A stretch of DNA of 64,000 bases from Stenocarpella maydis (Eukaryota; Ascomycota; Sordariomycetes; Diaporthales; Diaporthaceae), in assembly GCA_002270565.1 (NCBI GenBank), contig NQMI01000079.1, positions 151,043 through 215,042 on the forward strand. The letters are read 5' to 3'. Numbering within the stretch: the stretch's first letter is position 1; every line of letters begins with the position of its first letter. Shown here piece after piece: positions 1-64,000 of this stretch. Under the pieces are notes generated by a model, which was not told the origin of the DNA, did no database searches, and was given only the letters and a program-made list of their open reading frames with translations. The translations under genes and the position numbers were made by a program.

Positions 1-1574
1 AGCTCGTGGCGATGTCGGAGATCCGTGACGACCCTGATTGGGTTCAGGCCGGCATTCTCGGCCAAAGTCGTCGGGATGACCTCCATCGCATCGGCAAAGG
101 CCTTCCAGCAGATGGACTCAGTGCCTGTCAACTCTCGCGATTGTCTGGACAGCTGAGCGGCAATCTCAATCTCGGGAGCACCACCGCCTGCAATCAGGGC
201 CTTCTTCTTGACCAGGCATCGTACCACACAAAGGGCGTCGTGCAGGGAACGCTCTGCCTCGTCGAGGATAAGGGAGTTTGCGCCTCGTACGACAACAGAC
301 ACAGTCTTGCCCGCGGACTTGGTGCCGGTCACCTTGACCATGCGAGCTCCTGAAGACTGCACCTCCTCGACGAGGTCAGCGCTGCCGAGTTTGTCCTCGG
401 TGAACGAATCGACGTCCGCAACAGGCTTGCAGCCCGTGGACTTGCAAATGAACTCGACCTCGTCGCGCTCGATGTCCTTGATGACCATGATGTTGAGCTT
501 GGCGAGGAAGTGGAGCGAGAGGTCGTTGACCGCGTCCCGGAGGATGGACTTCTGGATGAGCAGGACGTTGCACTTGGACTTCTTGATCTTCTTGGCCATG
601 TTTAGGAGGTACATGCGCTCCTCCTTGACAATCTTGTCCATCTGACGGTAGTCGTTGACCGAGATGGTATTCTCCATGTCCGGCTTGGGCGGGCTGAGCT
701 GGAACTGGATGAGGCCGATCTTGGCCTTCTCCATGCGGATGGGGCCGCCGGCGTTCTTGATGACTGGCTGGGTGAGAACCACGCCGTCCACCAGCTCGCT
801 GTCCTCGATCGTGCCGCCGACCTTCTTGACGATCCTAATATTCTTGAGGTCCACGTTGTCCGCAGTCTTGAGGTCTATCGTCTTGGTAACGGAGTTGACG
901 GCCATGGGGCCTAGCAGGTTCGCGTACTGCGAGACGATTTTGGAGGAGAGGGAGGTGTTTGCAGCCTGCAGGAGTGCTGAGGTATCCGTCAGAGCGATGG
1001 GTAGTGACATGTCGTGAAGGACCTCTACGGCGGCGGCGGCAGCACGCTGGAAAGATTCGGATATGACTGAGGGATGGATGCCCTTTGATAGCAGGCGGTC
1101 GGCTGCGCCCAGGAGGGCACCGCAGATGACCACGACTGACGTCGTGCCATCACCAGCCTCGACGTCTTGTGCGTTGGAGAGGTTGACGAGCATCTTGGCC
1201 GTGGGGTGGAGGACAGACATGCTCTGCAGCATGGTGCTGCCGTCGTTTGTGATTATCGTCTCGCCCTTTCCGCTGCGGATCATCTTGTCCATGCCGCGCG
1301 GGCCCAGGGAGGTTCTGATGGCATCGGCGACGGCTGTTGAAGTGTGAAATCAGTAGGGTTCACGCGTGGCGGGCGACAAGGGCGGGCCTACCTCTGGCGG
1401 CGACGATGTTGGAGGAGCGGACAGCCAAGGGCTTCTCCTTGTTCTAGAAGGGGTTGTCAGGCGCTGTAAGGTTCCAAATAGCTCCTTGGAGCTTCAGGGA
1501 GCTGCAGGGAGCTTGTAACTCACACGAAAGGTGCTGTTTCCGCCGTTGGCGGGTGCCTGTGTTACGGTCGCCAT
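1..1574 (-). CDS. cct4: T-complex protein 1 subunit delta (CCT4), 3' end beyond window
   Basis: Delta subunit of the cytosolic chaperonin CCT/TRiC, which folds actin, tubulin and other proteins in an ATP-dependent double ring. Exons on the minus strand are 1574-1524, 1443-1392 and 1333-1; phases join cleanly (17 codons, 17 codons plus 1 nt, then the large exon). The N-terminus is [17 protein letters not shown]. Group II chaperonin signatures are visible: [19 protein letters not shown] and the ATP-site GDGTTS. Later come [10 protein letters not shown] and [11 protein letters not shown], the latter being characteristic of the delta subunit. About 478 residues are present of an expected ~530, so the C-terminus lies outside the window. 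It ends head-on against no visible neighbour; the small membrane-protein ORF on the same strand stops only ~110 nt upstream of its ATG. Confidence 0.95.
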
Positions 1575-1686
1575 CTTGATTGTGCTGGTTAGTATGGCGA
1601 AGTATTGGATTGGCACGGCGGGCAGAGGGGCAGAAATTATGTGGTCGATGTCTGTCGTGCACGGTCCACGGCAGCTTACACGTTTG

Positions 1687-1941
1687 CTAGTTTTCTAGGT
1701 TGAGGTCTTCCTGGACCCACTCTGGATCATCAGGACGGAACGGGTAGATGTGCGCCTTGTAGCGCTTGGGAAGGGCTCTGACGATTGGCCACTCGTTGTT
1801 CCAGCCGATAGGACCGTAGCAGCCAGTAAATAATATGGCTAGGCAGGAGGAGAGGCCGACGATGATCAGGATGAGCTCGATTCCGATCACCTAGCCCGGC
1901 ATCTGGTTGAGGGCAAAGGATGGGGACGGTGCGTGGTTCAT
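1687..1941 (-). pseudogene. small single-pass membrane protein ORF interrupted by an in-frame TAG
   Basis: Reading from ATG at 1941 gives 16 codons (MNHAPSPSFALNQMPG), then TAG at 1893-1891, then 67 more codons in the same frame to TAG at 1689. The second part holds one clear hydrophobic helix (IELILIIVGLSSCLAILFTG) followed by a polar tail with CYGPIGW and a PFRPDDPEWV segment. Codons on both sides of the TAG are GC3-rich like neighbouring real genes, so both parts look coding. Three readings are possible: a sense-to-stop mutation (for example TAC to TAG), a 3' splice site (the sequence is CTAG with a CTCAAC branch-like motif 17 nt upstream) joined to an exon I could not find, or translation only from a later start. 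I do not recognise the family. Confidence 0.4.
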
Positions 1942-3015
1942 TATGGATGATGATAGGTGGGTGTACTGGGGTAAGTGGCTGATGGTGTGAAGGGGACAGG
2001 AATCAGAAATCCTTCTGCAGAGGACAATGGGCTTTTCTGCTGGTATGCCATAAGTTATCATAAGGAAGCTGCCACACTCGGAGGGCAGGCCTGGAGGCTG
2101 CAGCACACTACTCATAGCAACCCACGACACCCAGACCTACAAACCTAGGTCCTGAGAACACGTACTCCCAGAAGACCTACATCGAGAAGACCTATACTGG
2201 AGACCTAGATGCTACCCAAGTCGCCATACTCGAGACACTGGTACTTAAATTACCTACCTAGGCAAACACTTATACTCAAGAAATATTACGAGGTATAGGG
2301 GAGTTAGGCACGATGGACCAAGGAAGTGGGTGGGAAGAGTGCTGTTCATAGGACTGCCAGGTATGCAAGACTGATTCCTGCCACGGGCTTCGCTTGGGCT
2401 TTTATACTTGCCATGGGCGCCTCTGGCGAGCAAGCAACTTATGTAACCCACTGATGGGCTATTCTGTCTAGGCGCAAGAGACCAACGTACCTCTAGAACC
2501 ATTCATTTCCTTCTCCGACTAGAGCTCCAGATCCGTTTCGCTGGATAAACCTCTAGCCGGGGATGAAGGCAAGGCTACATAAGCTACCTGCGAAAGGTAC
2601 ATTGTATTCTCTAGTAGAAGCGGTTCTAGAGAATTCTGGCATTATGACAATCTGCTTACCCATAATGTAGCGGTTTCGAGTCGTCGTCTCACCAGCCTGC
2701 CGGGCAGTTCTGGACTGCAGGTGCAAGCGCAGGTGCAGGTACAGGGGTCAGGGTCAGCTCAACTGACAGGGGTATTGCCGCCCCGAAGCCAGCGCGGCAG
2801 AGCAGCAGGCAACTTAGGATTACGGCAGCGCCGTTGTTTCTACGGAGCCCACCCAAGCTTACAACAACCACCAAGCCGCCCCTTCCAACCTAAACGTCAC
2901 CCCAACCCATCACACACCCCAACCTACCTCTTATCGTGCCACCAAGCTCCTCCTCCTCCCTCGACATCTCAGACATCAGTTTTGGGGCATCGTCTGACTC
3001 CCGACACCAGCCAAC
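1942..3015. promoter_or_regulatory. spacer upstream of rpt1
   Basis: About 1.1 kb between the small minus-strand ORF and rpt1. It contains short repeated words (agaagaccta type copies around 2170-2210, and CAGGTGCA/GCAGGTGCAGG copies around 2716-2745). A pyrimidine- and CACACC-rich stretch lies just upstream of the rpt1 ATG. No other gene could be supported. Confidence 0.4.
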
Positions 3016-4460
3016 ATGGTGAGCAAGCCCCCTCGGTCCTGTCGTCCCCATCGTCGCAGCTGCCCGTGCTAATAAAGACAACAACAGCCGTCTGCTACCG
3101 GCTCGAACTGGGAGAAGTACCAAAAGAACTACGCCGACGACGAGGTAGAGGAAAAGAAGATCACCCCGCTTTCCGATGAGTCCGTGCCTGACCCGACCGA
3201 CATTTGAGATCCAGCTGTGTTGACGACGTTTCCAGGGACATCCAGGTGCTCAAGACCTACGGTGCCGCGCCATACGGGGCCGCCCTCAAGAAGCTCGAGC
3301 AGCAGATAAAAGAGAGGCAACAAAGCGTAGATGAGAAGATCGGGGTAAAAGAGTCAGACACTGGTCTCGCACCACCACACCTCTGGGATGTCCCAGCCGA
3401 CCGTCAGCGAATGTCGGAAGAGCAACCGCTTCAGGTAGCGCGGTGCACAAAGATCATTCCGGACGAGAAGGACGACTCCAAGAGCAAATATGTCATCAAC
3501 GTCAAGCAGATCGCAAAGTTTGTCGTCCAGCTCGGCGAGCGCGTCTCCCCAACCGACATCGAGGAGGGCATGCGAGTCGGCGTCGACCGCAACAAGTACC
3601 AGATCATGCTGCCCCTGCCGCCCAAGATCGATGCGAGCGTCACCATGATGACCGTCGAGGAGAAGCCCGACGTCACATACGGCGACGTGGGAGGCTGCAA
3701 AGAGCAGGTCGAGAAGTTGCGTGAGGTCGTCGAGATGCCGCTCCTGTCGCCCGAGCGCTTCGTTAACCTGGGCATCGATCCGCCCAAGGGCGCACTCTTG
3801 TACGGCCCTCCTGGAACTGGAAAGACGCTCTGCGCACGTGCTGTGGCAAACCGGACAGACGCAACCTTCATCCGTGTCATCGGCTCCGAGCTGGTGCAGA
3901 AATACGTCGGAGAGGGTGCGCGTATGGTCCGGGAGCTGTTTGAGATGGCGCGCACCAAGAAGGCCTGTATCATCTTCTTCGATGAAATCGACGCCATCGG
4001 AGGTGCGCGGTTCGACGACGGCGCGGGAGGCGACAACGAGGTGCAGCGAACGATGCTGGAACTCATCACACAGCTGGACGGGTTCGACGCCCGTGGCAAC
4101 ATCAAGGTCATGTTCGCGACCAACAGGCCATCCACCCTGGACCCGGCCCTCATGAGGCCGGGTCGTATCGACCGAAAAATCGAATTCTCGCTGCCCGACC
4201 TCGACGGCCGTGCCAACATTCTTCGTATCCACGCCAAGAGCATGTCGGTCGAGCGCGACATTCGATGGGAGCTCATCTCACGACTGTGCCCCAACGCCAC
4301 AGGCGCCGAGCTGCGCAGTGTGTGTACCGAGGCTGGCATGTTCGCCATCCGGGCGCGGAGAAAGGTCGCCACCGAGAAAGACTTCCTCAGTGCGGTGGAG
4401 AAGGTCATCAAGGGCAACCTCAAGTTCAACTCCACTGCGTCGTACATGCAGTATAACTAG
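3016..4460 (+). CDS. rpt1: 26S proteasome regulatory subunit Rpt1 (AAA ATPase)
   Basis: One of six ATPases of the 19S base that unfold substrates and open the 20S gate. The model has three exons: 3016-3018 (the ATG alone), 3088-3179 and 3236-4460, giving 439 residues. The first intron (GTGAGC) follows the ATG directly. The second uses a weak GTCCGT donor and a TTTCCAG acceptor. The join gives [16 protein letters not shown], typical of Rpt1/PSMC2. Walker A GPPGTGKT lies near residue 222 and Walker [12 protein letters not shown] near 280. The second region of homology has [17 protein letters not shown] with the arginine fingers. The C-terminus ends SYMQYN, in the position of the family HbYX-type tail. 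Long antisense frames over this gene are shadows of its GC3 bias. Confidence 0.97.
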
Positions 4461-4957
4461 ACGAGACACCCCAGAGGCTTGTGTGGGTGGGGTGTTGTAG
4501 TGCCGCGGCTTGCTTGTATGAATAGGGGGTATACTTAGGGACTTGCTAGGGATATCCGCGTTAGACAGCAAAAGACGACCCCGTTTTGATAATCATGCTG
4601 GGTCATATCCTGGCCTCCAATCCTGTGGTTGGGGTATCTACGTAATTACTCCCAATGGCGTGCATCCTCCGCAGTCCATTCCATACGCCTGCTGGGTGCC
4701 CCGATTCCTTCACTAGAGTCTCCCATCCCAAAAACTATGACATGAAAGCTGGCCGTTTCTGTACGGGAACCAGCTAAGAACCTAACCGAATCCCGAGGGC
4801 CCAACCATCATGGAAAGAGAATATTTGCAAGTTAAACCACCATGGTTCGTGTACACCACTGCTTGCAGCGAGCAGCCTGCCAAAGCAGTCATCAGGCCGG
4901 GCTCACGCTGAAAATGAGTACAACGCAGGCGACCTCTTCTACATCAGGTTGTCGGCC
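4461..4957. other. convergent spacer between rpt1 and the Cys-rich gene
   Basis: About 500 bp between two converging genes. I see only AT-richer 3' flanking sequence and no further gene, RNA or repeat. Confidence 0.5.
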
Positions 4958-5803
4958 CTAGGCCGCGAGACAGCCGAGGCAGGTGACCTCGCCTTCCACG
5001 CCCTCCTCGACACAGCATCGGCTGCAGATCCTGCCTCGGTGGCCTGTGCCTCCTTCCTTGACCCATGTCCCCTCCCTTATCCTGTGGTCCGCGCGCGGGC
5101 TGCCGCGCTCGATGTGTGCGCCCTCAGGAGGCGCGTCCTCCATGTGGAACGAGTGGTCGTGTCCGGTGTCGATCCTTCCCCCTTGCTCGTGATCGCTGTT
5201 GGTATCCTCGTCCCGCATAAGAACCTCCTCCTCGTGATCGTCGTGGCTGTACCCACCCCGCGGTGTCACGCCCCAGCCCATACATTCCCGCATGCAGACG
5301 TAGCACGTCCTCTCGCCGCAGCCCTGACAGTCGGCGTACGAGGCGAGCTCCGTCTTTTTTGTGGGCCTCCGGTGGCAGATGTGGCACGGCGCGAGCACGT
5401 TTGTGGTAATTGTTGTTCTGATGCCTAGCTTGCCGGCAGACGGCGACCTGGTGTGGTTGTGACGAGACGATGGTGCTAGGGGGGTCGGCCTCGGGCATGT
5501 TTGTTGCTGAAGTGAGTGGGCGAGGTATGGTGTTTGCTCGTCGCCACCCTGCTGCTGCTCTGCCATCATCCGCAGCTTCTTAGCCCGCGGGCTCGAGAGG
5601 GATATGATCTTCCTAGGTGGTGGGCCATGGCGCTGGGCGTAGATGTCGTGGTGGAAGTCCTGCGGGCTGAGGTTGAGCTTGTCAGCGAGGGGCTCAGCTG
5701 ATGACTTCCTATACAACTGCTCATACAATATGTGATACTCGGCGCTGGTGTCAAAGTCGTCGTGACGCCTCTTCTTGGAAGGAGGCTGAGTGAGCGAAGG
5801 CAT
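4958..5803 (-). CDS. Cys-rich putative zinc-binding protein, function unknown
   Basis: A single-exon reading frame of 281 residues. I start it at ATG 5803 (MPSLTQPPSKKRRHDDF) because the frame upstream to 5869 opens only with GTG. The N-terminal part carries a basic KKRR cluster that could be a nuclear signal, then a helix-like segment (EYHILYEQLYRK), then low complexity. The C-terminal half has three Cys clusters suited to metal binding: CHICH near residue 136, CQGCGERTCYVCMREC just after, and ICSRCC...CLGC at the end. An acidic, His-rich linker (HDDHEEE, DHEQGG) sits between the second and third clusters. The pattern resembles a split RING or zinc-ribbon fold, but I do not recognise a named family. 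It is divergent from the SF3b p14 gene. Confidence 0.75.
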   Translation of the reverse strand: MPSLTQPPSKKRRHDDFDTSAEYHILYEQLYRKSSAEPLADKLNLSPQDFHHDIYAQRHGPPPRKIISLSSPRAKKLRMMAEQQQGGDEQTPYLAHSLQQQTCPRPTPLAPSSRHNHTRSPSAGKLGIRTTITTNVLAPCHICHRRPTKKTELASYADCQGCGERTCYVCMRECMGWGVTPRGGYSHDDHEEEVLMRDEDTNSDHEQGGRIDTGHDHSFHMEDAPPEGAHIERGSPRADHRIREGTWVKEGGTGHRGRICSRCCVEEGVEGEVTCLGCLAA

Positions 5804-6942
5804 GGCGATACCCGGGCCTGCCCGATTGTTGGGCGGCGGGCTAAGCGCCAACAATTCACGCCTGTACACTGCCGCTGGGGCGGAGGGAGTGACGGTCCCG
5901 GGGACAGCTTAGAGAGTGTAGAGAGAGGGTACAAGGTGCAAGCACGGTATCCAGTGCCAACCTGAGGTCGATCAACCGAGGCGGAAATGAGTGTGAATGT
6001 TATTTACAGTTTGTAGGTGGTCAGCCAAAGGGGTGGCAGAAGAGCTGCTGTTGGGGGGGTTGAGGTGATAGTACTGCTACGGTGAGCGGGTTAATCATTT
6101 ATTAGCACAAGCATGCAGGCTCAGCTACTAACCCTCTGCAGCGGCGAGCAATTTTCTCGCCCAATAAGCCAGCAAGGGGCCATTTGAAGAAGGCAGAAAG
6201 CAACGTCAGGCCGTCTTCGTCCTCATTGAATTTTGGCACCTTTCGTAATGTACAATCCGTCAGATACTACAAGCTACAGCATGCTTGTTTACTTTGATGA
6301 ATCGCCGAGTGACGTTGCCGGCAGGCAACAGCACTGCTCTCTCATCGTGGTGCCTGATCACGCATGGCGTCTTTGCATGAAGAAGACGTGGTCCCCTAAC
6401 CCTTTGTCTCCACGTTACACGTCATGGCTTGGATCAGGATTGACAGGTCGTTCTCGGACTATGGGCCGCGGTGCGATCGTTTGGAGATAGGCAAGTAAAC
6501 ATGCGCCTTGACGAGCCCTGGGACGAATGAATCTAGAGGTGCGTAAAGTGCAGATAAAGTGCAGATGAGAAGTGCTCTGGCAACTATGGAGTCACCGTAT
6601 CTTCCGTAACGGAGAAGTTCCAGCCGTTGGCCGCGCACGGTCGGAAAGCGAACGGTATTACGCAGGGCAGGCGCCGCAGCCGGGGGGCGCGCGGCCAGAT
6701 AACGGTAACGGTACCCAGGTACCAAATGGGAGCACGTGCTGCCTGAGGAAGTGGGGAGGGGAGGCACCCGTCCGCGTTCAACTTCCAAGACGACTCTCGC
6801 CTCGCATCTTTCCTCCGACCACACCCGCGCCCTCTGGACATTCCCCATCTCGTCCATCCCACACCACCCATCTCGATCACTACATACTTTCCACCTACGG
6901 TTACTAGATTGTGAAGGTACCAGCGAACACGGCCATCAAGAT
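5804..6942. promoter_or_regulatory. divergent promoter region, Cys-rich gene / SF3b p14
   Basis: About 1.1 kb between two genes transcribed apart. It should hold both promoters and 5' UTRs. A GGTAACGGTACCCAGGTACC segment near 6704-6723 is rich in the palindrome GGTACC. No gene was supported within it. Confidence 0.45.
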
Positions 6943-7729
6943 ATGAGTCGCGCCGGTAAGCTTGCTCCGGAGGTAAATCGGTACGTAGCCACCTGGATCT
7001 ATCCATCTATCTCCTTAGCCCAGCCAGCACCCTATAGTCCAGCCTGGTCACATACGACCGCCGCCCATGGCTTGCTCCGTGTCACCACCACCGCCCCTCG
7101 TCCGCTCCGCGCCTGCAGGCCACACGAGACCCTCGCTGTCCTGCGCCTCAGTCTATCTGGCCCCAACACGCTCCTCGCCTCCCTCCTGGACTTCAGGATC
7201 TTTGCTGACTCAAACTTCATCATGTTCAGAGCTTTGTTCGTAAAGAATCTAAGGTATATTATCAGCGCCCCATCCATATTCTCTTATCTGAGCATATCGA
7301 TACTGAAAGATCCACGACAGCTACAACGTGACACCGGAGGAGCTCTTCGAGCTCTTCGGCAAGTACGGGCCTATTCGGTACGTGGCGACCCCCGATCTGA
7401 TGTTGCCTCAACATGCTCATGGCCCCCTGCAGCCAGGTCCGCCAAGGCATTGCGTCCAACACAAAGGGAACTGCCTTCGTTGTCTATGAAGACGTCATGG
7501 ATGCGAAGCAGGCGTGTGACAAGTTGAATGGCTTCAACTTCCAGGGCCGTTACCTTGTCGGTGAGTCTTGATGCCACGCCCGCACCTCTGGATCAATGCC
7601 TCCCCCTTCCACTAACACAATCCGGCAGTGCTATACCACCAGCCAGAGAAGATGGCCAAGTCAAAAGAGGACCTCGAGGCGCGCAAGGAGAATTTAGCGC
7701 AGCTCAAGAAACAACACGGTATCGATTGA
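6943..7729 (+). CDS. sf3b6: U2 snRNP SF3b subunit p14 (SF3B6/SF3B14), RRM protein
   Basis: Small RRM protein of the SF3b complex; in the human complex it contacts the branch-point adenosine and SF3B1. Five exons were assembled: 6943-6980, 7230-7253, 7321-7377, 7433-7560 and 7629-7729, total 115 residues, all phases consistent. Exon 1 gives [13 protein letters not shown], matching the family PPEVNR start. RNP2 is ALFVKNL and RNP1 is KGTAFVVY, followed by the family motif [17 protein letters not shown]. The C-terminus KKQHGID matches the human LKEKYGI end. The first intron is about 250 nt and the third exon-intron boundary uses GTACGT. The stop is TGA followed by CAATTT, and the frame stays open for 73 more codons (see findings). 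Confidence 0.95.
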
Positions 7730-9378
7730 CAATTTGACGGGCCTCGGGACAAGCACCTGCAAATACGACGTCCTGCAGGCCCGTCTTCCGCTTCGAAAAC
7801 CTCGTCTTCGAAGACTTCCACCCCTCCCAGATCGGCCCCGCGACCGATTCCCAAGAAGAGCAGGCCGACTCCTATGAAGACTGGAGGATCTAGGAATTCA
7901 TTCTCCGGCTTCGTCCGTGGTCTCCTCCCGACCGTCCCCGAATGCGCTTGATCGCGGCCGCCACACGAACGAAATTTCGAGGCGGCAATCATCTCGTGGG
8001 GGAAGCTGGGAGAGCATTTTACTAGTGTGGACACGCGCGCGCGCGCGCGCGCGGGTCCTGCTCGGCAAACTTGATATTTCTGCATGCGACAGATGACTCG
8101 AGGATCCTGGCACGGGGAGTCTACTTTCATTGTGAACCATAGGGCGTTGCTTCGTTGTCTCGGCACCAGACTGGCCTCTTGAGGATACCGCCCTCATTCT
8201 CTACGCATGGGCGGCTGCAGCGCGTTTCTCATTATCATCAAGGTACCCGCCGTTGGGATGATTGTCAGCTTGCTTTTTTTCGTGAAGGTTATTGAGCTAA
8301 TCGCCTCGCCGGCGTATTCCGGGCTGATGTCTACAATTGAGATGCCCATAACTCCTCTCTGACGATATGCCGTTGTGCCAGCTGCACAGCTGTAGGGCTG
8401 ACTCGTATGTGCACGCATAAGGCATGCGAGACTGCCAATGTGCCCACTGCCTGACAGCCCGGGCTTGCCTATACAGCATTCGAGGGGCTTGTGAATGTAC
8501 GTGGACTGTGTTATGAATTTAAGCCATGCCGCCTGCCTTCCGAATGCTACGTAAAGGGTTGGAGTGACCAACAGTCAGTCCTGAGGGCCGCTAGTGCTTG
8601 TGATTATTTGAGCCAAACGCCCGGGCTGCCGGCGTGCCAGGCGTGTCCAACGCGGCAGACTCGGCGGTGAGGAGCCGAGATGTGGTTGCTTTAACCCGCG
8701 AAATTGCAAATGCCTGTGCCGAGCAATAGTGCCCCAAGTGAGGCAGCGTTCGGGGGCGTCGACGGGCGTCGAAAGTTAAGCTTAGCAAAGTGCCTGCAGC
8801 CCAGACCCTCTTTTGGCCAAGAGGATGCCACCTCCTAGGTCAGTGACGTTTCATGATTCGGCAAGGGCCCGGCCCAAGGATTTCTCAGCCGACCACCTTG
8901 GGTCTTGGAGGACACCTGGAGGAACTGCATTGCCTCTCCTCCTCTTGTGCTGCTGGTTGGGGGCCTGTGGTTTGTGACCAGGCAATTTTGTCCACCCTCC
9001 ATTTAATAAGCAACACAGGCTGCAACCAGCACCCGGCCCAGGTGCCATCAGTTCGTTTCGTTTCATCTCTATTACACGGTAAATTCCAGTCGGTTGCAAC
9101 ATTTCCGCGGGCCACTCTCGACCGGACGCTTCACATCATTACTTTTAGTCTACCACGACTAGCTAAGCGTACGACCACGAGGGAGACGGCACGCACGCGG
9201 CTTTAAGACCACCTATAGATCTACTACCTTTCCGCATCCGCTCTAGCACTACCCCTGACGTCGACATTCTACAAGCCTAGAGAGAAGGTGCGGAGTCACA
9301 AGGCGCCTCTCGCCTCACCTCGCCCCCATTTCTACGGCTAGGCACACTGCAATCACTTTCCCACTCCACCCGGCTTAT
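7730..9378. other. spacer between SF3b p14 and STIMATE-like gene
   Basis: About 1.6 kb. The first 222 nt continue the SF3b p14 frame without a stop. A pure alternating CG tract lies at 8031-8053. The distal part, with pyrimidine-rich sequence at 9200-9370, is the likely promoter and leader of the next gene. No gene was supported. Confidence 0.45.
8031..8053. repeat. alternating CG dinucleotide tract
   Basis: ACAC followed by about nine and a half uninterrupted CG units. It is a perfect purine-pyrimidine alternation of the kind able to adopt Z-DNA under negative supercoiling. It lies ~300 nt downstream of the SF3b p14 stop, outside coding sequence. Confidence 0.9.
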
Positions 9379-10706
9379 ATGGCTGCACTTGCGCAGGCCG
9401 CGATCAACCACGTCGTCCGCGAGCTTGTTGATCGCCAACACATCGTCTCATCCGCCGCATTTGCCATAGCCACAGCGCCGAATACCCCTCTGCCCACGTC
9501 GGTGGGCGCCGAGGGACTCGACAGCATAACGACCACAACCACGACGGGCATCGCACCCACACCCACGGCGATGATGGCAGCCGGCGGGAGCGGCGGCGGC
9601 GGCGACCAGGGCGAGTGCCGCCTGCTGGGGCCCTTTGCGCTCTTCGTGCAGCTGGCGCTTGGTGGACTCGCCCTCATGTCCCTGGTGTACAAGAGGTGGC
9701 GGGAGAGGCCGCAGCGGCCCATGAAGATCTGGTTCTTTGACGTCTCGAAGCAGGTGTTCGGCTCAGTCCTGGTGCACGTCGCCAACGTGTTCATGTCGAT
9801 GCTCACGAGCGGGCGGTTCTCCATAAAGGTCGAGCCGACTTCTGCTGCAACAGTGCGGGCCCTGTCGATGATGGTGGTGCGAAGCCTGGTAGGGCGGGAT
9901 GCACAGGATGGGGGAGCTCCCGACAACGAGTACACGCCGAATCCCTGCTCGTTCTATCTCTTGAATCTTGCTATTGATGTAAGTTGGTCCGAGGCAGACA
10001 TACCCGTCTGTGTTGTCTCAATGATTTCCTTCAATATCTGACAATAAACCAGACAACGCTCGGAATCCCCATCCTTATCGGCCTGCTGCGAGTCTTCACC
10101 AGTCTCGTCTCCTACACGCCCCTAGGCCAACCGCGCGAGTCGATCCAGTCAGGCAACTACGGAAACCCACCCAACGCGCTATGGTGGCTGAAGCAGTCGA
10201 TCATATACTTCTGCGGTCTATTCGGCATGAAGCTCTGCGTTTTGATCATCTTCCTGATGCTGCCGTGGATCTCCCGCGTTGGGGACTGGGCCCTGGGCTG
10301 GACCGAAGGGAACGAGCGCGTCCAGATCGTCTTCGTGATGATGCTCTTCCCCCTCATCATGAACGCGATGCAGTACTACATTATCGACTCCTTCATCAAG
10401 AAGCCGGTGAGCAAGGATGACGAAGACGGCCACGATGGCTCCGGGCCGTCGGGGGGCGCGTACGAGAGGATCTCTGAGCCTGGTAGCGACGACGATGATG
10501 GCCCTCTCACGAGACACCGGCGCAGCCCGTCGATTCAACTGGAGGACGAGACTGATGTGAAGTCCGGAAAAGAGGGAAAACGGGTCAAGGGCACAGCAGA
10601 TGGGGAATACGATCCTGACCTCGACGGCGACAGGACTACGGTGGTAGGGAGCGGTTCATCGCCTTTGAGAGGGAGTTTGCCCAAGGAGCTGTTACCAAAG
10701 GAGTAA
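9379..10706 (+). CDS. STIMATE/YPL162C-like vacuolar membrane protein
   Basis: Multi-pass membrane protein of the STIMATE (TMEM110) family, which in fungi is represented by vacuolar membrane proteins of unknown biochemical role. Exons are 9379-9978 and 10053-10706, joined at AID|TTLG in phase 0, giving 417 residues. The low-complexity N-terminus leads to TM1 (FALFVQLALGGLALMSLVY), then the family segment QVFGSVLVHVANVF. Next come NPCSFYLLNLAIDTTLG, an ILIGLLRVF helix, the conserved SGNYGNPPNALWWLKQS, two strong helices (FGMKLCVLIIFLMLPWI and VFVMMLFPLIMNAMQYYII), and an acidic cytosolic tail with likely phosphosites. The intron has a clean GTAAGT donor. The family call rests on the SGxYG...WWxKQ motif and topology. 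Confidence 0.88.
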
Positions 10707-11598
10707 ACGCCCCCGTTTTTGCTTTTTCTTTTCTTTTTCTTCTACGTCTTCTAGCGGTTTTTGTGCAGGCAATAAAAAACATATTATCTCGGAGGCGGTC
10801 GAGGTCGAGTCTTCTCTCGTCGCTGATAACCCGAATGCTTCTTGTTGGGACCACGTCTACGCCCTTAGGAACACAGCACTGCCAGGCCCGACCACCATTC
10901 CGATGAAGTTGTTTCGAAGTCGAAAGACATTACTATGGAGAGATGCTCAATCAGCAGGGTGAACTTGTCAGCTCTGCACTCTTCTCTGGAGCACAACGGC
11001 CGTAAGTGGCGCCCTAAACACGGCGATATGCCGTCTGTGCGAGAAGCAGCTGACTTGAACCAAAAAGTAAAAACTTCTCTCGTCTTCCGATGAGCATCCG
11101 AACGACGAGTCAGATGGGACACGCCGGGGCTCTGGTCACCCTCTAGTCACTGTGCTCTAAGCGCGGGGCACGCCCCCAAGGCACGGTGGCCAGAAGGCGA
11201 GACGTGGGTTGTTGATGCGCCACGGGGTTTGCAAAACACCACCCCCTTTCACGGCAAAGCGGCTGTAGATATATGCATGTCATGATCCTCTTCAGGAGCC
11301 CTATCGAAATGCCCGCCCCCGCCCACAGGTATCCAGCGGCCTCGGCCAAGGAGTCACCAGGCATCGATCCGCAAATGACTCGGATTCCCAATACCCCTAA
11401 GACCAAGGCCCCATCCCATCCCCCCTTTCCCACCGATCATCGTCATTAATCGCACATCAGGCCAATTTTGGCCAGTGTACCCCTTACCGGTATCGCATTC
11501 CCCAGCGCCCATACAAATACATACATAACATGCGTACCTGCATATACACATATACACATATACAAACATACACCAAGGTCCCAAGCAGCCGCCGAACC
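10707..11598. other. convergent spacer
   Basis: About 890 bp between two converging genes. It includes a pyrimidine tract after the STIMATE-like stop (10716-10745) and a TATACACA/CATATACA-rich stretch at 11520-11575. No gene was supported. Confidence 0.5.
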
Positions 11599-12911
11599 TC
11601 ACACCGCAGCCCTGATCAGGCCCAGCCCGCGGGCGTCCCACTTGAGGCCATGCCTCGCCAGCCACTCCGCGTCGTGTATGTCGATCGGCGTCTTCTTCTC
11701 ATGGGGCTGCGGCGCGGGGAAGAGGTTCCTGGCCTGCGCGGAGGGAGACTGCATGCTGCCACCGCCCAGCTTGGCGTGCACGTACTCCCTCGTGCTGGCC
11801 AATGCCTGGATCAGTGCCGACGACCTGCTGCGCCGAAGGGTCCGGCGGGTCCTCGGCACGGAGGCACTCACGGCCGGGGTTTGCTGGGTTTCTTGTTCTT
11901 GTCGTCGTCGTCGTTGTTGTTGTTGTTGTTGTTGTTGTTGCTGCGGCGGGGGTGGCGGTGGGTATGAGGGAGTCTGCATCAATGCGGACTTCGTTGTGTC
12001 AGCTGTACTGGGGCTGGTGCTGGCTGATGTAATAGTAGTGCTTATGGTCGTGGCGGTGCTGGGCCTGGTACTGATGGTGAAAGTGGTGTCGGTGTCGGTG
12101 TCTCTCGCCACTATCGCAGAAATCGGCCTTAGGCCCCCCGGAACATGCCTCAAGGGTGATGTTGGGGGCCCGAGCTGCTCAGCCCTCAACTTATCCTGAA
12201 TGCGAGTCTGAGGGGCGGGCTGGAAGACCTCTGTTAGCTTTGGGTGCCCCTCCAACTGGACATGATGGCTATGCCTTGACTCACCCTCTGGGGGACGGCA
12301 GGCCGGGGCTTGCTCTTCGGGATCGTGTGAGCACGGGCGAGCCCCGCATGCTCGTTGCCTCCTTCAGCGTGCTCGAAAGTCTCGCTTGCTCTCCGCTGCG
12401 ACGGACCGGTCGGGTCCGCTGGCTTCACATCCATCGAGTAGCGTGGCCCCGGTCTGGGGGCGGTAGGAGATGCGAGGCCGAGGTTGTGCAGCGAGACGAC
12501 CAGGTTCTCCACCTCGGCCGAGCTGCTCGGTCTCTTGGGTGTCGGGGGTAGTTCCCTCGTCGGCGGCGGGGAGGCGGCCTCCCCGAGGGCACACAGGGAC
12601 TTTGCGCCGGACAGCTTCCTCGCTTGTCGGGGCGAGGGCTTCGCCGTGTTGGGGGCCGGCGCTGGAGAGCCGGCGAGGGCGTTTGCCTTGGCAGGCCGTG
12701 TCTTCCTGCGCCGGGCCGGGCATGGTCCGAGTTCCCACCGCAGAACCGAGTCCAGGATGGCCGTGTTGTCGACCTGCTGGCGGCAGGACTGGCAGTACGT
12801 GCTGAGCTGGATCTCGATGCTGTCAAAGCCGGCGCACTTCTCGGGGCACTCAGTGCTGTCCACGGCTACGTGGTTGCAGATTGCGTGTAGTCTCGTCTCT
12901 TGGATGCACAT
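11599..12911 (-). CDS. fungal hypothetical protein with Cys/His N-terminus and polyQ tract
   Basis: Two exons, 12911-12285 and 12219-11599, give 415 residues. The intron has a GTGAGT donor, a CTAAC branch site and a TTCCAG acceptor 15 nt on, in phase 0, joining VPQR to PAPQTR. I start at MCIQETRLHAICNH because this MCIQ...C..H opening is common in uncharacterised fungal proteins whose first Cys/His residues look metal-binding. CPEKC and YCQSC follow within the first 60 residues. The middle is Pro/Ser-rich with a PPTPKRPSSSAEVENLV segment. Exon 2 encodes PPPPPP followed by a run of about ten glutamines and RRRR. The C-terminus ends HDAEWLARHGLKW, reminiscent of a short conserved helix. Function is unknown. 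The frame upstream of the chosen start is open but has no codon-bias support. Confidence 0.72.
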
Positions 12912-15900
12912 GTTGGCGTGCCTTTGGAGCCTTCTGTTGCATGTATGCAGGTCCAGTATCAAGGTGGGATTGCTAGCCGGGCAAGGAGAAGGGATACCAT
13001 CATGGTCTGCTGCTGCTCTCGGGCTCCCATGATGTGCAGTCGCCCAGGGCCAGGACGGATACATATGTTCCCGCGGGCTGACAGCTGCGGCCGCCGCACC
13101 CAGCTCTCGGAGCTTGATCCATGGCTGTGCGGCTCTCTGCCAAGACGTGACTCTGAACCCTTTGCGCACGAGTGCAGGCCGTGGTCGGATGGAGGGCCGG
13201 GTGTCAGAAGAAAAGCCCGGGCATATACTTTCTACTGGTCTAGTATGTATGTAGACAAAGAGGCTTCCTGCCCGGCCCGTGCATCTGCCGGCGCACGCGA
13301 GGCGCACGAGGCCTGTTGGGCCCTGTTAAGGTTCGTGGCTGGGCGCCATGGCCTGTCGCATGTCGCCGTAGATCGCACACGGCCAGAAGCATAGCGTCCG
13401 GTGCCTTCGGCTTCGCCTTGGCCCTGTGCAGTTCTGGGTTGGATGGCTCGTCACCCGTCCCCCGCAAGCTCGCGGGTGCAGGCTCGGGGCCTTGAGCTTC
13501 AGACAGAGTGCGGGAATCCGCCTGCAGATCATGATCGGTAAATCGCCCTGTCATCATCTGTCAATGGGGTTGGGCTGTGCTCGAGCACGCGGACGGCGGC
13601 TCTCTCTGGGCAGGTGTGTCGCGGGTTTACCGAAAGCCATACTCCCTTGGATGAAATCCAAAATGTTTGACTTCTGGGGATGCTCTTCCACACACTATGA
13701 ACGTATAAGAGGCATGCCCGGGATGCTGTGTGCAGTATCTGCCCGGATGCCCACGAAACATCCTTGGCACTACTGGCCACTGCTGGTGAAAACCATATTC
13801 ATTAGTGGCTTGAAATTATATACCACACCCGCGTACTGAACGCTCTGCACCCGAGCATCCAAGCTTCTATCATTGTGTTTTATAAGGCGTTCACCCCCTT
13901 CTGGATACTACGCTACTTCAAACGCAACACAAAACACCATAACAGAAGCGGCAGTTATCTTCTGGGGTCTTTCGGCTGAAACAAACGCTATTTGGCTTCG
14001 TTTTCAGTGTTTGTTTCCTGACGCTGCCGGACTCCCCAGATCATCAAGATGGTTTGTACCCACCTAGGCCCAAAAAAGCCAGCGCATTGGCTCGCCGAAA
14101 GGGTCAAGAAAAGCACGGGTTTTACAATGGCACTCATGACTCCCGTCCTAATCCTTCAGTATCGGACAATAATATCTCGGGGCTCGCACGTAATGCGGCG
14201 ACGGCGGACGGTACTTGGTATGTCAAGCGGCAATGCGGGTTCCGAATACATCTGCCAGCTGATTCGGTCTCAAATGTGGACAGGCTTTCGACCACACATA
14301 TACACCACGCCAGGTTGGAACGAATCCAGATCGTGATGAAAGCAAACATAGATAAATATAGTGCATCGGATGCAACTGGCCAAGGGGAGCACCTGCAATC
14401 TCGAGTGATTGCGGTCGCAACACGAGTCCGTGATAAGCACGAGGTCTGGTCCGGTATCTGCAAGGAATAGGCATGATTTGAAGTGGTGAGGCATAACATG
14501 TCAGGGAGCTCGGATGATGAGAACAGAAGTGGCTGACAATAGTCTGTGCTGTGCATTGCTTGACAAGCCACCCTCAAAGTGGCATGCTGTCGATATCGCA
14601 GTGCATGACGCTTTCGGAACTTGGGCCACGAGCCTTTTCTTCAATTCTCCAACTAGAACATTGTTCGGAAAGGGCCTCAGTTGGAAGCGACCTCATCAGA
14701 GTCAGGACGAGAACACGAGGCTTTGTTTGCAACTCCAGCGACAACAAATGACCGCTGTGCCTGACCAAGAATGGAAGGGAAGCCTCGCTGCTTGGCTCGT
14801 GGCACAAACAACTGCAAATAACCTCCTTCAGGAGTCTCACCTGCCGTCCCTGGCTAGCCTGTTGCATGGCACGTCCCGAGGGATCAATGTGTTCCACTTC
14901 CTTGGGTGCAAACGTTCCTGGTTCTGTTTGTTGCGAGGCAGTTGATGACGAGGCTGCGTCGAGGACCAACAATGCCGTCTGTGGAGATGATGTTTCTCCG
15001 TGATGACCCTCGGCCCACATCGCCTGGGTCAGACGAGGCAGATAGATGACCTGTACGTTCTGAGACGAACTGGCCGTCAGTGTATACCGTCTGATATCAA
15101 TAGCCGGCGGGGGGGGGGGGCTGAATTCCAGCCAGGGAGCTTGGAGCCATTGAAGTCAAACGAACAGCCCTACTCTCGCAGAGAGCATATAAATTTGGCC
15201 CCTACGATTGGACAGAGAGCACTCCATGTGGTAGCCTTCTGATGCCTTGTCAATAGTGTTTCCATACTGAGCCTGTTAACTTTTACAAGCATCAGCAAAA
15301 GCCATAGACCTAGTGACAGCTCCGTACTTTGAGTCTTCTGCTGGCCACGCTCTGCGGATCATTTGGATTGCTAATATACGGCCCATGAGAAACTCCTCGA
15401 CACCGGCGGGTGGGTCATCTTGAATCGGTATCCCAAATGTCTTGCCTCTGGATATCCCAGGTGCTTGAGGTAGTACTCACCAGACAAATCTCAAAGACCA
15501 TACACTTGCCTAATAACACAGGTCCAGAGTCGCAGGGAGACTATCGGTATCGGTGACACGCTTGTCCTTTCCACGTCACAGGCACATGAGAGATCATGCC
15601 AAGCACACTGCTATGCTCGGAAATTTTGTATTTATGGCAGATTTGCAAAACGGACAGCACTTGAACAGGAGGGCAAAAGTGGGGCGCGAAACTCTTCAGG
15701 GCCGAAGGTGGAGACTGCGGAGGGCAGACGGCACTTGTACTTATCAGCAGGCAGGTAGGGCGAGACTCGCAGCACGGAGTATATTAGTAGTAGATAGATA
15801 TGTTGGCGGGCGGGCCTACTGTGGGACTCTGGAGGTGCTAGGCAGAGGTAACAATGGCGAGCTGCCTCGATGGGTGCCGTGCGATGGCGAGGAGTTGGTG

Positions 15901-17464
15901 TGGCCGGTCCAATTTTGCGGGTTGAGGGGTGTCGAGCAACGCCGCTGACCAATCTCGATGTTGGAACGAAAAGGGAATCCTTCGATGGTTCAAGACAGCA
16001 AGAAAGGGGCCGTGGGAGGTGGGTCGTCGAGTTGGGCCGAAACTGCAGGTGGCTGACACGCAGTGACAAGAAGACCCGACGCCCGTCCTGCACCAGACGC
16101 GCATCTTGGTGACGACATTAGCATGAGTCACCGGCGAGAAAGATTGGCGGGGGTGATGTAACATGGATACATAGTAGTCTGGCAGCCTGTGAGGCAGCGA
16201 GCAGATTCGTGGGTCTAGCATCTGATGATGGGCCGCAGGTAGTGCGCGTGCCGGGTTTGACGCTTGTTGTCGTCAGCACATGCTGCCTGCCTGCCTGCCT
16301 GCGCGCCGACCGGCACTCGCAGTGAAGAGGGGGATGGCTGTGCTTTCTGTGCAACAAGGCGCCTTGATCCTCCATCCTCGCGGACTGCTTCCTCGTGGGC
16401 GACCAGAGGGCCAATGTTGGGGACCACGCCGATGCTGCCCAGAGGCGATACTGGTGCTCCGTGGACGACGGAGGGCTGCCACGAGAAGGCAGAAACTGGC
16501 ACGACCTGTCCTGCTGGCTGGGGATAGTTACAAAATTATAAACGGGGAAAGGGGGCAGCAGGGAAGCAAGGCGGGCAAGCACCGACTTGAAGCTGCGTGA
16601 TGGCGCATTGATGAAGCAGGAGCTGGGGCTGGAGCGCCTGGGGGACGAGGGGCTTAAGTCCGATAACGCCGGTGCAGCAACGGGCCTCACCTCAGCTCTT
16701 GCAACCCATATGCTCGGTATTATATTCTACCTAGGTATGCTGTCGCTAACCTGATGGCACCGCTCATCAGACCACCGCTGGCAGCTCGCCTGCCGCGGTC
16801 GACGTTGTTGCAGTTGCTGCGGTGCTGGGGCTGCATAGGCGTCCTGCGCTACGCCCTTTCCTGCCGCCACTTCTCTTGTGATGCTGCCGCAGTGGGACGG
16901 CGCCGCATATAATCCCGCCGTCGACCGCATTGATCTCTGCGCTCCTGGGGTCCTGATCCTTCTGCCCCCCTCTGCCTCTTCAACCCGGCTGGCCTGCCCA
17001 AGGACCGTTTCTCCTCGTGCGACAGCCATCCCGACCCTCGCTCTTGTGCCCGGGGACTCGTTCGGCACCAGCCTCTGCTCATTCTCCTGGCGCGCAAGCC
17101 ACCTAGTTGTCGTGCTCCCTCGGGCTTCTGGCCTGCGCGCCCTTGCTCCAAGACGGCCCGCTTACCCCGCGACTGTCGCCCGTGCTGATTGTGATCGATT
17201 GCGAGTCGCACAAGTAGTCCTCTGCAGGCTGACACGGCTTCGCCATCACCCCTCGACTGCCAAAAGCCCAGGACCGGCCGGACCGCAGACCGAGTGCTCC
17301 TGTTCGCGTTCTGCTCTGGGACCGCAGGTTCAGCACCCAAGACCGCTGGGAACAGATATTAATACTACTTGGGAAGCCGGCCCTCCACCGCCGTCTCGCG
17401 ACGTCACCTCGCGCCCCGTGCTTGGCTGGACTGATAATCAGCCAGCAGTCAAGGCCCGTCCGTC
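12912..17464. other. gene-poor 4.5 kb region
   Basis: No gene could be supported here. The last kilobase, with CT-rich and GGCCGG-rich stretches, is probably the promoter and long leader of the Zn2Cys6 gene. Features noted are a 12-G run at 15109-15120, a CTGCCTGCCTGCCTGC microrepeat near 16283-16300, and two overlapping open frames beginning at 14049 and 14054 after a good Kozak-like context (CAAGATGG) that I could not tie to any family. Confidence 0.4.
15109..15120. repeat. 12-nt G homopolymer
   Basis: Uninterrupted G12 in non-coding sequence. A second G12 is found at 20889-20900, and C homopolymers occur at 21941-21957 and 30152-30164. Confidence 0.9.
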
Positions 17465-20200
17465 ATGACGCGCACCCCAAACCCCAACACCCCCTCCTCA
17501 GGGGCGCGCTCTCCCGACCAACACCGGGTTGTGCGCAAACGGAACAGAGTGCCACTGAGCTGCTATCCGTGCAGGTCCAGGAAGCTGAAATGCGACCGGA
17601 CCCACCCGTGTAGCAACTGTGTGAGGCGGGAAGGTGTCGACACCCTGGCTTGCTCCTATGCGACCCCTTCCAACCGCAAGAGGAGCCAGAACCAGCAGGC
17701 CAGCAGCCCTGACGATATGCAGAACCGGATTGACCGGCTGGAGGGGCTGGTCCTGTCTCTGATGCACGGCGGCGCCGCAATCACCTCAGAAGTCGCAGCG
17801 GCTGCCGGCGCCGTCACAGCCGGCAGCCGCAGCACGAATTCATCGGGGCCTGGGGCCAACTCGGCAACTCCCAACTCCTCGTCCGCAGGGGCCGGCCAGG
17901 ATGACGGAGAGATGAGGGACGATGAGGGCGAGGACAGCGATATCGATGATGGGCTGGCGAATTCCCTCGGTGTGCTCAAGGTGGACACCGACATGGGAAA
18001 GTCCATGTACATAGGGCAGGAACACTGGCACACCATCCTTGCCGACATCTCCGAGGTCAAGAACTACTTCAACAGCCACAAGAAGGATCTCGAGAGGAGC
18101 TACGAGAAGGTGCTCCTCAGCAAGCCGGCCTATGCTCGGAGCGGGCCGACATTCCTCATGGGTGCCGCCCCGGCGTCGGACGTCGAGCTGAGGGCAGAGC
18201 TCCCTCCCAAGTCGGCCGTGCTTGCCCTCTGCGCCCGGTACTTCAATTCCATGGACAATGCGGTCAACATCATCCACGCCCCTACCTTTCACAAGCAGCT
18301 CCGTGCGCACTGGCAGGATCCGAGCAGGACGCCGCTCATGTGGCTAGGCCTGCTCTATTCGGTCCTATGCCTGGCAATGCTGAGCTACCACAAGGTCGGA
18401 GACGAGCCGGCCGAGTGGAAAGGTAGGACTCTTGAGCTGGCCGCCGAGTATCGGCTGCGGACCGTTCAGTGTCTCATTACCGCCGACTACACGAAGCCGA
18501 GCGAATACACGGTGGAAACCATGCTGCTCTATGTTTTTGGGGAATTCTCGTCCAGGTGGGACGCGGACCTGTCACTGTGGCTGATATGCTCCTTGGTGAC
18601 CCGCGTGGCGTTCCGAATGGGATTCCACAGAGATGCGAAGTGGTTTCCATCGCTTACACCATTTCAAGCTGTAAGCAGACCAGGCCCACTCGGCGTTGGC
18701 AGAACAAGAAGAAAAGAAGAATAAAAGGATTAACAACGTATGCAGGAAATGCGAAGGCGGACGTGGGCCCTTGTGAGAATGTCTGATATTGTCTTTTCAC
18801 ACCAGGTCTCGCTGCCAAGTATGATCTACGATCACGAATGTGACACGCAGATGCCACACAACATCTTCGATGAAGAGTTTGGCCCGGACACAAAGGTCCT
18901 CCCCCCGTCCCGGCCGAACAGTGAGCCGACGCCCATCAGCTACATGATCATCAAGGTCAAGCTCTGCCTGGAGCTGGGGAACATCCTGCAGGTGACAAAC
19001 CGGGTCGGGAAGCAGGCGGCATACGACGACATCCTGAGGTTTGACGCCAGACTGCGGGAGCTCAGAGACGAGATCCCTCCGCATCTGAAGATGCAGCCTC
19101 TGGAGGGGTGTAGCGACCCCCTCACCCTGATCGTCGCGAGGTTCAACGTTGATATCTTGTACCTCAAGATACAGTGCCTCTTGCATCGGAAATACCTGGC
19201 AAGGTCGAGGCACAACCCCAGGTACGCGCACTCCAGGCGAAGTGCCATAGAGGCATCGCTGGAGATGCTGCGGCACCTGATCAGCCTGCACCGGGAGTCA
19301 CAACCCGATGGTCGGCTGCGGGCGATCAAATGGTTTGTTACCTCGATAGCGACCAAGGAGTTCCTCCTGCCCACAATGCTGGTGATCCTGGACCTGCACT
19401 TTGACAAGCAGGCGGATGGCGCCGGCCGGCCCCGACAGGACTCGCTCTCGGCAAACTTCTGGACTCTGGAGCAACGACTAGAGATGGTGCGCAGCCTCGA
19501 GACGACGCGGGATATCTGGGAGGGCATGACGGATGGGTCGATGGAGGCTGTCAAGGCCTACAACATCATCAAGATCATGCTTGACCAGACCAAGAGCCCT
19601 GGGCCGGAGAGCCAGCCCAGCAACCCGGCCTCGGCCGTCCCGCAGCAGCCCCCGGCCGCGACAAAGGACGACCTGCTCTCCAACCTAGGCGGGGCTAGTC
19701 TGGAGCCGGAGCAGTCGGCGGCCATGACACTGGGCATGATGTCTTCGGGTGGGCTGACGCCAGACACGGCGGCCGCCTTTGGGGGAGCCATACAGAGCCC
19801 CGGGGGGACGACGTACCCAGGAATGGACCTGTCAGTACCTCCGGCTGGCGAGGGGACAGGCATGACGCCCGACTTCTCGGGTGATCTGAGCCTGAACCCC
19901 GGGTCGCCCTTCTCGTCCATTTTCGGCAACGGCATGGACATGGGGCAGAATTTTGACTGGGTAAGTTTTGGACCCCACAGACACGGGCTCTTCAGAGATG
20001 ACAATGACATGGGCTGACACGTTGGCTTCCCATAGGATGCACTGCAAAACTATACAGAAAACACCAATTGGGGTACGGAGAACCAGTTCCAGACCTTCTT
20101 TGGGGCCGACGCGAGCAATATGGGCCAGGGACGAAGCGGACCTTCGCCCGGAAGCGGGGATGGGTTCTCGTTCAGCACGCCTGGGAGCAACTCCAAATGA
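17465..20200 (+). CDS. Zn2Cys6 fungal-specific transcription factor
   Basis: Nuclear regulator with an N-terminal binuclear zinc cluster and a central fungal_trans domain. Exons are 17465-18670, 18746-19960 and 20036-20200, all in phase 0, total 861 residues. The six zinc ligands are C33, C36, C43, C49, C52 and C63 (CYPCRSRKLKC then CSNC), preceded by the basic RKRNR. An acidic stretch follows (DDGEMRDDEGEDSDIDDG, about residues 150-165). The fungal_trans region spans roughly 230-600 with LALCARYFNSMDNAVNIIHAPTF and the second-exon EMRRRTWALVRMSDIVFSHQ, typical of this domain. The C-terminal part is Pro/Gly/Ser-rich and ends GSNSK; it could be an activation region. Both introns have GTAAG-type donors. 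Target genes cannot be read from sequence; the secreted protein and monooxygenase downstream are the nearest candidates. Confidence 0.93.
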
Positions 20201-20442
20201 GAAGTGTGTGTACCGGGCACAAGACGATCGCAGGCACGTACGCAGGCTGGGATGCCTGGGCAGTTTGGCATGATTTGGCCGGCCGAGGCCATGGTGTGCA
20301 CTGTTTGGTGAAAACGAACTGGGTCGGGCCGCGCCATATGCATGCAGTATGGCCAGGCGCAAGGCCTCCAGCACATGTGCTTCCAGGGAACAAAAAGTCA
20401 GCAGCGAGGGGAAGGCAGCTGGCAGGATGTAAAATTAAAGGC

Positions 20443-20461
20443 AAAAAAAAAAAAATACCCA

Positions 20462-20502
<41 letters not shown>
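20443..20502. repeat. compound microsatellite A13-(CT)n-(CA)n
   Basis: A run of 13 A is followed after six bases by about 13 CT units that pass directly into about 7 CA units. It lies ~240 nt after the transcription-factor stop. Confidence 0.95.
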
Positions 20503-20503
<1 letters not shown>

Positions 20504-21940
20504 TCCATGTGTCTCTGATGCTAGGTGTACACTATACTTGGCTTGGGAAACACCAAGGTCTACTGGTTCACAGCCAGTCAGGTTGCCTGTCTGCACGCCC
20601 GTAATCCTGGCCTGCTCCCCACCTGTCAGGGGCTGAGGTGAGCAATCCATAGAGGCGATGGCGCAGGTCTTGATGCCCACGGTTTAACGAGGAGGCCGCG
20701 AAATCCTTTTATGCTTGACCGTGGGTTACTTGACAACAAAATGACACATTTACAATTAGTACTATACCAAGGTATGCAGATTTTGGGTGCCAGTGCTAAA
20801 AGTACTAAGGTTTAAAATAGAATTGAGGGCTGTGATGTGTAGATCAATGCAGGTGTCGCAAGGTTCTGATGCCGGTATCATGCGGACCGGGGGGGGGGGG
20901 AGATTGATTATTTTTCAGGGGCAGAGAGAGGCGGGCCAGTCTGCCAGTGTTGCTGTCAAATCCGTCCTCGGCCAGAGTGCGGCAGAGATATATACGGAGT
21001 AGTGTAGTGTACACAGTAGGCAGGCTGGCAGAAAAGCGAGACTACGTAGTCACCACGAACGAGGTGGCCTGTTGACCTATGTACGAAGTATTCCTATGGC
21101 TGCGAGGCAGCCAATCGATCCTGGGTGGCCTGGCCCCCCTGAGCTGGTTTGTTTCAATTGCCCTTGTAGTGTAGGCCCGTTTCGCCAACACCAGCGTCCC
21201 ACCAGGCCCGAGTCCATGATTGGCCGAGGACGAGAAACAAAGTTGCCCCGCTGCAGCCATTCAAACCCCCTTCTGCGCCACCAGCTCGGTTCGTCCCTTG
21301 TTCAATGTGTACACCATAACCATAATACATACTCTGAATTGAGGGGTCTCGACCGGGGGGCCTGTTGGTGGCTCAGCGCCAATGGATCTGCCGGCAGCTG
21401 GGATGATGATCGCCCCCTCCTGACCCTGACAGAAGCTTGCTCTGGCCAGCGAGGAGGCGCCGGCCCAGCGAGCATGGCTTGGGCCTGCCTGCAGGGCCAC
21501 TCATGGGGAGAGCCGGACAGGTGGGAATATTGAAAAGGCTCGAGTGAGCCGCCGGTTTTTGTTCAGCCGGTGCCCTTCACGATCCTTTTGCTCACTCACT
21601 CACTACTTGTCTGGCGAATTTCCCGTCTGGCCCGGAACCTCGTAAAGCACCTCCCAACCGCCTACATTCTTTTCCCTGAGGCTGCTGTGCCCGCTGTTGC
21701 TCGTCTGTCTGCCGCTCCTGGCCGAGCGCTTACAATACCACTCACTTGTCCTGCTGCCGTTTATATTGGACCACAAACGGCATTGTACAAGGCATATTCC
21801 GTCACCCATTGTACAGAACCCCGGGTGCTTTTCTCGTCACTCCAGGCCCTTGGTCACTCGTGTCACCAAGCCCACTTTCGTCCGGGGCTTCTTATATCGT
21901 CTGTCTGCCTCGACAACACCTGCAGCCTTGAGGAGAACTC

Positions 21941-21973
21941 CTCCCCCCCCCCCCCCCGAGACTCCTCGCCCAG

Positions 21974-22006
<33 letters not shown>

Positions 22007-22008
22007 CG
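21941..22008. repeat. poly-C and (AAC)n tracts in the leader of the secreted-protein gene
   Basis: A run of about 16 C near 21941-21957 and roughly eleven AAC/ACA units at 21975-22008 end only a few bases before the ATG at 22014. The unstructured CAA-type leader could favour scanning ribosomes; this is inference. Confidence 0.85.
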
Positions 22009-22013
22009 AAGCA

Positions 22014-22744
22014 ATGCAGTTCCAGCACCTCACCGCCCTTGTCGGATTCTCGGGCGCAGCTCTGGCCCTCCCAGCCGGGCCCGCGCACACCAACAACCTG
22101 GGTAAGCGCGATGCCACCCAGGTCCTGCTGGACATCATGCCCAAGTCCGGCTCGTGCGAGGGACGAGGCGACGAGTGCCGCACTGCCGTCCAGGCCGCCC
22201 CATACCTCGTCCAGGCCATGACCAAGTACAACATTGCCACCAACATGGAGCAGGCTGGAATCTTGGCCCTCGTGGGGTTCGAGTCCGACGACATGCAGTA
22301 CAAGAAGAACCTGGTCCACGCCGCCGAGGGACAGGGCACTAGCAACCAGTAAGTGAACCTGTTGAACTCGCTCTTGGCGGGAAGGGGGCCCCTTTGCCCT
22401 TCCCGCCCAATTCTCCTTTTCCCACCTTAGCAGAAGCGCTGACCAAATCTTTTCCAACCACCTACAGGCAACAGGGCCAGTGGAACGTCAAGTACGCCAA
22501 CAGCATCCCCGAGCTGGCGTCCTTGGGCCTCACCGAAACCACCGTGCTTGACCACGTCATTGACGACAAGTACAACTTCGGCACCGGCCCCTGGTTCTAC
22601 TCCACTCAGTGCCAGGCCGCCCACGCTGTCGTCAACGGCGCCGCCGACGACTGGTTCACGGCCTACATGGCGTGCGTGAACACCGCGGTTGAGCCCCGCC
22701 TGGAATACTGGGACAGGGCGAAGAAGGCCTTTGGCCTGGCCTAG
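22014..22744 (+). CDS. small secreted protein, possible lysozyme-like fungal family
   Basis: Two exons, 22014-22348 and 22468-22744, encode 203 residues, with GTAAGT donor and CTACAG acceptor in phase 2. A signal peptide is evident (MQFQHLTALVGFSGAALALPAG), followed by a Kex2-type Lys-Arg at about residue 32. The mature part has few cysteines, with C in SGSCEGRGDEC, TQC and MAC, enough for two disulfides. The segment CRTAVQAAPYLVQAMTKYNI...ILALVGFES, then KYANSIPEL and a late TQCQ...WFTAYMACVNT, resembles a widespread fungal secreted family that I associate with a lysozyme-like helical fold. The Glu in VGFES would be the candidate catalytic acid. That assignment is from memory of the pattern, not a search. 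The alternative is an uncharacterised effector-like protein. Confidence 0.8.
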
Positions 22745-23367
22745 GGCATAATCTTGGGTGTGTGGAATGCCAGTGGGAGCCGGGGAGATGTGGTGGGGGA
22801 CGCAGGCGTTTATGTTTTGGTCTTGTTATCTTGTTGGGGTCCGTTTTCGGGGCCGTCAACTTTGTTCCGGTACTGATATGAGTCTATGAGAAATACCCAT
22901 GATCTGATTCAGTTTGTTGCGTATTTGTGGGCGGGCCATGTTGGAACACTGAATGAATAGAATGAATAGGCGCATCGCTTGATTGACTGGTCCTCTTGGT
23001 GTTGACCCCGGGCCGAATACGTTGGTACTCTAAACACCGCGAGAGACGCGGTGCGCGAAAAAAGACTCGTGGTCCCACCCCGATCTGGAAGCTGTAGCGC
23101 AGGCCTGAGAGGTGAGATCCACGCGCATGGTTGGTCTCCATTAGTATCTTATCCGTCCACTGCAACGTCGCCGCACAAACGCACCCCGGCCTCCTGAACA
23201 AGCCGCACTCGATAAACCTCTCCACAACAAGCCCCGCCGCCCAAAAGACGCAAAGCAAGCCCAAGGACCGCACGTCAGACTGGCGCCGAGTATAAAAGCT
23301 GGAAGCAAAAAAGAAAAAAGAAAGAAGAAGAAAGAAAAAAAGAAGGAAAAAAAAGACCACACGCAAA
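22745..23367. other. spacer and purine-rich leader of the monooxygenase gene
   Basis: About 620 bp. The last 60 nt before the ATG at 23368 are an almost pure A/G tract (23306-23356), a common feature of fungal 5' leaders. A TATAAAA box lies at 23292-23298 (GAGTATAAAAGC), about 70 nt before the ATG. No gene was found. Confidence 0.5.
23292..23298 (+). promoter_or_regulatory. TATA box of the monooxygenase-membrane fusion gene
   Basis: TATAAAA in the context GAGTATAAAAGCTGG, on the coding strand about 70 nt upstream of the start codon. It is followed by a purine-rich leader, so the transcription start probably falls close to that tract. Confidence 0.5.
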
Positions 23368-26335
23368 ATGTCGTCACGTGGCAGCGACTTCCGCGTGGTC
23401 ATCGCGGGCGCCAGCATCGCGGGGCTGAGCCTGGCGCTGGCGCTCGAGCGGGCCGGCATCGACTTTGTCGTGCTCGAGGCGCACGGGGCCGTCGCGCCAC
23501 AGGTCGGCGCCAGCATCGCCGTCCTCCCCAGCGCCGCCCGCCTGCTGGACCAGCTGGGCTGCTACGCCGACGTCGCGGCCATGGTCGGCTGCTCCACCGA
23601 CAACTTTATCATCCGGGACGCCGGGGGCGCCAAGATGATCCATATCGAGAGGCTGGAGGAGCATCTGGTGCAGCGGTCGGTGGCTCTCTTGGTTTCCGCC
23701 CCCCCTCTGCTTGTTCCCCGCCTGCTGTGTCTCCCGAGACTGACTGCGGATCGCCTGGGGGGCTGTGTTTAGCCATGGGTACCCCATGATCTTCTTTGAG
23801 AGGATGATGCTCATCCAAGTGCTTTACAAGCACGTCCGCCAGAAGGACAAGGTCCTGACGTCCCGGCGCGTCGTCGGCTTCGAGATGGATGATGGCGGCG
23901 TCTCTGTCAGGTGTCAGGACGGCTCTGTCCACCGGGGGAGCATCCTCATCGGGGCCGACGGCATCCGCAGCACTGTGAGCCGGCAGATGTCACAACTGGG
24001 CGGCAGGTCGCAAAGAGGTAAACTCATTCTCTCGTACTCGTCTGGCAGCTTTGTGCTCGCTCCATCTGCTGTGGTCTAAACTCCTCGGGGTCCATTGCCC
24101 GCTGAGTAGCATGTTCAGCAACTGCCAAGCAGCCGTCAGAGACGTGCCCCTTGTGTGTACCACATGGTCAAAACCGTATCCTGCCTGAGGAAGTGTGTGT
24201 GTTGGTTCCACCGCTGATGTGCACCTCAGGCCTGCCGGTCCGGTATAGGTGCCTCTTTGGCATCTCGGAAAAGGTGCCTGGCATAGCTGAAGACACCATG
24301 CACCATGCCACCAACTATTCGTCATCTCTCTTTGCATGCTCGGGCCCTAATGACCGCACCTATTGGTGCCTGTTCCACAACCTTGGCGATACCTACTATG
24401 GTGATGCACTGCCTCCGTACGGCGAAAAAGAAGAGGCGGAGACCGCGAGGATCCATGGGCCCGACGCCGTCACCGACACGGTCAAGTTCTCGGACCTGTA
24501 CGGGCGGCGCATCACTTCCGTGAGCACTCCATTGCACGAGGGCGGGCTGGACAAGTGGTATGAAGGGCGGTGCATGGTCGTTGGTGACGCGGTGCACAAG
24601 GTAACAAGCCTCGTCCACAGCCGCCTCGTACAGTGGGTAGCCCGAGACTGACTGCCACCAGTTCAACCCAATCATAGGGCTCGGGGGTATGAGCGCACTA
24701 GAGACAACAGCCGTCCTCACAAACAACCTCCTCAAGCTCCTGGGGCCGTCCCCGAGTCCGACCATGGCCGAGATCGAAGCCGTCTTCGCCAGGACCCAGG
24801 AGTCCCGGCAGCCCCGCTCAGCAGCGCTGGTCGCAGCCTCGATGCAGACCCAGCACCGCTTCGCCATGGAGTCGCCGTGGCTGCGCTTCATGAACAGGTA
24901 CTTCTACCCTGGCCAGGGCTCGCGATCCGCCTTGAGGCTGCTTTCCCAGTCTTTCCCTGGCACGCCGGGCTTCGATGTCGCCGCGGCCGGGAGGCCGGGC
25001 ATTCCTCCGCCGGAGAAGGGCAGGGAGATGCCGGCATGGCTCCCTGCTCCGCCGGCTTCCCTCGCGCTGCCGTACGAGGATGAGCTCCTCCGGCCCCCGG
25101 CGCCGAGGACCGCGTTCGTGAGCCTGGTCACCACCGCGGCGCTCATCGGCCTGGCCTTTCTGGGGGTGGACCTCCTCTTGTACACGTCGCTTGCGAATGG
25201 GACCTTCAGGCTTGTGGACGAGGCGGTCTGGCAGAGGAGCGTCGAGGTCCCGGGGAAGGGGATGGTAGAGCTGAAGGCGCTGTCCAGCCAGGGGAGCATG
25301 TTCCCCATGCTGGACGAGCTGCTGGCGACATTGGTTTCGCTGTTCTTACCCCTTGTTGCAGAAGATGTGACGAACCGGTCGAGCTTGGAGAGGAAGCTCC
25401 ACGGGGGCTATTTCCTGGTCTCCGTGGTGCTGCCCATCGTCGCTGTGATGATGGTCGAGGGCAGCAGGAAGAGGAATACCTGGTCCCTGATCTGGAGGTA
25501 GGCAATCCCACGCTTGGTGACCTGACCTGGGAACACACACTTCTGGAAAGACATACTCACGCTTGCATCTCTCCCGCATAGTCCCAGCATCTGGCTCGGA
25601 CTCGCCCAGCTCTTAGGCCTCGGGCTCGTCATGCCCCTTTACGTCCTCGCCTTCTTCTTCAGCTCTTCGTCGACGGCCTACTGGATGCCCGCCGAGCGCT
25701 TCGTGCCCGAGCGCTTCAGCCGCGCAGCCCTCCCCGCCCTGGCCCTGGGTTTCCTGGCCCCGACGGCGCTCCTGGCCGCCCCGATGATGTTTACTGGGGT
25801 CGGGGGGTACACCCAACAGATCATCGCATTCTGGCAAGTCACGCCTGTGCTGACATCATGGCTGGCCGAGGCGATCGCGAGGCGTCTGAACGGGAGGGCG
25901 TCGGGAGGCAAGCAGACACCCTTGGAGGATTATGCTGGGCTGGATCTCCCGCATCTGAACCTACTTTACAGGGCCGTCTTCATCGTGGCAGCCAGTACAC
26001 ACGCTGCGGTCATGCTCTCTGTTGTTTGGGTCGTCAGCCTGTCTGTCGCTGGCATATTCTTGCCTGGGCAGCCGGTGGCTCAGGTGGGGAGCATCTTGGA
26101 GGGCATGAGCATTTTCATCAAGTACGACCTCCTTCTGACTGTTGCGTCGACGATGGTATTGTGTATGATAAATCTCATGGAGATGAAGAGAGTTGGGCTT
26201 ATCGAGGGTTCGACGTTGAAACGTGTGTGCTGGCTCGCAGTCGGGTGCGTGGCTGTTGGGCCTGGGGCGGCACTGGTTGGTCTTTGGAAGTGGAGGGAGA
26301 GTAAGACAGCGAGGCCCGAACTGAAGGCTCATTGA
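23368..26335 (+). CDS. FAD-dependent monooxygenase fused to a polytopic membrane domain
   Basis: Five exons (23368-23675, 23773-24017, 24230-24600, 24662-25497, 25582-26335) give 837 residues; all phases agree. Residues 1 to ~430 are a group A flavoprotein monooxygenase: dinucleotide-binding VVIAGASIAGLSLALALERAG at the start, the family RxxL/FFER region (GYPMIFFERMML), GADGIRSTV near 164, and VVGDAVHKFNPIIGLGGMSA near 302 (the GD motif that contacts the flavin ribitol). These features match the PaxM-like epoxidases of fungal meroterpenoid and indole-diterpene pathways. From ~455 to 830 there are about eight to nine hydrophobic helices, for example FVSLVTTAALIGLAFLGVDLLLY and LGLAQLLGLGLVMPLYVLAFFF. 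PaxM partners are normally separate membrane cyclases, so a built-in cyclase or a membrane anchor is possible, but I cannot identify the C-terminal family. The first intron uses a weak GTCGGT donor and the second is 212 nt. No prenyltransferase or synthase gene is nearby. Confidence 0.85.
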
Positions 26336-28068
26336 GGGAGCCATGTAATCGACTGATGTTCCAAATAGGCCAAAAAAATATGAAGGAAAGATACCACAGG
26401 CTCAGATCATGCTTACGCATGCTTAAGCAGTACTCATACTGATTCGCATTTTCAGCATTACTTACGAGCACAAACTTCCCCAAAACATACAATTTGACAC
26501 ACAAGACTCAGGCATGCTGGGCACCATCCCTGATGCATACCTGGTACACACCAGTGCTAAGGGCCAAAAATGGCAGCAAAAATAAATCCCACTCTTTTGG
26601 AAGGTGTCCAATTAAGAACACAAATACCACATATCAGGAGCACCCAGAGCCCAGTCGTCAAGCAGATGTGTTGTTAGAGGGTGGGGAGGGAATTGTATTT
26701 ACTTTTGCTGGGAATGGTTGGTCGCACGCTATTGAAAGCTGCAGAACCTCTGTTGTCAAGGGTCCGAGGACCCATCTGTTGTTGTCTGGCCCGAAGACCT
26801 TGGGCTGTCTGGCATCCAAGTCGTACATCCGACGACATCGGCCTTTTTATCCTTTTGCAACACCCGGGAGGCGTTGGACACACAGCTCTGCAATTCGGTT
26901 AACAATTTTTCAGAATGGAATTCAGCGACTTGACGACTGGGCTACTGAGGCGTTGGAACATCATTTCTGATCGTCTACATAGAAGGTGGCAGGGCGCCTC
27001 ACGCCGCTGCAAAGAGCTCAAGAATCAAAATGCCAGGAACAAGCAGAACAATTCAGACAACCAGTACAGCCTTATGACAGGATAGCAGCGCTGGTCCTAC
27101 GTGTAAGATACGGGGAGAAGAAGGCAAGGTTTAGATTAGATTATTTAAGACTTTTTTTTTTTATATAACTATATATAATATAACATCGCTTTTATAAAGC
27201 ATTTAAGCGGATTTTCCTTATTAAAAAAATTGTACAGAGAGACTAACTGCATCCAAAAAAGAAAATATCTTAATTCCCAACCCAGAAGCATAGTGTGACG
27301 GCACGGCTCTATAGACTGCGAGTGGTATTTCCAAGAGGTTGGAAATTCTGGTCTTTTGGCTCAACTGGCTATTGGGAAACTAACCAATCGGCCTATATTT
27401 CCTAGCAGTATATAGGTTCGTGTCACATCTAGGTAGGTTCTATACTAAGCAGGAGTCACTGTGGCGGGACGGCTCTGTATACTGCTAGAAACTTCCAATA
27501 CGAGAGGCTAACAGAGTAATCGTGCTACGTTGCCTGGTAGTACCTAGTATATGTCCGTCATCACGTAGTAGCACCACACAGGATTCCACGGTTAGGCAGG
27601 AAGGAAATATGATGGGGGTGGTGTGGTGGACAGTACTTACAACGCCGGAACAATTCGGTCTTGCCACAGAGCTGGCCAGAGCCGCAGCGCCGAGATGCCA
27701 TGTGGCAGCGCGAGCAGCCAGCATGGGCTTCCTTTCAACTAAAGAGCCGAACACACTGCTCTGCGATCTGATTAGCATTTTTTTTTTTATCAATGTGAGT
27801 CCATCTGTTTGTGCAAACTCGAGCCTTACGAGCCTCGCTCTTCGATACGCAATAGAATAAAGTGCCGCGTGACTGAGCGAGGCCCAGAGACGTTCTGTGC
27901 CGTGCAATGTGCTCATATTGACAATTTTCCTCAGCTATAGTCGGGTTTATGTATATACACAGAGGAACCTTGGAAGCAACCCCAGAAGAGAACCATATAC
28001 TAGCACACCAAACACTAAACTAGAAACCCTTCCAGTAAACCCCCCAACACAGCCCAAGGTCAGCAGGC
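26336..28068. other. AT-rich spacer with degenerate repeat material
   Basis: About 1.7 kb between converging genes. The segment 27125-27260 is the most AT-rich part of the window (T11 and ATATAATATAAC). An imperfect repeat pair follows at 27291-27507. I see no intact transposase or reverse transcriptase frame. The flanks 26500-27000 and 27520-28060 are of ordinary composition and hold no supported gene. Confidence 0.5.
27120..27510. repeat. probable decayed transposable-element remnant
   Basis: An AT-rich block (27125-27260) adjoins two imperfect direct copies at 27291-27338 and 27457-27507. The copies share TGTGRCGGSACGGCTCTRTA followed by ACTGC; several differences are G/A transitions, which fits RIP-type decay. 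There is no coding capacity, so the element class cannot be named. Confidence 0.4.
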
Positions 28069-30479
28069 TCACGTCTGCCAGCTCGACGCCACGGTAGTAG
28101 CAGAGCAGGGCACAGTCAGGGTGTGATTCGGGTCAGCCTCCCAAGTGACACTCGACCCCGCGACCTTGATGAACTTGTACTTGGCCACACTGCCGGGCGC
28201 GAGGTTGACGGTGGCGTCCCACAGCGGGCTCGTGGCGTTGTATTTGGAGGCGCTTAGCGCGACGGCCTTGCTGGTGTCCCAGCTCCCTAGGGCTGCAACG
28301 TCGCCGGATCTGCGGGCGAGGTGGCATCGCGTCAGTCCAGCTTGCCCGGGCGGCGCAACGGCCGTTTTATCTCCGACCTCACCAACCCGTGATCCGAGCC
28401 AAGAACCACCAACCCGGCGGGTATGCGGCCACGTGTGCGTGAATGGGACATCATGAGACATGAGGGTGACCCCCGGAGTGGGGGGCTTCTCGGTGGTGGG
28501 GGAGGGGGGGGTTGCTTACAGCTTGATCGTCGTCCCATAGGAGGTCGTCACGAGCTCATTGAAGGTGACGGGGACGGAGGTCGCGGTGCATCCTGGTGCT
28601 GTTGTCGTGCTGGTCGGCGGGGGTGATCCTCCTGCTGTACTGGCTCAGAACATGCCTTTCGCGCTCGCTAACTTCCCCCCTCCCATTCGCAATCCTCCGA
28701 GTGCATGCGAAAGACGCACAGCTCATTCCCGTACGGGATGGACCCAGTAGACTGATCCTATGCATGCATTCGCCCGGATTTAAAACCCCCGCCCCGCCCC
28801 TTATATTTTGCCTGAGAAAGCATGGAAATTTACTCACCACAGATGCTGCTTCCATTGAGCTGTGCAGTAGGGTAGAGCACCATCGGGACGCCGCCGCTGA
28901 TGGTCACGGTCAGGTCTCCACTGTAATTGGCGGGGAAAGAATTGCAGCTTATCAGATCCGTCAGGGCTTGGCCGGAGGTGAAGCCTGTGTTGCCACCAGT
29001 GAGTGTCACCGTCGTGCTGGACCCCGAGCCGACATTGCTGTATACGCCGACGACCTGCTTGCCGGTGTACCCCTTGCGCATGCCGATGGTGTGGGTGTCT
29101 GTGTAAATGGGCCAGGCCGAGTAGTTCAGGTACGACGAATCCTTCGAGATGGCCAGCTTGCGGATCGCGTTCAGGGTGGCGATCCAATTGTACAGCTCTG
29201 AAGAGGTATTGTAGCATGACAGCCAGATTGCCTCCCTGTTGTTGGGGGTATCGCCACCACTGTAGTGCTGCTCTTGGCCCTCATATATGATCGGTATGCC
29301 GTCCATGAGCATGGTGAAGGCGATCGCGGTCTTGGCGAGGCTCATGTCGTTGGTGAGCGAGGCGAAGCGAGCATTGTCGTGGTTCTCCAGGAATGAGCCA
29401 TACAGGCTCAGGTCCGCCGCCTGATTCTTCATGGTGTTGATGCCACTGGCCAGGGCTGCTATGCTGCCAGAGGTTGACGAGAAGGCTCTCGTGATCCAGT
29501 AGAACGCAGGGTAGTTTAACAAACCACTGAGATACTGCTGGTAGGGAATGACATAAGACGGGTCGCCGTTGAACACCTCGCCGACGATATAAACTCCAGA
29601 TGCGTTCTCAAAGCTCGACAGGTGTTCGTTGTTGACATGCTTGGCACTATCAAGCCGAATCCCATCGACGCCGTACGTTGCCACGACGTGCCTGATCCAG
29701 CTGTTGAGAGTGTCCGAGACGTAGCTATCCTCGGTGCGCAGGTCTGGGAGTGACACGACTTCATCGCCTTGCCAGCATACCTCAATGGAGGTCTGATTGT
29801 TGTAATCAATGGAACACGGGTCGTGGAAATAGGACTTGGAGTTGAAGGGCTCGAAGATGCTGTAGTCGACGCAGCTGCTGCCGCCGTTCCAGGCAAAGTG
29901 GTTTGTGACGACGTCCAACATCAGGTACATCCCACGGCTATGGAGGGCGGCAGAGAGCGAGACCAGGTCGTCAGATGTGCCAAAGGCTGAGTTGACTGCG
30001 CAGATGTCTTGTGCCCAGTAGCCCTAAAAGTCTTGATCGTTAGCCAACCTTCCAATCAGCACATGAGACAGGGACCTCGGGCAGGGGTTTCTGTGCCATT
30101 TATTGAGGCCATGGAGTATGGGACCAGTCAAAGACGTCAAAGACGTCACATCCCCCCCCCCCCCTTATTTCCTTACATGATATGACGAGCCGTCGGTAGT
30201 ATGGCCAGACATCTGCTCGACAAATGGCGATATCCATATGGCTGTGAAGCCCATGCCCTGGATATAGTCCAGCTTGCTGATCAAGCCGTTCCATGTCCCA
30301 CCACAGTAGACTCCTTGAGAGGCATCACATGAAGCAGTGGTAGACAAGTCCGTTCGAGCAAAGCGGTCGGTCATGACCTGGTAAATGCTCTGTGCCCTCC
30401 ATCCTGCTGGTGTGAGGGAAGTGGCTGGCGCAACCAAGGCAGCGGCCGAGAGGAGAGAAAGAAGTGGCCCGAGAACCAT
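28069..30479 (-). CDS. secreted alpha-amylase, GH13 catalytic domain plus CBM20
   Basis: Extracellular endo-acting starch hydrolase. Four exons (30479-30177, 30023-28838, 28634-28520, 28309-28069) give 614 residues with consistent phases. A ~21-residue signal peptide ([21 protein letters not shown]) precedes [15 protein letters not shown]13 conserved regions are present: [16 protein letters not shown] with nucleophile D226, IVGEVFNGD with acid/base E250, and FLENHDN with D317. These sit exactly 20 above D206, E230 and D297 of mature Taka-amylase. A Pro/Thr/Ser linker ([12 protein letters not shown]) leads to CBM20 with [37 protein letters not shown] and the C-terminal [13 protein letters not shown], carrying the starch-site Trp residues. 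Intron 1 includes a 13-C run. ATG 30479 is chosen because the upstream frame opens with GTG only. Confidence 0.96.
30152..30164. repeat. C13 homopolymer inside amylase intron 1
   Basis: Uninterrupted run of 13 C on the plus strand (G on the transcript) close to the 5' end of the first intron, within 12-25 nt of the splice donor. A length change here could alter donor use; this is inference. Confidence 0.85.
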
Positions 30480-32754
30480 TGTGAGATACTCTATGGAAAG
30501 AAAGCCTGCGAGGAAAGCAAGGACAAAACCTGGGTAGCTCACAGCTTTGGGGACCGATGATTCTCTCGCAATCCAATCACTCGGTGGCCACGGGGTATTT
30601 TATATCACTGCCATGGTGGTAGAAGTCGGAGAGCAATGAAAATCAAAAGATAAAAAATTAATACATTTATTTCCACACACTGGAACATGCTCACTCTTGT
30701 GACCTTTTACTCAGGCGAGATCCGGATCCTCCTCCAATCCCACCATCTTGGCGGGCACCCTGTAGCATTCCCTGTGGAAGACTGTTTTCTTCCGGAACAA
30801 AGAGGCCGAGTGGTTGACCCCGGCGCCGCACGCGGTGTTAGCGGCACGAAGCCGCAAGTGACCCCCAGGTTGGTGACGGACAGGACCGCGCATCTCGCCG
30901 ATGACCACTTGAACCCACATTCGGCAGGTTAGAGAAGGACAGATGCGGATGGAGTCGGATTCCTGAAGGCGTGATTGGCAAGAATGAGCAGTAGAAGGCA
31001 GCAGGCAGGTAAGGACAAGAATCGTTAACGGGCCGACCCATGAAGAATGCGTGCCTGGGGCGAATCAGGCATGGGCAGGCTGGTGTAAGTGGCTGCAAGG
31101 TGGTCAGCTGGGGACTGTCTTATGAAACGCCTATGTGAGTTATAGAGGCGGAGGGGGGTTGAAGACGACGACTCAACCACACCAAGTACCTTCCCTGTCA
31201 AGGCTCAGCGTGTCATTTCGCTTTTTTGGTTCCCCGGGGTCCACGGTCTGGGAACTGATGCCACTAGCGAGCGCCATGGAGCGGTGACGAGACGGTTGTT
31301 GTGTGGGTGTTTTGGAAAGGCGAGGCAAGCCAGCCAACCCATGATGACATAGCAGGTAGCACGCTGCAGGTACAGCAGAAGTGGCCGGAATCCATGCCAC
31401 TGGGTGGTGACCACGTGCCCAGGTCACCCCCGAGACCTGGCCGCCGATTTGCCGGCGTGGGAGAATAAAGAATATCGGTCGCCAACCTAGCAAAGGGCCG
31501 AATACAACCGCACGAACGCGGTGGTGACTGTATCCGCCTGGGCCTCCCAGCACGGAACCGCGACATCCGGCGATGAGGCAGGTAAAATAGTCGGTGCCTT
31601 CAGCATGGGGACGGAAGATGCTTCCAAAAGCGGGCAAGTACCCCCCGCCCTCCACGGGCAAGCCTTCGGCAGGACTTCGTAGCTCAGAGCAAAGTGAAGC
31701 GGGACTGCTTCCCGTAATGGTGCTACCCCTCAGGCTCTTCTGGCAGCTTGACAGGGCGCCAGCCTGTGGCGGCATCGCGATCAACAAGGTACGGCCTCAG
31801 AATGAGGGGATTGGGGGGCCGCTGCACAACCAGTTTCCCAGGCACTCCAGAGACGACATGACGACTCTGGCATCAGGAGCATATCCGTCTGTGTCTCGAC
31901 GCGTATTCGTGAGACCCCGACTGACTGCCCCATGAACGTTGCTCGAGAGGCACCAGGAGACAAAACAGCGTTTTGCAACAGCTGGCGCGACTCTTACTGC
32001 GCCCCATCGAACCGGCCGTCAAGGAGGAAATGGGATGGATGCCGAGTTCAGGTCTCCCAATAATTGATGCATAGAACTGATAGTCTGGGAGAGGCTTGTG
32101 AATGTCGCAGAGGATGTCTGCTGGAGGGCGCCGACATGTTGTCTCATGGTCAACTTGAGTTCGCTAAGCCTTCTCGTGCAACGATGAGGTGGCTGCGATG
32201 ACTTCAATGGCTGGTTGCCCTGGGCCACAATTGAAGCCATCAGTTATGGTGCCGATGACGTCGTGGGGTGCCTGGCGTGATGAGCAGAGCAGAGCAGGGC
32301 TGGTGTTGGGTGAGGTCACTATGCTCCAAGTTCAACAGTCACTCTGCCTGGTGCCCGGTTGCCCTGGTGTAAGTGCTACACAGTAGCGCCCGACGTGACA
32401 TCTGGAGCGTTGCTGTCTCCACCTCAGTCCACTACAGCTACGGTGATTGGCCCACCCCCCTTGCAGGTGCATGGCGTATCGTTATCGGTGGGTCCAAACT
32501 TTTTCAAAAATCTCGAGGCAGGTTCAACTCTCTTCTCTCCAAGGGTCCGAGTCCTGCCTTCCATCCTGTTTCCTCGCAGCCCGTCTTGAAGCCCAAGCAA
32601 ATATTTTCGCCATCACCTCACAAAGCTCCAAACTCCCATCGCAAGCGCCAGATCACGCGCCTTCCTGGTCTTTTCATCCTGTTATCTTCGAATCCCCACT
32701 TCAGGACTCGCCCCCGGAGACTCTCAGCTCATCACACAGACCCCTTCGTCCACC
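30480..32754. promoter_or_regulatory. divergent region, amylase / nuclear FKBP
   Basis: About 2.3 kb between genes transcribed apart. The left part is the amylase promoter with a TATA box. Consensus AmyR sites (CGG-N8-C/AGG) were looked for near the gene and not found exactly; TCGGTGGCCACGGGGT at 30580-30595 is one base off. The right 300 nt are pyrimidine-rich leader of the FKBP gene. Frames of up to ~200 codons at 31173-31787 lack codon bias and were not accepted. Confidence 0.45.
30598..30604 (-). promoter_or_regulatory. TATA box of the alpha-amylase gene
   Basis: TATAAAA on the minus strand, about 120 nt upstream of the amylase ATG. The distance and exact match suit a highly inducible fungal hydrolase gene. 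Confidence 0.6.
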
Positions 32755-34433
32755 ATGTCTGCGCTGCTGCCAGTCGGCCTCTTCGGGCTTGAGGTCCCTC
32801 CGGGAGACATTCTGGTCCCTGTCAGCCAGTCATTCCCTGCCACTGTAAGCATTCCTCTTTCGACGTCCTTTGATGTGGTCCTCGTCTCAAAGCGAGGCGA
32901 CACCGCGCGACTGTCCTCCCGATGTGGATCGCTGACAATGGCAGGTCCGTATCACCATGGCCGCCATTGACCCAACGGAAGAGATCGAGGAGGATGCCGA
33001 AGTTCTCCGTCGCCCCCGCTCTACCTTGAAGCTTGTCAAGCAGTCGATGGGCGATCTCGGTGGCGAGGATGACGAGGACGACGAGTACCTGCGTAATCTG
33101 CTCCTGGGTGGAGGCGATGACGTTGAGGAAGACTCCGAGGAGGACGATGAGGAGGCCAACGGCGGCCCAAGCGACCCCTCCAAGTCCAAGAGGGCTCGCC
33201 AGGCGGCTGCGCTCAAGGAGCTGCTGGACGCCACCAAGGACGATGAAGATTCCGACGAGGAGATGGCCGATGCCGCCTCTGGCAAGAATGGCAAGAAGGC
33301 CGCCAGCAAGAAGGGCAAGGCCAAGGCCGTCAAGGAGGATGAGGAAGAGTCCGAGGAGGACGATGATGAGGATGAGGATGAGGACGATGAGCTTGCCGGC
33401 CTCGACCTCGAGCAGTTCGTTGTCTGCACTCTTGACACAGAGGCTGTGAGTACCAAAGCTGCACACATCGCCGGCTTCCTACTAACAGCTCCACAGCACT
33501 ACCAGCAGCCTCTGGAACTTACTATTGGTGAGGAGGAGAAGGCCTTCTTCGTCAACTCCGGCACCCACACCATCTACGTCACGGGCAACTACGTTATCAA
33601 CGAGGACCTGGCTTCCGACGGCGAGGATGAGGACTCCGACGACGATGAGTACGACCTCCCCCCAGATTATGACGAGCTCGTCGGTGGCGAGTCCGAGGAT
33701 GAGCTGGATGACATTGATGGCTCCGTCCGTGTCGAGGAGATCGATACCGATGATGAGGAGGCGCCCAAGCTGGTCGAGACGAAGAAGGGTAAGAACAAGC
33801 GCGCCGCTGAGGATGCTGCCGAGGGCCTGGACGAGATGATCGCCAAGGAGGGCAAGGAGGACGCCAAGCTCAGCAAGAAGCAGGCCAAGAAGCTCAAGAA
33901 CAACGAGGGCAAGGCCGTCTCCGCCGAGAAGGACACCCCAAAGTCGGAGAAGAAGGTCCAGTTCGCCAAGAACCTGGAGCAGGGCCCCACCGGCTCCCCT
34001 GCCCCTGCTGAGAAGGGCAAGAAGGCCACCCCCACCGGCGGCATCAAGGTCGTCCAGGGTGTGAAGGTCGATGACCGCAAGGTCGGCACCGGCCGCACCG
34101 CCAAGAGCGGTGACAAGGTCGGCATGCGTTACATTGGCAAGCTCGAGAACGGCAAGGTCTTCGACTGTAAGTCATGAACCCATAACAGCGCAGGTCGCAG
34201 GGGATACGCGTTGACAGCGAGAAACAGCAAACAAGAAGGGAGCACCGTTTTCCTTCAAGCTCGGCAAGGGTGAGGTCATCAAGGGATGGGACATTGGTGT
34301 TGCTGGCATGGCCGTCGGTGGCGAGCGCCGACTGACCATTCCAGCTCACCTTGCCTACGGCAGCAAGGGTGTCCCAGGCATCCCTCCCAACAGCACTCTG
34401 ATATTCGACGTCAAGCTCCTCGAGATCAAGTAG
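32755..34433 (+). CDS. fpr4: nuclear FKBP-type peptidyl-prolyl isomerase (Fpr3/Fpr4 class)
   Basis: Nucleolar/nuclear prolyl isomerase; in yeast this class acts as a histone chaperone and isomerises histone H3 tail prolines. Four exons (32755-32844, 32945-33445, 33497-34166, 34228-34433) give 488 residues. The N-terminus [18 protein letters not shown]...[13 protein letters not shown] forms the nucleoplasmin-like fold typical of the class. It is followed by several long Asp/Glu blocks ([39 protein letters not shown]) and Lys-rich segments that would bind histones and carry nuclear localisation. The C-terminal ~95 residues are the FKBP domain: [72 protein letters not shown], containing the FK506-pocket Trp, Tyr and Phe residues. 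Confidence 0.95.
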
Positions 34434-35297
34434 GCTTTGCCCGAGGTGACTTGGACTCGTGGATTCTAAGTGGCGGTCCCCGGACAGCCTTTGAGCATGT
34501 GCTCAGGACCTTATCCTACATACCATCAAAACACAGACCCGGCTCGCTAGGGCTAGCCAGCATCATGCTGGCCGGCCGTGGAGTTTAATGGAGGTTCCTG
34601 GATTGTGGCGGTCGATTTACCAGCAACGGAGTCTTCTGACCTACACACAAGTCTGCGAGGATCCAGTCCACCCTGGGCACGGGTAGCAGATGTTACCGGA
34701 AGGGATGACGAGGTCTGCATTGCATTGGGTGGCGTACAAAAAGATATTGGGTTCATGACAAGGCCTGCCGTTTGTCTTCTCTCTTCTAGTATTGCTTCAT
34801 TGCGCGCCAGGTTTACAAGTGACCAATGACCCAAAGAAGCTTGTGAAATCCAAATTGATGGAAACAGTATTCTGGCGTCGAGTCAGTCAGACCGTGCCAA
34901 TTTGTGGCAAGCCTATGAGCCTGCAGTGCCTGGAAGCTGTCGGATACCCGAGCCAGCAGTCACGATGGCCATGGGAAGTGAGAGTAGCTGCTCTTGCCCC
35001 GATACACCTTGCCCGCCAACATGCCTCGATCCGGTAGGCGCAACCAAAACACGAGCCAAATGCAGCCACAGAGACATAGAAACCCCCCTCCAGCTGTCCG
35101 CCATCCGCCCTCTCTCTCACCTATTGTCTTTGCATCCCTCTCCGCTCGCTCTTTTGCTCGAGGCGATGAATCTTTGGGACCATCCATTTCTATTCTTGTA
35201 GCCATTTCCTCTTTTCGGGGTTGGCATGTTCAGTTTGTACATGGCATGATTCTTTGTCCACTTCGTCGCGCAACCCCGTGGACGAGAACTCGTCGAG
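34434..35297. promoter_or_regulatory. spacer upstream of the NDR-type kinase
   Basis: About 860 bp between two same-strand genes. It would hold the FKBP terminator and the kinase promoter and leader. Open frames at 34902-35488 overlap the proposed kinase start and could in principle include earlier 5' exons, but I could not join them. Confidence 0.4.
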
Positions 35298-38200
35298 ATG
35301 AAGCGAAGCCACCCACAGAATACCACTCCTCCAAAGTCAAGCATCGTGTCAAGGAGTTCTTTTACTTCAAGTGCTTCTCAGATCCCTCGACTCGGGACAG
35401 AAACCGACACCAGCACACCCTCTGCACCGCCGTCCAAGCTACGCCGAGGAGGTTCGAGGTTGTTATCTGCTCTAAAGTCGCTTGCTAGTCGCACACACGG
35501 TGAGCTCCGTCCTGGGACTATTGTGGTGCGCTGAGCATAGGGCTGACTCTTGTCTTGTCTCTGCCCAGCATCCACACTATCCGGGGCTGTTGATGTTCAG
35601 ACTAATTCGGGCTACGTGAACGATAGTCCCTCAGCTCAAAGCGAAACGAAGCCAGGACACGTAGATGAAGACTCCTCCAAGACCGAACTGAGATTGCCGA
35701 GAATGGCATCGACTGTCTTACGTGCTCCCAATGAGCCCACAATTGTCTGTCGGCCTTTGGTCAAGGCACGACCTCCTCTCCAGGCTTAGGAGGCCGCCGC
35801 AGGCAAGTTCCACATGCCGCCTCAGCATCATAACATGGGATCATCAAGCTCATCCCCCAAATCGAGCCCGACTTCAAGCATATACACCGTCAAACAGTCT
35901 GACTCCACCGGAAAGACCTCGGTTGGGTCCAAAGCCTCTTCCAGCAACTCCTCTGAGAAGAAAAGCCCCCTAGCCAGGTGGAAGTCCCAGCAGTATGCCC
36001 CGTTGGCTGTACCAGATACTGCCAATGGCAGTCTTGACACGATCGAGGAGAAGGATGCCGAAGCTGAAATTACGCCCACAGTCGCCACTGTTGAGAGGGC
36101 CGCCGCAGCCAAAATCTACCTTGAGACCTATTTTGATGAGCGCCTAGCTAAGCCCAACCCGCGCGAGGTGCGCATGCGCCTGCTGGACAGCGAGATTTGG
36201 CAAATGGGTGCCGCGGTCCCCGAGGCCGAGAAGGACAGGCTGAGACGCCAGCTCTGTCGCAATGAGTCCAACCACTTGCGAGAGACTCGGGCCGTGAAGG
36301 CACGAACCTTGAAAGCCCTGGAAGAGGGAAGAGGCACTGCCTCTTCATGCTGCAGTGACTACCAGGTGGTCAAAGCCCTAGGCAAAGGCAGCTTTGGAGT
36401 GGTCAGGCTGGTCCGAGAGAAGCTCAAGACCGGGGAGAACCAGCACAACAGGAGGGTGTATGCAATGAAAGTCATCCGCAAGTCTGGCATGCTTCGAACA
36501 AGCCAAGAAGGCCACCTCAGGGCGGAGAGGGACTTCCTCGTCGCCTCCGAGGGATCCAGATGGTATATACTAGTGAGTTCAACAAGGAGTGCAATCATTT
36601 TGCTGACAACCACAACAGGGTCGTACCGTTGATTGCAAGCTTTCAAGACGTTTCGAATCTTTACCTGGTCATGGAGTACATGCCCGGCGGAGACTTCCTC
36701 GGCCTTCTCATTAGAGAAAATATTCTCAGTGAGCCGGTCGCACGCTTCTACATTGCCGAGATGATTGTTTGTGTCGAAGAGGCCCACGCACTGCGTTGCA
36801 TCCACCGAGACATCAAGCCCGACAATTTCCTCGTGTCTGCGTCGGGGCACCTGAAAATATCAGACTTTGGCCTGGCATTCAATGGACACTGGTCCCATGA
36901 TTCTGCCTATTACCAGGCCAGTCGTTACTCCATCGTCCAGAAGCTGAACCTCAAGGTCGACGGTGACGATCAGGACAAGCAGGATGCCCAGACCTTTTCA
37001 CACAATGTCAAATGGAGTTCGAACATCATGACGAGCCTCAACAAGCACGAAAGGAAGAGCTTTGACGACGGCGAGCCTCTGTTGCAGTGGCGGAACCGAT
37101 GCGGGATGAGGACGTCGGCCAAGTCAGTGGTGGGAACCAGCCAATATATGGCCCCGGAGGTGGTGCAAGGAGCCGCGTACGATGGCCGCTGCGACTGGTG
37201 GAGCATTGGTGTCATCCTGTACGAATGCTTGTACGGCCATACTCCGTTTCTTGCCGATGAAAGACAGCACACAAAGCAGAATATCCTGGTAGGTGGCAAC
37301 CGCTGCATCGCCCGAGGGACGTCCGAGAGAGACTGACTTTGGGGCACGCCCAGAACTATCGCTCCACCTTCTCATTCCCTTCTCGTCCGCTTGTATCCGG
37401 CCGCTGCCAGCACCTCATTGCCAGCCTCATCCAAGAGCCAGCAACTCGACTGTGTAGCCACCGGTACCAGTACAAGGACATGCAGCAACGGTCGCAGCCC
37501 GTTACCGGCGGCGGCGCTAGGACCAACCAGGCCTTTACAGACCTTTTCGTGTTCCCCTACGATGCCGAAGACATCAAGGCCCACAAATGGTTCAAAGACG
37601 TCCCTTGGGAGAGGCTTCATGAGCTTGACCCGCCATTTGTCCCATTGCTTCGATCGACCGACGACACACACTACTTCGACGACGAGGAGCCCATCACGGA
37701 TCTATCCGACACCGAGGATGAAGATGATGATGAGGCACCATCCCAGCCGGAGAGTTTAGCACCTGCCATCGACAGGGACGCAGTTGACAGCCTGGACGGC
37801 GCGGCTGCTGGCGGGCCTATCGTCCAGAAGGTGCATAAGGCTATACCAGACCCTGGCTCATCCGCTGCCACGACCGTCAATCACACCCATTTGCCGGGAA
37901 CCTCGAAATCAACCCCACCCTCCCCAGCTCGGGGAAAGGCGCAGTCATCTGCAACACCGAAGGCTCCCGCCACGCCCGTCGTCGCGGCGGCGGGAACTGG
38001 AGCCGCCAGCGTGGTGGCTGACGCTTCCAGGAAGCGTGCTGAACGTGAGGCTCTCCTCGCCAAGACGCTGCAGCCCTTTGACCGCGCCATCCAGGCAGCG
38101 GTACGGTCCTGGCTCAACGTCCCATATGACAGTCTGCGCCTCCGCAACTTCGAAATGCAGGTGGACGCTGAGCCCGGGCTGCGAGAGACAGAGCGCGATA

Positions 38201-38547
38201 CACTAAAGGCGCTGGTGCGCGTATACGGCAAGAAGGAGAAGAAGCGCCCGCGAGATCGTCTGCTGCGAGATCCTGCAACGAAGCGGGTCGCCATGGAACT
38301 GAGGAAGAAGACGGCCTTTATAGGGTATGACTGGAAGCGGATACAGGCCCATCCGCAAGCAGAAATACAGATGTGGACGACGACACTGGCGGTTCGTCGC
38401 AGCCCGACAAGCACTGGCATGAGCATGCCAGCCGAGTCCCCCTCAGGCACAGCCGCAGGCAGTGGAGTGAGCCTGGCGCCTCCACCTGGTTTGGAACACA
38501 TTGCCCCTCCAAGACCGTTCAAGCCGGGGAGGATGAGCATAGATTGA
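35298..38547 (+). CDS. AGC protein kinase of the NDR family (Ppk35-like)
   Basis: Serine/threonine kinase of the NDR/LATS branch, which controls polarity and mitotic exit in fungi. Exons are 35298-35499, 35569-35744, 35790-36562, 36619-37288 and 37354-38547, giving 1004 residues. The part from 35814 on is firm; the two upstream exons and the unusually short 45-nt intron at 35745-35789 are inferred from phase and composition. Kinase landmarks: GKGSFGVV near 322, YAMKVIRK with the catalytic Lys near 352, HRDIKPDN near 446, DFG near 464, activation loop SVVGTSQYMAPEVV near 556-565. An NDR-type insert (QASRYSIVQKLNL...) lies between DFG and APE. The preceding helical region (ETYFDERLAKPNPREVRMRLLDSEIW) matches the MOB-binding area. 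The tail includes an acidic low-complexity region and ends with RDRLLRDPATKRVAMELRK...FIGYDWKR, the conserved C-terminal segment of these kinases. Confidence 0.87.
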
Positions 38548-38935
38548 GCGAGCTATGCGTGGTGCATGCTTGTGCATTGGGCCTCAATTCGCGTGACTAC
38601 CTGCTTCCACTTGTGGCAGGGGAGGTTGCCGTTTCCAGTACTACATGGTGTAGCTCTACGGGGGAGAGGATGCAAAGGGAAACAATAATAGGATGAATAC
38701 GAATAGACAGGCAAGCTCTCGGCAGTGGAGCCATAGAGATCGCAGGGTCTAGAGAACAGTATGAATAGACCGTATTCACTTGTTGCCTAATTAATAGATT
38801 AATATCCTTTCCCCATTTCCTGGGGTAACGTGGCATTGTACGTGGACACCCACCCTTGGGTATATACACCAGCATCCTGAGATGCACCATGTGGTGAGGC
38901 TGCAGCCTCGGCTCGATGAGACTCGTCGCTATTAC
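38548..38935. other. convergent spacer, kinase / isc1
   Basis: About 390 bp of AT-richer 3' flank with TTAATAGATTAATA near 38790-38803. No gene was seen. Confidence 0.5.
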
Positions 38936-40822
38936 TCATGACTTGAACCCGCCGGCCTCCTCGACAACACCGTGGCGGCCACCACCCGCCGCCAACGCCC
39001 TGGCATTCCTCAGCTCCCACTCGTACTCCTTGAGCGCCCTCTGCTCGCTACCCCTGAAGAACAACAGGGCCATCAGCCCGTCGACGCAGCCGGCCACGAG
39101 ACCGAGGCTGCTCAGGAGCACGAGCACAAAGTTGACGGCGTGGTTCTGGGAATGCGTGAGCCCGCCTCGGCCGCCGTGGGCGGGGACAAACCACACGGCG
39201 ATGTAGCAGGCGATGGTGACGAGCACCCAGGAGCCAAAGTGCAGGGCGCGGTGGGAGGCCTGGGCGGCCTCGCGGGCCTGGTAGGCCTCGAGGGCGGTGA
39301 TGAGCCCGTCAAAGTCCTCGGGCCGCTGGCCGAAGGGCGCCGGGTACGGGAGGAACAGGGACGGCGGCTCGTCGTCGCGGCCTGCGGGCGAGGGCCCGAG
39401 CGACGAGAGGAGCTGGGCGTCGTGGTCTGCTGCTGCGGCGGCGGCGTCGTTGGGGCTGGCTGAGTGGCGGCTTCGGGGCCGCTGGACGAAGGAGGTGCGC
39501 GTGGAGGATGGGGTCGGGGTCTGGAGCTCAAGGAAGGCGCCGTTGGCGGGGCTGGCGGGGGAGCTGGCGTGGGGCCCGGGGCCCTCGTCCTCCTTATTAT
39601 TGGTGGTGGTGGTGGTGTTGGTGGTGGTGGTGGTGGTGGTGGTGGTGTTGGTGGTGATGTTGTCGAGGCCGCTGTGGCGATCGTGGCGGGGTCGGTGCGG
39701 CGGGAGTGTGGACGTGCGGAACGCCGACAGCGACGACGTGGCGCCGGGGGGGAGCGGCCACTTGAGGCTGGCGGCCTCGGCGGCGCCGCGGGTGGTGGTG
39801 TGGAAAGATAGCGTCGCCTCGACCGAGAAGTGGTCCGACAGGCTGCAGCCCAGGTCCGGGTGGCGCGCCGTCATGCCGACGCGGGCGTCGCGGACGACCC
39901 AGCCGCCGACGACGCCGTCCTCGAGCTCGCGCGGGCCGGTGCTGGCGAAGACGTAGTCCAGGCGCTTGCCGCGCGGGTCCGGGCGGGCCGGGTCGATACC
40001 GATGATGGGTCTCCCGCGGCCGAGTTTCTTCTGCTCGGACGAGGGCCAGCGCCAGGTGTTGAAGACGCTGTTGGAGGTGACGCCGTTGGCGACGAGGTTG
40101 AACTCGGCCGTGGGCACGGGCCTGCCCCTCGCCCTCTCGGCGTCGTCCTGGGAGCAGCCCAGGCTCGAGTCCGGGTAGAGGACGCGCCAGACGTCGCGCA
40201 CGGGGGCGCGGCCCGTGATGATGCGGTGGGCGGGCGACAGAGGGGTCATGTTGAAGTCGCCGGCGGCGACGACGAGGTGGCCGCGCTCGGCTGCGCCGCG
40301 CAGGAGCTTTGCGAGCTGCCATGCCTGGGCGTCGCGGTGGACGCGGTACGTGTCGCCGCGGTCCGTGTCGTACGGGGCGTGGGTATGTGTGTTGAAGACC
40401 TCGATGATGTCGCCGTGCTGGGGCCCGTAGCGCAGGCGGGCGCAGGCGACGCCCTTGCCGACGTACCAGTCGCCGCGCCAGAAGGCGGTGGGGCGGCCGT
40501 TGAGGGCGTAGGGCACCATGGACGACTCCTCGATGGGCCAGCGCGCCAGGATGGCCAGCCCTCCACCAAAGGCGCCGCTGTGGTAGAACTTGGCGTACGG
40601 CAGGACGGCCGAGGTCTCGCGGCGGACCGCGAGGTAGTCAGCGTGGGCCCATAGCTCCTGCAGGCAGACGATGTCGGGCGTGGGAGAGGCGCGCGCGACC
40701 TGCCTGCCAATCTCGCGCAGGCGGGGCTGGCGCAGCTTGGAAATGTTGAACTTGAGGCCCCAGCAGTTGAGGGTGGTGATGTTGACCTCCGGGGGCGGTG
40801 GGTGAGGATGCGGGTGGTCCAT
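38936..40822 (-). CDS. isc1: inositol phosphosphingolipid phospholipase C (Isc1, neutral sphingomyelinase family)
   Basis: Hydrolyses complex sphingolipids (inositol phosphoceramides) to ceramide at ER or mitochondrial membranes. It is an intronless frame of 628 residues from ATG 40822. The endonuclease/exonuclease/phosphatase fold motifs are in order: ITTLNCWGL, CLQELW (metal-binding Glu), GGGLAILARWPI, FNTHTHAPY, the GDFNMTP catalytic Asp/Asn motif, and SDHFSVEATL with the catalytic His near residue 340. A low-complexity Thr/Asn linker encoded by an ACC/CAC microsatellite (about 39600-39660) separates this from the C-terminus. There two transmembrane helices (WVLVTIACYIAVWFV and NFVLVLLSSLGLVAGCVDGLMALLFF) match the membrane anchor of yeast Isc1. 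It is divergent from swd3. Confidence 0.95.
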   Translation of the reverse strand: MDHPHPHPPPPEVNITTLNCWGLKFNISKLRQPRLREIGRQVARASPTPDIVCLQELWAHADYLAVRRETSAVLPYAKFYHSGAFGGGLAILARWPIEESSMVPYALNGRPTAFWRGDWYVGKGVACARLRYGPQHGDIIEVFNTHTHAPYDTDRGDTYRVHRDAQAWQLAKLLRGAAERGHLVVAAGDFNMTPLSPAHRIITGRAPVRDVWRVLYPDSSLGCSQDDAERARGRPVPTAEFNLVANGVTSNSVFNTWRWPSSEQKKLGRGRPIIGIDPARPDPRGKRLDYVFASTGPRELEDGVVGGWVVRDARVGMTARHPDLGCSLSDHFSVEATLSFHTTTRGAAEAASLKWPLPPGATSSLSAFRTSTLPPHRPRHDRHSGLDNITTNTTTTTTTTTNTTTTTNNKEDEGPGPHASSPASPANGAFLELQTPTPSSTRTSFVQRPRSRHSASPNDAAAAAADHDAQLLSSLGPSPAGRDDEPPSLFLPYPAPFGQRPEDFDGLITALEAYQAREAAQASHRALHFGSWVLVTIACYIAVWFVPAHGGRGGLTHSQNHAVNFVLVLLSSLGLVAGCVDGLMALLFFRGSEQRALKEYEWELRNARALAAGGGRHGVVEEAGGFKS

Positions 40823-41946
40823 GATGATGAGACTGGGCCAGTGGCTGGCTGGCCAGCTGGCTGGGGCTGGCTGGTCAGAGGCCAGGTGAGGGAGACGTAC
40901 GGATACGGAGATGAAGAGGTGCGAGTGTACGAGAGCGGCCGGTAAGGCCGAGAGAGAGAGAGAGAGAGCAGGCGAGGTAGTAATAATAATGCCTAGGCGC
41001 CCAGGTAGGGTGAGAGGCGCGGAGAGCTAGGAGGCGGGTCAATCAGCATTTGGCAGTGATAACAACCACGGCATCGCGAATCACGCACCGCATATCACCA
41101 CGTAGTAGTCCTGTCGTGTCTGTCCGGGTGTCTCGTCTTTTGAGGCCTGCAAGGCACGCCTCGGACGGACGGTTGGATGCATCACTGGCGGATTTTATCA
41201 TGCTGCGGGTGGGAAGGGGAGGCAACCCATGTGATACGATGGGCCAGCCGGGACCAGATTCGGATGGGTGGTAGCCTGAGACGGGGAGAGAGAGCCTATC
41301 TGGCATGCTCCGTACGCTACCTGGGTATATCAAAAGGCGGCTTATGATTCTTGGGTACGACTTCTCGCGTCGATATTGAAACCAGGTGCTGGCCCCAGAG
41401 TCACCCTTGCTAACAAACTGGCAGACGTGTGACCCGGTGTCCAGGCTTGCCAGGATAGAACGTGCAATGCGATTTGGCTTCTGGGGATGCCTGCAGAGGT
41501 GAAGAGCTTCCCCGCTCTTAATCTGCCTGCAGTATTGCGATTAGATACTACCTAGTGTACATGCTTGTAGTGCATGTACATGTAGTGTACATGCCCGCTC
41601 TCCCGAGGTGTGCCCACCGGGTTGCAGGGGGCGATTTTAAGCTCCAACCATACTAGTGTACCGAGTACATGTACTATGTAGTGTGTACTCCGTGGATACC
41701 ATGTACCTCAAGACGTCACCAGAGAGCCCCTGGCAGGCCTGGCCTAGCCCCCCCCGTCCTGCAGCCATCCTGCCGAGACCCTTGTGCCACACCACACCGG
41801 GTACGTCTCCTTCTGCCTGCCGCCAAAAGACTGGCCCAGCTTTGGGCATCTGCCTGCTGCTTGCTACTTCTGGCGCCCTGCCTTCGACAGTTCCAAACAG
41901 CACACGTACACGCACCCTTCGCTTCAGGATCCAGACATACACCGCA
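40823..41946. promoter_or_regulatory. divergent promoter region, isc1 / swd3
   Basis: About 1.1 kb. It includes a (GA)n tract at 40950-40968 in the isc1 leader and a cluster of TGTACATG-type palindromic words at 41553-41690 on the swd3 side. The frame upstream of the swd3 start is open back to 41656 but is judged to be leader. Confidence 0.5.
40950..40968. repeat. (GA)n microsatellite in the isc1 leader
   Basis: Nine uninterrupted GA units about 130 nt upstream of the isc1 ATG; on the transcript strand this reads as a CT tract. Confidence 0.9.
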
Positions 41947-43868
41947 ATGTCAGATCCTGAGCTCGAGGAGCGCCCTCCCGCCCAGCCCTCCAAGCGGCGC
42001 AAGCGAAACGACGGCAGTACCGAGCACAGCTCCCCAGATTCAACCTCACAACACTCGCATCGCCGCAGCCTCTCCATACGCCATGGCAGACCAGGGACTC
42101 GCTCTCGCAGTACAGGCCCACAACACCATGAGGCAACTGGCCCCCGTGATCGCGCATACAGTCCGCCCTCGAGGTCGCCGTCACGCGACAGATCCAGGGC
42201 CACTTCGCGCTCAGACTCCACGTCGCAGTCGAGGTCCAGGTCGAGATCAAGATCAAGGTCGTCGCCCTCACGCTCGAGACTAGATTCCCGCTCAAGGTCG
42301 CACTCCAGATCCCGCTCTCGTTCTCGCTCGCGCTCGCGCACCTCGTCGGGGCGCACCCCTCACCGCTCGACATCCACCACACCATCCCACCCCTCGCAGA
42401 GGCCGCCGCGGCTCCGCCCAAACTTCCGACCCTCGCTCGAGCTGCGCGGCCACGAGAAGCCCATATCACAGGTGCGCATCTCCCCGGACGGGAGGTGGAT
42501 CGCCTCCGCCTCCGCGGACGCCACCGCCATGATCTGGGATGCCGAGACGGGCGCCCACATGGACACCTTCGTCGGCCACATGGCCGGCGTGTCATGCCTG
42601 GCCTGGAGCCCCGACAGCGAGACCCTCGCCACCGGCTCCGACGACAAGGCCATCCGCCTGTGGAACAGGACCACCGGCGACCCGGCCCACGCTGGCGGCA
42701 CCGACGACAACGCCGCCATCAGCAGGATCGGCACCAGCGCTAGGGGCATCGGGGGGCGCACTGGAGATGCAGGCGTCAGGGGGAGCGGGGGGAGAAAACC
42801 CTTGCTGGGCCACCATAACTATCTATACTGCCTCGCCTTCAGCCCAAAGGGCAACATACTCGCGAGCGGGAGCTACGATGAGGCCGTCTTCCTGTGGGAT
42901 GTGCGCGCGGGGAGACTGATGCGGAGCCTGCCCGCGCATAGCGACCCTGTGAGCGGCATCGACTTTTGTCTGGATGGCACGCTGGTGGCGAGCTGCTCCA
43001 CAGATGGGTTGATGTAGGTCTCCCATCCCTCCCGGTCTCTTAACTGCCATGTGCTTTGATCTCGACGCACAGCTCACACAGCGACAGCCGCATCTGGGAT
43101 ACCGCCACCGGCCAGTGCCTCCGCACCCTCGTCCACGAGGACAACCCCTCCGCCAGCTCCGTCTGCTTCTCGCCCAACGGCCGGTTCGTCCTGGCCAGCT
43201 ACACCGACTCGTGCGTCCGCCTGTGGGACTTCATCAACATGCCCTGCGCAGTGAAGAAGACGTACCAGGGCCACATCAACGAGTGCTACTCAATAGGTGG
43301 CTGCTTCGGAGTGATACGGCGACGGCCCAGGATCGCTCGCAAGCCCGCGCAGGACGGCCACAACGGCAAGCTTGATGGCGAACGGGAGGAGGTGGCAGTC
43401 AACGGCGAGCAGGATGAGGAAGGAGACTACGACGACGTCGAGGGCGTCCCCTTTGTCGCGTCAGCGAGCGAGGATGGCGACGTTGTCATGTGGGACGTCC
43501 GCTCCAAGGAGATTTTGCAGCGTATCCCCCGCGCGCATGATGGCGTCTGCTTCTGGGTCGACGTCCACAGCCCCTCGGGCACTATGGTCACCTGCGGCTA
43601 TGACAAGCGCATCGTGGTCCACCGCCACAAGTACCCTGATCCGGAGCCCGAGGACGACAGGGCCCTCGCGGGCAGGGGCGTGAACGGGGCGTATCCACCT
43701 GCCGGCGACGAAGAGGACACCGTATCGGCGCATCGCGACATGGGAGACGAGGCTGTGTTTGGCCGGGTCAACGGTGAGAACGGACATGCCCTTGGCGAGG
43801 AAAACTTGGGGGGTGGAGAGGAGACGGTGGATGCTACGGTTGACGGGGACGTCCCGATGAGCGAATAG
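41947..43868 (+). CDS. swd3: COMPASS subunit Swd3 / WDR5-like WD40 protein with SR-rich N-terminus
   Basis: WD40 scaffold of the Set1/COMPASS histone H3K4 methyltransferase. Two exons, 41947-43013 and 43088-43868, give 615 residues with a GTAGGT donor in phase 2; the join restores DGLIRIWDTATGQCLRTL. Residues ~1-155 are disordered, with KRRKR and a long Ser-Arg dipeptide region (SRSRSRSRSR style, about residues 75-135). The propeller starts near 165 (LRGHEKPISQVRISPDGRWIASAS). WDR5-type blades follow, including GSYDEAVFLWDVRAGRLMRSLPAHSDPVSGIDF and NPSASSVCFSPNGRFVLASY. Insertions are present in the loop after blade 2 (GGTDDNAAISRIG...) and after blade 5 (acidic EQDEEGDYDD). An acidic tail ends DVPMSE. 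I chose MSDPELEE as start because the upstream in-frame sequence has no coding bias. Confidence 0.9.
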
Positions 43869-44435
43869 GAGTAATTGCTCTGGACCTCTCATCAAGAAAC
43901 ATGCCCCAGGCACCGCTACTGGGGTTGGCCTACCCACCCCTGAAAGGGTTCAATAGACGTCGGAAAATAAGGATGACTGAACAGGAGATCAGCAGGAAAA
44001 AAGCATAGCGCAGGCGTTGAGGTTCTCCTTGCCGCGGTCGACCAGATGAGCGGATGCAAACTATCGAGGTGGCAGTTGCTCGGAACATGTGGACGTCGCA
44101 ATAACACACATCAAGTCAATCAATAACGTCAAAAGGGAAACTGATCAATTGTGCTTGTCTATCAAGGTGGGGGGGGGCGGGGGTTTATCTATCATAAAGT
44201 TCATGCAGTCGGTATTCGACGTACGCCTGGCGCTGTGCAGTTTGTCCCTGCGCCACCATCCGTGTACATGTAAGGAAAACACCCTTGTTTACGAAATCAC
44301 CAAGTACCTCCTGTAACGCAAGAGATACCTCGGAATACTGCCTGCCTTACTTGTTGAAACGCCAGGCTTGCTTGGTGTGGTTAGTGCCCATCGAAATGCA
44401 TGGGTCATCTAGACCGCGCCCCTCGCAGCGACTGG
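43869..44435. other. convergent spacer, swd3 / Ubr1 extension
   Basis: About 570 bp with a G-rich run near 44167-44182. No gene was seen. It begins right after the last stop of the Ubr1-linked extension frame. Confidence 0.5.
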
Positions 44436-45071
44436 TCATCTCAAATCGAGATCATCGTAGCCAACGTCCCCCGGCTCGTCATCAGGTGGCTCAGGATCTC
44501 CTCCCCCGCCTCCCCAGGGAAAAGGAACGCCCTCGGAGGCAGTGATGACGCCTCCAGTCTCATGGTCACTGTCATCTCCCCCAACGCTGGATGCATCCTG
44601 CCCGATATCATCATCAGAAACGCTCCGCAACCCACTCAGAAGCGCTTCGATGTCAACAGGTACCGGCGCCCAGCCGAACACAGGCGGCTGCCAGCCGTCC
44701 TCGTCGTTGTCCTCGTATTCGTCCTCATCATAGTCTTCTTCCTCCTCATTATTGCCCAGAACCCAGGGTGCACGGCCGGCGGTGGCCTGCAAGTTGTTCT
44801 CGTCAAAGGTCCAGGGGGCCATGCCGTCTGTGTCGCGCACGTCATCGCCAGGCGGCAGTAGAGGAGGGAATGGTTGGCGCATGAACTCGAGGAGAGCGTC
44901 CAGTCCGCGGAACGGGATGGCTACAGGAGGAGGACGGTGAGCCCATTCGAGGTCGACCGCCTCGCCTGCGTCGTCGCCGCCGCCGCCGCCGTCGTCCTCG
45001 TCCTCCTCCTCCTCCATGAACTCGTTCTCGAACTCCATTTCGTCCTCGAAATTTTCTTCACTACCATCTAG
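44436..45071 (-). CDS. in-frame acidic continuation of Ubr1 beyond its TGA stop
   Basis: Immediately after the ubr1 TGA (45074-45072) the same frame continues CTA GAT GGT and so on for 211 codons to TGA at 44438-44436. The residues begin LDGSEENFEDEMEFENEF and are strongly acidic (EEEEDEDD, EEEEDYDEDEYEDNDED). They include ordered-looking patches: LEWAHRPPPVAIPFRGLDALLEFM, PWTFDENNLQATAGRAPWVLG, and WQPPVFGWAPVPVDIEALLSGL. Codon choice is GC3-rich with very few rare codons, as in the Ubr1 body, so this is protein-coding sequence by composition. It could be reached by readthrough of the TGA-CTA-G stop or translated separately from ATG 45038, 34 nt after the stop. No splice pair that would bypass the stop is apparent. 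It has no cysteines, no membrane helix and no peroxisomal C-terminus. Confidence 0.7.
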   Translation of the reverse strand, partial: LDGSEENFEDEMEFENEFMEEEEDEDDGGGGGDDAGEAVDLEWAHRPPPVAIPFRGLDALLEFMRQPFPPLLPPGDDVRDTDGMAPWTFDENNLQATAGRAPWVLGNNEEEEDYDEDEYEDNDEDGWQPPVFGWAPVPVDIEALLSGLRSVSDDDIGQDASSVGGDDSDHETGGVITASEGVPFPWGGGGGDPEPPDDEPGDVGYDDLDLR

Positions 45072-45074
45072 TCA
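45069..45074 (-). promoter_or_regulatory. candidate stop-codon readthrough element TGA-CTA
   Basis: The hexamer TGA CTA (next base G) at the ubr1 stop is the consensus readthrough signal known from fungal peroxisomal GAPDH and PGK isoforms and several animal genes. It is followed by a long in-frame coding-like extension, which is what makes it worth noting. Confidence 0.6.
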
Positions 45075-48000
45075 AATGGTCTCCCAACCGCCATTGTTGA
45101 TGTCGGCCTCGAGCCTGCGCGAGATGTAGGACGGGACCCCGTGGCTGAGCCACATGGTCCGCAGCATTGAGTCGTAGCGCTTCTGAGACAGGAACAGCTG
45201 CCTGCTATGCCGGAGCCCCATGTCTGCCTCGCCGTACTTGTCCATGTATGGAGCGTTGCTCCACGACCCGCTCAGCCGGTGCAGATAAAAGGTTGCGCAC
45301 TTGCGAATGCTGATGAAGAGCCCGACGTTCCCTTGGCACCTGGTTTTGCAGCATGTTAGTTTGATCTAAGCAACTATCAAGTAATCGATGGTACTTACTT
45401 CCGCATGTGTTGCTGGGCCCCGCCGATCCTTCTCCTGCTACCTTGCCTCCTAAGGGTCGTCGTGGTATCCTCCGTTGAGCAACAGATACTCTGGCCACAG
45501 AACACATCCCCACACAAGAGACAGATCATCGGATCAGAGATGTCCTTGCCAGTCCGCGGACACCGCCGCCTTGTGCACTCCTCAATAAGCGTGTCGTAGT
45601 TCATAGGCAAGCCTACAAGCTCAAATATGCCGGGGTGACTGAGCATGCGGTCCTGGTCTGCAACGTCGTGTACAGCCAGGTCCCTAGACTTGATCCGTGC
45701 CCAACAGTGTGCCTTTTCGTGTCGGATCCAACCCCGGACGAGTTGATCACACAGAGAGCCCGGCCATCCGACATGGATGCCCAAAGGCGTGAGAGCTGCG
45801 CACATGCTGTCGAAATCTGGCAGGCGCAGCGCCTCGGTCAGACGGTCGAGTTCGTCCTGCTCCGGCTGGGGTGAAATGTGGCTGTTGAAGTCGACGCCGT
45901 ATTTGACATAAAGAAGTACCACGCATTTTCGAAGGAACACTTGCGCATATTTTTTGGTAAACGCATAGAAGTCGGAAAGACTTTGGAAGCAGGGTTGGTT
46001 GAAGCCATGTTCGAGAGGAGGGTTCGCGTCACCGGGTATCGTATACTCAAGGTCCATGTTGAGGACTGTCTTGCAGAACTCGGCGAAGTTGATCAGACTC
46101 CTGTCCTCCAGCCCCTCGCCCGACATCCATTCGTGGTTCGGGAAAGTGATCCTGGCGGTTCGGTAGACAACCTTGACTATCTCGGCAAGGTAGCACACGC
46201 GCAGTAGATATGACACATCGATGCCGTTCGCTGCGGAGAACCCGAAGACGCTCTCGCACAAAAAGATGAATGTGTCCTGTGTTAGGAGTGGCGGGTGAGC
46301 AGCCAAGTTTTCATCTCCGTCCGGAACAAAGAGCTGGAAATGCTGTCTCTCGCTGTCCTTCTTGAACTCCCTGTCGATCCGGTTCTGGCCGGCGTACTTC
46401 TGGCCTCCTACGGCGATGTACGAAGTCACAGTCTCTGACAAAATGCGCAGGTGGGTGAGAGCTTGCTCGGGTATCTTCTCGAGAAGGAGCGAGCCGTATT
46501 CAGAGTCCTGCCCTCGCTGCTGTATCTCCACAGCCGAGATCGAGAAGCCTACAGTTTTGGCCAGAACATCACTGTCACAGAGATCAGTGGGGTTCCCCGG
46601 CGGCTCGTTCATGCGTTCGCGCTGATCGGGACCATGTCTTCCGACGAGACCATTCCGCCGAAGAGTGTCTCGGAGGCGGCGATAGACGACAACCAGCTCT
46701 GACATCGCGCTGCTGCTCTCGCCCATGCCTGGCGACTGCCCACTTGACTCGGGAGTGTTGCCACCCCAAGGCGTCCCGACAGATGGCGTCTGAGAGCCGG
46801 ATTCCCAGGCGTCCACCACAAGGTGTGACGATTTCTCTGCCAAACTTGGCAGGAGTGTACCCCTCGTGTACTGTGAAAACATCCTCTGGGATGAATGAGG
46901 CTGAGGCTCCAATGCCAGGGCGGCGTTGTGCGTCGACGACAGGTTCTCCTTCAAGAACACCGCAAAAGCTTCGGAAGATACTTGGGTCTCAGTTGACGTC
47001 TGTAGCACGCCGGGATATGATTCCTCCTGGCCCCTCCAGACGATCGGCAAGAAGGCGTTGCCCAACGCCTTGCAAAGTGGACACACAAACTCCAGCCGAT
47101 ACGGGTCCTCGGGGTGATGACGTGCGATCTGCTGCTTGTGCCGCTGCTGAGTTGCCTCAAAGTACACCTCGAAGCAGCTGTAGTGCATTATATGGCCGCA
47201 CCCAATGGACACCGGCCCAGTTCGGACCGCGTGAGGAGGGAAACCCTTGCCGATAATCTGGCGCTCCGTAGTAAAGGTCTCTCCTTGTTGGTTAACCTTC
47301 TGCACGTCCTTGCGGTTCTCATGCGCCACTCCAAAAGGCCGAATGGGCTCAGCCGATCGGTCGAGGTCCTTTGGCGTATTGAATGCTTCTCGAACGAAGT
47401 CAGGGTCTGTCAGATCTGTCTGCCGTAGTATTCCGCTCTCCCTAATGAAGCCAAATGTCCCGTAGAGTCGACGATCGTCTGTGTCTTCTTGGCAGAGGAT
47501 GCATGTCCCGGATGGGTACTTCCAGAAGTTCTTCTCCTCTACTGGCTCAGGTAAATCTTCATCTTCCAAGTCATCGACGTCGCCCCAGTCGATATCGCCC
47601 TGGTTTGCTAGGAAGGTCTTCTGCTGCTGCTGGAACTGTGCCATCACTCGAGCCTGTCGATCCAAGGCTGCCTTCTTCTTGCGTTCCCGCTCCTCATCAG
47701 CATTGGCAATCGCGGCTGGTGAAGCAGTGCTGATCCTATCGACCGGGACACCAAGTCGCACGTATGCCGCCTCAAATTCGGAGGGTCTTTTCTGACGCAT
47801 GCGCTTGAGGGCAAGCGCGATCCGAGGGTGGCAACCCTTGAGCTCCTCCTTCGTCGACATCATGTCCAGGAGGGACACAATAGTCTTGGAAGCCGGGGCG
47901 TCCTGCATAAAGTTGCTTCGTGCGACCTGGGTCAGAGCGGTATGGATGAAAGATGGCTTTGACGGGTCAGATGGCTTGTCCTCGGCAATGGCGATGAGGA

Positions 48001-51000
48001 TAAGGTGCAATACCACTTGCAGGTACGTTTCGACCCTCGTGTATGGTACGGTTGGCGTGAGCTTCTGGCACACAAGCGGGTACAGTAGACTGTAGTAGAT
48101 GATCTGGGCAAACATGCCCGTGCTGGTGAACTCGGCGAGGCCTGCGAAGACGCCGCCGGGGATCGGACGAAGCTTCGGCTCGTACACCACATCCTCGATG
48201 GGCCTTCCGGTTTTCTTGGCTACGCATTTGCGCCAGGCCATCTCCGACTCCTCCCGCTGGTTCTTGTTGTAGTGGGCAATGTACGGGTCGACCTCCTCAA
48301 CAAATTGTGGCTTCAACTCGAATGTGCCAATGTCCGACACGCCCTCTGGTGCTCTGTAGTTGGACATCTCGTCGAGGACCCTGGTGAAGTCTTCTTGCTC
48401 CTGGTATCTCTCGGGCAACTTATTTCCTATCTCAGTGAACGAAAGAGGCTTGAAGCAGAGCACGTGAGTGATGTCGCGGCGCATGGCCAAAATTCGGCTG
48501 TTGGGCTCGTCTTCGGTACGGATCAAAGACGTCCTATCGCTGAGAAGGACAACGAGGAGGTGTATCATGTCCTCGACAATGTCCAGGTGTTGTGCGTCAT
48601 CCTGAGCTGTGGACTTCTGTTCGAAGAAACCCTTGGTCCATTTCTCCATGCCGAAACGATCAACAATTGAGGCGAGCACTCGGCTTGGGTTGCACACCAC
48701 AAGCGCTGTCTGCAACAAGAAGATGTCTCGATGATGGGAAACATCTCTCTGACCAACACCACGATAGGTTCCAGCTTGATGCCTGAGGCTCATGCCATTA
48801 CGAACCCACATTCCAGCCTTCATCTGAGCCAACCAGGCACACACCCTCAGGGGGTAGTCGAACGCCGCCATGAGGAAATCTTCCGGTCCGTAATCACGTC
48901 TCGGCATTGCCCGCTTGCCCATGAGACGGGGGTGGCCTTTGAGCTCTTGGGGTGTGAAGTAGAGAATAGCCCGTAACTGTTCGACAGTCAACGACTTGCC
49001 ACATTCAATCAGCCAGGACAGCGTGTAGTGGAGGGCGTGGTGGAAGCTGATGGGCTGTTCCTCAACCACAAACTTGACGACGTCATATTTGGAGCTGTCA
49101 CCATCAAACTCGAAGTCGCCCAGAGACTTGAAGCGAACTTCGTCCTTGATTTCAGCCTGAGTGAATCGCGCGCGCTCTGCACCAATGGAATTCACAATCA
49201 CGGTCTTTGCTGCTAGACGAATGGCCCGACAGACGCAGTCCGTGTCTTCGACGCCGGTGAAGGACCGGCTAAAAAGGCGACATAGTCGATTGATTTCGCG
49301 TGTGATGAGTGATGCACTAATCCATGTGTCCGTTTCGTACTCAACGTGCTCTCCAACTGCCCTGGTGTTTGGGCATATGCCTTGATGGAGTTTGACGAGG
49401 TCGAGGAACTGCAGCATGTACCGGTCTTCTGTCCTCAAGCGCTCTTGCACATGTGGAGAGAGGAAAAGATACTTGAGGTCGGCAAAGAAGTGGTACATGC
49501 GCCTGTTAGTCACGGACCCAGAGTCAAAAGCCAGGACCGCTGTATCCGAGACGTTCCATGGGTGGCCGACTTGACGAGTTGTTAAAAAGGTGTACAGGAT
49601 AGCCAGAAGGCTGGTCAAGAAATTGCCGCGTTCCACAACCTCTGCTGTGATCGAGGGCGTAGTGAGCATTTGAAGGGACAGGTTGATGATCGAATGGTCC
49701 GGCTCTCGATCCCCAATAAGGTAAAGTTGAGCTAGAGTCGTGTAGAGTCCAGCAAAACGCAAGCCAAGCACACGTTTGAATTCTGGTATCGTAACGACGG
49801 TGGATATGTAGAGAGACCGCATGTCATTGCGCACCTTCTTCCACATCCGGAGGTCAAAAAGAATCATCCAGTCCAGGCGAACCCTCTGAAACAAATCTTC
49901 TGAAGGAGGAACATTCTCCATCTCCACATATGCAGTTGGCGCGAGCATCCAATATCGGCCCGACTTGGGCGGCGTTGCCTGTTCATCTTGCGCCACGCCA
50001 GGCGTCTTTGGTACATCTAGACTGTTTTTCGCATAGATGGACGACGGTATGAGAGGCTCCGCGGTGTCAGAGTCGGACGGGGTCAGATCTCGGTCTCCAA
50101 TATTCCGTCGCGGGCCACTAGGCACTGGAGGAGGAGGCGGCGGTGGATAGCCTGCCATCGTTGCTTCGTCTGCCTCCAGAGCCTCGTCAGCTCTCCAGTC
50201 AGACATGTTGACATCTCCAGCGGCGCCGGGTGCCGAATCGAGCATCATCACGTCTTCCTCATCGTCATCGACGTCCTCGTCCATGTCTCCTTGCGAAGAC
50301 GGCGTATGATTATCGCCATCAGCGTCACTATTATCGTCGTCGTCGTCGTCGTCGTCATCGCTTTCCTCCGCGTTTCGCGCCGTATTTATACCGCGCCTGA
50401 CGGCTTCTCTCGCTTGTTGGAGTCTTGCAGCCTGCAGCAATGCGAACTGGGTGTAGACATTCATGGAGGTGTCTTCTTTCTGGTCCTCCTTGTCCTCGTC
50501 ATCCATTCCCTCCTTGCCGACGATGGCGTGGGTAGCTGGACTTCCCATGCGCCATGGTTTGAGGAGTTCTTCGCAGACTATGACCCGCAGAACAGAGGAA
50601 TCTTGCCCGACGGCGCAACCCGAAATGTCCTTCAGCCACTCAATGATTGTACCGCACATTTGCTCTCGGAACGTATCGCGTGAGGAGCGAATCGTAACAG
50701 TAACGCGGATTTGCTCCAAGGTGTTGGCCCTCCCGAGGAGGGTCTCAACGTCGTCGTCGTAGGTAAGGATACTCCTCCCAATGGTGTCGGTTTCGTACGC
50801 TTTACTAAGAGCCTCTCGCTGAGTCATTGCACAAGCCCTGGCAACCTGGTCTCTAACCTCGGTGATGGTGTGCTTCTCGTCGTTCCAGAGGACGATGGCG
50901 TATTCACCGGGGGACCCCACGTCGCCGCCATGATATGTTGAATTTAGCCTCGACATCTCCTCGTCGTGCTTTATCGACTCGACCGTCTTTGCCTGTCGCA

Positions 51001-51616
51001 ACTGCTCGGGCGAGCAGGATATCACGTCGCAGAGATAGTCGATGACTCGCCCGATTGTCATCCGTATGCTGAAGAGCAGGTCGTCGGGCAGCCTCGGCAC
51101 CTCCTTGTCCTTGCCCTTTGGTTGTTCGTGCTCCCAGGTCGAGTGTATCGTGCAGAACATGGGATTCTTCCATGCCTCCGGGTCACCACAGTCACAGCAA
51201 CCACTATTGCCCGGCGAGATGTTGATCCTAACCATATGTCCCGTGTGGTCCGTGGCATCGAAGCACTTTGCGCAGAGACAGCAGGTGTCGTCGGTGCCGC
51301 ACGTCTTGCAGCTGTATGAAGCCTCCCCTGCCTTGAAGATATGACCGCATGCCATTCCTCGAGCAGCCTCTGTGTATTCTGCTCCCTCAACAGCGCCCTG
51401 GGCGTCCTTGAGCTTGAGAACCTTGCCATCGACGACCGGACCCCCGTTTGGGAAGAAGAGCCTTAGGTAGTCGTCCTTGCCACCAGACATGAACCTGAAG
51501 AGGTTTTCGAGTAGAAGATCCTCTGACTCTTTGTTGTATTGGTATCGTTTCTGAGCAGGCAGCTCCATCAGAAACTGACAGAGCTGCAGCTCCTGCGTTG
51601 ACATTGTAGTGTCCAT
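45072..51616 (-). CDS. ubr1: E3 ubiquitin-protein ligase Ubr1 (N-recognin)
   Basis: N-degron pathway ligase that binds destabilising N-termini and works with the Rad6 E2. A 6.2-kb exon 51616-45399 joins 45339-45072 through one intron (GTAAGT donor, CTAAC branch, CCAG acceptor), giving 2161 residues. The UBR box spans about residues 90-158 (CGHIF, CKTCGTDDTCCLCAKCFD, HTGHMV, GNSGCCDCGD). A ClpS-like type-2 degron domain follows (YAIVLWNDEKHTITEV, EALSKAYETDTIGRS). A nine-residue Asp run lies near 420, encoded around 50333-50360. The RING region comprises CILCQED and CGHIMHYSCFEVYFE with FVCPLCKALGNAFLPI. The C-terminal UAIN part has MICLLCGDVFCGQSIC and joins across the intron to KCQGNVGLFISIRKC. 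It ends WLSHGVPSYISRRLE...NNGGWETI. The stop is TGA in the context ATT-TGA-CTA-GAT. Confidence 0.97.
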
Positions 51617-53068
51617 GTTGGTGAGCTCAGCTCATATCGATGTCGCGCGACGGGGGCGGAGGGTAGCGGTCGGTTGTCAGAGATGGCCCGCTGAACCTAT
51701 TGGGAGTTGCGCGACTTGTTGAAAGATTTCTTGGGCTCTTAAGAGTACGGAAAACCGCGTCAACGGCAAGTGATCAGCTGTGACAAGCCTGGTTAGTAAA
51801 AGTCAGGATGCAGTCAGTCGTGTTGAGCGCGGGGTTGAGGCGAGGGGCGCTGGCTGGTCCAAGAGGAGCTAACACTTCCAAAGGAGAAGGTAGTCAGTCT
51901 ACTTACAAATGCGGGTTCCCGCCCGTCCGAGTGAATAGGACGTTGTGCAGTCCGGGCAGTGTATGGTTTCGATTTGACTAAAACAACATCACTCGCCGAA
52001 GGCTGGATTAGTGATCTCGTCGTAGCAAAGGCTCACCACGGGGGGCTTGCGCGTTGCGGCGGTTGATACGTGCTTAGTGTGTCACTGATAATTGATTGAT
52101 CGTGCTGCACGCAGGGTAGAGCACCCAAGCCAAGGTGCCGTCACAAGCGTCACAGCTTCACTAGCCCGCTAAAGTGCGACCCTGCCGCGCTGCCGGGTCT
52201 GGCGACGTTAATCCTCCCGGGACACGGTGCAGGGGTATGTGCCTATCCACCGTATGCCCACTGCTTTGAACTTGGACAAACCAGTCAGCCTTACCACGAC
52301 GGCGAATAATATATAGTTGCTGCATGGATACGCGGGCATCTGTTAATCAGTCCCATGCGCAACTGAGGCGCTCAATAGGCGTTCCTCCAGGTCAAGTGAA
52401 AAGACGTGGTATGGAACCAATTTCGTGTACTAAGTAGGTATTTGATTTATTAGACGCAACAGCTGATGCAAGCCCATTTCGCAGGCCAACCAAAACTACT
52501 TGCACTGTCGCACCGCCTTCTCACAACTGCTGCGGTCGTAACTCACGGACTACACACAGGCATATATGGGAACAGCAATCTTGAAAACACTTGGTTTGAA
52601 TCTCTCGCAGCGCACAGAGCCTCCTGGCCTGTGTCCTGCTGGCCACCTGCTCACACCGACTCGTTCGTCTCACATACCAGCACTATATTTGGAATGGGGT
52701 ATTTGGGAGAAGCAGAGGCTGTTGTTCAATTGATGGGACGCCGCTCCTCTCATACTTCCTTCCCATCGGCCTGAGCCTCGTCCAACCGCCCGCTTGACGC
52801 CCGTCAACTAAGTCACGGAGGCGGTCATCGGCCATGTCTCAAAACGCAGCACACGTCCTCCCAGCATTCGCCCACACAAGATGAGCACGGTGGTCTCCGG
52901 GTGCACGAGATTCCGGTCAAGTTAGTCTCGTTGTCATTTTCGTCTAAACAGCCCTGATCTATGCTGTCTGTACAAGTACACTCATCGGGATCATCCGGTC
53001 CAAGGCCATAACGTCCCCCGGCTGATCCAATCATGCTGCCATCATCTGCATCCGTTGGCTGTGTTTCC
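51617..53068. promoter_or_regulatory. ubr1 promoter region and qcr9 3' flank
   Basis: About 1.45 kb between two minus-strand genes. The first several hundred bases upstream of 51616 should be the ubr1 promoter and leader. A few short frames (for example 52466-52774) lack coding bias. No RNA gene was recognised. Confidence 0.45.
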
Positions 53069-53532
53069 TTACTCGTCCTCACCACCCTGCAGGTACTTGT
53101 GCTTGATATCTTTCCATTGACGCTGCGTCATTGTTAGCCCGTCGGTCCGCGCTGCGAGTTCCGGGTGAGAACTGGGGTCCTCGTACTCCTCGGTTCATGT
53201 TGTCCCAGATTTTTGTCGTCGTCACATCATAGGCCCTGGTGTGGTCCCGTCAGCTTCGTTGGTTCCTGTGCATCACGTGGTCGGGTCCGGATCCGGTCCA
53301 GCAGGGGGAGCGCACATCTGGAAGCCGAAGGCACCGGCGAAGACGGTAGCCAGCATGACGTAGTTGTTGCGGAAGAGGACACTTTGTATTCTCGGTTAGC
53401 CTTTCGAGGGTTGTCGCCTTGTTGTGGATCGTGAGGTAACTTGCTTGTAGAGGGTGGGATGGCCGGCCTGTGATTGCGCGGTTAGCTGATGCGGTTTGCA
53501 CTGAGATCTTTTAGGAGGGTAGGGCATACCAT
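53069..53532 (-). CDS. qcr9: cytochrome bc1 complex subunit 9 (Qcr9), five-exon gene
   Basis: Small single-helix subunit of mitochondrial complex III that packs beside the Rieske protein and cytochrome c1. Five coding exons on the minus strand: 53532-53530 (ATG only), 53467-53445, 53381-53316, 53235-53187 and 53122-53069; together 195 nt, 64 residues. The protein begins MAGHPTLYNVLFRNNYVML, continues ATVFAGAFGFQMAYD as the membrane helix, and ends WDNMNRGRQWKDIKHKYLQ then GGEDE, closely parallel to yeast Qcr9 (LYKTFFKRN...FQTVFD...GKLWKDVK). The second intron is GC-AG (GCAAGT...AAAG) with a GGCTAAC branch site; the others are GT-AG. No single exon is long enough to be seen as an ORF, so simple gene finders may miss it. 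Confidence 0.93.
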
Positions 53533-54065
53533 TTTAACTAGATGTGAGCGTGCAAGACTTGAACGATAGCGCGGTCGTGGGAAGTGGTCGGTGGGAAGGG
53601 CAATTCGTCGCTGAGGTATGTTGGAGCCGAACGGGTGAAGCTAGGAAGTGGACATCAAAATTGGAGGCTAAGTCCCGATGATTCCCTCGCCCAAAATCAT
53701 CCTTCGCGCGATTGGTCAAGGCTCCATACAAGGCTCCACCTTCCGGGCAGCCTCACCTCACGCCTGAGTATTTGGTGACTCTCAGAAGGGAACAACCCCA
53801 CGAAGCCTTCTTCCATTCGCAGTTGCAACGTATTGGGCGCCGTCCCTCCTCGCACGTCTATTTCGAAGTGGTAATACTTACTTGGCCCTCTACTTCTTTT
53901 TCTTTTTCTTTTCTTTTTCTTTTTCTTTCTTTTGTTTTGTTGTCGGTTCGAATTTCTCCGACTTTCTTGCGCCAGTTCACATAATTCTCCCACGGCTTCC
54001 TCGACAACGAGTAGACCGGGGTAAACAAATTCCATTCTGTCCAGGCCCTGCAACCCCAAGTTCGG
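53533..54065. promoter_or_regulatory. divergent promoter region, qcr9 / PYM
   Basis: About 530 bp. A long T/C tract (53898-53942, TTTTTC repeats) lies 120-170 nt before the PYM ATG, a common core-promoter feature in filamentous fungi. Confidence 0.55.
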
Positions 54066-54722
54066 ATGCCCTCCCAACCAACCAACGCCGGGATCGTCAC
54101 CGACGAGTCCTCGGGCGAGCGCCACATCCCCGAGTCCGTCCGCGCCGACGGCTCCACGCGCCGGGCCATCAAAATTAAGCCCGGGTACCGCCCGCCCGAG
54201 GACGTCGAGGTCTACAAGAACCGCACGGCCGAGGGCTTTCGCAGCCGCGCAGCCAAGGGTGGCGTGATTGGCGCCGAGGCGGTGGACGACACCAAGGCTC
54301 CCTCGGCCGCCGGGTCCGCAGCGGTGAACAAGAACGCTAAGCGGCGGGAGGCCCGGAAGAAAGCCAAGGCCGCGGACGAGAACACAGCGCCCAGGGAAGA
54401 TGTGGACAAGACAAAAGGGGCCGCTGCGGAGGAAGTGAAGAAGGGCGGAGGGGCACCCGCCGCCGAGTCGGCGCCTGACCCGGAGGCCGAGCGCGAGAAG
54501 AAGGCCAGGAACCTGAGGAAGAAGCTCAAGCAGGCCCGCGAGCTCCAGGACAAGAAGGAGGGCGGGCAGGCGCTGCTCCCGGAGCAGATCGCCAAGGTGA
54601 TCAAGATCAACGAGCTGGTGCGGGAGCTGGCTGCCCTCGGGCTGGACTCTGATGGTGAGCCCATCAAGAAGGAGGACGAAGGGCCAGACGGCGCGTCCAA
54701 GGAGGAGAAAACGCCTGCTTGA
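54066..54722 (+). CDS. pym1: PYM homologue (partner of Y14-Mago, WIBG)
   Basis: Ribosome-associated factor that in animals strips exon-junction complexes from mRNA by binding the Mago-Y14 dimer. Single exon, 218 residues from ATG 54066. The N-terminal Mago-binding motif is clear: NAGIVTDESSGERHIPESVRADGSTRRAIKIKPGYRPPEDVEVYKNR is the family pattern, seen at residues 7-53. The middle is Lys/Ala/Glu-rich (KRREARKKAKAADE) and the C-terminal helix (EREKKARNLRKKLKQARELQDKK...LLPEQIAKVIKINELVRELAALG) matches the conserved PYM C-terminal region linked to 40S binding. Its presence suggests that this fungus retains an exon-junction complex, in keeping with intron-rich genes. Confidence 0.93.
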   Translation: MPSQPTNAGIVTDESSGERHIPESVRADGSTRRAIKIKPGYRPPEDVEVYKNRTAEGFRSRAAKGGVIGAEAVDDTKAPSAAGSAAVNKNAKRREARKKAKAADENTAPREDVDKTKGAAAEEVKKGGGAPAAESAPDPEAEREKKARNLRKKLKQARELQDKKEGGQALLPEQIAKVIKINELVRELAALGLDSDGEPIKKEDEGPDGASKEEKTPA

Positions 54723-55798
54723 GCTACCAATCCAGACGAACGGGCCTCATAGGCCAGGTGTTGAACCTTTTGGCATCACTATGAAGGCTATACTACTGCC
54801 TCGGCTCAATGGCCTGTATCGCCGTCCATGTAGGGACAGCTGCTAGACGACTCGACCAATCTCAGAGGCTGTCCGCCCCGAGTGGGCCAGGCAGAAGGGC
54901 TCAGAGGGGATATGCACGTGGGAGATGGTCATCCATCTACAGTTCCGCGAGTACCTGAGGTTATCACGTATTCCGCCTCAACCAAGGACAAGGTGCCCTC
55001 CAAGGCCAGTGCAGCCGCTCTGGCCTCGCGGCCAGTGACACGCAGTTCACCTGAGTCGGGAATCCATAGTTGGTCTTTGCGAGTCACGAGAGACTCTGGG
55101 GTATCCTGTTGGTGTGACGTGGAATTCCAGGAGCGAACGTTCAGGTTGTAGAAGGCCGTTGTCAGGTCTGGCCAGGTTACAGCAGTTTGAGCCTTAGTTA
55201 GAAGCAGGTTCAGAGGGAGAACAAGAGCTGCTAATCTACGAATTTACTCAACCACGTAGCAAACCATGAGGAGCTATACCAGTTATTACCTGTAATGAGC
55301 TGAGGGGGGAATTCACCCCCAACCTATAACGGAGGAGAAAAGCGCCCTGTTGAAGGATCCTGGATTTGCGACAACCAAGGACCAATTAAGTGCCTGGATT
55401 CCTCGTAGCCTCTGTCAGCTGAGTAATCTTCTTGTCGTTTTTGCTTGTCATCAATGTACACTGGGCGTCGTCATGAATAAAAGATTGGCCCGTCAGAGTG
55501 GTGTTTTCTATGCCTTGCGCCTTCCATAATGCCCCTTTTTTTGCGTACCAGATCCCCCGCCCTGATTCCGATTCGCTGGTATAGGTTTGCATGTTTTCAA
55601 ATACGGTAGTAAGATATCCGATTGACATAGTGTCGATTTGTCCCAAGCAAGGCTGGGAAGAGTTGGTCCGGGCAGCTAGGAACGAGGCTGTCGACTCTTG
55701 GCGTACCCGGTGATATGTCTAAGCATACGAGATTGCGGATCGGTGAAGATGTGGGGGTGATCGAGTTTGAGAAGAAACACGGGGCGATACCTCACACA
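54723..55798. other. convergent spacer, PYM / tim44
   Basis: About 1.1 kb. Two modest frames occur: 54882-55151 (+) and 55386-55646 (-, 86 codons, low GC3). The latter, with MQTYTSESESGRGIWYAKKGALWKAQ, could be a decayed fragment, but no family is evident. Otherwise nothing was found. Confidence 0.4.
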
Positions 55799-57516
55799 TC
55801 AGATGTACTCTCTCGCGCTCTTCTGCATCTCGATCAGACGCCACCCTCTTGTTTCGGGGTTGTTCACATCGTCTGGCGTCCTTGTCACGCCGATGGCGTA
55901 AGTGACGAGTTGAACCTTGTCTTCCATGCCGGCAGCCAGTTCATTCGACTTTGCGTTCCGGTAGACATGAACCTCCTGTGTCCTGCAGGTGATGATGAAC
56001 ACGGGAATCTCGCCCGGCTCCAGCATCCTTGCTTTCAGGATATCAACGTGCCTAATGTCGAGAATGCGCCCGTCTGATTTCAGCCCAGCCTGCAGATACT
56101 GCTTGGTGAGGGCCTCGTACACCGAGTACTGCGCCTCGGACAGCCACAGCTTCAGTGTCTCGACATCACCCTTCACATAGGCGTCAAGGACCTCGGGCAG
56201 GATGTACTCGCGGAGTTCGCGCAGGAAAGGTTCCACCTGGAAGTTGGGGTCCATGGAGCGGAATTTCTTGATGACCATTGCCGTCTCGTTCTCTGCGAAG
56301 AAGCCCGCCACGCGATCTGTTATGCTTCGTGCAGTGAGAATGAGGGGGTTCTCTGACTCGTTGTACACATGCTTCATGCCGAAGAGACCCTGGACAAACT
56401 TGTTGGAGTCTTTGAAGTTGGTCCAGGCTTCTTTCCACTGCGCATCCTTGTGTACAGTGACGTTGGTGCCGGCGCTGCGGGCGAAACGCATTAGAATTAA
56501 GGTTCATCTCAGTTCAGGAACAAAGGCAATGAGGCAGGTCCAACATACTTAGGGTCCTCCTCGAGAACCTCGTGCTTTCTCGGCCCGTTGGGGTTCTCCA
56601 TCTGCTCGCGCAGCTCCCTCCGCTTCCTCCGCTCCTCCTTCTCCACCCAGCCGCCATATCTCGAGCTGCTCCCGTCGTCGATGACGCTCTTCACACTCTT
56701 GTACGCCTCTGTATCCCGGATTGGCTTGGTCGTCTTGTCGATCGCATCGCCGGTGACGTTGGCCGCTTTTCGGACACCCTTCATTACTGAAGTATCCCAA
56801 GTCCATGCTGCACCCTTGCCGACTGCGCCAGCTGTGTTTTTCAACACCTTGCCCGCTGTTGTCGAGACAGCACCGGTAGTCTTCTCGTATGCTTCGCGCG
56901 CTCTACGGACATTCTCGCTCTCCACAAAGTCAGTCGCGCCTTGGGCGAGTTGCTTTGTTGACTCGTTCCACTCCTTCGAGGCCTTGAACTCGTTCTGCAT
57001 GGTTTCCATGAAAACCTGCCATGGTGTCTTATCACCGTGGGGAGGAGGCGGTGGTGTGTCTTCCTTCTTCTCCTCCTTCTTGCCTTGCTCGCCTTCCTCT
57101 TGGGCCTTCCTCTCCCCAGACTCCTCCCGGGGTTCCTCCCTTTTTTGCGACTGCTCCTCTGCTGCGGATTCTCCTGATTTGTGCGCCTCCTTCCATGTGG
57201 ACTCTGCCTGTGCCTTGGGCTCGGACTTCACATCTTGCCGGCTGTATGGAGATGCGGAAAAGGCTCGGGATTGCGACTGCGATAGCACCGCTGTCCGTAT
57301 GGCCTCGGGCAAGAATTGAGACCGTAAAGGCGGGAGGGGTGAAGGGATGCTGGCTTTTGATAACACATGGCTGTCGTGACTGTGCGACGCCAGGCGGCTC
57401 GATATTAATCTCCGGGATCCAGGCGACCTGCCATATGGAACAGCGGACGCATTCAGAGCCGTAGCTCGCGAGGAAGTCGGAGGAACGCTCCTTGAGATGG
57501 TCCTAAACGAGCTCAT
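55799..57516 (-). CDS. tim44: mitochondrial import inner membrane translocase subunit Tim44
   Basis: Peripheral matrix-side subunit that tethers mtHsp70 to the TIM23 channel for presequence import. Two exons, 57516-56549 and 56474-55799, give 547 residues; the intron has a GTATGT donor and CCGCAG acceptor in phase 2. An Arg/Ser-rich mitochondrial presequence opens the protein (MSSFRTISRSVPPTSSRATA). It is followed by a charged low-complexity region (EEQSQKREEPREESGERKAQEEG), then TPWQVFMETMQNEFKASKEW and the coiled region KTTGAVSTTAGKVLKNTAG. The C-terminal Tim44 domain includes FVQGLFGMKHVYNESENPLI, ETAMVIKKFRSMDPNFQVEPFLRE, PEVLDAYVKGDVETLKLWLSEA and the ending WRLIEMQKSAREYI. It is divergent from the uS11m gene with a ~390 bp shared promoter. 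Confidence 0.96.
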
Positions 57517-57905
57517 TATATGGATGAGACGCCCACCTCTGGGATGTGATGTGAGGATCGTCCCGGTGGTGAGGGGCGGCGGAAGAGGGGAAGCCAGGCA
57601 GTCGTGAGCCAGAGGAGTGGACGGAAACTTTTGAAATTTGGGGGCGTGATGCAAGAATCCAGGTTTTGCAGCGACTTTTTGGCGGGCAAGAACCGGAGCT
57701 TGATGGCAGGCAAAGGGCAGGGCCGGGGTTCTCCGCATTAGCGGCTGCAGGGGTCCAGATTGAGCGCTGCAGAATGGAGCTCCAAAGGGCGTCGATCTCA
57801 AGTGCAGCAGGTTGAAAGTCGGTAGGATAAAAAAACCCCACGACCTGCTGCCGGCTGGACGACGACGAAGACGCAGCGGCACAGCCCACCACACATATCC
57901 CGAAG
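57517..57905. promoter_or_regulatory. shared divergent promoter, tim44 / uS11m
   Basis: A 389-bp spacer between two divergently transcribed mitochondrial genes. Both would be controlled from here, which suggests co-expression. The GGGCGTC/GGCGGGC words are not a motif I can name. Confidence 0.55.
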
Positions 57906-58691
57906 ATGAGCCGCTCAATGACATGTCGCCAATTGGCGACTAAATTCTGCAGCAAGTTGTCCAACCCGTCAACACCGATACCGCGATGCGCATCGACGCA
58001 GTTGACAAAGCCGTTCTCGACCTCGACTTGCAGGCAAGCAGAAGATGATGGCAGAACCAATCTCCTCGGTTACCTGAGCAAGGCACCAGCTACCACCACA
58101 ACGACTTCCCCTAGGCCGTCTCCATCAGCCCGGTCCCCAGCGCAGCCGCAGACGAAATCTTCCTCTATGGCCGATTTCCTCAAGGTCCTCCCACCTGCCC
58201 AGGTGGCCTCTGGTCGTGCCGTCAACAACGCCCGGGACATCGACACATCCGTACTGACTCGGCGAGATGGGCTGGATGGCCTCACGGCCGGCGCTAATGC
58301 GGAAGATTTGCGTGGCACTGAGCCGTTCCACTTCCATATCTACAGTCACAAGCACAACACGCACGTGACGGTGACAAAGCCAAACCGCGATGCCATCGTG
58401 TCCCTATCTTGCGGCAATCTCGGCTTCAGGAAGGCCAATCGGAAGCACTACGACTCGGCGTATCAGCTCGGGGCCTATGTCATTGACAAGCTCCAGCAGC
58501 AGGGCTGGCACAACAAGATTCATGAACTCGAGGTGGTGCTCAGAGGGTTTGGGCCTGGCAGGGAGGCGATTACCAAGGTCATTATGGGCAACGAAGGCAA
58601 GTTGCTGAGGGGCAAAATTGTCAAGGTATCGGACGCGACAAGGCTGAAGTTTGGTGGTACGAGAAGCAAGAAGCCCAGACGTCTGGGCTAA
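57906..58691 (+). CDS. mrps11: mitochondrial small-subunit ribosomal protein uS11m
   Basis: Mitoribosomal S11 family protein (yeast Mrps18) of the platform of the small subunit. Single exon, 261 residues. A presequence (MSRSMTCRQLATKFCSKLSN) leads into a Thr/Ser/Pro-rich stretch. The S11 domain begins about residue 140 with FHFHIYSHKHNTHVTVTKPNRDAIVSLSCGNLGFRKANRKHYDSAYQLG. It continues IHELEVVLRGFGPGREAITKVIMGNEGKLLRGKIVKVSDAT and ends with the basic RLKFGGTRSKKPRRLG, equivalent to the GxRxKKxRR tail of S11. ATG 57906 is the first in the frame that begins a plausible presequence. Confidence 0.94.
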   Translation: MSRSMTCRQLATKFCSKLSNPSTPIPRCASTQLTKPFSTSTCRQAEDDGRTNLLGYLSKAPATTTTTSPRPSPSARSPAQPQTKSSSMADFLKVLPPAQVASGRAVNNARDIDTSVLTRRDGLDGLTAGANAEDLRGTEPFHFHIYSHKHNTHVTVTKPNRDAIVSLSCGNLGFRKANRKHYDSAYQLGAYVIDKLQQQGWHNKIHELEVVLRGFGPGREAITKVIMGNEGKLLRGKIVKVSDATRLKFGGTRSKKPRRLG

Positions 58692-59181
58692 AGGGTCTAT
58701 GGATTATGAATCGGATGCGGGATTGGTTTCCGCCGTCATATAATGATCGCGAACACAGTGAATGCCGCCTCCTAGGGACTGCTCCGGGCGGGAGCCTGCT
58801 TGTGTAAGGCCCATGTCCATGGAACATGTCAAAATATCTGTACATTTCTTTGAATCGGTCCACGGTAGCAGCCATGATACCAAGGTTTGCAAGTAAAATC
58901 CGCAGTGCTGCAAAAGACGCAGAACACCGCCTGGCCATTTCAGAACAATGCCATCGGGCATCTGCTCCTTAGAAATTCAACTCATCGACCGTTGGGACGT
59001 GTTGCGGTCGTAGTGAGAAGAACCCAGAAATTGATCAGTCAAGACCCCGCTACGTCTTGCAGGTACTTGATCAGCGACCCCCGGCTTCTAGACTTTTCCC
59101 TCTCATTACCCTGTTATCTATCTCGACAGCCCGACGACGCAGGTGCCTGTGGATCCGGCCTCGCAACCAAAGTCTGCCCTC
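58692..59181. promoter_or_regulatory. spacer upstream of bcs1
   Basis: About 490 bp between same-strand genes. A CGCAG|GTG splice-acceptor-like site at 59140-59143 precedes an open in-frame segment, so a short upstream coding or leader exon of bcs1 may lie here; I could not identify a matching donor. Confidence 0.4.
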
Positions 59182-60528
59182 ATGGACGGCCTAAACTTCA
59201 ACAGCGTCCTCGAGTCCCCCGTATTCGCAGGAGGCCTCGGCCTTGCAGCCCTCGGCAGCGCCGCAGCCCTCGGCCGGCGCGGTGCCATCCAGGGCGCCCG
59301 GCTGCTGAAGCGGCAGCTCCTCGTCAATGTCGAGATCTCAAAAAACGACCCGTCTTACAGGTGGATCCTGGCCTACCTGTCCCGCCCGCGCGAGACCCCC
59401 GGCTTCCTCGCCAGCCGGCTCACGCGCATCCGGGAGCTCTCGGTCAAGACGACGACACGGTCCGTTGCGCCGGGGAAGGGCAACGGTGTGGAGGGCGCGC
59501 CAATGCACGCACACTTCGCGCTGGTGCCCGGGTACGGCTCGCATGTCATCAGGCACGCCCCTGGTGTGTACATCATGGTCCAGAGGGACAAGAGCTCCAC
59601 GGCCGAGATGGCGACGGGCGAGCCACATGAGACGATGACGCTGACGACGCTGTGGGCGCATCGGCATGTGTTTGAGGAGATTTTTGGGGACGCCCACGGC
59701 ATGATGGCACGGGCAACAGAGGGCAAGACGGTGGTGTACACCGTCCGCGGATTCAACTGGGAGCAGCTCGGGGAGCCGAGGCGGAAGAGGCCGCTTGGCA
59801 GTGTGATCCTGGACGAGGGCGTCAAGGAGGGGATTGTGGCGGACGTCAAGGATTTCATTGCGAGGCAGGAGTGGTACGCCGAACGGGGGATACCATATCG
59901 CCGGGGCTATCTGCTCTTCGGCCCACCGGGAGGGGGCAAGTCCAGCTTCATACATGCACTGGCCGGGGAGCTGAATTTCGCCATCGCGACGGTCAACCTG
60001 AGCGAGAGAGGCATGGCAGACGATAAGCTGGCGATGATGATGCAAAAGCTGCCGCAGAGGACGATCGTCTTATTGGAGGACGCAGATGCTGCCTTTGTCA
60101 ACAGAAAGCAGAAGGATGCTGACGGCTACAGTGGGTCTTCGGTGACATTCTCAGGCCTCCTGAACGCGCTCGATGGACTGTCAGCCGGTGAGGAAAGGAT
60201 TGCTTTCCTCACGACGAACCACATCGACAGGCTGGATCCAGCCTTGATCCGCCCTGGGCGGGTTGACATGATTGTGCGCGTGGGCGAGGCAACCAGGTAT
60301 CAGGCCGGGGAGATGTTTGAGCGTTTCTACGGGGATGTCGACCACGACGGAGCCGGCAAGGATCGTTTCTTGAAGAAGCTTGACGGCATGGGTCTATTCG
60401 ATGAGAAGACAGAGAGGAGCACGAGTGCTGCGGCCATCCAGGGGCTGTTCCTCTTCCACAAGAACGACATGGAGGGGGCTATCAGCACGGCTGAGGTGCT
60501 AGGCCAACCGCAGCATACGGACAGGTGA
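59182..60528 (+). CDS. bcs1: mitochondrial chaperone Bcs1 (AAA ATPase)
   Basis: Inner-membrane AAA protein that translocates the folded Rieske protein Rip1 across the membrane for complex III assembly. From ATG 59182 (MDGLNFNSVLESPVFAGGLG) the protein has 448 residues, close to yeast Bcs1 (456). The N-terminal hydrophobic segment AGGLGLAALGSAAALGRRGA is the membrane anchor, followed by the BCS1_N domain (ISKNDPSYRWILAYLSR). The AAA domain shows Walker A GPPGGGKS at 247-254, Walker B TIVLLEDADAAF, sensor FLTTNHIDRLDPALIRPGRVDM with the Arg finger. Walker A reads GGGKSS where most Bcs1 have GTGKTS. The frame is open 39 nt further 5' to a CAG|GTG acceptor-like site, so a spliced upstream start is possible. 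Confidence 0.93.
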   Translation: MDGLNFNSVLESPVFAGGLGLAALGSAAALGRRGAIQGARLLKRQLLVNVEISKNDPSYRWILAYLSRPRETPGFLASRLTRIRELSVKTTTRSVAPGKGNGVEGAPMHAHFALVPGYGSHVIRHAPGVYIMVQRDKSSTAEMATGEPHETMTLTTLWAHRHVFEEIFGDAHGMMARATEGKTVVYTVRGFNWEQLGEPRRKRPLGSVILDEGVKEGIVADVKDFIARQEWYAERGIPYRRGYLLFGPPGGGKSSFIHALAGELNFAIATVNLSERGMADDKLAMMMQKLPQRTIVLLEDADAAFVNRKQKDADGYSGSSVTFSGLLNALDGLSAGEERIAFLTTNHIDRLDPALIRPGRVDMIVRVGEATRYQAGEMFERFYGDVDHDGAGKDRFLKKLDGMGLFDEKTERSTSAAAIQGLFLFHKNDMEGAISTAEVLGQPQHTDR

Positions 60529-61115
60529 TCTGTGGACAAGCAGTCGGGAGCCTCCCTCGTTTCCTGTCGCTTGGGGATGATGATACTCGACCGCCAGGGC
60601 GTACGGCTGGCCATGTACAATAGCAGGTACGTATACATAGAAATGATACCCTCCCAATAGAGCGACTCAAACGCTCGAATTGATAAGCAGTCTGACCTCC
60701 ACGCCTGAGGTGGCATCCTCCCTGGGGGATTTGCTGCGCCCTGCCTTTCGACAGAGTACGCCTTGGACACCGTTCCAAGACAGGCAGCCGCGAGTGAAAG
60801 GGGGTCTGCGCTAACCAAGGCAGCAGCCGCTCACCAATGACTGAACCTCAGCTACTATGTTGACCTTACCGAACATCTTCTGCCCCCCTCCCCCCAATTC
60901 AGAATCACTTTACCTCACCTCAGACTCACCTTACTGGATTGCCATCGGCGAGGAACGTTTTCGGACCTTGCACATCAACAGCATTTCTGACCTGCACTTT
61001 GCAAGGTCCCCTTTTCACCAGGCAATCGAGTCGGCGCCATCCCGCCAGTCTCAACTCCTTGTTTTGTGCGACGTCCCTCCGCACCCACTCATCTCATCCC
61101 TGAATCGCCCCAACA
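60529..61115. promoter_or_regulatory. spacer between bcs1 and the PARG gene
   Basis: About 590 bp between same-strand genes, with CCCCCCTCCCCCC near 60882-60895 and pyrimidine-rich leader sequence after it. No gene was found. Confidence 0.5.
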
Positions 61116-62126
61116 ATGTCAGTCGAACAGGAACCGGCCGGTCACGGTAGTGGTCACGGTCGCGGTCGCGGGCAGTCCACCTGGAGAGGTGGCAGGGGTG
61201 GTAGAGGTCGGCGACGCGGTAGAGGTACGGGCAGGGGTGGCTCTCACGGCGGCCATCATTCAGAGGCCAAGCAAGCCCTCGCAACCATCGCCACACAGAC
61301 CCTGGTTGCCCTTCCTTACATCCTCAAAGACCTTCCCAATATCAAAGCGGACGAGTCCGAGCTTCTCTCCCTCAACAAGGACCTGCCACAGCTCAAGATG
61401 GAGGACTGCCCCAAACATCCCGAGGCCACCATCAAAGTCATCAATGAGAATTCCTTGGATGCCGCCATGTCTATGATGGCCTCGGACAGTCCGAACGCAA
61501 CGAACCAGCCACCACCTTCTCGGCCAGCCGTACTCAACCTCGCATCAGATACCTCGCCAGGCGGAGGATGGCTTAACGGTGCCATGGCACAGGAGGAGTC
61601 CTTGTGCTACCGCTCGTCCCTCTCGCTGAGCCTGCACGAGAGATACTACCCCTGGGACGTCCAGCAGGGCCTCTACACCCGCGATGTGGTCATTATTCGG
61701 TCATCTCCTGAAAACGGTCACAAGCTGGCCGAGCCAGACGCGCCTGCAAACGAGCTACCAGTGGTCAGCGTGCTCAGTGTCGCCGCGCTCCGCCGCCCTG
61801 ATCTCTCCGACGGCCAGGTCCTCGGCACCGGCGCGAAGAGAAAGGTCTTCGCAAAGAAGGAGGACAGGGGGTCGACAAAGTTGAAGATGGTACTCGCATT
61901 GAGAATGGCGGCTTCCAGGGTTCATGACCGTCTGGTGCTGGGGGCCCTGGGATGCGGCGCTTTCAGAAACCCTCCCGAGGAGGTTGCGGACTGTTGGAAG
62001 GAGGTCTTTGAGCAGCAGGAGTTTCGGGGTGGGTGGTGGAAGGAAGTGTGTTTTGCGGTTCTGGACCGCAGAAATGAGGGCAACTACGAGGTGTTTGAGA
62101 AGACCCTGGGAGGGATGAAAGTTTGA
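61116..62126 (+). CDS. microbial-type poly(ADP-ribose) glycohydrolase (macrodomain, TIGR02452-like) with RGG N-terminus
   Basis: Predicted enzyme that removes poly(ADP-ribose) by cleaving ribose-ribose bonds. Single exon, 336 residues. The PARG signature GGG-X(6-8)-QEE is intact as GGG at 149-151, seven residues, then QEE at 159-161, in NLASDTSPGGGWLNGAMAQEESLCYRSSL. The second Glu of QEE is the expected catalytic residue. Further macrodomain elements follow: YYPWDVQQGLYTRDVVIIRS, VSVLSVAALRRPDL, KLKMVLALRMAASRVHDRLVLGALGCGAFRNPPEEVADCWKEV. The first ~45 residues are an RGG/RGRG-rich tail (HGRGRGQSTWRGGRGGRGRRRGRGTGRGG), which would bind RNA or poly(ADP-ribose) and is not part of the usual bacterial-type enzyme. 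Confidence 0.9.
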   Translation: MSVEQEPAGHGSGHGRGRGQSTWRGGRGGRGRRRGRGTGRGGSHGGHHSEAKQALATIATQTLVALPYILKDLPNIKADESELLSLNKDLPQLKMEDCPKHPEATIKVINENSLDAAMSMMASDSPNATNQPPPSRPAVLNLASDTSPGGGWLNGAMAQEESLCYRSSLSLSLHERYYPWDVQQGLYTRDVVIIRSSPENGHKLAEPDAPANELPVVSVLSVAALRRPDLSDGQVLGTGAKRKVFAKKEDRGSTKLKMVLALRMAASRVHDRLVLGALGCGAFRNPPEEVADCWKEVFEQQEFRGGWWKEVCFAVLDRRNEGNYEVFEKTLGGMKV

Positions 62127-64000
62127 GAAGTGAGGACAGGAACTCACCAGAAGGCCTTTCCGACGTATCACGGCCACATGCTACGCAACGATTTAGTCTT
62201 GTACTTTCAAGCTCGTCTGGGAGACGAGCCCGCCGACGATTAGTGGAAGGCCACTCACTCTAGCTGTAAAAGCATGAATGTGTTTTATGCCTTCTCTTCA
62301 GCTGTCAGGCACTATGTTGATAGGCGGGGATGACTTCAGCCCTGCTAGACAGCATCCACACGGCCGGGATACCGCGAGCCTTGGTCAGGCCGCAAGTCCA
62401 TGGAATTTTAGCTGTATATAAAACGGAATCCTGGCCGCGAAACGTGACAGAAAACTAGTGAGGGCAAGTATCGAGCCACTGTGCGCGTAGCGTCTACAGA
62501 TATTCTTGCGTCACGCAACCATGCGGTCCGAAGCATAACACTAAGCTCATCAAGTTCTACACCGTCTACGTGGTTCCTGGCAGTTTGCACGATACGGTCA
62601 AGGCAGATAACCAACCAACCTGTCTGTCATTCACAGTCACTCATCGAGGCACAGCCAGAGAAGGCATTCCCAATAACTGGGTCAAAGCTCCGCAATATAA
62701 AATCCGCGTGCCGGACAGCAAGCGGCTTTGTCAGAGGGCTCCGTACAGGAGCCTTTAAAATCCAAAACCCAATCCCCCAAATTTGACGGTTAGCCCAAAT
62801 GCCAATAGACTTCCCAGACCGGTCTAAGCCTGGATGACGCCATCCTGAGACTAGACCCCAGCCTCGCCGTTTGGCTCGCGAAAACGCTGCAAGACTTTTT
62901 CACCTCACACGCGGGGGCAGAACACAATCTATTGGCTGAGGATTGAGATCTCGCCCACGCTGCGCCCAATGCACATCTGTGACTTTTGCTGGGCTCTCCC
63001 AATGGAGCCACGCTGCCTCCTTTCTCGGAAGCACAAGAGACGTGGGAGTCTTTGCATTTTGTGACATCTCGGGTGCATCACATGGCCGGGGCAGGTGGAC
63101 GGGGGCAGGCGCTCGACCTGACTGCCAGCGTGTCCGTCTCGCAGTCCTGGCCTGTCTGAGTATCTGGCCAGCCAGGCACAGCTCGCCGTCGGTTGTCGAT
63201 TTACTCCCTATTTCCCTGAGACCCTTGCCGTTGCTTTGTCGCCCCTGGCGCCAACGGGATCCGCCCAAACGGGATCCCTCGTGGGCTGAGGGCTGCAATG
63301 CCCGCAGGCCCAAGTGCCCGGTCCCAAGTAAAACGTGCCTTGTTTGCCGTCCGCCGGTGACAGGAGGCCGTCAGCGGATGGCGAGAGACGGGGGACTGTG
63401 ACGACACGAGCGTGCTATACATGACCGATCAGCCGCGCCGAAAACCAGTTGTCAGTTGGCATAGCTGCATAAGTTAGTGTCCCGAGAGCCGTAGGCGGCC
63501 GCAAGTGTGGCGGCTTTTCATAAGCTCTGGGCACTCCGGGTTGTTGTATGCGGTCTCAACTATGAATGCAGAGGTTCCGATGCCTAAGATCCAAGTTGAC
63601 GTGGCACAGTTCGGCGGAACAATTCACTACTTGCTTAGCCTCATGAGCAGGTGGACAGAAACGTTGCGAAGACTGTGAGTCGGAGGTAATTGCCAATACG
63701 TGCAAATGCCCACAAAAGGAAGGGAAGTGAGAGTGGGAGTGAGAGTTCGCCTCAATTCGAACACAAACAACACAATAGAGAATATGAGGCAGACGGCTCA
63801 GCGGTTCTCGGGACCGCAGAGTGGCACTAGCTCACGACCCAGTGTTAGCCCCTCCCAGCCCGTGGGGTCTTGCCCCCCTGCCCCCGCGCCGTTTATCACG
63901 CATGCGGCCCCAGTCGTCGAAGCTAGATATTGTTACCGGGGGGGGTGGGGACGGCGAGAAACTAGGGATGGGGCCTGTATAGGGCTTGATAACACTAGCA
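62127..64000. other. terminal region without a supported gene
   Basis: About 1.9 kb. Frames up to ~150 codons on both strands (for example 62943-63401) have no coding bias or recognisable motif. G-rich runs occur near 63937-63953. It may be promoter of a gene beyond the window. Confidence 0.45.

What the first reader, a model, noticed from the sequence alone, without database searches (positions are those of the whole stretch)
44436..45339. Ubr1 stop in TGA-CTA-G readthrough context with a 211-codon acidic in-frame extension
Seen: the ubr1 frame ends ATT TGA CTA GAT, and the same frame stays open from 45071 to 44438 with GC3-rich codons and patterned acidic sequence. No splice donor-acceptor pair that skips the TGA is visible. 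Known: TGA CTA (best with following G) drives programmed readthrough of fungal peroxisomal GAPDH/PGK and several animal transcripts. Inference: a fraction of Ubr1 would carry an acidic ~24 kDa tail next to its autoinhibitory C-terminal domain, which could alter substrate or proteasome binding. Of all stops I could place in the window, only this one and SF3b p14 have TGA followed by C. I am not aware of readthrough described for an N-recognin.
Basis: partly seen in the sequence, partly recalled or inferred. Interest (0 to 1): 0.9.

Follow-up and report, generated by a model that had tools for sequence, protein, structure and literature searches.

The report
Conserved acidic tail beyond Ubr1 stop
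Right after the stop codon of a fungus's Ubr1 gene (a protein-destruction enzyme) lies an in-frame protein segment whose sequence relatives have kept, and the stop sits in a known leaky stop signal, so some Ubr1 is probably made with a long acidic tail.

Summary
The ubr1 frame (minus strand) ends ATT TGA CTA G (TGA 45074-45072) and stays open for 211 codons to a second TGA (44438-44436). The tail is conserved: 14 database homologues are 54-76% identical with 40 invariant columns, and a profile search added one distant relative. None of the 15 is fused to the Ubr1 last exon. The stop is real: 34 of 35 relatives' last-exon ORFs end at the homologous residue. The 35th is frameshifted, and its out-of-frame end restricts its stop region to TGA or CGA followed by YTR. 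UGA-CUA-G is a published high-readthrough context. No consensus donor in the last exon allows in-frame skipping of the TGA (0 of 30 pairs). I favour programmed readthrough giving a minor Ubr1 isoform with a disordered acidic tail (0.70). The main rival is a separately initiated downstream ORF: 11 of 14 homologues start with ATG at tail position 17-20, and coding bias before the first in-frame ATG is only weakly positive. No relative's DNA was reached, so conservation of TGA-CTA-G and Ubr1-tail adjacency in relatives is not directly shown, and translation is unproven.

The parts
45399..51616 (-). ubr1 exon 1 (long open frame 45395-51631; first Met at 51616; start codon choice not verified)
   Evidence: Pfam zf-UBR, ClpS, UBR1-like_wing, PRT6_C
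45340..45398 (-). 59-nt intron GTAAGT...CAG joining exon 1 to exon 2 in frame
   Evidence: the exon-2 peptide is matched by 35 database ORFs
45075..45339 (-). ubr1 last exon, ends ...DINNGGWETI
45072..45074 (-). first stop codon TGA, in the context ATT TGA CTA GAT
   Evidence: UGA CUA G is a published high-readthrough motif (PMC4207609, passages; PMC12233894, abstract and one passage; PMC5100048, passages)
45065..45071 (-). CTAGATG: readthrough-type 3' context CTA G, overlapping an out-of-frame ATG (45067-45065)
44439..45071 (-). 211-codon in-frame acidic tail, conserved, predicted mostly disordered with three short helices at low confidence
44436..44438 (-). second stop codon TGA ending the tail
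45036..45038 (-). first in-frame ATG of the tail (tail residue 12), context GACGAAATGG: candidate start under the separate-ORF rival
45015..45017 (-). second in-frame ATG (tail residue 19), at or within two alignment columns of the first residue in 11 of 14 database homologues
44865..44912 (-). conserved block FRGLDALLEFMRQPFP (short predicted helix)
44625..44696 (-). conserved block GWQPPVFGWAPVPVDIEALLSGLR (short predicted helix at its end)
44508..44546 (-). conserved block ITASEGVPFPWGG

Best explanation
Ubr1 is made in two lengths from one mRNA. Most ribosomes stop at the conserved first stop and give the normal Ubr1 (2161 aa if translation starts at the first Met). A minority read the UGA in its leaky UGA-CUA-G context as a sense codon and continue for 211 more codons, adding a conserved, disordered, strongly acidic tail with three conserved hydrophobic/tryptophan blocks next to Ubr1's C-terminal domain. 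Shown: the stop, its context, the open frame, protein-level conservation of the tail, and conservation of the stop position. Inferred: that ribosomes read through, how often, and that the tail acts in cis on Ubr1, most likely as a docking or autoinhibition-modulating arm through its conserved blocks (weak inference).
For: ATT TGA CTA G is present exactly. UGA followed by CU is sufficient for efficient readthrough in Ustilago maydis and A at +3 raises it further in human cells; the authors note G at +4 in many cases (PMC4207609, passages). UGA CUA G is called 'the high-TR motif' (PMC12233894, abstract and one passage). The tail matches 14 proteins at E 9.7e-72 to 1.8e-36, with 40 invariant columns, plus distant P0050 (E 6.3e-4; only the 7985 candidates sharing most words were scored). 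None of the 15 (130-191 aa) carries the Ubr1 last exon, although ORFs up to 369 aa were admitted. The stop position is kept in 34 of 35 last-exon ORFs. P0045, a frameshifted copy whose last 27 residues match the window's +1 frame at 15 of 27 (6 of 27 in each other frame), ends '...AAGRPYD' there. The tail lies in the Ubr1 frame (1 chance in 3). Codon scores favour this frame over the 18 codons before Met19 (0.63 bits per codon against -0.18 and -0.85). P0012 starts with V and P0014 is called from inside the tail, so an ATG start at the shared place is not seen in every homologue.
Against: No DNA of relatives could be fetched, so TGA-CTA-G conservation and Ubr1-tail adjacency in relatives are not shown. 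11 of 14 homologues start at an ATG at tail position 17-20, as a separate ORF would (a gene caller that requires a start codon would also tend to give this; the caller is not named). Over the 11 codons before the first in-frame ATG (Met12) the coding score is only weakly in favour (0.28 against 0.14 and -0.84). PGK and GAPDH of this genome, recalled as fungal readthrough genes, do not carry TGA CTA (TGA GGG and TAA). No RNA structure beyond chance in the 107 nt after the stop (z 0.57). Synonymous codon preference of the tail is about neutral (0.008, against 0.221 in exon 2). The closest last-exon ORFs are 98% identical (P0015, P0043) but the closest tail is 76% identical, so no tail was found that clearly belongs to those nearest relatives.
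Confidence: 0.7

Rival explanations
1. Separate ORF: the tail is its own small protein, translated by reinitiation after the Ubr1 stop on a dicistronic mRNA, or from its own transcript whose promoter lies in the ubr1 3' end, starting at tail Met12 or Met19.
For: 11 of 14 homologues begin with ATG at tail position 17-20. Met12 has a fair start context, GACGAAATGG (judged by recalled Kozak rules). The 11 codons before Met12 are only weakly coding-like. Dicistronic translation by reinitiation is documented in fungi (Glarea IGG element, PMC10352335, passages); polycistronic transcripts are reported in mushroom-forming fungi (PMC4503453, start of abstract in listing).
Against: It does not explain the TGA-CTA-G context (CTAG about 0.4% by composition) or the shared frame. 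The first ATG after the stop (45067) is out of frame. P0012 begins with a non-ATG codon and P0014 is called from inside the tail.
Confidence: 0.19
2. Alternative splicing: an isoform skips the TGA, for example the exon-1 donor GTAAGT (45398) joined to the TGGTAG acceptor just before 45061, replacing the last 89 residues of Ubr1 by the tail; or a donor within the last exon.
For: One of 15 AG acceptors examined beyond the TGA is in frame for the strong exon-1 donor, with a weak TTGAC branch-like site. 30 in-frame GT/AG pairs exist from exon 2.
Against: 0 of the 30 pairs has a CTRAY branch-like site and 0 has a GTRNGT donor (consensus recalled, not trained on this genome). The routes examined delete conserved Ubr1 C-terminal residues. 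A stop is kept at this position in 34 of 35 relatives.
Confidence: 0.08
3. Assembly error or decayed extension: the TGA is an artefact, or the tail is a relic.
For: None found beyond the presence of a stop inside one long frame.
Against: 34 of 35 relatives stop at the homologous residue, and the tail is intact and conserved in 14 homologues.
Confidence: 0.03

Closest known systems
Fungal UGA-CUA programmed readthrough of metabolic enzymes (Ustilago maydis and others; PMC4207609, passages seen)
   Same: TGA followed by CTA with G at +4, and an in-frame extension after the stop
   Different: The extensions in the passages seen serve peroxisomal targeting (PTS1); here the extension is 211 codons, acidic, and ends DDLDLR (no SKL-like end, judged by eye). 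The gene is an E3 ligase.
UGA-CUAG readthrough genes of mammals (Loughran et al. 2014, as described in PMC5100048, passages seen)
   Same: Same stop motif; those cases were predicted by comparative methods
   Different: Different genes in animals with experimental evidence; here only protein-level comparison was possible.
FEM1B readthrough (PMC11385324, title and start of abstract in listing only)
   Same: Readthrough of a ubiquitin-ligase component
   Different: FEM1B is a CRL2 substrate receptor, described as hominini-specific; here the fungal N-recognin Ubr1 with a tail kept in relatives.
Fungal dicistronic reinitiation (Glarea IGG elements, PMC10352335, passages seen)
   Same: Would likewise give two ORFs in close succession on one fungal mRNA
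   Different: That system makes separate proteins and no fusion; here the second ORF is in frame, follows a readthrough motif, and an out-of-frame ATG comes first.

Membership tests
Ubr1 N-recognin (UBR-box E3 ligase) | UBR zinc finger, ClpS-like domain, winged-helix and C-terminal PRT6_C domains | tested here: met
   (exon 1): zf-UBR 2.7e-20, ClpS 5.2e-6, UBR1-like_wing 1.1e-33, PRT6_C 9.9e-106
UGA-CUA-G programmed readthrough | UGA stop followed by CUA (G) | tested here: met
UGA-CUA-G programmed readthrough | Stop position conserved among orthologues | tested here: met
   34 of 35 last-exon ORFs; that search admits about 49-155 aa only, so fused ORFs were sought instead (0 of 14)
UGA-CUA-G programmed readthrough | In-frame coding region beyond the stop under protein-level constraint | tested here: met
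   (protein conservation in 15 homologues; dN/dS not computable without DNA; adjacency to Ubr1 seen only in the window)
UGA-CUA-G programmed readthrough | Stop context conserved in orthologues | tested here: inconclusive
   one indirect case, P0045: TGA or CGA followed by YTR; no relative DNA available
UGA-CUA-G programmed readthrough | Extended protein made in cells | not testable with these tools
   needs ribosome profiling, peptides or a reporter
Dicistronic/separate ORF | Conserved start codon of the second ORF | tested here: inconclusive
   11 of 14 homologues start with ATG at tail position 17-20; P0012 starts with V, P0013 further upstream, P0014 internally
Alternatively spliced C-terminus | Donor and acceptor of fungal consensus flanking the TGA in frame | tested here: inconclusive
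   0 of 30 exon-2 pairs has a GTRNGT donor or a CTRAY site, but one exon-skipping route from the strong exon-1 donor is in frame with a weak branch-like site

The most novel reading that the evidence does not exclude
A lineage of filamentous fungi makes two Ubr1 isoforms by programmed readthrough of a UGA-CUA-G stop, and the 23-kDa acidic disordered tail, with its conserved DALL and GW/PFPW blocks, is a selected regulatory arm of the N-degron ligase, tunable by termination efficiency.
Probability: 0.5. Interest if true: 0.8.

Novelty: new member of a known kind. Interest (0 to 1): 0.65.

Why it matters
If true, a main N-degron ligase of these fungi is made in two forms set by how often ribosomes miss its stop codon, linking translation termination to protein degradation. 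It would also be a long, conserved readthrough extension in fungi that does not look like a peroxisomal signal. The tail is a testable, uncharacterised protein family with no Pfam match and no PDB sequence match.

Tried and rejected
DNA of relatives: viral contigs and genome-contig scans with the tail and with the Ubr1 last exon gave no confirmed locus; the whole-genome collection has no relatives of this genome.

Downstream RNA structure as a readthrough stimulator: not better than shuffles. PGK and GAPDH as in-genome positive controls for TGA CTA: neither has it. Structure prediction of the tail: mean pLDDT 54.9, pTM 0.15, helices at 11-17, 57-64 and 141-148 only, so no fold search was run. 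PDB sequence search: 0 matches at E up to 0.1.

Matching 'longest contig' lengths between the tail hits and the last-exon hits, by eye: no equal lengths, so synteny in relatives is not shown. Entries are clusters and their contig numbers do not follow member numbers (P0001: 7 members, 1 contig), so I do not read this as evidence against adjacency.

Paper searches on readthrough with UBR1 or N-recognin (53 papers held, 15 listed; 2 of 2 listed) and on fungal readthrough (2 of 2; 15 of 17; 12 of 23) listed no paper whose title or abstract start reports readthrough of an N-recognin. Only open-licence papers are searched.

Changed after re-checking: the confidence went from 0.72 to 0.70 and the separate-ORF rival from 0.17 to 0.19, because one search shows the pre-ATG coding signal (11 codons) is weak and the chance of a 211-codon open frame is 0.0033 at the window's own stop density, not 3e-5; the splicing membership row went from 'not met' to 'inconclusive'.

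Full report
Observation. The ubr1 gene on the minus strand consists of a long exon and a last exon joined by a 59-nt GTAAGT...CAG intron (45398-45340). Exon 1 encodes zf-UBR, ClpS, UBR1-like_wing and PRT6_C domains. The last exon ends ...NNGGWETI, then TGA CTA G. The frame continues for 211 codons to TGA at 44438-44436. The tail is 22.9 kDa, calculated pI 4.05, with 64 D/E and 7 K/R. At the window's own stop density a 211-codon open frame has probability 0.0033. In 39 long stop-to-stop ORFs of the window and of a 150-kb stretch of the same contig, the longest in-frame extension after a stop is 112 codons and none has TGA CTA. The 150-kb stretch is AT-rich (38% GC), so it is an imperfect control, and the ORFs were not verified as genes.

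The tail is a real coding sequence. A search of 5.8 billion proteins with the 211 residues gave 14 proteins at E up to 1, and all 14 lie between 9.7e-72 and 1.8e-36; they are 54-76% identical to the tail in the alignment. A profile search, which scored only the 7985 candidates sharing most words, gave the same 14 plus P0050 (E 6.3e-4), which keeps GW-PPV, GW-PVPV and FPWGGG stretches. Forty columns are invariant in the 15-row alignment, many of them in blocks around FRGLDALLEVMRQPF, GWEPPVFGWAPVPVDIDALLSGL and ASEGVPFPWGG. The tail has no Pfam match at E up to 1 and no PDB sequence match at E up to 0.1. The predicted structure is of low confidence, with three short helices, two of them in conserved blocks. 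One match was found in the window's own genome, the tail itself.

The stop is real and old. Of 35 last-exon ORFs found with the 89-residue exon peptide (E at most 1e-10, of 37 candidates), 34 end at the homologous position: GGWETI 24, GGWETL 5, GGWDTL 2, and GGWETM, GGWDTI and GGWESV one each. The identity of their stop codon is not known from proteins. That search could not return fused ORFs, because it admits only about 49-155 residues. The tail search admitted up to 369 residues and returned no fused ORF, 0 of 14; none of the 15 in the profile search is fused. So in the relatives seen, the Ubr1 exon and the tail are separate open frames. Their adjacency in those genomes was not seen.

The context. 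UGA followed by CU is sufficient for readthrough in Ustilago maydis; an A at +3 adds to it in human cells, and the authors note G at +4 in many cases (PMC4207609, passages). UGA CUA G is called the high-readthrough motif in PMC12233894 (abstract and one passage), and UGA-CUAG is named for four human genes in PMC5100048 (passages). By base composition CTAG after a stop has a chance of about 0.4%. One relative gives an indirect view of its stop: P0045 is a frameshifted copy of the exon whose last 27 residues match the window's +1 frame at 15 of 27 positions and which ends '...AAGRPYD' where the window's +1 frame ends '...AVGRPFD'. Assuming T or S and then I, L or V before the stop, back-decoding allows only TGA or CGA followed by CTAG, CTAA, CTGA, TTAG, TTAA or TTGA in the Ubr1 frame. 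It is one sequence from a 1449-base contig, so it is suggestive only.

How the tail is reached. Readthrough explains the motif and the shared frame. Codon scores favour the frame over the 18 codons before Met19 (0.63 bits per codon, against -0.18 and -0.85 in the other frames), but over the 11 codons before the first in-frame ATG, Met12, the margin is small (0.28 against 0.14 and -0.84). A separate ORF is the main rival: 11 of 14 homologues start at an ATG at tail position 17-20. A gene caller that requires a start codon would tend to give this in any case; P0012 starts with V, P0013 further upstream, and P0014 well inside the tail. The first ATG after the stop, at 45067, is out of frame. Splicing around the TGA has no good sites within the last exon: of 30 in-frame pairs none has a GTRNGT donor or a CTRAY site. 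One exon-skipping route from the strong exon-1 donor stays possible but would remove the conserved last 89 residues. The splice consensus is recalled, not trained on this genome.

Evidence that does not help the readthrough reading. No RNA structure beyond chance in the 107 nt downstream. PGK and GAPDH of this genome, recalled as fungal readthrough genes, end in TGA GGG and TAA. Synonymous codon preference in the tail is about neutral (0.008, against 0.221 in exon 2). The nearest last-exon ORFs are 98% identical (P0015, P0043) while the nearest tails are 76% identical, so the tail either evolves much faster or the tails of the nearest relatives are missing from the database. The DNA of relatives was unreachable.

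Function. The tail would add 23 kDa of acidic, probably disordered chain to the C-terminus of Ubr1. The two conserved LDALL / IEALL segments and the tryptophan blocks look like short binding motifs. My guess is that they bind a partner or another part of Ubr1; nothing here tests this.

Verdict. This is a known mechanism in a new place: a probable new member of UGA-CUA-G readthrough, on an N-recognin, with a long conserved extension. The paper searches made here (open-licence papers, partly capped listings) listed no report of it.

Noticed in passing
G000:C289:1-150000 (L006-L020), upstream of the window: This 150-kb stretch of the same contig is 38% GC against 57.6% in the window, with 17 long ORFs of at least 250 aa against 22 in 64 kb: an AT-rich, ORF-poor block next to a GC-rich gene block, as in RIP-affected fungal genomes (interpretation recalled).
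   Followed up: no
window 44745-44822 (tail residues about 84-109): Homologues P0010, P0011, P0012 and P0014 lack about 17 residues containing a second APW (GIAPWAFDENNLQATAGRAPWVLG), which looks like a small internal duplication or deletion.
   Followed up: partly
P0050 (174 aa; database protein, no window coordinates): Distant tail relative that keeps the GW.PPV, GW.PVPV and FPWGGG stretches in a different acidic background; suggests that the tail is older than the 14 close homologues.
   Followed up: partly
window, other long ORFs: Two long stop-to-stop ORFs (427 and 260 aa) end TGA CAC and TGA CAA; which genes they are was not checked.
   Followed up: no
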